Below, one piece after another: positions 1 to 31,524 of a DNA stretch of 31,524 nt; positions within the stretch are counted from its first letter, which is position 1; each line of letters opens with the position of its first letter. The position numbers were made by a program, and so were the translations under genes. The stretch covers positions 1 to 31,524 of the IMG/VR virus record IMGVR_UViG_3300029319_000283, one strand, 5' to 3'. The notes beneath the pieces are model-generated. The model searched no databases, was not told the origin of the DNA, and saw nothing but the letters and a program-made list of their open reading frames with translations. Origin of the DNA: a virus.

Positions 1-1
1 C

Positions 2-379
2 AGCACAGCAGGGTCAATCGCTGTGACAGGCGAAGGGAATAGCACCACGACTAATTTGCAACAAGGGTTGGCAAAAGCGTGGTCTGGTATTGATGCTGAC
101 AGCAGTGTCAGTCAATATGACAGCTTTAATATAGCAAGTATAACAGATACAAGTGCAGGATTGCAATCTCATAATTTAACAAATTCTTTTACAGATACTA
201 CCTTTTGTTGCACAGCAAGTTGTAACGGAAACTCCGTAGAAAATTTCGGAAGTGTAGAGGTACAGAATGGAGTTGGTTTAGGTGCAGGTTTAATGGCAAC
301 TCGTTCTTTTAAAACTGCTACTAACGCAGTAGCAGACTTAAACTTTGTATTTGTCATAGGACACGGAGATTTAGCATGA
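2..379 (+). CDS. Tail fibre / receptor-binding protein, C-terminal fragment (gene continues upstream)
   Basis: The reading frame is open from base 2, so the GTG at 23 is not a real start and this is the 3' end of a longer gene. The visible 125 or so residues include NLQQGLAKAWSGIDADS, followed by an alternating polar/hydrophobic, beta-rich stretch that ends LNFVFVIGHGDLA. From memory, NLQQGLAK.W followed by a DSFN.AS segment is a recurring C-terminal domain of marine phage tail fibres. Two cysteines sit in FCCTASC. The stop codon overlaps the start of the next fibre-like gene (ATGA), so the two are translationally coupled. The fibre role is inferred from this motif and from the neighbour; no enzyme domain is visible. 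Confidence 0.6.
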   Translation, partial: STAGSIAVTGEGNSTTTNLQQGLAKAWSGIDADSSVSQYDSFNIASITDTSAGLQSHNLTNSFTDTTFCCTASCNGNSVENFGSVEVQNGVGLGAGLMATRSFKTATNAVADLNFVFVIGHGDLA

Positions 380-1503
380 GCAAAGCAGCAGACTTAGCAA
401 ACCTTATAGGCAACATCAACGCAGGTGGTGGTGGAGTAAATAGGAATATCATCATTAATGGTGCAATGAATGTGTCACAGAGGGCAACCTCAAGTACAGG
501 TATTGGTGCGTCTAATGGATATTTTACTATAGATAGGTTTAAAATGGTAACTGATGAATCAAATGCTACATCAGGACGGCTTACAATGACACAAGATAGC
601 TCTGCTCCTAGTGGTTTTGCTAACAGTCTAAAACTTGCTTGTACGACAGCAGATACCTCGATAGGAGCAAATGAAGTTGTTTTACTAAGGCAGATAATAG
701 AGGGACAAAATTTGCAATCCTTTGCAAAAGGAACGTCAGATGCTAAACCCTTTGCTGTGTCGTTCTATGTAAAAGGTAATGCTAGTGCTACTTATAATTG
801 TGTTCTTGGTGATGAAGATAATACAAGACAATCAGTCAGACAATTTACTGTAGGAACAGATTGGTCAAGGGTAGAATTAACTTTTCCTGCCGATACCACA
901 GGAGCATTTGATGATGACAATGCAGGAAGTCTTGAATTTAACATATATTTACACGCAGGTTCTACTTACACCAGTGGTTCACTTAATGAAAACGCATGGG
1001 AAGCAAGAGACTTTTCAAAACAAGGTTCAGGTATATCTTCATTCTTTGACAGCACAGACAGAACCTTCTTCATCACAGGTGTTCAGTTAGAAGTAGGGCA
1101 GAACCCAACAACGTTTGAGCATGAGCCTTTTGTTACCACACTTAGAAAATGTCAACGCTATTATGAAAAATCTTATAATCAAGGCACTGCTCCGGGAACA
1201 TCTACACATCTAGGCAGTCGTTCTACTGGAGGAAATCAAGCAGCAAATACAACAGGTGAAATTGGAGGGTACTTTCCATTTATAGTAACAAAACGTGCTG
1301 CTCCAACAATGACTATATACGACCAATCAGGAAACTCTGGGAAAACAACTATTTCTTTATATGGCACAGGAACAACAGCAAATCAAACAAGTTCTGTGAG
1401 TAATATGTCTGAAACAGTTTTCTTTGTATCAAGAGGTAGTGCAGGTTCACCTGCTAACGCAACTGAGTTTTATGTTCAATTTGAAGCAGATTCAGAGCTA
1501 TAG
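376..1503 (+). CDS. Tail fibre-like protein with lectin/CBM-like domain
   Basis: A 375-aa protein. The N-terminus contains NRNIIINGAMNVSQRATS, a signature seen in many phage tail and receptor-binding proteins just before a carbohydrate-binding-like beta sandwich. Near residues 235-260, ITGVQLEVGQNPTTFEHEP precedes LRKCQRYYEKSY, a pairing also usual in these proteins. The C-terminal 110 residues are Gly/Ser/Thr-rich and beta-prone. GGAG lies 7 nt before the ATG, and the start overlaps the upstream fibre stop. Likely role: a virion surface protein that contacts the host glycan. The sugar specificity cannot be read from the sequence. Confidence 0.65.
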   Translation: MSKAADLANLIGNINAGGGGVNRNIIINGAMNVSQRATSSTGIGASNGYFTIDRFKMVTDESNATSGRLTMTQDSSAPSGFANSLKLACTTADTSIGANEVVLLRQIIEGQNLQSFAKGTSDAKPFAVSFYVKGNASATYNCVLGDEDNTRQSVRQFTVGTDWSRVELTFPADTTGAFDDDNAGSLEFNIYLHAGSTYTSGSLNENAWEARDFSKQGSGISSFFDSTDRTFFITGVQLEVGQNPTTFEHEPFVTTLRKCQRYYEKSYNQGTAPGTSTHLGSRSTGGNQAANTTGEIGGYFPFIVTKRAAPTMTIYDQSGNSGKTTISLYGTGTTANQTSSVSNMSETVFFVSRGSAGSPANATEFYVQFEADSEL

Positions 1504-1511
1504 GATATATA

Positions 1512-1682
1512 ATGAATATTACATCAGCACAATATATTAAAGTAAATGATAAAAATGATAATATAAAGATTATTGTAGACGGAAAAGAAATGTCTGTACC
1601 ACTAGACCCTGATAACACAGACTACGCAGAAATACTAAAACAAGTAAAGGAAGGCACACTGACCATCAAGGACGCTGACTAG
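1512..1682 (+). CDS. Small conserved phage tail-module protein (56 aa)
   Basis: Begins MNITSAQYIKVNDKNDNIKI and continues with a VPLDPDN.DYAEIL segment and an acidic C-terminus. From memory, short proteins of this pattern (N-terminal TSAQYI, central VPLDP.N, C-terminal EGTLTI..AD) commonly follow tail-fibre genes in marine phages. The TAG stop at 1680-1682 shares its last base with the GTG start of the next gene, which supports translation of both. No enzymatic motif is visible. It may be a tail-fibre chaperone or a minor tail component, but that is speculation from position. Confidence 0.55.
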   Translation: MNITSAQYIKVNDKNDNIKIIVDGKEMSVPLDPDNTDYAEILKQVKEGTLTIKDAD

Positions 1683-2176
1683 TGTTTGACCCAATCACCA
1701 TATCAGCAAGTCTTAGCGTAGCATCTGCAGCATTTAGTAACATCAAGCGTATGTTCCAAGCAGGGCGAGACATTGAAGCGATGTCACAGGACTTGTCACG
1801 GTGGATGGGAGCAGTCAGTGACGTAGATAACGCACACAAGTCAGCCAAAAACCCTTCAATGATACGTAAGGTCTTTGGTGGTGGTAGCATAGAACAAGAA
1901 GCCATAGAAGCGTTTACTGCCAAGAAAAAGCTAGAAGAGCAACGATACGAGTTAAAACAGTTTCTAATGTTTACCCACGGAAGCAAGGCATGGGACGATT
2001 TACTTGCGATGGAGGGGCAAATACGCAAGAGAAGACAGAAAGAAGTATATGACAAGCAAGTGTTCAGAGAAAAGGTTATAACATATGTCGTATTGGCAGT
2101 GGTTCTTGTTGTTGGTATTAGTGTTTTGGGTGGGTTTGTATACGGTCTTATGGGGTTCGACAGAGGGTGGTGGTAA
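1682..2176 (+). CDS. Phage membrane-anchored protein of unknown function, C-terminal TM
   Basis: A 164-aa protein with a GTG start (MFDPITISASLSVASAAFSNIKRMFQ). It has an amphipathic helical N-terminus, a charged coiled-coil-prone middle (residues 80-130) and one strong membrane span near residues 133-158 (ITYVVLAVVLVVGISVLGG). The last 92 nt are read in a second frame by the next gene. Similar proteins occur in uncultured marine phages between fibre and structural genes, to my recollection. A virion or membrane role is possible, but no specific function can be assigned. Confidence 0.55.
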   Translation: MFDPITISASLSVASAAFSNIKRMFQAGRDIEAMSQDLSRWMGAVSDVDNAHKSAKNPSMIRKVFGGGSIEQEAIEAFTAKKKLEEQRYELKQFLMFTHGSKAWDDLLAMEGQIRKRRQKEVYDKQVFREKVITYVVLAVVLVVGISVLGGFVYGLMGFDRGWW

Positions 2177-2555
2177 CTGCGTAAGAAAAGACGGTGGACA
2201 GTACACATTTGAGTGGCTTTGTGCAGACAAGTATGGTACAATAATTTTAGCACAATCAGACAACATCAAAAACTGTTACACATGCTTTCTCAAGAAGTTC
2301 AGTGATTGGACATGGGAGCAAGAGAAAAGGCTAGGCATACGTGAAGACCCAAAGTATATCACCTGCCGTAGATACAAAAGAGTGCAAGCAAAGAACGGAC
2401 AACAAGTGTGTTTATATAAGGGAGCAAACGATACATATACGCTAGTTGTTGAAGGTCAGTGTCCAACAGAGTACCGTTGCAAGTATGATCCTTTCGGTCA
2501 AGAGCCTAATATAGACAGTGTAGTGGACTCACTCAACGATAAGTTTAAGAGGTAA
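2085..2555 (+). CDS. Cys-rich exported or membrane-anchored protein (156 aa)
   Basis: Starts inside the preceding gene with MSYWQWFLLLVLVFWVGLY, an uncleaved-anchor-like or signal-like hydrophobic segment at residues 4-24. A hydrophilic, presumably periplasmic domain follows with about nine cysteines, for example in NCYTCF and near EYRCKYDP, which suggests disulfides. AAGG lies about 9 nt before the ATG, and later in-frame starts (GTG/TTG) lack a better site. No perfect lipobox precedes the first cysteine (GGGNC), so a lipoprotein is unlikely. Family not recognised. Confidence 0.5.
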   Translation: MSYWQWFLLLVLVFWVGLYTVLWGSTEGGGNCVRKDGGQYTFEWLCADKYGTIILAQSDNIKNCYTCFLKKFSDWTWEQEKRLGIREDPKYITCRRYKRVQAKNGQQVCLYKGANDTYTLVVEGQCPTEYRCKYDPFGQEPNIDSVVDSLNDKFKR

Positions 2556-2556
2556 C

Positions 2557-2793
2557 ATGGAAATAGATCCGGTAATATTTTGGAACGTAGTGCTAACCCT
2601 TATCATAGCTCCTGCTGTGTGGGCATTTAGAAATATGATGGCAGAACTAAAACGTATTGACATCCTGTTAAATAGAACACGAGAAGACTACGCATCAAGG
2701 GCAGAAGTTAAAGACGAGATGCAACATGTTATGGATGCACTACATAGACTAGAAGATAAATTAGATAGAGTGTTGAGTAGGGATATTAAATGA
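2557..2793 (+). CDS. Small membrane protein with C-terminal coiled coil (78 aa)
   Basis: One membrane span near residues 7-26 (VIFWNVVLTLIIAPAVWAF), then a highly charged helix to the end (AELKRIDILLNRTRED...DALHRLEDKLDRVL) with heptad-like spacing. AGAGG lies just upstream of the ATG. It overlaps the 874-aa structural gene by 4 nt (ATGA). Short TM-plus-coiled-coil proteins of this shape are frequent in phage tail/lysis neighbourhoods, but the role here is unknown. Confidence 0.55.
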   Translation: MEIDPVIFWNVVLTLIIAPAVWAFRNMMAELKRIDILLNRTREDYASRAEVKDEMQHVMDALHRLEDKLDRVLSRDIK

Positions 2794-5414
2794 TACCTGA
2801 GAATTTACAAGACAGAAATGTAAGACGCTTCAAAGGTTTTACACCACAACAAGTAGAAAAGCTTTTAGAAGGTAAAGGCTTTAAGCCAAACAGCAGAGAG
2901 GCTGCAGAATATCTTGGTGCGATGGCTGAGAGAGCAGAAGAGATGCTACAGAAAGTTAAGCCTATGAAAGCCTATCAAGGTGCTAGTGTGGGTGGCTTTG
3001 ACGACAGATCAAGGAAACTATTTGATGCAGCCGTAAAGCGTTCAGCAGGGACAGATCCAAAGTCACCTGAGATACAACGCTACCTTGACAACGTAATAGA
3101 AACTCGTGGTAAACCTACAATGGTTTTCCCTGGCACTGCTGATCCGTTGCAAGGCTATCAACAGGGTGGTTTGTTTGGTAGTATGATGTATGAGCAGGGA
3201 AAAAATCCTTATAGTAATCCTCCTAAAGGGTTTAAGTACGAAGCAGACCCTAACTCTCTTATCGCAGGAGGACAGAGACTTGTGCCAGATCCTGACTCTA
3301 GTATAGCTATGAGAAGTGATCCTGTGCCACAACAAAGGGCAGGGTTGATAGATGACAGGATGCCCAAACCTATTCCTCCTGCAGGTTTTAGGCTAGAGCA
3401 ATCACCAAGAGGGGGCTATCTTTTTGTGCCTAAAGGTCAAAGCCTAGAAGACTTTCTTGCAGGAAAACCTGCTCCTGGTTCAGCTGCTCCTGGTGCAGAT
3501 GCCTTGTTACAGCCACAAACAAGAGATCCACTACCAACAACAGGCGCACCTATACAACAAAAGACACAACTAGACACAGCCCAAGCTAATCTAGCAACAG
3601 CACAACAAGAACTTAACAGACTGCAACAGCTACTAGCTAACACACCTCTTAATAATAAAACAGCTAGAGATGCTATAGTCAAAAAGATAGAACAACAAGA
3701 GCCAGTAATTACCTCAGCACAATCAGCCCTTGCGAGTGCATCAGGACAGTTTCAAACAGTAGCTGTGCCAACGGCCGCAGAAGCAGTGGGTTCAACAGTA
3801 ACCACACCACAAGATGTAATAACAAAACAGCCTGTGGACTTGATGCGAGAAGAGGTGGGACAAACCATTGACCCTACAACAGGACGACTTATAGGACGAG
3901 TGACACCTGCAGCCACAGTGGGTAGGACAACAGGCACAGCCGATGTTACACCTACAGGACCTGCACAAACAAGCATAGAGAGAACTGCTGATGCTGTTAA
4001 AGCTGTACAACCACAAGAACGCTTTGGGCAAATAACTCAAGACGCAATTGTAAAAGCACAAGAAGTAGCAACACAAGATCTTAACATCAGAGATGTACAG
4101 GCAGCTCAAGGCACAGGACAGCAAATTGTCTCCCCCTCAAAGAGAGCTTTACAGCAAGGAGAGCTTGTATCAGGGGCAGCCAACGCAGAACAGTCAGCAC
4201 AGTTCCTAGAGGGCATTGAGGCAGCCACAGGCGCACCCTCTTCAGCTGCTACAGTTCAGGGACAGCTAACAAATTTGATGACACAGTTTGAGGGTGGCAC
4301 TCCTCCACCTTGGGCATCCGGTGCAATGCGTCAGGCTACAGCTATCATGGCACAAAGAGGTATGGCAGCAAGCTCTATGGCAGGACAGGCTATCGTACAG
4401 GCTGCGATGGAGAGTGCGTTACCAATAGCTTTACAGGATGCACAGACTGTTGCACAGTTTGAGGCACAAAACCTCAGCAACAGACAACAACGTGCTGTGC
4501 TTGCAGCCCAACAAAGAGCCACATTCCTTGGCATGGAGTTTGACCAAGAGTTTCAATCAAGAGTGCAGAACGCTTCTAGGATAGCTGACATAGCCAACAT
4601 GAACTTCTCATCTGAGCAACAGATAGCTCTTGAGAACGCACAGCTTGCACAGACAGTAGACCTGACAAATTTAAGTAATCGACAAGCTATGACGATGGCT
4701 CAGGCTTCTACAATAGCACAAGCTGACATGGCTAATCTAAACAATAGACAGCAAGCAGCCGTGCAAAACGCACAGAACTTTTTACAGATGGACTTCCGTA
4801 ACCTTGATATAGCACAGCAGAACGATATGTTTAAAAGTCAATCTGTTATACAAAGCTTGTTTACAGACGCTTCTGCTGAAAACGCATCAAGACAATTCAA
4901 TGCAACAAGCGAAAATCAAACTAATCAGTTCTTTGCAAGCCTGAGAAATAATATAGGACAGTTTAATGCAACCCAAGCTAACGCTATGGAGCAATATAAC
5001 ACAGGGCAAGTAAACGCTATGGAGCAGTTTCAACAAGAAATAAATAATCAAAGAGATCAATTTAACGCTCAGAACGCTCTTGTTATAGCACAGGCTAACG
5101 CACAGTGGCGACAACAGTTAGCCACAATAAACAATGCCGCCTTGAACGAGGCAAACAGACAGAACGCACTACAAGCAAACGGTCTTACACAAAAAGGTCT
5201 TGATGAGATATGGCAAAAAGAAAGAGATCTCATGGCTTACGCTTTTGCTACAGCAGAAAGTGCAGCTGAGAGAAAAAATCAACTTGTGCTAAACAACTTA
5301 AAAGCTGATGCAGCCGGAGACACAGCTTTCTCTAGTGCATTAGGTAGCTTTGGTAGTGCAATAGTTAGTGGCTTTTTTCAGCCAAGCAATTTAAAATTCT
5401 TATTTGGGGGCTAA
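2790..5414 (+). CDS. Large Q/N/A-rich structural protein (874 aa)
   Basis: Three zones are visible. Residues 1-230 are mixed and Pro/Gly-rich. Residues about 230-420 are Thr/Ala/Gln-rich and low-complexity (TAQQELNRLQQLLANTPLNN). Residues about 490-820 form a long helical array in which NLSNRQQ / NLNNRQQ / NAQNxxxMDFRNLD / NAMEQYNTGQVNAMEQF elements recur, ending in a hydrophobic Gly-rich tail. There is no enzyme motif. Size, repeats and position within the tail/virion cluster suggest an internal virion, tail-lining or ejection-apparatus protein, a function similar to T7 gp14-16 but without recognisable homology. Virion assignment is inference. Confidence 0.6.
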   Translation: MIPENLQDRNVRRFKGFTPQQVEKLLEGKGFKPNSREAAEYLGAMAERAEEMLQKVKPMKAYQGASVGGFDDRSRKLFDAAVKRSAGTDPKSPEIQRYLDNVIETRGKPTMVFPGTADPLQGYQQGGLFGSMMYEQGKNPYSNPPKGFKYEADPNSLIAGGQRLVPDPDSSIAMRSDPVPQQRAGLIDDRMPKPIPPAGFRLEQSPRGGYLFVPKGQSLEDFLAGKPAPGSAAPGADALLQPQTRDPLPTTGAPIQQKTQLDTAQANLATAQQELNRLQQLLANTPLNNKTARDAIVKKIEQQEPVITSAQSALASASGQFQTVAVPTAAEAVGSTVTTPQDVITKQPVDLMREEVGQTIDPTTGRLIGRVTPAATVGRTTGTADVTPTGPAQTSIERTADAVKAVQPQERFGQITQDAIVKAQEVATQDLNIRDVQAAQGTGQQIVSPSKRALQQGELVSGAANAEQSAQFLEGIEAATGAPSSAATVQGQLTNLMTQFEGGTPPPWASGAMRQATAIMAQRGMAASSMAGQAIVQAAMESALPIALQDAQTVAQFEAQNLSNRQQRAVLAAQQRATFLGMEFDQEFQSRVQNASRIADIANMNFSSEQQIALENAQLAQTVDLTNLSNRQAMTMAQASTIAQADMANLNNRQQAAVQNAQNFLQMDFRNLDIAQQNDMFKSQSVIQSLFTDASAENASRQFNATSENQTNQFFASLRNNIGQFNATQANAMEQYNTGQVNAMEQFQQEINNQRDQFNAQNALVIAQANAQWRQQLATINNAALNEANRQNALQANGLTQKGLDEIWQKERDLMAYAFATAESAAERKNQLVLNNLKADAAGDTAFSSALGSFGSAIVSGFFQPSNLKFLFGG

Positions 5415-5420
5415 CATAAT

Positions 5421-5816
5421 ATGTCAACTGCAGATTATTTAAACGCATTAAATATAGCTAGAGCAAAGCATTTTGTTTTGGATAAACAAACAGGTGAAAA
5501 GAAGTCCCCCACAGACGCTATAATGCGACAAGCAATGAAGACAAAAGAAATAGAGGACACTAGAAGTGAGTTTGAAAAAAGAAACGACAGGCTTTATGAA
5601 ATGCAAAGAGACATGCAAGACATAAGTGAAGACAGCATAACAGAGTATGAGATACGACCAGGCGATACTATTTCTTCTGTACTAGAAAGAACAGGTATGA
5701 GTTTTGGAGAGTTTTTGGCTTTGAACGCAGACTCATCAATAATGTCTAGCGAGGGGGAACTCTATGCCGGAAACACAATAAGTATAGTAAACAAACCTAG
5801 AGAGACAGAAGTATGA
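5421..5816 (+). CDS. LysM-domain virion-cluster protein (131 aa)
   Basis: The N-terminal 70 residues are charged and helical. Residues about 76-122 match a LysM fold: YEIRPGDTISSVLERTGMS at the start, an LNAD turn, and LYAGNTISI at the end (the usual Y.V..GDT...IA...G.....L...N....L..G..I pattern). LysM domains bind peptidoglycan N-acetylglucosamine, so this protein may anchor or guide the injection machinery at the cell wall. It lies between two structural genes and overlaps the next by 4 nt (ATGA). No signal peptide is seen, as expected for a virion component. Confidence 0.7.
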   Translation: MSTADYLNALNIARAKHFVLDKQTGEKKSPTDAIMRQAMKTKEIEDTRSEFEKRNDRLYEMQRDMQDISEDSITEYEIRPGDTISSVLERTGMSFGEFLALNADSSIMSSEGELYAGNTISIVNKPRETEV

Positions 5817-6367
5817 TAGAACCAACATTTGATGCACCAATCCCTGGTCAATCTTTAACAAGTGAACCTAAGCTATATCCTTGGGAGTCACCACCTCAGA
5901 TTGATAAAGCAGAAGATGCCTTTGACTTTTATGTAAACACACTAAAAAAGCCGGAGACTATGGATGATATATTTATAGCTCTGAAAGAAGGATTTCCTCT
6001 TAATATTTTAGTAAAGAGCTTATTGTCTGTTGGAGTTATGGAGGGCATACACAGCATTGATGTCAGCTTAATAATAGCACCATCCATTCACGACTACATA
6101 CACGGAGCTGCTATAGCTGAGGGCATAAAGGTAAAAGAAAGACCTTTCACAAAAGACGAGCAGATGGAAGAGAAAGAGAAGAGAGTATTAGCCTCTACCA
6201 TTGAAAGAAGTCTTGAGAAGTCACCGGAGAAAGATAGAGGAAGAGAGATACTAGAAGAGGCACTATCTTTTGTGCAAGGTGAGGGCATGGAAGAGATGCC
6301 GATGGAAGAAGAGGCTGAACCATCACAGGAAGAGCCACGAGGTTTAATGGCGAGAAGAGGTAACTAA
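5813..6367 (+). CDS. Conserved phage structural-type protein (184 aa)
   Basis: The N-terminus MIEPTFDAPIPGQSLTSEPK is followed by PWESPPQ and then VMEGIHSIDVSLIIAPSIHD near residues 76-96. From memory, the blocks APIPG.SLT, PW..PPQ and VMEG.H..DV are shared by uncharacterised virion proteins in many marine and cyanobacterial phages. The C-terminus (from about residue 115) is strongly acidic and charged (KEKRVLASTIERSLEK; EEMPMEEEAEPSQEE). The start overlaps the LysM gene stop. Function unknown; association with the structural neighbours on both sides is the main clue. Confidence 0.6.
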   Translation: MIEPTFDAPIPGQSLTSEPKLYPWESPPQIDKAEDAFDFYVNTLKKPETMDDIFIALKEGFPLNILVKSLLSVGVMEGIHSIDVSLIIAPSIHDYIHGAAIAEGIKVKERPFTKDEQMEEKEKRVLASTIERSLEKSPEKDRGREILEEALSFVQGEGMEEMPMEEEAEPSQEEPRGLMARRGN

Positions 6368-6368
6368 T

Positions 6369-7520
6369 ATGGCATTTGATCCACAGGCGTTTGCTACAGC
6401 TTTCCTTGAAGGACAAGCAAAAGACATAAAGGAAAGACAGAGAGAAGGTAAAGACTACTTCAAAAGACTGTTTGAAACAGCAGAGCGTAACCTGCCTTTA
6501 CATAAAAAGATTGAGGCACAAAAGAAAACATTCATACAACTAGCAAACAACTTAAAAAAGCTTGGTATGGACGAGGACAAGATAATGTTCTACGCAAAAG
6601 ATGGACCTAAAACATTGCAAGCAATGCACGATTTGGTGCAAAAGAAAAATGCAAAGTGGAGAACAATTAGTGATGAGGATCTGAGCAAAGAAGCAGTAAA
6701 CGCTATGGCTGACATGCCTAAAGAGTTTTCTGTTGTAACAGATCAGTACGATAGTCTTGCTGATTTTATAAACGCAGGGTATGATCTTTCAGAAAAGAAT
6801 GATGACGCAGAAAGACCGGAAACAGAAGAGATAATGAGAGGTAACTTTCTCATGGGTCTTATGGGATACGGTGCAGTAGAGCGAGCCAAGGCAAGAGCAG
6901 AGACAGAAAAGTTTATTGGTGACAAGACCATCATGGATTTAAACAGACTTGCGGCAATGCAAGACTTTGCTGATCCTATGGGTGGAGCGTTTGAACCTGC
7001 TGTTGTCAACATAGGCGCAGGTCCTAGAATAATAGAAGATTCCACTAGATCAACTATACTAAAAGCACAGAACACTCTTTATGATAGATTTACCATAGGA
7101 ACAGAGGCTAACACAAGAATGGAGCAGTTCCTAATGGACAAAGGATACGATAAGGAGGCAAGAGAAAATCTTACCACTCCTTTAGTTTCAGCAGTTAAAG
7201 ACCCAACGTCAGCAGGAGGACAAGAGGAGATATTATCTCTGTCACAAGAGTTTAAAGAGAAGATGCAGTTTGAGGCATTTGAAAAGGCAACAGAGGCGTA
7301 CAACTATGGCAGAGATGAGATACAGCAGATTAGTCCTACCTATCTCACACTATATGATAAGTATGGTCCTGATAGAAAAACAACAGACTACATTAACAGA
7401 GATGCGTTAGTCACTGCACTTAAATCAGGGCTAGGACCAGGAAAATATACTATCATGGAGGGTGGTGAACTTACAGAGGTTACGGTAACACAAGACGAAA
7501 TTAATATGTTAAGAGGGTAA
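6369..7520 (+). CDS. Uncharacterised structural-cluster protein (383 aa)
   Basis: A hydrophilic, mostly helical protein with a Lys/Glu-rich N-terminal 100 residues (AKDIKERQREGKDYFKRLFE) and no membrane span, signal peptide or catalytic motif that I recognise. The ATG follows AGAGG and a 1-nt gap from the upstream stop, and the stop is 4 nt before the ATG of the 1252-aa gene. Its place between two virion-type genes suggests a component of the same complex, perhaps an internal virion or scaffold-like partner. That is inference only. Confidence 0.5.
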   Translation: MAFDPQAFATAFLEGQAKDIKERQREGKDYFKRLFETAERNLPLHKKIEAQKKTFIQLANNLKKLGMDEDKIMFYAKDGPKTLQAMHDLVQKKNAKWRTISDEDLSKEAVNAMADMPKEFSVVTDQYDSLADFINAGYDLSEKNDDAERPETEEIMRGNFLMGLMGYGAVERAKARAETEKFIGDKTIMDLNRLAAMQDFADPMGGAFEPAVVNIGAGPRIIEDSTRSTILKAQNTLYDRFTIGTEANTRMEQFLMDKGYDKEARENLTTPLVSAVKDPTSAGGQEEILSLSQEFKEKMQFEAFEKATEAYNYGRDEIQQISPTYLTLYDKYGPDRKTTDYINRDALVTALKSGLGPGKYTIMEGGELTEVTVTQDEINMLRG

Positions 7521-7524
7521 AATA

Positions 7525-10500
7525 ATGGGATCTATATCTCTTACAGAACTTTTGTCATCACCTGTAAAAGAAGACGATGAAAAGAAAACACTATCTCTTA
7601 CGGAGCTTTTAGAAAAGACGGAACAAGAAGTAGTAGAGCCTCTTCCTGTTATAGAAAAAGGAAAGAGCCTCAAGGTAGATGACATAGTAGACACAACAAG
7701 CTACGTTGATACTATCAGAGATTACATGGTAGATCGTAAAGGCAAGCAGTTTATAGGCATGGATAAAGAAGAGCTTGTTGATAAGTTTGTTGCTCACATG
7801 CGTTACTTCAACACAAACGAAATGTTTACGATTGATGAAGTGCGTTATGTATCCAAAGCAAATGAAGATGCAAAAGCAAGTGCAGGTAAAGCATATCAGA
7901 TCTATGATAAGCTTGGTAATGTATTTGTGAACGATGGATTAGGTGGTGCTGTTAGTGGTGTTGCTGACTATATTGGAGCTATTGCAAGCTCTCCGTCTAC
8001 CTATCTTGGTCTTGGTGTCGGTAAACTGTTGACAGTGGGCGCAGGTAAATTAAGTGCCGAAGGTGTTAAAATGGCGGCTAAAAAAGCTGCAAGAGAGGCT
8101 ATAGAAAAACAGTCAAAAAAGGTTGGTTCAGGTAAAGGAAAGCTATCTGATTTTAGAAAGATAGCAAAAGAAGCAGAGGACGATGTTGTTAGAAAAGCTA
8201 TTCGTTCTAGAGCAAAAAAGAATATAGGAATAACAGCAGGGGCAGACGCTCTTGTTGCCGGAGTGCAAGACGCATCCTTACAATCTAGCGTAAGAATGGA
8301 AACAGGAGCGCAAGAAGAGTATAGTGGGTTTCAAACTATATTATCTTCTTTGGGTGCAGGACTAGGCACAGGATTATCTATCTACGCTATACCAAAAGCT
8401 ACAGGTGCATCCGAAAGAGGGCTATCAGGTGATATATCAAAGAAAATAAAAAGAGCTAATGCTGTAAAAAAGTCTGAGATAAAAGATGCTAAAGAATTAG
8501 AAAAGCTAAACAAGAGATATCTCAAACGTGTGCGAGACATGGCAAAGAAGGTAAAGGTAGAGTCATCGCCTGAGGCACAGCTTGCACTAAAAACAAAAAA
8601 AGATACACAAGCAAGATTTGATGAGTTAATAGCTGACAATACAAAACTTTTTAAACAACAGAAAGCTGATCTTAAAAAACTATATACGAAGATAAAAAAC
8701 CTAGAGATAAAGAACGCTACACAAAAAAGAAGAAAAAGAAAAGGGCAAGGACTTACTGACAAAGAAAAGGCAGACCTACAATCTTTGAGAATACAGGCAA
8801 GAAAGTTAGAGACTGCAAGAAGAGGCACATTTAGAAAGAGCCAAGAACTAAGAGACGACAAAAAACGATTGGCAAACCTAAAGCCAGGCGTTGACTATTC
8901 AGGGTTTAGGACACTAGTAGCCAAGGGCTATGAGATAGGCGAACCATCCTTGAGCGATGATGTCATGCGATTTATATTTGGTAAAGCAGATGATTCTCCT
9001 TTGGGTGATGACATAATTAGCATGGCAGAAGAGGCAGGTGCTAAGTTCCGTCCTAATATGAATAACGCACAAAAGTATGCTAAAGCTTTTCAATACTTAG
9101 ACCCTAAGACACTAGAAGAGGTATCAAATCTCACCAAAGAAAAGTTTGGTGTCTATCTTGGTGACGCATTAGACACATTAAACTTCTCAACTAACTTAGG
9201 TTACAGGGTGGCAAAGACAGCTAGTCAAGCAGGTAAAGACTTGGCTGTTTTTCAAAGAGCGCAGAACGAACTAGACTCAGCAATAGTTGAGGGTACGTCT
9301 AAAGCCTTGGATAGAGGCGAGGCATTTGGACGCTTTGGAAGAAAGACGTTGCAAAAGTCAGGTAAGATAGGATATGCACAGAACATATGGAAAAGACTTC
9401 TTGTTTCTGCTCCACAAACAACGGCTGCAAACGTGTTTGGCTTTGGTCAGTATTATCTAGCAAACACTGTCGCTGAGGTGCTACAAAGTGCAAGTTACTT
9501 AATATTACCGGAGGCACTAGGAGGAAGCACAGCAAAAGCTAAGGCACTCTTTCAACTTCAAGCAAAGAAAATACAAAACCTTGCTGATCCATATAGCACA
9601 CTAGACAACTACGAGGCACTATTAAGCACAGACGATGAGCTTAGTCGATACCTTAGAGAAACAGTAGCAGGTGGTATTGAAAGAGCAACGAAAAGATTTG
9701 ATCTAACTGAAGGTAGTCGTCTTATATCAGGCATAGAAAAAACCACAAACGCAGCTCAAAAAATATCTCTTGTTAATTTACAAGATAGCCTTACAAAAAG
9801 CCTAATGTTTATGAATAGTATTGACAAGTACTCAAGACTGTTAAAAGGAAAAACATTTCAGGATGTATTAGAGTCAGGTAGTTTAGCTGATATTGACAAT
9901 GAAGTCATGGACAGAGCTATGAGTGACACACTACGCTCTGTTTTTGCAGAGGATTACACTGTAAGTAAATCTCTTGGAGGATTTGCCGGAGCTATGGCAC
10001 AGGCTGTAGAGAAAGCCTCCAATACGCCAGGCATAGGGTTTGTTCTACCTTTTGGTAGATTTATGAATAATGTTATGGCTACAGCGTATCAATGGAATCC
10101 TGTAACAGGAGGAATGGAAACTGCCTCAGCCCTGATGCAAGCGTACAAAGGACAAGGCAAGTCAATTGATGCCATAGAAGCTTTCTCAAAAGCCACGGTT
10201 GGAGGAGCAGCAATAGCTTATGCTATGGACTTTCAAGACGACCATGCTCAAAAAGGATATGCTTGGAACGAACTTGATACAGGCACAGGCGAAGTAAGTA
10301 ATATAACAAACACGTTTCCTCTATCTCTGCTGATGATAGCAGGAAGGGTGGGTAGTAAAATGAGAAAAGGAGAACAAGTTGATGCTGATCTTGCAAAAGA
10401 GTTTGGTAAACAACTTGCCATTGGACAAGCTGCTACAGATTTAGAATTTGGAAACGACATAACTAGAATACTTTTATTAGCGTTTAATTATGACCAAGAG

Positions 10501-11283
10501 TTTAAAGGAACACTTCCAACATTCCTAGAGGGAGTAAGTTACACAGGTGGTAATATAATTGCAGGTGCTACACGACCTTTGGCTACTTTTAATGTTCTTG
10601 CAGGATACGCCTTAGCTGACTACGCAGGAGTAGACGTGACACCTGTGGTGGACAAAAGACTAGCTAGAGGGGCAGGAGAAAAGTTAATGTTTAATGCCAC
10701 CAAGTACGTTGATAACATAATTGAGGGTGTACTTAGTGGTATAAACAGAGAGACAACACTTCTTGGAGATGAGAAAAGAGTTGCGTATCGTGAAGGAAAT
10801 CTTGTTGATCCTAGTCCCTACAGGACGATTACAGGACAAAGAATAAAACAACCTCGTACATTTGCCAACATTGTGTTCGGTATGGTTGATAAACCGGAGT
10901 GGAAAACAGGAATGTACTCAGGTGTTCCGGAGTATGATGCTTTTGCCAACAAGATAATAGCACCCATGATAGAGATAGAGTCAGGCATACTGTTGAAGGA
11001 TAAGTCTTTTGTAAATGGTAACACAGATACAAAGAGAGCAAAGGTTAACAACATGCTCAAGAAAGTTAAGAAAAGGGTAAATGATTATTTAACAGATGTG
11101 CCTAGTTCACAACAGGGTTTAAACTATAGAAGAAAAAAGCTTGATGGTGTGGACAAAGGGTTGCTTAAAAGAGCTAAAGAGATAGTGAATGTTGAGTCTA
11201 GTGATGTCAGAGATTTGACAGCAAGAGAAATAATGAACCTTGAAACAGCTATTAAAACTCTCAGGTATTACGACAGCAAATAA
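7525..11283 (+). CDS. Giant internal virion / DNA-ejection-type protein (1252 aa)
   Basis: The largest gene of the window and the last of the structural run. Residues about 1-130 are charged. Residues 137-175 are Gly/Ala-rich and hydrophobic (GLGGAVSGVADYIGAIASS), and residues 310-440 are extremely Lys-rich with coiled-coil character. Several moderately hydrophobic helices follow, including LPFGRFMNNVMATAYQWNP near residue 845 and a Gly/Ala segment near 895. I see no lytic transglycosylase or peptidase motif. Size, terminal position and alternating amphipathic or hydrophobic regions resemble the large ejection proteins of podophages (T7 gp16-type by role, not sequence). Confidence 0.55.
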   Translation: MGSISLTELLSSPVKEDDEKKTLSLTELLEKTEQEVVEPLPVIEKGKSLKVDDIVDTTSYVDTIRDYMVDRKGKQFIGMDKEELVDKFVAHMRYFNTNEMFTIDEVRYVSKANEDAKASAGKAYQIYDKLGNVFVNDGLGGAVSGVADYIGAIASSPSTYLGLGVGKLLTVGAGKLSAEGVKMAAKKAAREAIEKQSKKVGSGKGKLSDFRKIAKEAEDDVVRKAIRSRAKKNIGITAGADALVAGVQDASLQSSVRMETGAQEEYSGFQTILSSLGAGLGTGLSIYAIPKATGASERGLSGDISKKIKRANAVKKSEIKDAKELEKLNKRYLKRVRDMAKKVKVESSPEAQLALKTKKDTQARFDELIADNTKLFKQQKADLKKLYTKIKNLEIKNATQKRRKRKGQGLTDKEKADLQSLRIQARKLETARRGTFRKSQELRDDKKRLANLKPGVDYSGFRTLVAKGYEIGEPSLSDDVMRFIFGKADDSPLGDDIISMAEEAGAKFRPNMNNAQKYAKAFQYLDPKTLEEVSNLTKEKFGVYLGDALDTLNFSTNLGYRVAKTASQAGKDLAVFQRAQNELDSAIVEGTSKALDRGEAFGRFGRKTLQKSGKIGYAQNIWKRLLVSAPQTTAANVFGFGQYYLANTVAEVLQSASYLILPEALGGSTAKAKALFQLQAKKIQNLADPYSTLDNYEALLSTDDELSRYLRETVAGGIERATKRFDLTEGSRLISGIEKTTNAAQKISLVNLQDSLTKSLMFMNSIDKYSRLLKGKTFQDVLESGSLADIDNEVMDRAMSDTLRSVFAEDYTVSKSLGGFAGAMAQAVEKASNTPGIGFVLPFGRFMNNVMATAYQWNPVTGGMETASALMQAYKGQGKSIDAIEAFSKATVGGAAIAYAMDFQDDHAQKGYAWNELDTGTGEVSNITNTFPLSLLMIAGRVGSKMRKGEQVDADLAKEFGKQLAIGQAATDLEFGNDITRILLLAFNYDQEFKGTLPTFLEGVSYTGGNIIAGATRPLATFNVLAGYALADYAGVDVTPVVDKRLARGAGEKLMFNATKYVDNIIEGVLSGINRETTLLGDEKRVAYREGNLVDPSPYRTITGQRIKQPRTFANIVFGMVDKPEWKTGMYSGVPEYDAFANKIIAPMIEIESGILLKDKSFVNGNTDTKRAKVNNMLKKVKKRVNDYLTDVPSSQQGLNYRRKKLDGVDKGLLKRAKEIVNVESSDVRDLTAREIMNLETAIKTLRYYDSK

Positions 11284-11306
11284 AAAAGGGGAGTCTAAGC
11301 TCCCCC
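11282..11306 (-). terminator. Rho-independent terminator for the leftward operon
   Basis: A perfect 6-bp stem GGGGAG/CTCCCC (11288-11293 with 11300-11305) with a 6-nt loop. Read leftward, the stem is followed at once by six T residues, a canonical intrinsic terminator. Read rightward it is followed only by CTAAGTTT, so it is a weaker terminator for the structural operon. It sits exactly between the converging 1252-aa gene and the last leftward gene. Confidence 0.8.
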
Positions 11307-11311
11307 TAAGT

Positions 11312-11548
11312 TTAATACCATTTGGTGTATAATTTAAATGGATCTGATGCCCACGAAGATGAATAGCCTGTAACTCCTAGAGCTTTTAACTCTTCTCGTA
11401 CAGCTTCATCGGCAGACTTACGTGCTTCCATAGCAGATTTAAGACCTGCCATTCTTTTTTCACGATATGCTTTTTTCATTTCTCCAAGTTGCTCCTCCAA
11501 CTCTTTGATCTGCTTTGCCATATCTTCTAAAGAAATATCACTTTCCAT
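11312..11548 (-). CDS. Small charged helical protein, last gene of leftward operon (78 aa)
   Basis: The start was set at 11548 because CGGAGGT lies 5 nt upstream. An upstream ATG at 11644 would create a 107-nt overlap and has no such site. The protein begins MESDISLEDMAKQIKELEEQ and is a charged coiled-coil-like helix to about residue 55, ending in an aromatic tail SDPFKLYTKWY. It overlaps the RMF-like gene by 11 nt. No family recognised; the shape would fit a small dimeric regulator or scaffold, without firm evidence. Confidence 0.55.
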   Translation of the reverse strand: MESDISLEDMAKQIKELEEQLGEMKKAYREKRMAGLKSAMEARKSADEAVREELKALGVTGYSSSWASDPFKLYTKWY

Positions 11549-11762
11549 TTTTACCTCCGTTTTCTTGAAAGCTTTTTCTGCTTCTTTCCATGCTGAAGTC
11601 ATGTCGCCTCCCCAAGTTGCGATAATACGCAGCATTAAAGCCACGTTCCCATTCTTTAAAAGCTACGCTTCTAAGGTGAAAGGGATTACCTTTTAGCATC
11701 TTTGTTCCCTCAGAGAGTTTGCCTCTCGCAAAGACACTAAATCCTTGTTCATATGGTTTCAT
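11538..11762 (-). CDS. Ribosome modulation factor (RMF)-like phage microprotein (74 aa)
   Basis: The first 50 residues fit the RMF/CrpP-type pattern: an aromatic-Gly turn (YEQGFSVFARGK, residues 4-15), the NPF tripeptide at 26-28 where RMF has CPY/NPY, and the W..GF block (FKEWERGFNAAY, residues 35-46) where RMF has W..GW. The C-terminal 25 residues are basic and polar. Bacterial RMF dimerises 70S ribosomes into inactive 100S particles; for phage relatives the function is not established to my knowledge. AAGGA lies 5-6 nt before the ATG, and the gene overlaps both neighbours. Family call is by motif only. Confidence 0.6.
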   Translation of the reverse strand: MKPYEQGFSVFARGKLSEGTKMLKGNPFHLRSVAFKEWERGFNAAYYRNLGRRHDFSMERSRKSFQENGGKNGK

Positions 11763-11994
11763 CTAAGTCCTTGTACTTTTCAAAGTTAGCTCTTTCACCA
11801 CACGCTAACATGATTAGTTGCCCATTAGGATACGTGTTATTAATATGTTCTTTGAGAGTACCCATAACGTGGCTTTCTTCTTTTGTTAAATACTCAACAC
11901 ATTTTTCATGTGTCTTAAACATACTACCTTTGTATTCTAAGTTAGTGGCTTGACCATTAAACAACACAGTTGCCCATATAATAAAAAGACTCAT
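11749..11994 (-). CDS. Small exported or membrane-anchored protein (81 aa)
   Basis: The N-terminus MSLFIIWATVLFNGQATNLEYKG has a short hydrophobic stretch that could be a weak signal peptide or anchor. The remainder is hydrophilic with two cysteines (HEKCVEYL, MLACGER) that could form a disulfide. GGGAG lies 5 nt before the ATG, inside the 3' end of the ribonucleotide reductase gene, and 1 nt separates the two genes. No family recognised. Confidence 0.5.
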   Translation of the reverse strand: MSLFIIWATVLFNGQATNLEYKGSMFKTHEKCVEYLTKEESHVMGTLKEHINNTYPNGQLIMLACGERANFEKYKDLDETI

Positions 11995-11995
11995 A

Positions 11996-13882
11996 TCAAC
12001 TCCCTATATCTACTATTTCACATGAGTCCCCTGAACATGCAAAGGTTTGCGAGGATTGTGTATTATCCTCCTTTTCATAACTTTGGAACTTATCCCAATC
12101 TATATGTCCGAACTTACTGCTAAAATCATCGTATACCTCTTCTGTACACTCTTGATAGGGTGCTTGCTGATAAGTATGGTCGGAGTGTGGTAAGAACGAT
12201 ACACCTGACATTTCGTCAAAGTGTTTGAAGACAAACGCTCCCACTTCCATCCACTCGTCATCCCTCACAGAGATGGTCACTGATGGCTTGTGTTCACACC
12301 AATGCCTCTGATACATGAGCCATGTTTGTAGCTGTTCTATGGCTGTCATATCGTCTCTCATTACGGATTTTCGAGGTGACTTCATAGGAAAGCTAAACAC
12401 CGTGTTAGTGTCCGGCTTCATCACATCAGGCTCACTAGGTATGCCACTATCTACCATGAAGTTAGTAAGAGGATCTTTATTATCCCCCCTAACAGTACGG
12501 ATATAATAACTACTATGACGAGGGTGGATACCACTGCTTGAGTCAACAAGCTGTGATACTGTCCCACTTGGTTTGACACAAGTGATGGCTGTGCTTTGTG
12601 GGATTCCGAAGATTGTTGCCCATTCTTTGTTTGTTTCGACAGCGACTTCTCTGAGTGCTGTAAGTGTTTTTTCAAGTCCATGTTTCTTTCCACTAGTCAA
12701 TTCGTTATCCATTATACCTGTAAGGCTAACACCTAGTAGTCTCTCCTCTTCAGTGTTGGTCTTCCACACCTTACGCAGATAAGGGAACTTAGTTAAGGTA
12801 GCCTGTGCTGTACCAAGTATAGTCGCAAGCATTACCTTCCTCTTCAGATCTTCAAACCTGTCTTTCTCTCGTATCACTACTTCTGTTAAGTTACAGAACT
12901 GATAAGGTCTAAGTATTATTTCACTGCAAGGATTAGTGCCAAACTCATAGTCAGCATCTCTTCTGCCAAACTTCTTTGCCTGTTCTTTTGCTGATATCCT
13001 ATTGAAGATACCACGCTCTCCTGATTTTGACTCCACTAGAGATGTCCACTCTCGTAGGAATGTCTCTCCGTCAGGCTTGTCGGTGTAGCATACAGAGTTA
13101 TTAGCGAGTGCCATCTGTGGTGCTGTCTCCCACCACTGTCCTGACTTAGCGTGACGCATACGTCCATCAGATAGATTAGACAAGCTAATCATAGCAGAAC
13201 GTCTAACACCACCGGAGACTACAACTTCTCCCACCTTACACATTAAGTTGTGACAATCGTAGCTTGACAGTTTACGTCCGGCATTGTGCTTAAATAATGC
13301 TGTAGTAAAGTTAAATAAGTCAACAAGAGGTGCAGGACCTGATGCTCTACCACCAAATATCTTTAGTCTAGAACCTGCAGGTCTTACCTTTGATACGTCC
13401 CAATGTGGAGACTCTCCCATATAGAGATGTCCTATAAGCTTGCGTAATGCTTTTGCCCATCCCTCTTTGCTATCTTGTACGTCTATAACAGTTGTAACTT
13501 GCTCTATCGTTTGTGGTATCTCAGGTAGCTGATTAACATACTGTCTCTCCACAGAGAACCCAACACCTGTACCACAAAGTAATATATACATCGCTTCATC
13601 AAAAGATTTAGGATCATCTACAGGAAGATAGCTACAGTTATATCCTGCTGTGTTGTCTCTTTCTAGTGCAAGACCTGCTGTCATCAAGGCTCTCATGGAG
13701 GGCATAACTTCTAATTTAGTTATGGCATCTTTTATTTGTTGCACAGGCAAATGTCCCTTAACTTTTAACGACATAAAATCAACGTATCTGCTGACTGTTT
13801 CTTCCCATGTTTCTCTTCTGTTTTCGTTTGGTAGCCATCTAGCATATCTAGAGATAGCTATAAATTTTTGATAATCGTTCAT
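11996..13882 (-). CDS. nrdJ: Adenosylcobalamin-dependent (class II) ribonucleotide reductase
   Basis: A 628-aa monomeric-type class II RNR, which reduces ribonucleotides to deoxyribonucleotides for phage DNA synthesis using B12. Visible active-site residues: C83 in YNCSY and C330 in FCNLTEV (redox pair), NPCSEI at 317-322 with the putative thiyl-radical C319 and E321, the CVKPSGT loop, and GVGFS near 107. The extreme C-terminus carries a CXXXXC pair (C616, C621) typical of the swinging-arm thiols. No ATP-cone is seen at the N-terminus. The length is close to the phage forms of this family. Its start overlaps the 59-aa gene upstream (ATGA). Phage-borne class II enzymes do not need an NrdB subunit, and none is present. 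Confidence 0.93.
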   Translation of the reverse strand: MNDYQKFIAISRYARWLPNENRRETWEETVSRYVDFMSLKVKGHLPVQQIKDAITKLEVMPSMRALMTAGLALERDNTAGYNCSYLPVDDPKSFDEAMYILLCGTGVGFSVERQYVNQLPEIPQTIEQVTTVIDVQDSKEGWAKALRKLIGHLYMGESPHWDVSKVRPAGSRLKIFGGRASGPAPLVDLFNFTTALFKHNAGRKLSSYDCHNLMCKVGEVVVSGGVRRSAMISLSNLSDGRMRHAKSGQWWETAPQMALANNSVCYTDKPDGETFLREWTSLVESKSGERGIFNRISAKEQAKKFGRRDADYEFGTNPCSEIILRPYQFCNLTEVVIREKDRFEDLKRKVMLATILGTAQATLTKFPYLRKVWKTNTEEERLLGVSLTGIMDNELTSGKKHGLEKTLTALREVAVETNKEWATIFGIPQSTAITCVKPSGTVSQLVDSSSGIHPRHSSYYIRTVRGDNKDPLTNFMVDSGIPSEPDVMKPDTNTVFSFPMKSPRKSVMRDDMTAIEQLQTWLMYQRHWCEHKPSVTISVRDDEWMEVGAFVFKHFDEMSGVSFLPHSDHTYQQAPYQECTEEVYDDFSSKFGHIDWDKFQSYEKEDNTQSSQTFACSGDSCEIVDIGS

Positions 13883-14058
13883 ATCTTTGTTACCTTTATG
13901 CTGTTAATTTCAATGTCGTCAATATCGTAAAGAAGATCTTTAACTATATCAGTTATAACTCTTTCACCTTCTTTTTTCTTAGATGCTGCATCACAGGTCA
14001 CAGGTAGATGGCTAGACTCGTCATCTATTTCAACCTCTGCTGTAATCTTAAACTTCAT
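13879..14058 (-). CDS. Small acidic hypothetical protein (59 aa)
   Basis: Reads MKFKITAEVEIDDESSHLPV, then a Lys-rich KKKEGE segment and an acidic/hydrophobic end (LLYDIDDIEINSIKVTKI). The ATG overlaps the stop of the DUF3310 gene, and its own TGA overlaps the reductase ATG, so it is embedded by translational coupling on both sides. It is predicted to be a compact alpha/beta protein without a membrane span. Family not recognised. Confidence 0.55.
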   Translation of the reverse strand: MKFKITAEVEIDDESSHLPVTCDAASKKKEGERVITDIVKDLLYDIDDIEINSIKVTKI

Positions 14059-14333
14059 CCGATCATACTCCTGTTATCTAAATTCTTTATCATAGCTTTT
14101 AAATACCATTCTGCTTTTCTTAAATCCTCAACACCGTTCTTGTACCTCCATCTGTGAAGATATTTTATAACATTGCCCTGACAATAGGAAGAAAAGTGTT
14201 CACCTAATTGCTGTTGAATATAGTCGATACACTCCATACCACCATTGTTGTAGTGTGGAGGGCTGTTAACTTTATCTACTTCCACTTGCTCAGTGTCCCT
14301 AGTTGTATTCGCTTCTTCTTTTCTGTCAACCAT
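14055..14333 (-). CDS. DUF3310 phage protein
   Basis: A 92-aa protein matching the DUF3310 pattern: VNSPPHYNNGGMECIDYI at about residues 22-39, a central YCQGNVIKYLHRWRYKNGVEDL, and a final helix KAEWYLKAMI. The N-terminal 20 residues are polar and variable. DUF3310 proteins are common in phage replication modules. They are sometimes annotated as nucleotide kinases, but I know of no solid biochemical basis for that. AAGGAG lies about 11 nt upstream of the chosen ATG within the endonuclease gene, giving a 58-nt overlap. Confidence 0.85.
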   Translation of the reverse strand: MVDRKEEANTTRDTEQVEVDKVNSPPHYNNGGMECIDYIQQQLGEHFSSYCQGNVIKYLHRWRYKNGVEDLRKAEWYLKAMIKNLDNRSMIG

Positions 14334-14686
14334 TTTTTAGGTATCTCCTTATTTGTCCACTTAAATCCATATTTATCACACCAATCACAGTATCTAGTCT
14401 TTGATCCCTTGTTAATAACATTATATGCGTTTTGAAACAAAAAGCGAATATCTAACTCCGGATACTGCTCCTGTATTAGCAGGTGCTTTACCCTATCCTT
14501 GGCTTTGAACCACCCTTTCGCCTCAATAATAATACCATTGTTAAGAACAAAATCAGGCTTGTAGAGTCTAAACATTTGCACTGCGTATTTGATTGACATT
14601 TTTTCATATCTAATCCTTTGCTTGAGAAGGCGCAACTCTTTAGCTACGCTCTCCTCAAACTTGCTCCTAAATTGTATCTTGGGCAT
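14276..14686 (-). CDS. Endonuclease I-like Holliday-junction resolvase (T7 gp3 family)
   Basis: 136 aa with the layout of phage T7 endonuclease I: an N-terminal FRSKFEESVAKEL helix (E11/E12), then YKPDFVL with D45, then GIIIEAKGWF with E55 and K57, forming the PD-(D/E)XK metal site. KDRVKHLLIQEQYPELDIRF follows, as in the family. It resolves branched DNA, and in T7 it also degrades host DNA. The C-terminus has CDWCDKYGFKW, where two cysteines might add a small zinc or structural element. It overlaps the Cas4-like nuclease upstream by 20 nt. Confidence 0.88.
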   Translation of the reverse strand: MPKIQFRSKFEESVAKELRLLKQRIRYEKMSIKYAVQMFRLYKPDFVLNNGIIIEAKGWFKAKDRVKHLLIQEQYPELDIRFLFQNAYNVINKGSKTRYCDWCDKYGFKWTNKEIPKKWLTEKKKRIQLGTLSKWK

Positions 14687-15524
14687 CAGCTAATTTCACA
14701 TAGTTTACTAACGGTGGTGTAGCAGACTTAGAAACCTTTGAAGGAAGAACCTGAAGATCCCAACACTTTTCTCTGTATGAGCATAGACTACACTCAATAC
14801 CTAGTTTCATATTACCACTAGGCTTGCCATAATATGTTTCAGCTACAGGCTCGTAGCATCTCTCAAACGGCTCGTCATTATTTATGTAGTCTATAGTGTC
14901 TTGTATCTTGTCCATTTCTTCTTCAACATTTACGTTATTAGCACTAACGTATTTGAAATTTCCATTTGCCTTGTTTACAACCCACCATCCACCAACAGGA
15001 ACACCTTTCGCTTTTGCGTAGCCAACGAGTTGTGATACATACCCAAAGCTGTCTTTGCCCTGTAGTGTTTCAAAGTCTGTGAACTTATTCTCATATGCCC
15101 AAGGGGAGGCTGATTTAACATCATCAACCTTCCCATTTAACACGAGGTCATAAGTCCCATCAACATGTCCCCCCTTTATTGGTAAAGAAACCTGCTCACT
15201 GTCATCAAACTTAACGTCTGCCGCCCTTAGTAAGCCTTTAAACACAGCCTCTATAATATCACCAAGAATCATGTTGATAAGAAAGAAAGGAGAATCAGAT
15301 ATTTTTTCATCAGGATGGTTCTTTTCAAACCAAAGCTGACATTTCTTACGTCCAATGTTAGACATCCTAAGCTTAAACGTCCTCTTCTCCCCTGAGAATT
15401 GACGACCCAATGCCTCTCTAACATCCTTAGCTACGAGGTCAAGAGTAGCCTTATCCATACTAGCCTTACCTAGCATGACGTTTTGTAAGAAAGAATGGAT
15501 CGCTAATTCTGCAGGATGGTTCAT
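14667..15524 (-). CDS. PD-(D/E)XK exonuclease with Cas4/AddB-like Fe-S cysteines
   Basis: 285 aa. A RecB-type nuclease core is visible: GHVDGTYDLVL with D122, VDDVKSAS with D135 and K137, and the helix QLVGYAKA with Q165 and Y169 (QXXXY). One cysteine upstream (C62 in RKKCQLWF) and three near the end (C245, C248, C254 in IECSLCSYREKC) are spaced like the four [4Fe-4S] ligands of Cas4 and AddB. It probably acts as the 5'-3' or recombination exonuclease of the replisome, adjacent to the endonuclease and SSB genes. There is no CRISPR array or Cas1/Cas2 here, so a phage recombination role is favoured. Confidence 0.85.
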   Translation of the reverse strand: MNHPAELAIHSFLQNVMLGKASMDKATLDLVAKDVREALGRQFSGEKRTFKLRMSNIGRKKCQLWFEKNHPDEKISDSPFFLINMILGDIIEAVFKGLLRAADVKFDDSEQVSLPIKGGHVDGTYDLVLNGKVDDVKSASPWAYENKFTDFETLQGKDSFGYVSQLVGYAKAKGVPVGGWWVVNKANGNFKYVSANNVNVEEEMDKIQDTIDYINNDEPFERCYEPVAETYYGKPSGNMKLGIECSLCSYREKCWDLQVLPSKVSKSATPPLVNYVKLADAQDTI

Positions 15525-15526
15525 GG

Positions 15527-16408
15527 CTACTCCTCAATCTCAACTATGGTAGAAGCAATCTCGTCTTCCTGATCGGACAGTTCCTCAGGTCTACGATGTT
15601 CCTCCCATTTGCTGATCGTTATTGAGTTCATAGCCTCAACCCACTCAACAAAGTTATTCAACACTTCTTGGTCATCCGTGGTAATCTCTACTACTTTACC
15701 TAGCGTAGGTTTCAACACAGCATAAGTTGCACCACTAGGTATACTCTTTACTTCCGTGCCAAGATGTAACAGATGTTGAATAGGAAGTCTGTTTTTCCTT
15801 TGAATCTGATTGAACATATCCGTCATAGCCTTGAAGCTATCTCTGTTCTTAATCTTCATAAGGAAAGGAAACTCTTTAACATCCACAGGTTTACCGTTGA
15901 CATCCTTTGCTTTGCCAAGTGTACACAGACCAAAGATAACCTTGAACCTATCGGTTGCTCTCATAAGGTCTTGTGTTTCTTGTGGCAACGAATTGAAGTC
16001 CTTAACATAACCTGAAGGTCTACCACAGTTAAACCCTCCATAGTTGTCCTTCAGATCGCCATTCAAAGACGTTGCCATTACAGTTCGCAACATTCTACCC
16101 TCGCCACCGTCAGGCTTTTGATAATGCTTATCGTAGCGTTGGAATTGAAAGCGTTGCATAAAGGGACGTACTGTCACCTTATCACTGTAATATACTGTAT
16201 CATCCGGAAAGGTTACAGAGAAAGCTCCTGATTTAACTATGGCTACTTCCATATCCTCACCATCGACTTGCTTTGTACCCATCACATTTTGATGAACTAA
16301 CTTTAACTCTGCTAAAGCTGATGTGCTTTTTGCAGGTGCGTTAGACATACCCATTAACTCTGCTAAGTCAGTGGGTGATTTACCTATTATTTCTAGTGCG
16401 TTTTCCAT
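15527..16408 (-). CDS. Putative phage single-stranded DNA-binding protein (293 aa)
   Basis: No classical OB motif can be proven by eye. The protein is a mixed alpha/beta domain (residues 40-265, with aromatic stretches such as RPFMQRFQFQRYDKHYQ) with a strongly acidic C-terminal tail (SDQEDEIASTIVEIEE), the usual feature of T7 gp2.5-like and bacterial SSBs. It lies between the polymerase and the nuclease, where marine podoviruses often carry an SSB-like gene. GGAG precedes the ATG by 10 nt. It could equally be another replication accessory protein. Confidence 0.45.
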   Translation of the reverse strand: MENALEIIGKSPTDLAELMGMSNAPAKSTSALAELKLVHQNVMGTKQVDGEDMEVAIVKSGAFSVTFPDDTVYYSDKVTVRPFMQRFQFQRYDKHYQKPDGGEGRMLRTVMATSLNGDLKDNYGGFNCGRPSGYVKDFNSLPQETQDLMRATDRFKVIFGLCTLGKAKDVNGKPVDVKEFPFLMKIKNRDSFKAMTDMFNQIQRKNRLPIQHLLHLGTEVKSIPSGATYAVLKPTLGKVVEITTDDQEVLNNFVEWVEAMNSITISKWEEHRRPEELSDQEDEIASTIVEIEE

Positions 16409-16443
16409 ATATGTTTTACTCCTAATTTATGAAACGAATTTTA

Positions 16444-18510
16444 TCAGACTACATCTTTAACGTCAAGCCAATTGTCACCTATTTTTGACTCTAGTAACAA
16501 CGGAACATTAACATCAATATCATAGTAAGACTCCACTATATTTTTTAAATTTTTATTTACACTTTCTATGATCCCCAAAACATCTTTCACCTCTGCAGGG
16601 TGAACGTCTAGAACCACAGAGTCATGCACACTGTTTACTAACATACTCTTGTAACCCTTTAATCTAGTCTCAATCTCCAACAATACAATAGGAACTATAT
16701 CTGCCGTAGCAAAGCCTTGAACAGGATAGTTCTTAATCATGGTAAAGTGGGTTGGAGTTCCACTTGCCCTTCTCTCTACGTCAGGAAAAGCATACTGCCT
16801 ACCTGATGGTATCTTTATTCTGCCAAGGTTGATAGCCTCGTCCCCTAGTTTCTTGTGCCATTTGGCTATGCCCTTGTACTTGTCCATGAAGTGGGTGTAA
16901 TACTCAGCCTCAGCTTTCGTTCTACCGAACCCTGTAGCTCCATAGAGAGGTGCAAAGGTATGTGCCTTAGCTTCTTGTCTAGACGTAGGTTGCCCTGCCT
17001 CAGTGATGATCTTTGCCGTGTAGGAGTGAACATCAAATCCGGTTGCTACTTCTTTCATTGCAACTTTGTCCTGAGATAAAAGTGCTGCAACTCTAAATTC
17101 TAGCTGTGCAAAGTCAGCCTCTAGTATTTTACCTTTCATACCAAACGCATTATCACTCCAACGAGAAATAAACACCCTTTTAACAGGAAACGTACCACCT
17201 CTAGGCATATTCTGCATGTTAGGATTACGTCCACTAAATCTTCCGGTAGCTGTCACATGCTGAGTAAGGCTCACATGTAGCATGCCATCCTCTTTTGTGT
17301 AGTGATGTATGCCCTCAACAAAAGCAGAGAGATAACTTGACACAGCACTTTGTCTTTTTAAATCACTCAAGAAACTCTCTGCCTCACCCATATCTTTTGC
17401 CTTGGCTATGTTTATAAGCTGATCTAAATTACCTTTGCTTGTAGAGAAACCGTTTGCACTCACCCAAGCTTTTGACGGTGGGAAGAAACCTAATCCTGCC
17501 ATTTGTTTTAGCTTAGTCAGTTTATACCCTCTTGTGTCACAGGCAACACATCGATTTGGCTTGGCAAAAGGTGTACCGTCTTTCTTTTTCTTAAACACTT
17601 TGCCCTTTCCCTTGCATGCCTGACACACACTAGCCTTTGTTTTGACCATCATGGAACTATTATCTTTGACAGTTTGTTTAAACTCTTCTTTATCTTCCAC
17701 ATAGTCAAAGGCTACTGCCCACTGTCTCTTGTCGTGTAGTATTCTAGAGTATATCACTTGGCTAACCTGCTCCGGAGAGTTGAGATTTATGGGAGTATCA
17801 CCCATCAGTGTTTTGACCTGAGCTTTTAGCCGTGTCTCTATCTCTAATAGTTCATCTTCAAACTGTTTTCGCACCTCTTGTAAAGCCTGTTTGTCTATAT
17901 TAAATCCGTTCATGTACATCCTAGTCAAAGTTTTACACACATTGTTGGTGGTATCACGGACTTTTATTAAGGATTGAGCCTCCGGCTTATCGTACTCTTC
18001 CATAAGCCTCCAATATAGACCCTTAGTGACAACTAAATCTTGATGCAGATAGTCAGAAAGTTCATCAAGAGGTATTTCATCAGTCTGAAACCCTCGTCTA
18101 AAGTAATCTTTGAGTGTGTCCGACTTCTTAATATCTAAATCGTAGCGTATTGCACAGTTTTCTAAGCTGACAGATCCTTTCTGACCACGCTGTAGTATGT
18201 AATCGCCTAACATCGTATCAAATATCTCCCCATCATACTTAAAACCACATGCCCACAGCCATTGTAGATCGTACTGTAAGTTGTGACCGATTAGTAATGT
18301 GGTTTTGTCAAGAACTCTTTGTAGTCTTTCTTTACTAGTATCATCTGTTATCTTCTTTTCTTTATGGTCAAACACAAATATCTCACTATCATACTCTAAC
18401 CAATCAAGTACACCCACGAGTGTCAAAGAATTGTCAGGTTCAAAAGGGTCTAGATGTAACTTACCATCACGTTTAGTTGTAGTGTTTTCTACATCAAGTA
18501 TTATCTTCAT
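16444..18510 (-). CDS. polA: Family A DNA polymerase with 3'-5' exonuclease and DnaJ-type zinc-finger insert
   Basis: 688 aa. The exonuclease domain has D6/E8 (LDVEN), D81 (IGHNLQYD) and Y154/D158 (YLHQD). Residues about 296-330 carry two CXXCXXXG units (C296/C299 and C321/C324), resembling part of a DnaJ central zinc domain. The polymerase domain has TATGRFSG near 420, motif A with D466 (LEADFAQLEFR), the O-helix RQEAKAHTFAPLYG with K515, F519 and Y523, and motif C with H629/D630 (SVHDS). Phe at the position equal to E. coli Pol I 762 is the ancestral state. The insert is, from memory, diagnostic of the HMO-2011 phage group. It replicates the phage genome together with the helicase and primase upstream. 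Confidence 0.96.
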   Translation of the reverse strand: MKIILDVENTTTKRDGKLHLDPFEPDNSLTLVGVLDWLEYDSEIFVFDHKEKKITDDTSKERLQRVLDKTTLLIGHNLQYDLQWLWACGFKYDGEIFDTMLGDYILQRGQKGSVSLENCAIRYDLDIKKSDTLKDYFRRGFQTDEIPLDELSDYLHQDLVVTKGLYWRLMEEYDKPEAQSLIKVRDTTNNVCKTLTRMYMNGFNIDKQALQEVRKQFEDELLEIETRLKAQVKTLMGDTPINLNSPEQVSQVIYSRILHDKRQWAVAFDYVEDKEEFKQTVKDNSSMMVKTKASVCQACKGKGKVFKKKKDGTPFAKPNRCVACDTRGYKLTKLKQMAGLGFFPPSKAWVSANGFSTSKGNLDQLINIAKAKDMGEAESFLSDLKRQSAVSSYLSAFVEGIHHYTKEDGMLHVSLTQHVTATGRFSGRNPNMQNMPRGGTFPVKRVFISRWSDNAFGMKGKILEADFAQLEFRVAALLSQDKVAMKEVATGFDVHSYTAKIITEAGQPTSRQEAKAHTFAPLYGATGFGRTKAEAEYYTHFMDKYKGIAKWHKKLGDEAINLGRIKIPSGRQYAFPDVERRASGTPTHFTMIKNYPVQGFATADIVPIVLLEIETRLKGYKSMLVNSVHDSVVLDVHPAEVKDVLGIIESVNKNLKNIVESYYDIDVNVPLLLESKIGDNWLDVKDVV

Positions 18511-18830
18511 TGTGCTTCTTTCTTTTTAAATGGCTGACCGACATATTTATTTAAGAACCTATTGCAGAAGTCCTCTATGCCATTACTGTGATAGTGCATT
18601 TTTGGGTAACCTCTATTGACCCTTTTATACCATCTTCCTGTAGTGTAGAAGTACGCATAATCTCTGCCCTCACTATTAGTTATCCAATACATATGAGGTT
18701 TTTCGCAGTAAGAATGAGGAATGTTTCTTTCTTGTAAAAAACTATCCACAAACTCTTTTGTCTCCTTAGTATCTCTTCTAAATACAGGCTCACCTTTACT
18801 ATTAGTTCTAACATATTCCCATTTACTCAT
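18507..18830 (-). CDS. Small replication-cluster protein of unknown function (107 aa)
   Basis: The start was placed at 18830, where ATG overlaps the helicase TGA (ATGA). An upstream ATG at 18884 would run far into the helicase gene. The protein begins MSKWEYVRTNSKGEPVFRRD and is aromatic- and base-rich (YCEKPHMYWITNSEGRDYAYFYTTGRWYKRV), suggesting a compact, possibly nucleic-acid-binding domain. Its stop overlaps the polymerase start, so it is coupled to both replication genes. The opening MSKW.Y also occurs in the 55-aa gene at 23375. Family not recognised. Confidence 0.55.
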   Translation of the reverse strand: MSKWEYVRTNSKGEPVFRRDTKETKEFVDSFLQERNIPHSYCEKPHMYWITNSEGRDYAYFYTTGRWYKRVNRGYPKMHYHSNGIEDFCNRFLNKYVGQPFKKKEAQ

Positions 18831-20050
18831 GCTGAATACCTCCCTGTTTCTACGTCTAGTTCTACATGAACTGTGCCATGCCAACCTGTTAGTTTGTTTT
18901 TAGCCAATCGAATGTGCCTTTGAGGATCGTTACTGTCCTGTCCTTCAATGTCAGGGTTCTTACTAATTAATAACATTAAATCTGCCTCTGCTGCCTTGCC
19001 TGTCTTGCTACCCTCAAGCATGGATTGGTTAACATTTATCTTACCTTCAGCCTCTGCTGATAGTTGGGACATCCATATTATAACGCAATTATACTTCTTG
19101 GCAATGTTTCTTGCATGAATTGCAGCCTCCTTGAGATAAATATCTGATCTTTCTGATCCGGCTGTTGCAAACTTATCACCCATATCAAGAATAATTATGT
19201 CCGGCTTTACACTTTTCGCAAGCTGTTCAACATAATCCATGTTCTTATCTGTGGCATCTTTGATGGATAGAAAGCCTCTTATGGGATCGTATCTCTCTAG
19301 TGCTTTCTTTCTGTTCTCCAACACTTGATCGCTAGACATATTAGATTTGCAATAGAGATACCGGAGTCCAACTCTCTTGTACGCCTCCTCGTTGCACAAC
19401 ACTACACACCTTGCACCCTGATCTATAAAGCCACCCTCAGAGGCTATGATGCTAGAGTGAAATGATGTCTTTCCGGTATTTGGTCTTGCTCCCACTATAA
19501 CAAAATGTCCACCACTTAATCCCTCAACCCTTCTGCGTAAGGATGGGATGTTAAACTTCCATTGGAACTTTAAGTTAAGGTGATCTACTAGAGTATCAAA
19601 ACTTATGTCATCTCCTTGGAACTTAAAACTAGGAGTGAAGTCATCCTGATAATTATCTAGTATATTTCTAAGTGGCTCAAGATTATTCTTTGTGCCGTTC
19701 ACATAATCAAAGCCTATGTTGGCTACCTCTTCTCCAACCATTTGTTGAAACAACTTAGACAAAACTTCTTTGGCTATATCATTGTTCATTGGCTCTTCTT
19801 TGGACAGCTTACTAAACAACACCTCAAAGGATGCCTTATTCGCTGAGGTCATAGTGCCGTTGTCAGAAAAGAACAAAGCCTGTAGCTCTGTCAGAGATAA
19901 GTTCCTCTCGTGTTTTTTCATAGCCTCGTCTAGTGTGCCTTTTATTTTACGAACATCTTTACTAAACAATCGATCCGGACATTTACTACCTTTATGCTCT
20001 TCATAAAAGTCTTTTTGCATTAAGCTTCTAATTAGTGCTAGTTCTATCAT
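18827..20050 (-). CDS. Replicative DnaB/T7 gp4-type helicase (no primase domain)
   Basis: 407 aa. Residues 1-165 are an uncharacterised helical N-terminal part. The RecA-like core starts near 180: Walker A GARPNTGKTS at 187-196 (K194), a Walker B-like segment PDIIILDMGDKF near 280, IIWMSQLSAEAEG, and a C-terminal arginine/lysine block RHIRLAKNKLTG. This is the hexameric 5'-3' helicase expected to unwind DNA ahead of PolA. The primase, fused to the helicase in T7 gp4, is encoded two genes upstream here. It overlaps the GIY-YIG gene by 23 nt and the 107-aa gene by 4 nt. Confidence 0.92.
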   Translation of the reverse strand: MIELALIRSLMQKDFYEEHKGSKCPDRLFSKDVRKIKGTLDEAMKKHERNLSLTELQALFFSDNGTMTSANKASFEVLFSKLSKEEPMNNDIAKEVLSKLFQQMVGEEVANIGFDYVNGTKNNLEPLRNILDNYQDDFTPSFKFQGDDISFDTLVDHLNLKFQWKFNIPSLRRRVEGLSGGHFVIVGARPNTGKTSFHSSIIASEGGFIDQGARCVVLCNEEAYKRVGLRYLYCKSNMSSDQVLENRKKALERYDPIRGFLSIKDATDKNMDYVEQLAKSVKPDIIILDMGDKFATAGSERSDIYLKEAAIHARNIAKKYNCVIIWMSQLSAEAEGKINVNQSMLEGSKTGKAAEADLMLLISKNPDIEGQDSNDPQRHIRLAKNKLTGWHGTVHVELDVETGRYSA

Positions 20051-20654
20051 TCTGTATCTTCTCCTCTATTAATCCATCAATAAGACCTAACATCTTGTCA
20101 AAGTCTTCCTTGTCTAAATTCTCTATGTAAAACCATTCTTTAGCTCTCTTACGGCTTAAACCCTCAGCCAAAGAGTGTGCCATCTTCTCTGCTACACCTC
20201 TATGTTTAAACTTTTTGTAGGTAACTAACTCATAATCCCTGTGAGGACTACCTGTCTGATAACCATTACATCTATCTGTAGACTCAATAGCCTTTCCAAT
20301 CTTATACCAATTCTTCCAAGCAGGGTTCTTTAGTATATACACTTCACCCTCAGTAGACAGTATGTAGTTAGCTAAAGAAGAATATGCAGCATCGGTAAAA
20401 GTTTTATATCTTCCAGGCTTGTATAATGGATGTTTTCTTGATATGTACTTACCGTCAACATACATCCGTAATGGATTATTTATTTTTGCTTTCTTTGGGT
20501 TGTCTATTATGTCCCTAGCTTTTTGTTCTTTCTTGTGACACTCCTTACATTTTAAAGTTTGTGACTCGTATGTGTTATCTCTTGTTAAAAGAACGTCACA
20601 TGCTTTGCAATTCTTATTGTGTTTCTTTCCTGTATACAAAACTATTTTATCCAT
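20028..20654 (-). CDS. GIY-YIG nuclease-like protein with N-terminal zinc ribbon
   Basis: 208 aa. The N-terminus has two CXXC pairs (C16/C19, C36/C39), a zinc ribbon-like element. Residues about 103-180 fit the T5orf172/MUG113-type GIY-YIG fold: EVYILKNPAWKNWYKIGKA with VYI at 105-107 and YKIG at 117-120, then R128 in TDRCNGYQTGSPHRDYEL, AEKMAHSLAE with E156 and H160, and the EWF strand at 173-175. Such proteins are either homing-type endonucleases or resident nucleases. It sits between primase and helicase and overlaps both, with AAGGAGG 7 nt upstream, so it is integrated in the operon. Catalysis has not been shown. Confidence 0.75.
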   Translation of the reverse strand: MDKIVLYTGKKHNKNCKACDVLLTRDNTYESQTLKCKECHKKEQKARDIIDNPKKAKINNPLRMYVDGKYISRKHPLYKPGRYKTFTDAAYSSLANYILSTEGEVYILKNPAWKNWYKIGKAIESTDRCNGYQTGSPHRDYELVTYKKFKHRGVAEKMAHSLAEGLSRKRAKEWFYIENLDKEDFDKMLGLIDGLIEEKIQNDRTSTN

Positions 20655-21435
20655 TAATCAACCTCCTTAGTTTATTAAAGTCATTCTCTCGTTTGTATTT
20701 TAAATCATCTTCTATCTGTAGTCCATACACTTCTGATGGATCACAGTAACTCTTTAACTCTTTAGTATACTGAATAGTCTTACCAACAGCATCAGGGTCA
20801 AGAGCCACAACAACTATCTCAAAGGTATCAAGATATTCTTTATGCTCTTTTAACAGGCTCGTACCTAACAATGCTACTCCGGTAACTCCCATAAAGTTTT
20901 CCCCAATAACTGTAGCTGATACAACATCCTCAACAACAACAGCAATACTTTTACTAGGTCTTATACAATACGAATAATATTTTGCAGCCCCTCCATATTT
21001 ATACCACTTTGGTTGTGCGTTGTATAAGGCTCTGCCTATAGCATCAATAACTCTGCCATTCTTGTAGATAGGGAATACAGCACGTTGACTTTTACAATCG
21101 TACAGTAACTCTATATTTAGATCCCAACGTCTTTTAAATCGCTGTACATAGGCGTTGTTGCCATCCGTTATGTACTCAGGCATCTCAAACTTCTTAGTCT
21201 CTACCACCTCTTCTTTGCCTTGTATTTTATTCTTGATTGTCTCCACCAACATTGGAGTCAGTGTAGCACCTTTTACATCACAACTATTTCTGTAACAGTT
21301 ATATATGATTAAGCCATCCTTGTTTGTGGCTGTAAACTTTTTAACTCCGTTACATATAGGGCAATCCAAAGTTAATGTTTCTCCTTCTTTCACGTCTAGT
21401 CGTCTTATAAAATCATTACTAGGTTTGTTTACCAT
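20647..21435 (-). CDS. DNA primase, TOPRIM type with zinc-binding N-terminus
   Basis: 262 aa. The N-terminal zinc site is C25/C28 (CPIC) with C47 and C52 (NCYRNSC), as in T7 gp4-type primases. The TOPRIM domain has E169 in AVVVEDVVSA and D213/D215 in VVALDPDA. It synthesises RNA primers for the PolA replisome. At about 260 residues it is a stand-alone primase without the helicase half; the helicase is a separate gene two positions downstream. It overlaps the integrase gene by 17 nt. Confidence 0.88.
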   Translation of the reverse strand: MVNKPSNDFIRRLDVKEGETLTLDCPICNGVKKFTATNKDGLIIYNCYRNSCDVKGATLTPMLVETIKNKIQGKEEVVETKKFEMPEYITDGNNAYVQRFKRRWDLNIELLYDCKSQRAVFPIYKNGRVIDAIGRALYNAQPKWYKYGGAAKYYSYCIRPSKSIAVVVEDVVSATVIGENFMGVTGVALLGTSLLKEHKEYLDTFEIVVVALDPDAVGKTIQYTKELKSYCDPSEVYGLQIEDDLKYKRENDFNKLRRLING

Positions 21436-22330
21436 TGTTAGCCTCCCTTCTTTCTAAAGCACTTGCCGCCGATTTGTATGTATGTCTAATGTAAGGACGC
21501 ATTGAGTTAGGACTACTGTGTCCGGACACTGCCATAATCTGAGTAGTATCCACTCCGGCTTCTACCATTTCAGTTATAGCTGTGCGTCTCATGTCCATCG
21601 CTGTTAATTCTTTTGGTATGTTTGCCTCCTCTTTTATTCTGTTAACCACTCTACTTATTTCTACATCAGTGTAGACAACATATCCTCCGTTTCTAGGAAG
21701 AGGATGGGGCGCAACGTATTTCTGAAACCCAAAATCTTTATGCTGTTGTTTTAACATCTTGTAAATGTTTTCTGTGATAGGTAAATGTACCTCTGCTCTT
21801 TTCTTAGATTGTTCAAGATCAAGTCTACGTTCCTCAAAGTTTATGTTGCTCCATTCTAAAGTTCGCATATCTCCTATTCTCTGAGCAAAAGTATAAGCCA
21901 TATGAACTATTAGTCCAATGCTCCTCCACTTATACTCTGAGTAAGCTGTGTCTAAGAAGGAGCTAACTTGATCGCCTGTCCACATAACCTTACGAGGTTT
22001 AGTCTGCATCTTCTTAACAAACCTCATTGGATTATTTGGCATCAACTCTAGCTCAACAGCTAAATTAAATAGTATTGATGCCACTGTTGAGGTCATGTTA
22101 GCTTGCCTAACTCCGGCATTTAGCCAACTTTGATAGGCAATTTTGCACTCAGACACGCCAATCTTCCCTAGAATAGTGCTACCCATTGTAACTTTGGGGC
22201 TGAAAAACGCCTCTACAATACGCTTAATACAGTAATCGTAGTCTTTTTGGGTTCTCATACGCAGAGATAAGAACTGTGGTGTTGTCCTGTAGTAGTCAAC
22301 AAGATCGTTCAAAGTCTTAATCATCATCAA
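21419..22330 (-). CDS. int: Tyrosine recombinase / integrase
   Basis: 303 aa (three consecutive ATG codons, so the real start may be 22324). The N-terminal SAM-like core-binding domain spans about residues 1-105. The catalytic domain has R151 (AFAQRIGD-like, here YTFAQRIGDMRTLEW), K176/K177 in the beta hairpin, R248 in MDMRRTA, H271 in GHSS and nucleophile Y280, nine residues after H271 as usual. The first His of the HXXR box is Met245, an unusual substitution. It implies site-specific integration or genome resolution. It lies inside the replication operon rather than next to a visible attP or repressor, and no matching attP could be recognised. Confidence 0.9.
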   Translation of the reverse strand: MMMIKTLNDLVDYYRTTPQFLSLRMRTQKDYDYCIKRIVEAFFSPKVTMGSTILGKIGVSECKIAYQSWLNAGVRQANMTSTVASILFNLAVELELMPNNPMRFVKKMQTKPRKVMWTGDQVSSFLDTAYSEYKWRSIGLIVHMAYTFAQRIGDMRTLEWSNINFEERRLDLEQSKKRAEVHLPITENIYKMLKQQHKDFGFQKYVAPHPLPRNGGYVVYTDVEISRVVNRIKEEANIPKELTAMDMRRTAITEMVEAGVDTTQIMAVSGHSSPNSMRPYIRHTYKSAASALERREANNGKQT

Positions 22331-22388
22331 CCACCCACGCTATCACAACTATTATGGTGTAAGCTATCAATGCCAATAGATATCCCAT
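22317..22388 (-). CDS. Tiny membrane peptide (23 aa), candidate gene
   Basis: ATG at 22388, directly overlapping the TGA of the 79-aa gene, encodes MGYLLALIAYTIIVVIAWVV plus three Asp. It is almost entirely a single membrane span with a negatively charged C-terminus. Its stop runs 14 nt into the integrase gene. Overlaps at both ends and the lack of other content in this stretch support translation. At this length coding cannot be proved from the sequence alone. Confidence 0.4.
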   Translation of the reverse strand: MGYLLALIAYTIIVVIAWVVDDD

Positions 22389-22627
22389 CACTTCATCTCC
22401 TTTGGTTTAGGTAGAGGTATCCTAACTTCTACTACTTTCTTTTGTCTCCACATTACTGTTCGTTTTCCGTTACCCTCAAACGCAATAGCGAGGGCATCTT
22501 TACTTACAAAACCAGGGTCTAGTTCCCAAACATATCCGGCTCTTCTATTCTCTCTAGCTTGGTGTATAAACTCTTTGTTTTGCTCAATAAAAACTAATGC
22601 TGCAAATCCTAAAAACATATCTGTCAT
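22388..22627 (-). CDS. Small phage protein of unknown function (79 aa)
   Basis: The start was set at 22627, 1 nt after the hydrolase stop and 8 nt after GGAG; the ATG at 22663 would extend into the hydrolase gene. It begins MTDMFLGFAALVFIEQNKEF (short hydrophobic segment, residues 4-14), then becomes basic and ends with a Pro/Lys tail (VRIPLPKPKEMK). It may be a membrane-associated partner of the neighbouring cell-wall hydrolase, but no family is recognised. Confidence 0.5.
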   Translation of the reverse strand: MTDMFLGFAALVFIEQNKEFIHQARENRRAGYVWELDPGFVSKDALAIAFEGNGKRTVMWRQKKVVEVRIPLPKPKEMK

Positions 22628-22628
22628 G

Positions 22629-23057
22629 TTACTTCTCCCATCTATAAAATATATGTTTGTCAATTCGTGTTGTTCTAGTCTTGGTCTTTGCCCACTCCGG
22701 ACGGACGTAGGTTGCGTGATAGTGCGTTGCTCCTTCCGTTACATCAAGCACTACGTTTTTGGTTACGAGAATAGATGCATACTCTAATGCATATCTCCAT
22801 GTTTTACTTTCCATATTAGGTTCATCTTTCTTGCCATCACAATACCATGTAAACTGACATTTCCAACGAACAGGTTTATTTGTTCCCTTGTACGTAACAG
22901 CTTGTTTAACCACCTCACATATAGTATTAGGAAATCTTGTGTCCTCAACTCTGTTTAGAACTACTTGCCCTACAGCCATTTGTCCTATCATCGATTGATT
23001 CCCTGCCTCATGGTAGATGTTAACTGCCATGCACATTAGTGCTGTTTCTAATATCAT
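22629..23057 (-). CDS. SleB-type cell-wall hydrolase (Hydrolase_2 family)
   Basis: 142 aa. The SleB/CwlJ catalytic segment is clear: MAVNIYHEAGNQS with catalytic Glu17, followed by GQMAVGQVVLNRVEDTRFPNTICEVV, the usual VvlNRv.....P.ticeVv block. QFTWYCDG and ATHYHATYVRPEW are also as in the family. This family cleaves peptidoglycan glycan strands. No signal peptide is present, so it would need a holin-like path or act inside the virion. It lies in the leftward replication region among small membrane proteins, far from the M15 endolysin at 30.5 kb. Confidence 0.85.
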   Translation of the reverse strand: MILETALMCMAVNIYHEAGNQSMIGQMAVGQVVLNRVEDTRFPNTICEVVKQAVTYKGTNKPVRWKCQFTWYCDGKKDEPNMESKTWRYALEYASILVTKNVVLDVTEGATHYHATYVRPEWAKTKTRTTRIDKHIFYRWEK

Positions 23058-23196
23058 TATTAGATGCCTCCTTAAACTGTTGTATCATTTCAAAGTCTTC
23101 CTCCGTAGCATCATCAAACTCTTCATCAATAACTTCTGACGATGCCCCATCGTTGTAAGACTCAAATGAATAAAATATTTGACTCTTCTTTCTCAT
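23020..23196 (-). CDS. Small acidic protein (58 aa)
   Basis: Starts MRKKSQIFYSFESYNDGASS and has a strongly acidic middle (EVIDEEFDDATEEDFEMI). AGAGGAGAT lies immediately upstream of the ATG, one of the best ribosome-binding sites of the region. It overlaps the hydrolase start by 38 nt, so it may control hydrolase translation by coupling. The acidity is reminiscent of DNA-mimic or inhibitor proteins, but that is only a resemblance in composition. Confidence 0.55.
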   Translation of the reverse strand: MRKKSQIFYSFESYNDGASSEVIDEEFDDATEEDFEMIQQFKEASNNDIRNSTNVHGS

Positions 23197-23207
23197 ACTA
23201 ATCTCCT

Positions 23208-23375
23208 CTAGTGTAATACTTCATGGTCAAACTCCGGATCATGCTCCACATATCCCACTATCTTTGCGTCAATAATATTCTCGTGATCTATATCCCAATA
23301 ACATTCTCTTGCCACAACCTCTGTGTTAGGTGCGTCATGCTCCACCTTAATTATTATATAAGACCATTTACTCAT
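23208..23375 (-). CDS. Small hypothetical protein (55 aa)
   Basis: Reads MSKWSYIIIKVEHDAPNTEV and continues with acidic and His-rich residues (VEHDPEFDHEVLH). The ATG overlaps the TGA of the 37-aa gene (ATGA) and there is no separate ribosome-binding site, so translation is probably by coupling. A small alpha/beta protein with one cysteine. It shares only the first residues with the 107-aa gene at 18830. Function unknown. Confidence 0.5.
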   Translation of the reverse strand: MSKWSYIIIKVEHDAPNTEVVARECYWDIDHENIIDAKIVGYVEHDPEFDHEVLH

Positions 23376-23485
23376 AGAATAAGCTGAACAAATGCGTTCA
23401 ATCCCATAGTCATGGTTATCAACAAGAATATAATAAACAATAGTGCTATACCCTCGTCATCATTATTATTGTTATTCTTCTTCAT
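23372..23485 (-). CDS. Tiny single-span membrane protein (37 aa)
   Basis: The start at 23485 was chosen because GGAGG lies 10 nt upstream; a longer frame from 23617 would overlap the 79-aa gene heavily. The protein has a polar Asn-rich head (MKKNNNNNDDEG) and one membrane helix (IALLFIIFLLITMTMGL). It overlaps the 79-aa gene by 14 nt. Function unknown; one of several membrane microproteins clustered here. Confidence 0.5.
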   Translation of the reverse strand: MKKNNNNNDDEGIALLFIIFLLITMTMGLNAFVQLIL

Positions 23486-23711
23486 GGCAAAAGTTCCTCC
23501 AAAATTTACAGTTGTTATCTGATTTGCACACTCTCTCATGCTTGGCTGTCTCCCAACATTCCGATTGCCAAGGCGAAAAGTATTTTGCTGCAAATCTGTC
23601 AGACCAATCTTGTCCATCGTTTAACCACAGGGCAAAGATGGGTAAGGGTATGAGTAACAGGAAGACTACAAAGAAAGCTTTGCCGAATCCCTCGTTATGA
23701 TATGGTTTCAT
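23472..23711 (-). CDS. Single-span Cys-containing membrane protein (79 aa)
   Basis: A short basic N-terminus (MKPYHNEGFGKA) precedes a membrane span at about residues 12-30 (FFVVFLLLIPLPIFALWL). An outside domain follows with Trp-rich (DWSDRFAAKYFSPWQSECWE) and four cysteines at the end, suggesting disulfides in the periplasm. It immediately abuts the 74-aa membrane gene upstream. No lipobox and no family recognised. Confidence 0.5.
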   Translation of the reverse strand: MKPYHNEGFGKAFFVVFLLLIPLPIFALWLNDGQDWSDRFAAKYFSPWQSECWETAKHERVCKSDNNCKFWRNFCHEEE

Positions 23712-23936
23712 TTATATTCCTTTCTTTTTGTTAAGACCTTTTGGGTCATACTGATCGTCAACAATTTCATCCGGCATAAATCTACTGCCTGTTCCATCGT
23801 CAAACCAATTGTTTAAAAACATTAGTGTTATCATAAATATCATAACATAACTGAACCATTTCACAAACCATATAAACAATCCGTAGGCTTGCTGTGCCTG
23901 TTCTAATGCTTGTTGCTTTACGTCATCATCATTCAT
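23712..23936 (-). CDS. Single-span membrane protein (74 aa)
   Basis: The N-terminus is acidic and Gln-rich (MNDDDVKQQALEQAQQAYG). A membrane span at about residues 21-42 (IWFVKWFSYVMIFMITLMFL) and an acidic-to-basic tail ending GLNKKKGI follow. Stop and next start are adjacent, consistent with one operon. No family recognised. Confidence 0.5.
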   Translation of the reverse strand: MNDDDVKQQALEQAQQAYGLFIWFVKWFSYVMIFMITLMFLNNWFDDGTGSRFMPDEIVDDQYDPKGLNKKKGI

Positions 23937-23945
23937 TCTTTTCTC

Positions 23946-24077
23946 CTATCCTGTTTGCAATAGCTTACCACAAACACCACATTCGTAACCATGATATCTG
24001 TGACCATCTTCAACAAACTCATAATAGATTGCGTTGTCATCGCAATCATGTTCCTCTTGCTGTTCTTCTTCATTCAT
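23946..24077 (-). CDS. Small zinc-ribbon-like protein (43 aa)
   Basis: ATG at 24077 overlaps the stop of the 47-aa gene, and AGGAG lies 8 nt upstream. The N-terminus is acidic (MNEEEQQEEHDCDDNA) and the C-terminus has YHGYECGVCGKLLQTG. The CXXC knuckle plus nearby Cys/His residues suggests a single zinc-binding knuckle. The function is not known; it could be a small adaptor. Confidence 0.5.
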   Translation of the reverse strand: MNEEEQQEEHDCDDNAIYYEFVEDGHRYHGYECGVCGKLLQTG

Positions 24078-24217
24078 TCTTTCAACTCCTCTTCTAGTTT
24101 CTCTTTTAGTTTCTGCTTTAGATCATCAGCTTTCTTTTTATCTTCTTTATTATTGAAGTCACCAAAGTCTACAATAACGTGCTTATCAAACCAATCGTGG
24201 TCAAATTCTTTACTCAT
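24074..24217 (-). CDS. Small highly charged helical protein (47 aa)
   Basis: Begins MSKEFDHDWFDKHVIVDFGD and ends in an uninterrupted Lys/Glu helix (DLKQKLKEKLEEELKE). AAGGAG lies 7 nt before the ATG, and both ends overlap neighbouring genes. No family recognised. Confidence 0.5.
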   Translation of the reverse strand: MSKEFDHDWFDKHVIVDFGDFNNKEDKKKADDLKQKLKEKLEEELKE

Positions 24218-24368
24218 CTTTTAACTCCTTCCTTAAAAGTTTTGCCTGGAAAATCTCATGTTGATGCCTACGCTTGGCAACCTTTTCCCTCTTGTCGTTG
24301 ATGGTCATGGTTGCCTTGCGTACAAACATAGGATTACGAGGCTTGGGTTGTTTAGTCTTTTTAGGCAT
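24210..24368 (-). CDS. Small very basic protein (52 aa)
   Basis: The start was placed at 24368, 2 nt after the upstream TAA, with GAGG about 11 nt upstream; the earlier ATG at 24419 lies inside the DUF3846-like gene. The sequence MPKKTKQPKPRNPMFVRKAT is followed by a basic helix (DKREKVAKRRHQHEIFQAKL). Its high Lys/Arg content suggests nucleic-acid binding. No family recognised. Confidence 0.5.
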   Translation of the reverse strand: MPKKTKQPKPRNPMFVRKATMTINDKREKVAKRRHQHEIFQAKLLRKELKDE

Positions 24369-24370
24369 AG

Positions 24371-24760
24371 TTAAGCCAACCTCAACTTTTCCATTCTCCA
24401 TCCCATAGGTATGCCCCACGTTATGCGACTTTTAATATCCTCCACAGTTGAGACACAATCCTTGCTGTTCCCCTCGTCATCGCATCCAATGACAAGACTC
24501 CGGTTTACCAACATCATATCTTGATCTTTATATTTTATGTTGTACCAATGCTTGTCCTCTGCCGGAGCATACAATCCTTCATCGTCAACATAGATGCCAT
24601 CCCCTCCGGTTGGTGTACGAACCACGTCAAAGGCTCGTACTTTGTGAGAGTTACCAAAAGAGTTAATGAAACTAAGATGCTCGTAGATAGTTTTATAATC
24701 TCCATTGTAATCTATTTGCATAATCGCCCTATGTTTTGGGTCTATCAATATAGCTTTCAT
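24371..24760 (-). CDS. DUF3846-like phage protein (129 aa)
   Basis: The pattern MKAILIDPKHRAIMQIDYNG, GDGIYVDDEGLYAPAEDKHW and SLVIGCDDEGNSKDC resembles DUF3846 proteins of phages and mobile elements (MKAILIDP..., GD.IYVDDEGL, ..G..ViG.DDEG). I match it from memory only. The biochemical function of that family is unknown to me. It overlaps the upstream gene by 4 nt (ATGA). Confidence 0.55.
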   Translation of the reverse strand: MKAILIDPKHRAIMQIDYNGDYKTIYEHLSFINSFGNSHKVRAFDVVRTPTGGDGIYVDDEGLYAPAEDKHWYNIKYKDQDMMLVNRSLVIGCDDEGNSKDCVSTVEDIKSRITWGIPMGWRMEKLRLA

Positions 24761-25134
24761 TTTGCTACCTCCTTTCCAAAATATCGCTTGGCTGTTTCCG
24801 TAGTAATGATGTACTCGCCACCATTCTTTAGGTCTTGAATGAGGTAGGGTTTAGTCCTAGCCTTGCGTCTAAAACCGGATAGGCTAAAGTCTTTGCCATC
24901 AAGCTTGGCTATTTTGGTGAGGTCTAACCCATCAATCTTAGCAAAGTCCTCTAGGTCTTTTTGACTTTGTGACTTAGCACCCTTCATTCTAAGATTAACT
25001 TTAAATGTAACCTCAGTATCGTTAAAATTGGCACTACCAATCTCAACAATAAACTGTTCAAGACTCTCATTATCGTTGAGGGCATCGTCTAATATTGCCC
25101 TAAGATCTTTTACCATTTTTCTATTTAATAACAT
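24757..25134 (-). CDS. Uncharacterised phage protein (125 aa)
   Basis: AAGGAG lies 6 nt before the ATG. The first 30 residues are acidic and helical (RAILDDALNDNESLEQFIVE), then comes a beta-rich middle (DTEVTFKVNLRMKGAKS) and a basic C-terminal half (LSGFRRKARTKPYLIQDLKN) ending in a small helix (TTETAKRYFGKEVAK). No catalytic motif. It could be a DNA- or RNA-binding accessory protein; no firm family assignment. Confidence 0.5.
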   Translation of the reverse strand: MLLNRKMVKDLRAILDDALNDNESLEQFIVEIGSANFNDTEVTFKVNLRMKGAKSQSQKDLEDFAKIDGLDLTKIAKLDGKDFSLSGFRRKARTKPYLIQDLKNGGEYIITTETAKRYFGKEVAK

Positions 25135-25151
25135 ATCGTTCTCCTTTTAAT

Positions 25152-25250
25152 TTAAAATTGAAAATACCATCTTACTAGTTGATCTAAAATATAACACGCT
25201 CCAACGAGCAATATAAAAACAGATAGTCCATGACCACTTTCTTTATACAT
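25152..25250 (-). CDS. Tiny single-span membrane protein (32 aa)
   Basis: Encodes MYKESGHGLSVFILLVGACY followed by ILDQLVRWYFQF, one membrane helix at about residues 9-25. GGAGGG lies 8 nt before the ATG, inside the 3' end of the methyltransferase gene, with an 8-nt overlap. The strong ribosome-binding site makes it a good microprotein candidate. Function unknown. Confidence 0.5.
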   Translation of the reverse strand: MYKESGHGLSVFILLVGACYILDQLVRWYFQF

Positions 25251-26562
25251 CTTTCATACCCTCCAATATGTGAGTTATAACATCTATAGTCCACCCATTG
25301 CCTAGCATCTTGTAGCGTTGGCTGTTGCTGACAGGCTTTGTAGTGTAGCGAATAAAGTTACCATCCTTGTCAAACTGTTCCCCACCAAAGTCACCATACT
25401 GAGTATATCCGTCCGGCACTGTTTGTAGTCTCTCACACTCCAAAGGTGTTAGCTTTCGCCATCTAAGACCATCAGTAAGGTGATTGTTATGTTCCCAAGA
25501 ACTAGTGGTGAGTGATGGAGTTTTGCCATCCTTGGCACGTAGTCCACCCTTGTTCCACCCTCTAGGCTGTTGGTAGATAAGCACGTTGTCTTTCTGTACT
25601 GTGCTAAGACAATTTGTTTTGTCATCCCCCCTAACCTCTAGATAAGGTTCAAGAGGTATATTCTTATCGTTGTCCTTACGTACACCATCAACCTTGCGTC
25701 TATTAACTATACGTCCACCTTTAGGGTTAGTGGTAGCAACCTTGGGTTCTCTATGTCCCCCTTGCATGGTTGTGAGTGTAGGAGCTTTGCCCTCCGGAGA
25801 GTAAACACGTTTGATAATATCGTAGCCTTTAATCTCTGCTGTTTCTCCTACTTGAATACACCCATTAGCGACAGCGTAAAGGCTGTCAGTGGATTGCTTG
25901 TACTGATTGGATAGTAATGCTCCGGATTTTTCTTGTTCCGGTGTAAAGGCTCTACTACGTGGATTAGTCTTGGCTCTTTCTTGTGCCTTGTCGGATAGCG
26001 TCCAACTTTCATCTAAACCATCCTCTAGTATATCGCCTAGCACAATCTCTTTATCCTTTGGTTGACTGATAGGTATAGCTTTATAGCTGTCTCCATCCCT
26101 AATGCCAAACCAATAGAGCCTATATCTGTTTTGTGCTGATACTAAAGAACTGTTGATAGCTGTAGGTTGAAAGCCTAATATGTCGGAAATTTGGTTTTTA
26201 TATTCCTCTTTCATTCTGACATTCTCAAGAAATATAAACTTAGGTTTTAACTCTTGTACTAATCGCCACCAATCAAAGAATAAACTACTTTGCTCTCCTT
26301 CTACTAAACCTTTACCAAGTCCGGCAAAAGATAGATCAGTGCAAGGCGAACCGGCAAGCATCAGATCAATCTTAGGAAGTGTGGACGTATCAATCTTTTT
26401 AACGTCTCCTAAGTGTATTGTATTAGGGTAATGGTATTTAGCTACAGCAATAGCATACTTGTCTATTTCACTAGCGTAGTATTTGTTTACCTCTATTCCG
26501 GCTTTCTCTAAGGCTATCTGACCTCCGGACAAACCATCAAAACAACTCAATACATTTATCAT
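25243..26562 (-). CDS. C5 cytosine DNA methyltransferase (orphan)
   Basis: 439 aa. Ordered motifs: I (VLSCFDGLSGG, residues 4-14), IV with catalytic C74 (AGSPCTDLS), VI ENV with E113, VIII with Q144/R146/R148 (SAQNRYRLYW), a target-recognition region about 200-360, and C-terminal motifs IX-X (RKLTPLECERLQTVPDGYT and RYKMLGNGW). It methylates cytosine at C5 in a sequence-specific way and probably protects phage DNA or alters host regulation. There is no restriction endonuclease next to it. AGAGGTGAC lies 6 nt upstream. The target site cannot be read from the protein. Confidence 0.93.
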   Translation of the reverse strand: MINVLSCFDGLSGGQIALEKAGIEVNKYYASEIDKYAIAVAKYHYPNTIHLGDVKKIDTSTLPKIDLMLAGSPCTDLSFAGLGKGLVEGEQSSLFFDWWRLVQELKPKFIFLENVRMKEEYKNQISDILGFQPTAINSSLVSAQNRYRLYWFGIRDGDSYKAIPISQPKDKEIVLGDILEDGLDESWTLSDKAQERAKTNPRSRAFTPEQEKSGALLSNQYKQSTDSLYAVANGCIQVGETAEIKGYDIIKRVYSPEGKAPTLTTMQGGHREPKVATTNPKGGRIVNRRKVDGVRKDNDKNIPLEPYLEVRGDDKTNCLSTVQKDNVLIYQQPRGWNKGGLRAKDGKTPSLTTSSWEHNNHLTDGLRWRKLTPLECERLQTVPDGYTQYGDFGGEQFDKDGNFIRYTTKPVSNSQRYKMLGNGWTIDVITHILEGMKDV

Positions 26563-26741
26563 TTTGTCACCTCTATCTTTCTTAATTCTAAGTTAACATA
26601 TCCGATAGTATTATGCATATCTCTAAACTCCAAACACTTTATTTCTGCACCTACTTCCTCACTATCTATTGAATACATTTTAATAGGTTTGTTTAAATCT
26701 CCTGTCTCTAGGAGTAGCTTTATTAAATCAATTGTTTTCAT
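26559..26741 (-). CDS. Small hypothetical protein upstream of methyltransferase (60 aa)
   Basis: GGAGGT lies 8 nt before the ATG. The sequence opens MKTIDLIKLLLETGDLNKPI and ends in a beta-prone segment (GYVNLELRKIEVTK). A small alpha/beta protein. The pattern LI..L....dln.pI.....d is seen in small phage proteins of unknown function. It overlaps the methyltransferase start by 4 nt (ATGA). Confidence 0.55.
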   Translation of the reverse strand: MKTIDLIKLLLETGDLNKPIKMYSIDSEEVGAEIKCLEFRDMHNTIGYVNLELRKIEVTK

Positions 26742-26768
26742 TCTGTTTGACCTCCAAGTGCAGGGAAA

Positions 26769-26963
26769 TTAATCCCTGCTCCTTATGTTGTCTGCATCTT
26801 GTAGGGTTGCAAACATTCCCCTTAATCTAGGAACAGTTCCTCTACCTTCGTAGATGCGTTGAACATATCCATTGTTTTTGGTTATTGTTCCACGTTTTCC
26901 ATAACGTGTTGTTTCCCTTCTGTAAGGAAGAAAAATTGTTTTGTTTAGTATTTGTCTAGTCAT
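26769..26963 (-). CDS. Small very basic protein (64 aa)
   Basis: The start at 26963 was chosen because GGAGGT lies 5 nt upstream; the longer frame from 27026 has no site. It is Arg/Lys/Thr/Tyr-rich (MTRQILNKTIFLPYRRETTR, RYGKRGTITKNNGYVQRIYEGRG), consistent with nucleic-acid binding. No family recognised. A possible leftward promoter lies just upstream. Confidence 0.5.
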   Translation of the reverse strand: MTRQILNKTIFLPYRRETTRYGKRGTITKNNGYVQRIYEGRGTVPRLRGMFATLQDADNIRSRD

Positions 26964-26997
26964 GTATGACCTCCATTTAGTTAATGTGTTTAAAATA

Positions 26998-27026
26998 TTT
27001 GTACTCGTTGTAATAATTAATGTCAA
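26998..27026 (-). promoter_or_regulatory. Possible internal leftward sigma70 promoter
   Basis: On the minus strand TTGACA (27026-27021) is followed after 17 nt by TACAAA (27003-26998). The -35 is a perfect match and the -10 matches 4 of 6. It lies in a short non-coding gap upstream of the basic 64-aa gene. An ATTTGACA-centred motif recurs at 29290-29297 and 27960-27967. Confidence 0.35.
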
Positions 27027-27030
27027 ATCT

Positions 27031-27204
27031 TTAATCCTCTTTCAGTAATATTCTTAATACATGTATAATATCACAATCACCTATCACTTGTGTCTCTCCT
27101 GTACTCTCGCTTACACGCTGTTGCTTTGCATAGCTTATTATATCACTAGGTAAATTTCTTTTGGTTAATACTTTTTGTATTGCTAATATTTCGTTTAATG
27201 TCAT
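27031..27204 (-). CDS. Small hypothetical protein (57 aa)
   Basis: Begins MTLNEILAIQKVLTKRNLPS and ends in a hydrophobic/charged helix (DIIHVLRILLKED). Ribosome-binding site AAGGA is directly upstream. It lies 10 nt downstream of the nucleotidase stop. Mainly helical; no family recognised. Confidence 0.5.
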   Translation of the reverse strand: MTLNEILAIQKVLTKRNLPSDIISYAKQQRVSESTGETQVIGDCDIIHVLRILLKED

Positions 27205-27214
27205 TTCCTTCTCC

Positions 27215-27781
27215 TCAAATCTTTCCGAATAAGTGTATTAATTTATTTTCTAACTTATCTAGTTTGCTTTCGTTAGCTTGATATCTGATTGTTAAACCTC
27301 CATGTTGTTTAAACTCCTCTAAGTTGGTTGGTCTATCATCTATTAGGAGATTTGGTTCTCCATAACTACCTTGTTGATAATGTGTTATACCTCTATCAAT
27401 ATTTGTTATTGCTGTTGCCCACCTCCATTTTTTATCTGAATAAATTCTTTTCTTGTTAAAATCGTTATCAAAAGCATAACCGAAAAGATTATCTAACCAT
27501 ATGTCTTTATGTTTAGAACTATTTTCTTCATCCCCTTTTAGAGGTGTTGAAAGTATAGACCAACGTCCTTTAGTGTACCTCTCCACCATATGAAGAAATT
27601 TAATTGTTGTTGGAAAGATAGGTATTCTACTAAAAAAGTCTGTTCCGGATAATCTTTGGATTACATCCTCTTGTGTCGGAATATCTTTCCAATGGTTTAC
27701 ACCAAATTCTAAAGCTAAAGCTTTGAAAAAATCTGCAATCACTCCATCCATATCAACATACGTCCAATTAACTTTTTTCAT
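27215..27781 (-). CDS. HAD-superfamily 5'(3')-deoxyribonucleotidase-like protein
   Basis: 188 aa. HAD motif I is VDMDGVIADF with D10 (nucleophile) and D12; motif II is in WSILSTPLKG (Ser/Thr); a Lys-rich segment near 115-120 may supply motif III; motif IV is LLIDDRPTNLEEF with the DD pair. A small helical cap lies between motifs I and II. This resembles NT5C-type deoxyribonucleotidases, common in phages, which dephosphorylate nucleoside monophosphates and could help recycle host nucleotides alongside the class II reductase. GAGGAG lies 8 nt upstream; the ATG overlaps the 42-aa gene stop. Confidence 0.75.
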   Translation of the reverse strand: MKKVNWTYVDMDGVIADFFKALALEFGVNHWKDIPTQEDVIQRLSGTDFFSRIPIFPTTIKFLHMVERYTKGRWSILSTPLKGDEENSSKHKDIWLDNLFGYAFDNDFNKKRIYSDKKWRWATAITNIDRGITHYQQGSYGEPNLLIDDRPTNLEEFKQHGGLTIRYQANESKLDKLENKLIHLFGKI

Positions 27782-27906
27782 TTTTCAATCTCCTCTGTTG
27801 TTTCTTCCCATAAATCCCAAAACCTTTTATTGTATTCTTCCTCTGTTAGGTTTGGCTTATCCTCTAAAAGCTGTTTGGCTTTTTCGTAATCTATTTTCAT
27901 TTTCAT
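27778..27906 (-). CDS. Small charged hypothetical protein (42 aa)
   Basis: Reads MKMKIDYEKAKQLLEDKPNL, then an acidic helix (TEEEYNKRFWDLWEETTEEIEK). Its TGA overlaps the nucleotidase ATG. GAGGTCAAC lies upstream of the ATG. No family recognised. Confidence 0.5.
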   Translation of the reverse strand: MKMKIDYEKAKQLLEDKPNLTEEEYNKRFWDLWEETTEEIEK

Positions 27907-27954
27907 TTGTTGACCTCTTTTTTTGTTTATAATCTCTCTTACCATACATAAATA

Positions 27955-28080
27955 TTAAATGTCAAATTTATTTTTATTATAATCTTTCATTCCTATTTTA
28001 TAATCTTGTATTGCTAAATAAACCATGACCGGAACAGAAAGAAAAAATAATATTGTTGTTGCTATTATAAAGCCTATCAT
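27955..28080 (-). CDS. Tiny single-span membrane protein (41 aa)
   Basis: GGAGGT lies 6 nt before the ATG. Encodes a membrane helix at about residues 2-23 (MIGFIIATTILFFLSVPVMV) followed by a polar Lys/Asn tail (DYKIGMKDYNKNKFDI). It is the second gene of the leftward operon. Function unknown. Confidence 0.55.
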   Translation of the reverse strand: MIGFIIATTILFFLSVPVMVYLAIQDYKIGMKDYNKNKFDI

Positions 28081-28094
28081 TTGTTTACCTCCTA

Positions 28095-28835
28095 TTAGTT
28101 AATAACAAAACCTGAATTGTCTTTACGTGCCTTACCCTTAGCTTTTAAACCTACAACTACATTTTTAGGGTCAAGAAAACGTAAATCATCCTTATCACCA
28201 TTTATTACTTTTAAGTTTAAAAACTCTTTAGGTAAATCTTTTCTAAAGACTACAGCAATATTTAAACCATTCTTGATAGCTGTTTTGTAGTGTTCAGAAT
28301 ACCAAGTATTAGCTTGTGAATAACTCCACGTTAAAGAATAGTTTTTAATCTTGGAAACATCACGTTTAAAAATCTTGGTGTAGTCGTAGAAAACCACGTT
28401 AGGAAATAAATCAAATACTGTTTTATTATCTTTCATTATTATCTTTTCCCATTGTATGTCCGTTGTTCCGTTTAATCTTACGCAAGCTTGAACACCGGAT
28501 TTAGTACACTTGTTTTCAAATTTAGTAATATCTTGAAAGAGTAAATCTAAAAACTTTTCTCTTTCCTTGTAAAACATTGTTGTCTTTCTTTTACGTGCGT
28601 CTTGTACGGTGTTTGTAGTCTCTCCTTTTTTAAATATACCTCCACGTCCTGCAGTATTAAGACAAGGTTTAAAACAGCTAGCTTTTTCTGCTAGTGGACA
28701 AGAATTATATTCTTTATCATCTATCAATAGTTTAAATGGTGTTCCATAAAATATAGCTGTTACATATTCTTTTCCGTCACCTTTTATTGTCTTAGCATTG
28801 TTTCCGGCACTGATTATATTTCCTTTAAAATTCAT
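28095..28835 (-). CDS. Cys-containing phage/plasmid protein of unknown function, first gene of leftward operon
   Basis: The start was set at 28835, where AGGTGA lies about 5 nt upstream (246 aa); an ATG at 28868 lacks a site. It has a cysteine cluster SCPLAEKASCFKPCLNTAGRG near residues 45-65, then KRKTTMFYKEREKFLDLLF, VRLNGTTDIQWE, and FYDYTKIFKR..K. I recall proteins with these same blocks (CP.A..C...CL.TAGRG, RLNGTSD..WE, FYDYTK) on many phages and plasmids, possibly related to the gene product 88 (GP88) family. Their role is unknown to me. As the first gene after the control region it is probably expressed early. Confidence 0.6.
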   Translation of the reverse strand: MNFKGNIISAGNNAKTIKGDGKEYVTAIFYGTPFKLLIDDKEYNSCPLAEKASCFKPCLNTAGRGGIFKKGETTNTVQDARKRKTTMFYKEREKFLDLLFQDITKFENKCTKSGVQACVRLNGTTDIQWEKIIMKDNKTVFDLFPNVVFYDYTKIFKRDVSKIKNYSLTWSYSQANTWYSEHYKTAIKNGLNIAVVFRKDLPKEFLNLKVINGDKDDLRFLDPKNVVVGLKAKGKARKDNSGFVIN

Positions 28836-29170
28836 TATATCACCTATTAGTTTTGTTGCTGTTGTCATTATCTAAGACATAAAAAATAAAATATGTAAAT
28901 AGTTTTTTTAAATTTTTTTACATTACGTCACGTCAACTATAAATTGTATATGTCCAATCTTGTTAATCCGTTGGTGTAAAACGACCAACAAAAAATATCC
29001 GGTATGCTTTCAGACACAATAAATGCAAACGGATAATTAAACAGTTTGTTTTTTAAGCAATAACAAGGACATAAATAATTATTTTTGTTGGAGAGTAGAG
29101 AATAAAATAAAAAACAGTCTTATATGTGCCGGATAAAATAAAAAATACACCATAACAGCACCAAAACGAC

Positions 29171-29197
29171 ATACCCTGCGAGGGCCGCCTGGGGTAT
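29171..29197. other. GC-rich hairpin inside the AT-rich control region
   Basis: ATACCC (29171-29176) pairs with GGGTAT (29192-29197). A competing short stem CCCT/AGGG (29174-29177 with 29181-29184) closes a 3-nt loop. The segment is locally GC-rich within a strongly AT-rich region. It has no T-tract, so it is not a simple terminator. Confidence 0.4.
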
Positions 29198-29201
29198 ATG
29201 C

Positions 29202-29229
29202 GTATACGTATACACAGAAATACACAGAA
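29202..29229. repeat. 12-bp palindrome followed by tandem TACACAGAA repeats
   Basis: GTATACGTATAC at 29202-29213 is a perfect palindrome. It overlaps two copies of TACACAGAA at 29211-29219 and 29221-29229, exactly 10 nt apart, one helical turn. The spacing suggests a protein-binding site, such as an operator or origin iterons. Confidence 0.45.
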
Positions 29230-29267
29230 GGGGCATTTTAGTTGTAAACCACTTTAACATAGAGGGT

Positions 29268-29295
29268 CTAATATAGTTAAAGGGGATAGTGTCAA
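29268..29295 (-). promoter_or_regulatory. Possible leftward sigma70 promoter
   Basis: Minus-strand TTGACA (29295-29290), then 16 nt, then TATTAG (29273-29268), which matches the -10 consensus at 4 of 6. It faces away from the rightward promoter and could start the leftward operon. Confidence 0.4.
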
Positions 29296-29304
29296 ATTAT
29301 TATA

Positions 29305-29333
29305 TTGACATATCTGAAGATCGATGATATAAC
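29305..29333 (+). promoter_or_regulatory. Strong sigma70-like rightward promoter
   Basis: TTGACA (29305-29310), a 17-nt spacer, then TATAAC (29328-29333): a perfect -35 and a 5-of-6 -10 at the ideal distance. It is upstream of the rightward genes starting at 29469 and flanked by the TTTTAGTTRTAA repeats. Confidence 0.7.
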
Positions 29334-29468
29334 ATAGGCAGAGCCTTTTAGTTATAACATTAAAGTCTTAACAATCATTTAATAACTTTAAAAAACATTA
29401 TAACTAAAAAGTTATAACTACACTTAGTTGTAAATATTATTTAATTTCCTAGTAAAAAAGTGTTGACA

Positions 29469-29750
29469 ATGAAAGATTCCAAAGTAAAACTATATCCATC
29501 TGAAAAGGTTATCGAAGATTTTTATGCTGCAGTAGCCAGTAAAAATGAAAAGAAGCTTAAAAAGGTTCATATTCCTAAATCAGATGTGTTCTATATACGT
29601 GAAGCCATCTATCAAAGAACAGGGAATCTCTACTCCCTAGACCACGTTGAACGCTCCATGTACCTCGAAGGACTCCTACGTCCTGATGAAGTGCTAGAAC
29701 CTAAAAGACCTAGAGGTTATTGTTCCTATGACACCGATGATGTTGGATAG
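29469..29750 (+). CDS. Small phage protein of unknown function (93 aa)
   Basis: The ATG at 29469 is preferred over the GTG at 29460; neither has a strong ribosome-binding site. The protein is basic, opening MKDSKVKLYPSEKVIEDFYA, with a helical middle and the block RTGNLYSLDHVERSMYLEGLL near residues 50-70, ending acidic. I recall similar proteins next to lysis genes of marine phages but know no function. As the first gene after the strong promoter it might be regulatory. It overlaps the next gene by 23 nt. Confidence 0.5.
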   Translation: MKDSKVKLYPSEKVIEDFYAAVASKNEKKLKKVHIPKSDVFYIREAIYQRTGNLYSLDHVERSMYLEGLLRPDEVLEPKRPRGYCSYDTDDVG

Positions 29751-29949
29751 ATGGAAGATATTACCACGACTAATGATGCTGACTATGACAGGCGTTTACA
29801 TTCGCTGCGTAGAATGGGCTTTGAGTGTTGGACCAGACTTGACAACCCAACAAGCATCCCTGATATCCGTGATTACCGGAGCGATGACAGGCAGTTTCGC
29901 CATTTGGATGAACGCAGAACGCTCCAACGAAAAAGAGGTAGACAGATGA
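29728..29949 (+). CDS. Small two-helix membrane protein, holin-cassette component (73 aa)
   Basis: Two predicted membrane segments: about residues 15-33 (RLMMLTMTGVYIRCVEWALS) and 41-61 (QASLISVITGAMTGSFAIWM), joined by a short polar turn with a Thr-Thr-Gln-Gln. The C-terminus is charged. AGAGG is about 11 nt upstream of the ATG. It lies in the lysis cassette, so it may be a holin or a holin partner; the two-helix form with both ends inside is also typical of small holins. Confidence 0.5.
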   Translation: MTPMMLDRWKILPRLMMLTMTGVYIRCVEWALSVGPDLTTQQASLISVITGAMTGSFAIWMNAERSNEKEVDR

Positions 29950-30044
29950 TTTCATATATGTTAAAATACTTAAAACGTATTTGGTGTGCAGTATTAAACA
30001 AAAAATGCCATGACGAGTGTGACTGCACCATAAAGAAGGATTAA
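29946..30044 (+). CDS. Tiny Cys-rich protein (32 aa)
   Basis: ATG at 29946 overlaps the TGA of the two-helix gene (ATGA), with GAGG 7 nt upstream. It reads MISYMLKYLKRIWCAVLNKK and ends CHDECDCTIKKD: an amphipathic, positively charged helix and a C...C.C cluster of possible metal or disulfide ligands. A longer ORF in this frame from 29751 is a shadow of the two-helix gene, but this 3' part is unshared. Function unknown. Confidence 0.5.
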   Translation: MISYMLKYLKRIWCAVLNKKCHDECDCTIKKD

Positions 30045-30045
30045 T

Positions 30046-30405
30046 ATGCTTGGAACTCTAATAAGTTCTGTATCTAATTTAGCATCGTCCTACATCGAAG
30101 GTAAAACAGCGATACAAAAAGCTGAAGCCACGATTAGGATGAAAGAGGCAACAGGCGAGATAGACTGGGACTTAGCTGCTATGAGGGCATCCCAAAGCTC
30201 CTGGAAGGACGAATGGCTGACATTGCTATTCAGTATTCCTCTGGTTTTGAGCTTCATGGGTGAGTGGGGCAGGGGCATAGTAGCAGATGGATTCACTGCT
30301 TTGGCAGGTATGCCACAGTGGTATCAGATTGCGTTAGGAGCGATCGTATCGGCTAGTTTTGCCACACGGTCTGCAAGCAAGTTGTTTAATATGAGGAAAA
30401 AATGA
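30046..30405 (+). CDS. 3-TM holin-like protein (119 aa)
   Basis: Resembles the GTA_holin_3TM type (Pfam) in layout: N-terminal amphipathic helix with KAEATIRMKEATGEIDWDLAAMRAS, the SSWKDEWLTLLFSIPLVLSF span (about 45-65), then a second hydrophobic region about 72-88 and a third about 93-110 ending in RSASKLFNMRKK. AAGGA precedes the ATG by 5 nt. It presumably forms the membrane lesion that lets the endolysin reach the cell wall. Confidence 0.75.
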   Translation: MLGTLISSVSNLASSYIEGKTAIQKAEATIRMKEATGEIDWDLAAMRASQSSWKDEWLTLLFSIPLVLSFMGEWGRGIVADGFTALAGMPQWYQIALGAIVSASFATRSASKLFNMRKK

Positions 30406-30476
30406 GATTAGGTTGGTTGTTAAATAGTATGATGGCTATATTAGTTTTAGTCACGTTTGTAGTTGTAATATTGTAA
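30402..30476 (+). CDS. Tiny single-span membrane peptide in lysis cassette (24 aa)
   Basis: ATG at 30402 overlaps the holin-like stop; GAGG lies 5 nt upstream. It reads MRLGWLLNSMMAILVLVTFV plus VVIL, essentially one membrane helix with an Arg near the N-terminus. It ends 21 nt before the endolysin start. Its good ribosome-binding site and overlap support translation. It might modulate the holin, but that is a guess. Confidence 0.5.
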   Translation: MRLGWLLNSMMAILVLVTFVVVIL

Positions 30477-30497
30477 ATGGCAAAGTGGAGTATCCCA

Positions 30498-30962
30498 ATG
30501 TTTAAATTATCAAGTAGAAGCCTAGAGAAGTTGGAGGGAGTAAATCCTGTTCTTGTTGACACTGTAAAAGAAGCCATCAAGCTGAGTTCTGTAGACTTTG
30601 GAGTGATCTATGGGGTACGTTCCCTAGCAGAGCAGGAGAAGTTGTATAAATCCGGACGCTCACAAACAATGAAATCTAAACACCTGATCCAAGATGACAA
30701 GACATCACACGCTGTGGACCTCATGGCTTACGATGGCAGTAACCCAAGTTGGGACATCGTGATGTATGATGACATCGCAGACGCAATGAAAGCCGCTGCT
30801 CTGAAAACAGGAGCTAAAATTTGTTGGGGCGCTGCCTGGCACATTGAGGATATAACAAAGTGGGATGGCACAATGGAGCAAGCCATGAACGCTTATATAG
30901 ATTTACGTAGGGGACAGGGCAGACGACCCTTCATCGATGGTCCTCACTTTCAATTGAACTAA
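30498..30962 (+). CDS. Peptidase M15-type endolysin
   Basis: The start at 30498 was chosen: GGAG lies 7 nt upstream and the protein then opens MFKLSSRSLEKLEGVNPVL, as is typical of this endolysin family. An ATG at 30477 has no site. The 154-aa protein has GVIYGVRSLAEQEKLYKSG (residues 35-53), SKHLIQDDKTSHAVDLMAY with likely zinc ligands H62 and D74, and GPHFQL with H150 near the end. It probably cleaves peptide bonds in peptidoglycan. No signal peptide, so it relies on the holin. Confidence 0.87.
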   Translation: MFKLSSRSLEKLEGVNPVLVDTVKEAIKLSSVDFGVIYGVRSLAEQEKLYKSGRSQTMKSKHLIQDDKTSHAVDLMAYDGSNPSWDIVMYDDIADAMKAAALKTGAKICWGAAWHIEDITKWDGTMEQAMNAYIDLRRGQGRRPFIDGPHFQLN

Positions 30963-30963
30963 T

Positions 30964-31218
30964 ATGACAACAGGCGCACCAAAAAAAGTTAAGATTCCTG
31001 CTAAAAGACCTGCCTTTATGTCTGAAGATAAGAAGACAGGCAAGACGCAGAAGAGTAATAGGTTCTTGAACTTTGTAGATGGTGTAAAAAAGTCATTTAG
31101 TGGAGACGTATTTGATCCCTATTTCAAAATTGGTGGTGGAAGACTAGACGCTGATAAGGATATGATTAAGAAAGGTGGGTTCGGACTTAAATTTACCTAC
31201 GAGTTTAAGAAAAAATGA
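30964..31218 (+). CDS. Small basic phage protein of unknown function (84 aa)
   Basis: The N-terminal half is Lys/Pro-rich (MTTGAPKKVKIPAKRPAFMS), the middle polar, and the C-terminus beta-prone and Gly-rich (GGGRLDADKDMIKKGGFGLKFTYEFKKK). One nucleotide separates it from the endolysin stop, and it overlaps the next gene by 4 nt (ATGA). No family recognised. Confidence 0.5.
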   Translation: MTTGAPKKVKIPAKRPAFMSEDKKTGKTQKSNRFLNFVDGVKKSFSGDVFDPYFKIGGGRLDADKDMIKKGGFGLKFTYEFKKK

Positions 31219-31520
31219 CCAAAAGAGATCCACGATTAGCTAGAGCAGGAGTGTCAGGGTTTAATAAAGCCAAGAGAACACCAGGACACCCTACAAAATC
31301 GCACATTGTGGTGGCTAAATCAGGGGATAAGATCAAAACTATACGCTTTGGTCAGCAGGGTAAGAAGGTTGGTACGGTAAAAGGCACAGCAGGTGCGCCA
31401 AAAAAGGGTGAGTCACGCACAATGAAGATGAAACGTAAGAGTTTTAAGGCACGACACGCTAAAAATATTGCAAAAGGTCCAATGTCGGCAGCATATTGGG
31501 CAGATAAGGTAAAATGGTGA
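31215..31520 (+). CDS. Conserved very basic phage protein (101 aa)
   Basis: Highly Lys/Arg-rich, with blocks ARAGVSGFNKAKRTPGHPTK, SHIVVAKSGDKIKTIRFGQQG and the C-terminal ESRTMKMKRKSFKARHAKNI..G.MSAAYWADKVKW. I recall nearly the same blocks in many podo-, myo- and siphophages of marine bacteria and cyanobacteria, often close to terminase genes, without a known function. Its composition suggests nucleic-acid contact, for example in packaging. The 4-nt overlap (ATGA) couples it to the upstream gene. The stop is only 4 nt before the window end. Confidence 0.65.
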   Translation: MTKRDPRLARAGVSGFNKAKRTPGHPTKSHIVVAKSGDKIKTIRFGQQGKKVGTVKGTAGAPKKGESRTMKMKRKSFKARHAKNIAKGPMSAAYWADKVKW

Positions 31521-31524
31521 AGTT

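Follow-up and report, generated by a model that had tools for sequence, protein, structure and literature searches.

The block of small genes at 22317-23936 in a common, uncultivated marine bacteriophage appears to hold two separable things: a SleB-type hydrolase and a set of three single-span membrane proteins, which we call tm74, tm79 and tm37. Our best explanation, to which as a whole we assign a probability of about 45%, is that an accessory lysin lies next to a membrane module of respiratory or redox function that the phage shares with host bacteria. Homology of tm74 to a cytochrome c oxidase subunit is well supported at the family level; the function of the module is what we infer. Because of that homology, the locus suggests that the virus does not only prepare its host for lysis but also adjusts host respiration.

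The window, meaning the whole 31,524-nt stretch of DNA analysed, can be assigned by its gene content to an uncultivated podophage of the HMO-2011 type, of which it is a fragment. This group (PMC9038755) includes the Roseobacter phages CRP-1, -2, -207, -345 and -603 and the Puniceispirillum phage HMO-2011. The window DNA polymerase is 56-62% identical to those of the group, and the conserved integrase-primase-helicase order and the late M15 endolysin are common to both. We provisionally place the block in the early region, within the replication module, because SleB lies just upstream of integrase-primase-helicase in CRP-345 and CRP-1. The preliminary description had listed SleB, up to four single-span proteins, a 79-aa protein with a short hydrophobic stretch and an acidic protein overlapping SleB; all were found where it had put them, on the minus strand like every frame of the block. 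The features are as follows.

21419..22324, minus strand: tyrosine integrase (PF00589, E 8.8e-22; phrog_1), flanking the block
22317..22391, minus strand: 24-aa single-span microprotein that begins with GTG and overlaps the start of the integrase; close relatives have syntenic homologs
22388..22627, minus strand: 79-aa basic protein (pI 9.7) with a short hydrophobic N-terminal segment
22629..23057, minus strand: predicted SleB-type cell-wall hydrolase, 142 aa (PF07486, Hydrolase_2, E 1.6e-25)
23020..23196, minus strand: 58-aa acidic soluble protein (pI 4.2) that shares 38 nt with the start of SleB
23208..23375, minus strand: 55-aa soluble protein
23372..23485, minus strand: tm37, 37-aa single-span protein, starting within the end of tm79 (14-nt overlap)
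23472..23711, minus strand: tm79, 79-aa protein with one span and a C-terminal domain rich in Cys, assigned to a new family
23712..23936, minus strand: tm74, 74-aa single-span protein, well-supported homolog of aa3 cytochrome c oxidase subunit IV (PF07835)
30477..30962, plus strand: late M15-type endolysin, the first lysin, 72% identical to the putative endolysin of CRP-345 and 67% to that of CRP-1

Their relatives and the signature of purifying selection indicate that the small frames around SleB are real genes. A Shine-Dalgarno-like sequence precedes most starts in the block. The median dN/dS against relatives is 0.04 to 0.20 for every frame, lower than chance frames would give: 0.06 for tm74, 0.08 for both tm79 and SleB, 0.18 for tm37, 0.04 for the 55-aa protein (19 relatives), 0.11 for the basic 79-aa protein (13 relatives) and 0.20 for the 24-aa microprotein, with only 6 usable relatives for this last frame and 2 for the 58-aa protein. 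Hydropathy gives a single clear span in the 24-aa protein, tm37, tm79 and tm74, with best 19-residue Kyte-Doolittle means of 2.47, 2.39, 2.68 and 1.89, respectively. The basic 79-aa protein reaches only 0.84 and is not a clear membrane protein. A mechanically called 81-aa ORF at 23372-23617 was rejected as the gene; relatives keep an internal start, the ATG at 23485, which yields the 37 aa of tm37.

SleB is a predicted peptidoglycan hydrolase of the Hydrolase_2 family. It scores 90 bits against the PF07486 cut-off of 27, it is related to the solved SleB structures 4f55 and 4fet, and its catalytic residue, Glu17, is kept in all 111 aligned homologs that cover the position. The SleB proteins of CRP-1, CRP-345 and Melnitz are 48-54% identical to it and agree in family, catalytic Glu and size, and those of CRP-1 and CRP-345 occupy the same position upstream of the integrase. 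It is a predicted second muralytic enzyme, separate from the M15 cassette, as had been proposed. The further idea that such a pair is unusual was rejected: the isolates CRP-1 and CRP-345 carry both enzymes, as do seven near-complete contigs with the SleB/microprotein region. Two lysins recur across the group and are normal there. SleB has no apparent hydrophobic leader or other obvious export signal and therefore probably accumulates in the cytoplasm. We suggest that it serves as an accessory second hydrolase, which would act alongside the M15 endolysin once the late holin opens the membrane.

The single-span proteins tm74, tm79 and tm37 are not accessories of SleB. CRP-1 and CRP-345 have SleB without the three proteins, and at most loci whose replication genes are T4-like, tm79 and/or tm74 occur with no SleB in reach. 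The genes therefore separate in both directions, and we dropped a single lysis system with SleB as the main reading. Of the single SleB/microprotein system drawn in the preliminary description, the part that stands is that the microproteins are conserved membrane genes; their union with SleB does not. tm79 is encoded at 149 loci in IMG/VR, and 131 distinct phage loci were counted. tm74 lies upstream of tm79 in 53 of the 99 testable phage loci, so the pair is frequent and not obligate. A tblastn search of 50,697 phage records found neither gene, and comparison with the PHROGs gave no convincing match for either.

The closest known system to tm74 is the aa3-type subunit IV of Alphaproteobacteria (COX4_pro_2, PF07835; PDB 1qle_D, 1m56_D and 7ate_D). 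The window protein itself falls below the Pfam cut-off (E 0.066, 13.9 bits against 22), and its homology therefore holds by transitivity through its family. Seventeen of 23 family members match PF07835, the best at 6.5e-7, and four other members exceed the gathering score, at 22.7 to 29.9 bits. No other Pfam family is matched by more than one member. A profile-profile comparison with 29 harvested COX4 proteins gave a probability of 89% (E 2e-6) over tm74 residues 11-46; 60 segment-wise column shuffles gave at most 2.4%, and tm79 or tm37 at most 2.5%. In this comparison, real members reached 25.8 bits, and none of 4,600 shuffled sequences scored above 9.2. When the family profile was run against 177,635 PDB sequences, five cytochrome c oxidase subunit IV chains ranked first, although only at E 0.4-1.2. 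A first tm74 alignment had returned nothing specific from the PDB, a single member had no PDB match, and NCBIfam gave no consistent family. On balance, homology of the tm74 family to subunit IV is well supported.

The two families share, at family-level significance, a membrane-proximal segment and a transmembrane helix, and the single span of tm74 is arranged as in subunit IV, with its short N-terminal cytoplasmic segment. We predict an N-in orientation with the acidic C-terminal tail outside. The canonical subunit measures about 43-50 aa, has no such tail and has no known catalytic role. In contrast, tm74 members are about 66-79 aa long, and behind the span they carry an acidic tail that is conserved (DGTGS...). 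We therefore call tm74 a homolog of subunit IV and do not say that it is subunit IV. The tm74 family also differs in being phage-encoded and, in one bacterial genus, in occurring besides the canonical 43-48-aa subunit.

Its neighbor tm79 represents, as judged from its alignment and searches, a new and previously undescribed conserved protein family. The motif is [SD]xCWExxKHExVCxxxNxCxxxRNFC, and C52, C62, C68 and C75 are invariant in a 40-member alignment. The Cys-rich domain is probably periplasmic. No Pfam or PDB family matched tm79, and a first alignment gave nothing specific against the PDB. The AlphaFold model, a helix plus a weak beta-hairpin, is of moderate confidence (mean pLDDT 78, pTM 0.41); Foldseek found no structural match for it, and it gives no support to a twin-Cys helical hairpin (CHCH-like), a fold that we had considered.

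The third membrane protein overlaps the end of tm79. In this phage it is tm37; over 119 loci, its start was close to the stop of tm79 in 83. Where the phage has T4-like replication genes, the slot is filled by a DoxX gene (PF07681): a DoxX cluster occurs in 13 of the loci examined, and its start lies at a median of 16 nt ahead of the stop of tm79. Unlike this partner, tm37 is a 37-aa single span and not a DoxX protein. DoxX has no established role in phages.

Chromosomal homologs of tm74 and tm79 occur in one marine alphaproteobacterial genus, in 9 and 14, respectively, of 22 genomes, which are incomplete. tm74 is absent from 197 other sampled members of the family. The two bacterial genes are on different contigs and not in cytochrome oxidase operons; one tm79 beside ctaD (locus L199) was dropped as a lead, since that neighborhood is not kept in other genomes. 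The overlapping partner of bacterial tm79 is usually an unassigned 91-aa membrane protein, and at two loci a DCC1-like thiol-disulfide oxidoreductase overlaps tm79 by 13 nt. We count the DoxX and DCC1-like genes as redox neighbors in favor of a redox reading. In trees, the bacterial copies of each gene nest among its phage versions; these trees have about 80 columns, too short to decide the direction of transfer.

We suggest that tm74, tm79 and tm37 form a membrane module common to phage and host bacteria. In this scenario, tm74 would reside in the inner membrane, on the terminal oxidase or close to it. Its partners would be tm79, whose periplasmic domain is disulfide-prone, and the overlapping third protein, tm37 here and DoxX in T4-like phages. 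The module may serve to maintain or adjust the flow of respiratory electrons and the redox state of the membrane during phage replication. Several points count against this: the window's own tm74 scores below the Pfam cut-off, canonical subunit IV is shorter and has no tail, the bacterial tm74 and tm79 lie apart from each other and outside oxidase operons, and the tm74-tm79 pair is not obligate. A stronger version, in which the module of two distinct lineages of abundant marine phages docks on and reprograms the host terminal oxidase during infection and one genus has copies, is less likely than not.

An unlikely alternative is that tm79 and tm74 give superinfection exclusion or membrane immunity by blocking DNA entry or a receptor of competing phages, the bacterial copies being domesticated immunity genes. 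T5 Llp and T4 Imm are small, early, membrane-anchored exclusion proteins, Llp with a disulfide, and small membrane-anchored proteins in a replication-side module fit that form. Copies in one genus only, within phage diversity, are also what host-kept genes of phage origin would give. However, we found no sequence relation between the window proteins and Llp- or Imm-type proteins, there was no PADLOC match at E up to 1, and the sole exclusion-type PHROG match had an E of 0.31. The homology of tm74 is to an oxidase subunit, the recurrent DoxX and DCC1-like neighbors do not suggest exclusion, and the very strong conservation of tm74 and tm79 is unlike that of an arms-race gene. Nothing tested favored the exclusion role that had been offered earlier.

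We give equally little credence to an ordinary hypervariable accessory region, with unrelated small genes adjacent by chance and SleB possibly virion-associated. Only close relatives have the 24-, 55-, 58- and basic 79-aa genes, the tree of tm74 tells a different history from that of tm79, and gene order in the block varies among relatives. Against this, podophage loci throughout show tm79 and tm37 overlapping, two distinct phage lineages often have tm74 next to tm79, and SleB is in the replication-side module and not among the virion genes.

The least probable reading, and a distinctly improbable one, is the second lysis route that the preliminary description had raised. In it, SleB would be the endolysin, tm37 or tm74 the holin and tm79 an antiholin-like regulator with a disulfide-bonded periplasmic domain. 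In its favor, 68 of 119 loci have SleB starting no more than 1.2 kb downstream of tm79, SleB lacks an obvious export signal, and tm37 and SleB keep their order at loci L024 and L127, where the integrase is elsewhere. Against it, the partners do not consistently accompany SleB, no holin family was matched, an M15 endolysin is already present in every near-complete podophage genome that carries the block, and chromosomal tm74 and tm79 persist in bacteria, which is unlikely for killing proteins.

Cyanophages are known to carry photosynthetic electron-transport genes. We found no report of a terminal-oxidase subunit homolog in phages of heterotrophic marine alphaproteobacteria and, in the open-access literature, no text on a phage-encoded COX4_pro_2; the text of the paper on the HMO-2011-type group (PMC9038755) does not mention cytochrome genes. 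The block shows that a set of microproteins invisible to annotation is real and testable, and tm79 defines a new conserved family that one bacterial genus has in common with two lineages of phages. Should tm74 act on the oxidase, phages among the most abundant in the ocean would be manipulating respiration directly.

The 31.5-kb virus record is a fragment of an HMO-2011-type podophage, judging by its DNA polymerase and gene order. The polymerase shares 62% identity with its counterparts in Roseobacter phages CRP-603 and CRP-2 and 56% with that of HMO-2011. As in CRP-345 and CRP-1, the genes for SleB (a cell-wall hydrolase), integrase, primase, and helicase all lie on one strand, and the packaging genes and M15 endolysin lie on the opposite strand. 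The SleB/microprotein block is directly upstream of the integrase, within what would be the replication-side and probably early module. Three further genes of this setting are as follows.

20028 to 20654, minus strand: protein with a T5orf172/MUG113-type (GIY-YIG-like) domain, between the primase and helicase genes
28095 to 28868, minus strand: Gene product 88 family protein (PF17338, E 1e-40)
30046 to 30405, plus strand: 119-aa protein upstream of the M15 endolysin, matching phrog_2524, a family of unknown function (3e-28); likely a late holin-like gene

A 32-aa single-span ORF (25152 to 25250, minus strand) directly follows the cytosine methyltransferase. It has a Shine-Dalgarno-like sequence and is a candidate further microprotein.

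The preliminary description had proposed a membrane-microprotein island around SleB as a second cell-wall/membrane system. All the frames it named were found in the window, and its interpretation was only partly supported. The 24-aa, 37-aa (tm37), 79-aa (tm79), and 74-aa (tm74) proteins each have a single strong hydrophobic span. Median dN/dS against relatives was 0.04 to 0.20 for every frame tested, so the small frames are genes, with few relatives behind the result for the 24-aa and 58-aa frames. The correct tm37 start lies inside the end of tm79, an overlap repeated among podophage relatives. The 24-, 55-, and 58-aa genes and that for a soluble 79-aa protein occur in close relatives only.

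SleB matches PF07486 (E 1.6e-25) and is related to solved SleB enzymes; its active-site glutamate is kept in all 111 aligned homologs covering that position. A second cell-wall system had been considered unusual. However, M15 is also present in seven near-complete contigs bearing the SleB/microprotein region. Because SleB and M15 in one genome are thus the rule, SleB is best classed as an accessory second lysin. A late holin would be its simplest exit route.

The scanned viral contigs contained 149 sites encoding tm79 relatives, and 131 distinct phage loci were collected. The tm37 start is near the tm79 end at 83 of 119 loci, and tm74 was detected upstream at 53 of 99. A tblastn search of tm74 and tm79 against 50,697 annotated phage records matched neither, and a PHROG search gave no convincing family for them.

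SleB starts within 1.2 kb downstream of tm79 at 68 of 119 loci, yet the genes separate both ways, contrary to the idea of one system. CRP-1 and CRP-345 have SleB at the corresponding position without tm74, tm79, or tm37. Conversely, tm79, often with tm74, is found in other contigs; in several of them its neighbor is a gene characteristic of T4-like phages, for a family B DNA polymerase or for a UvsW-like helicase. Most contigs with tm79 and T4-like replication genes have no SleB within reach. The island is an accessory lysin adjoining a host-shared membrane module.

One marine alphaproteobacterial genus carries chromosomal homologs of both proteins: of its 22 single-cell genomes, all incomplete, 14 encode tm79 and 9 encode tm74. 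The contigs concerned otherwise hold ordinary bacterial genes. No tm74 was found in 197 other genomes sampled from the same family, and elsewhere in the class sample tm79 appeared only as one broken fragment. Bacterial tm74 is 54 to 63% identical to the podophage copies and groups with podophages in trees; bacterial tm79 falls among T4-like phages. These differing positions indicate that each gene moved independently between phages and bacteria. Members of this genus are plausible hosts of these phages. On one contig deposited under a Euryarchaeota MAG (PAZU01000016), phage-type primase and helicase genes follow tm79, so it seems to be phage sequence that was misbinned.

The window tm74 alone matched PF07835, the alphaproteobacterial aa3 cytochrome c oxidase subunit IV, weakly (0.066). 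Among 23 diverse family members, 17 matched PF07835 (best 6.5e-7; four above the curated cut-off), and any other Pfam family was matched by at most one. When the tm74 family profile was compared with 29 COX4 proteins taken from genomes of alphaproteobacteria, the probability was 89% (E 2e-6). None of 60 segment-wise shuffles exceeded 2.4%, and tm79 and tm37 reached about 2%. The top five hits of the tm74 profile among all PDB chain sequences were oxidase subunit IV, although their E values were 0.4 to 1.2. We take homology to be well supported and a shared function to be no more than possible, since tm74 is longer, with a conserved tail.

At loci with T4-like replication genes, the gene most commonly overlapping tm79 is DoxX; among the loci examined, 13 had a DoxX cluster, with a median start 16 nt before the tm79 stop. 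Two phage contigs carry tm74-tm79 and then an overlapping DoxX gene, one of them (L196) with a PnrA-like ABC transporter binding protein nearby. The overlapping gene encodes a DCC1-like thiol-disulfide oxidoreductase at two bacterial loci and an unassigned 91-aa membrane protein at most others. Because redox-type membrane neighbors recur, tm79 has four invariant cysteines, and tm74 is oxidase-like, a respiratory or redox role would be the most economical reading of the module; its rivals are superinfection exclusion, a second lysis cassette, and mere adjacency. The solid new point is that tm74 is homologous to oxidase subunit IV, and we hypothesize that tm74 may act on host respiration.
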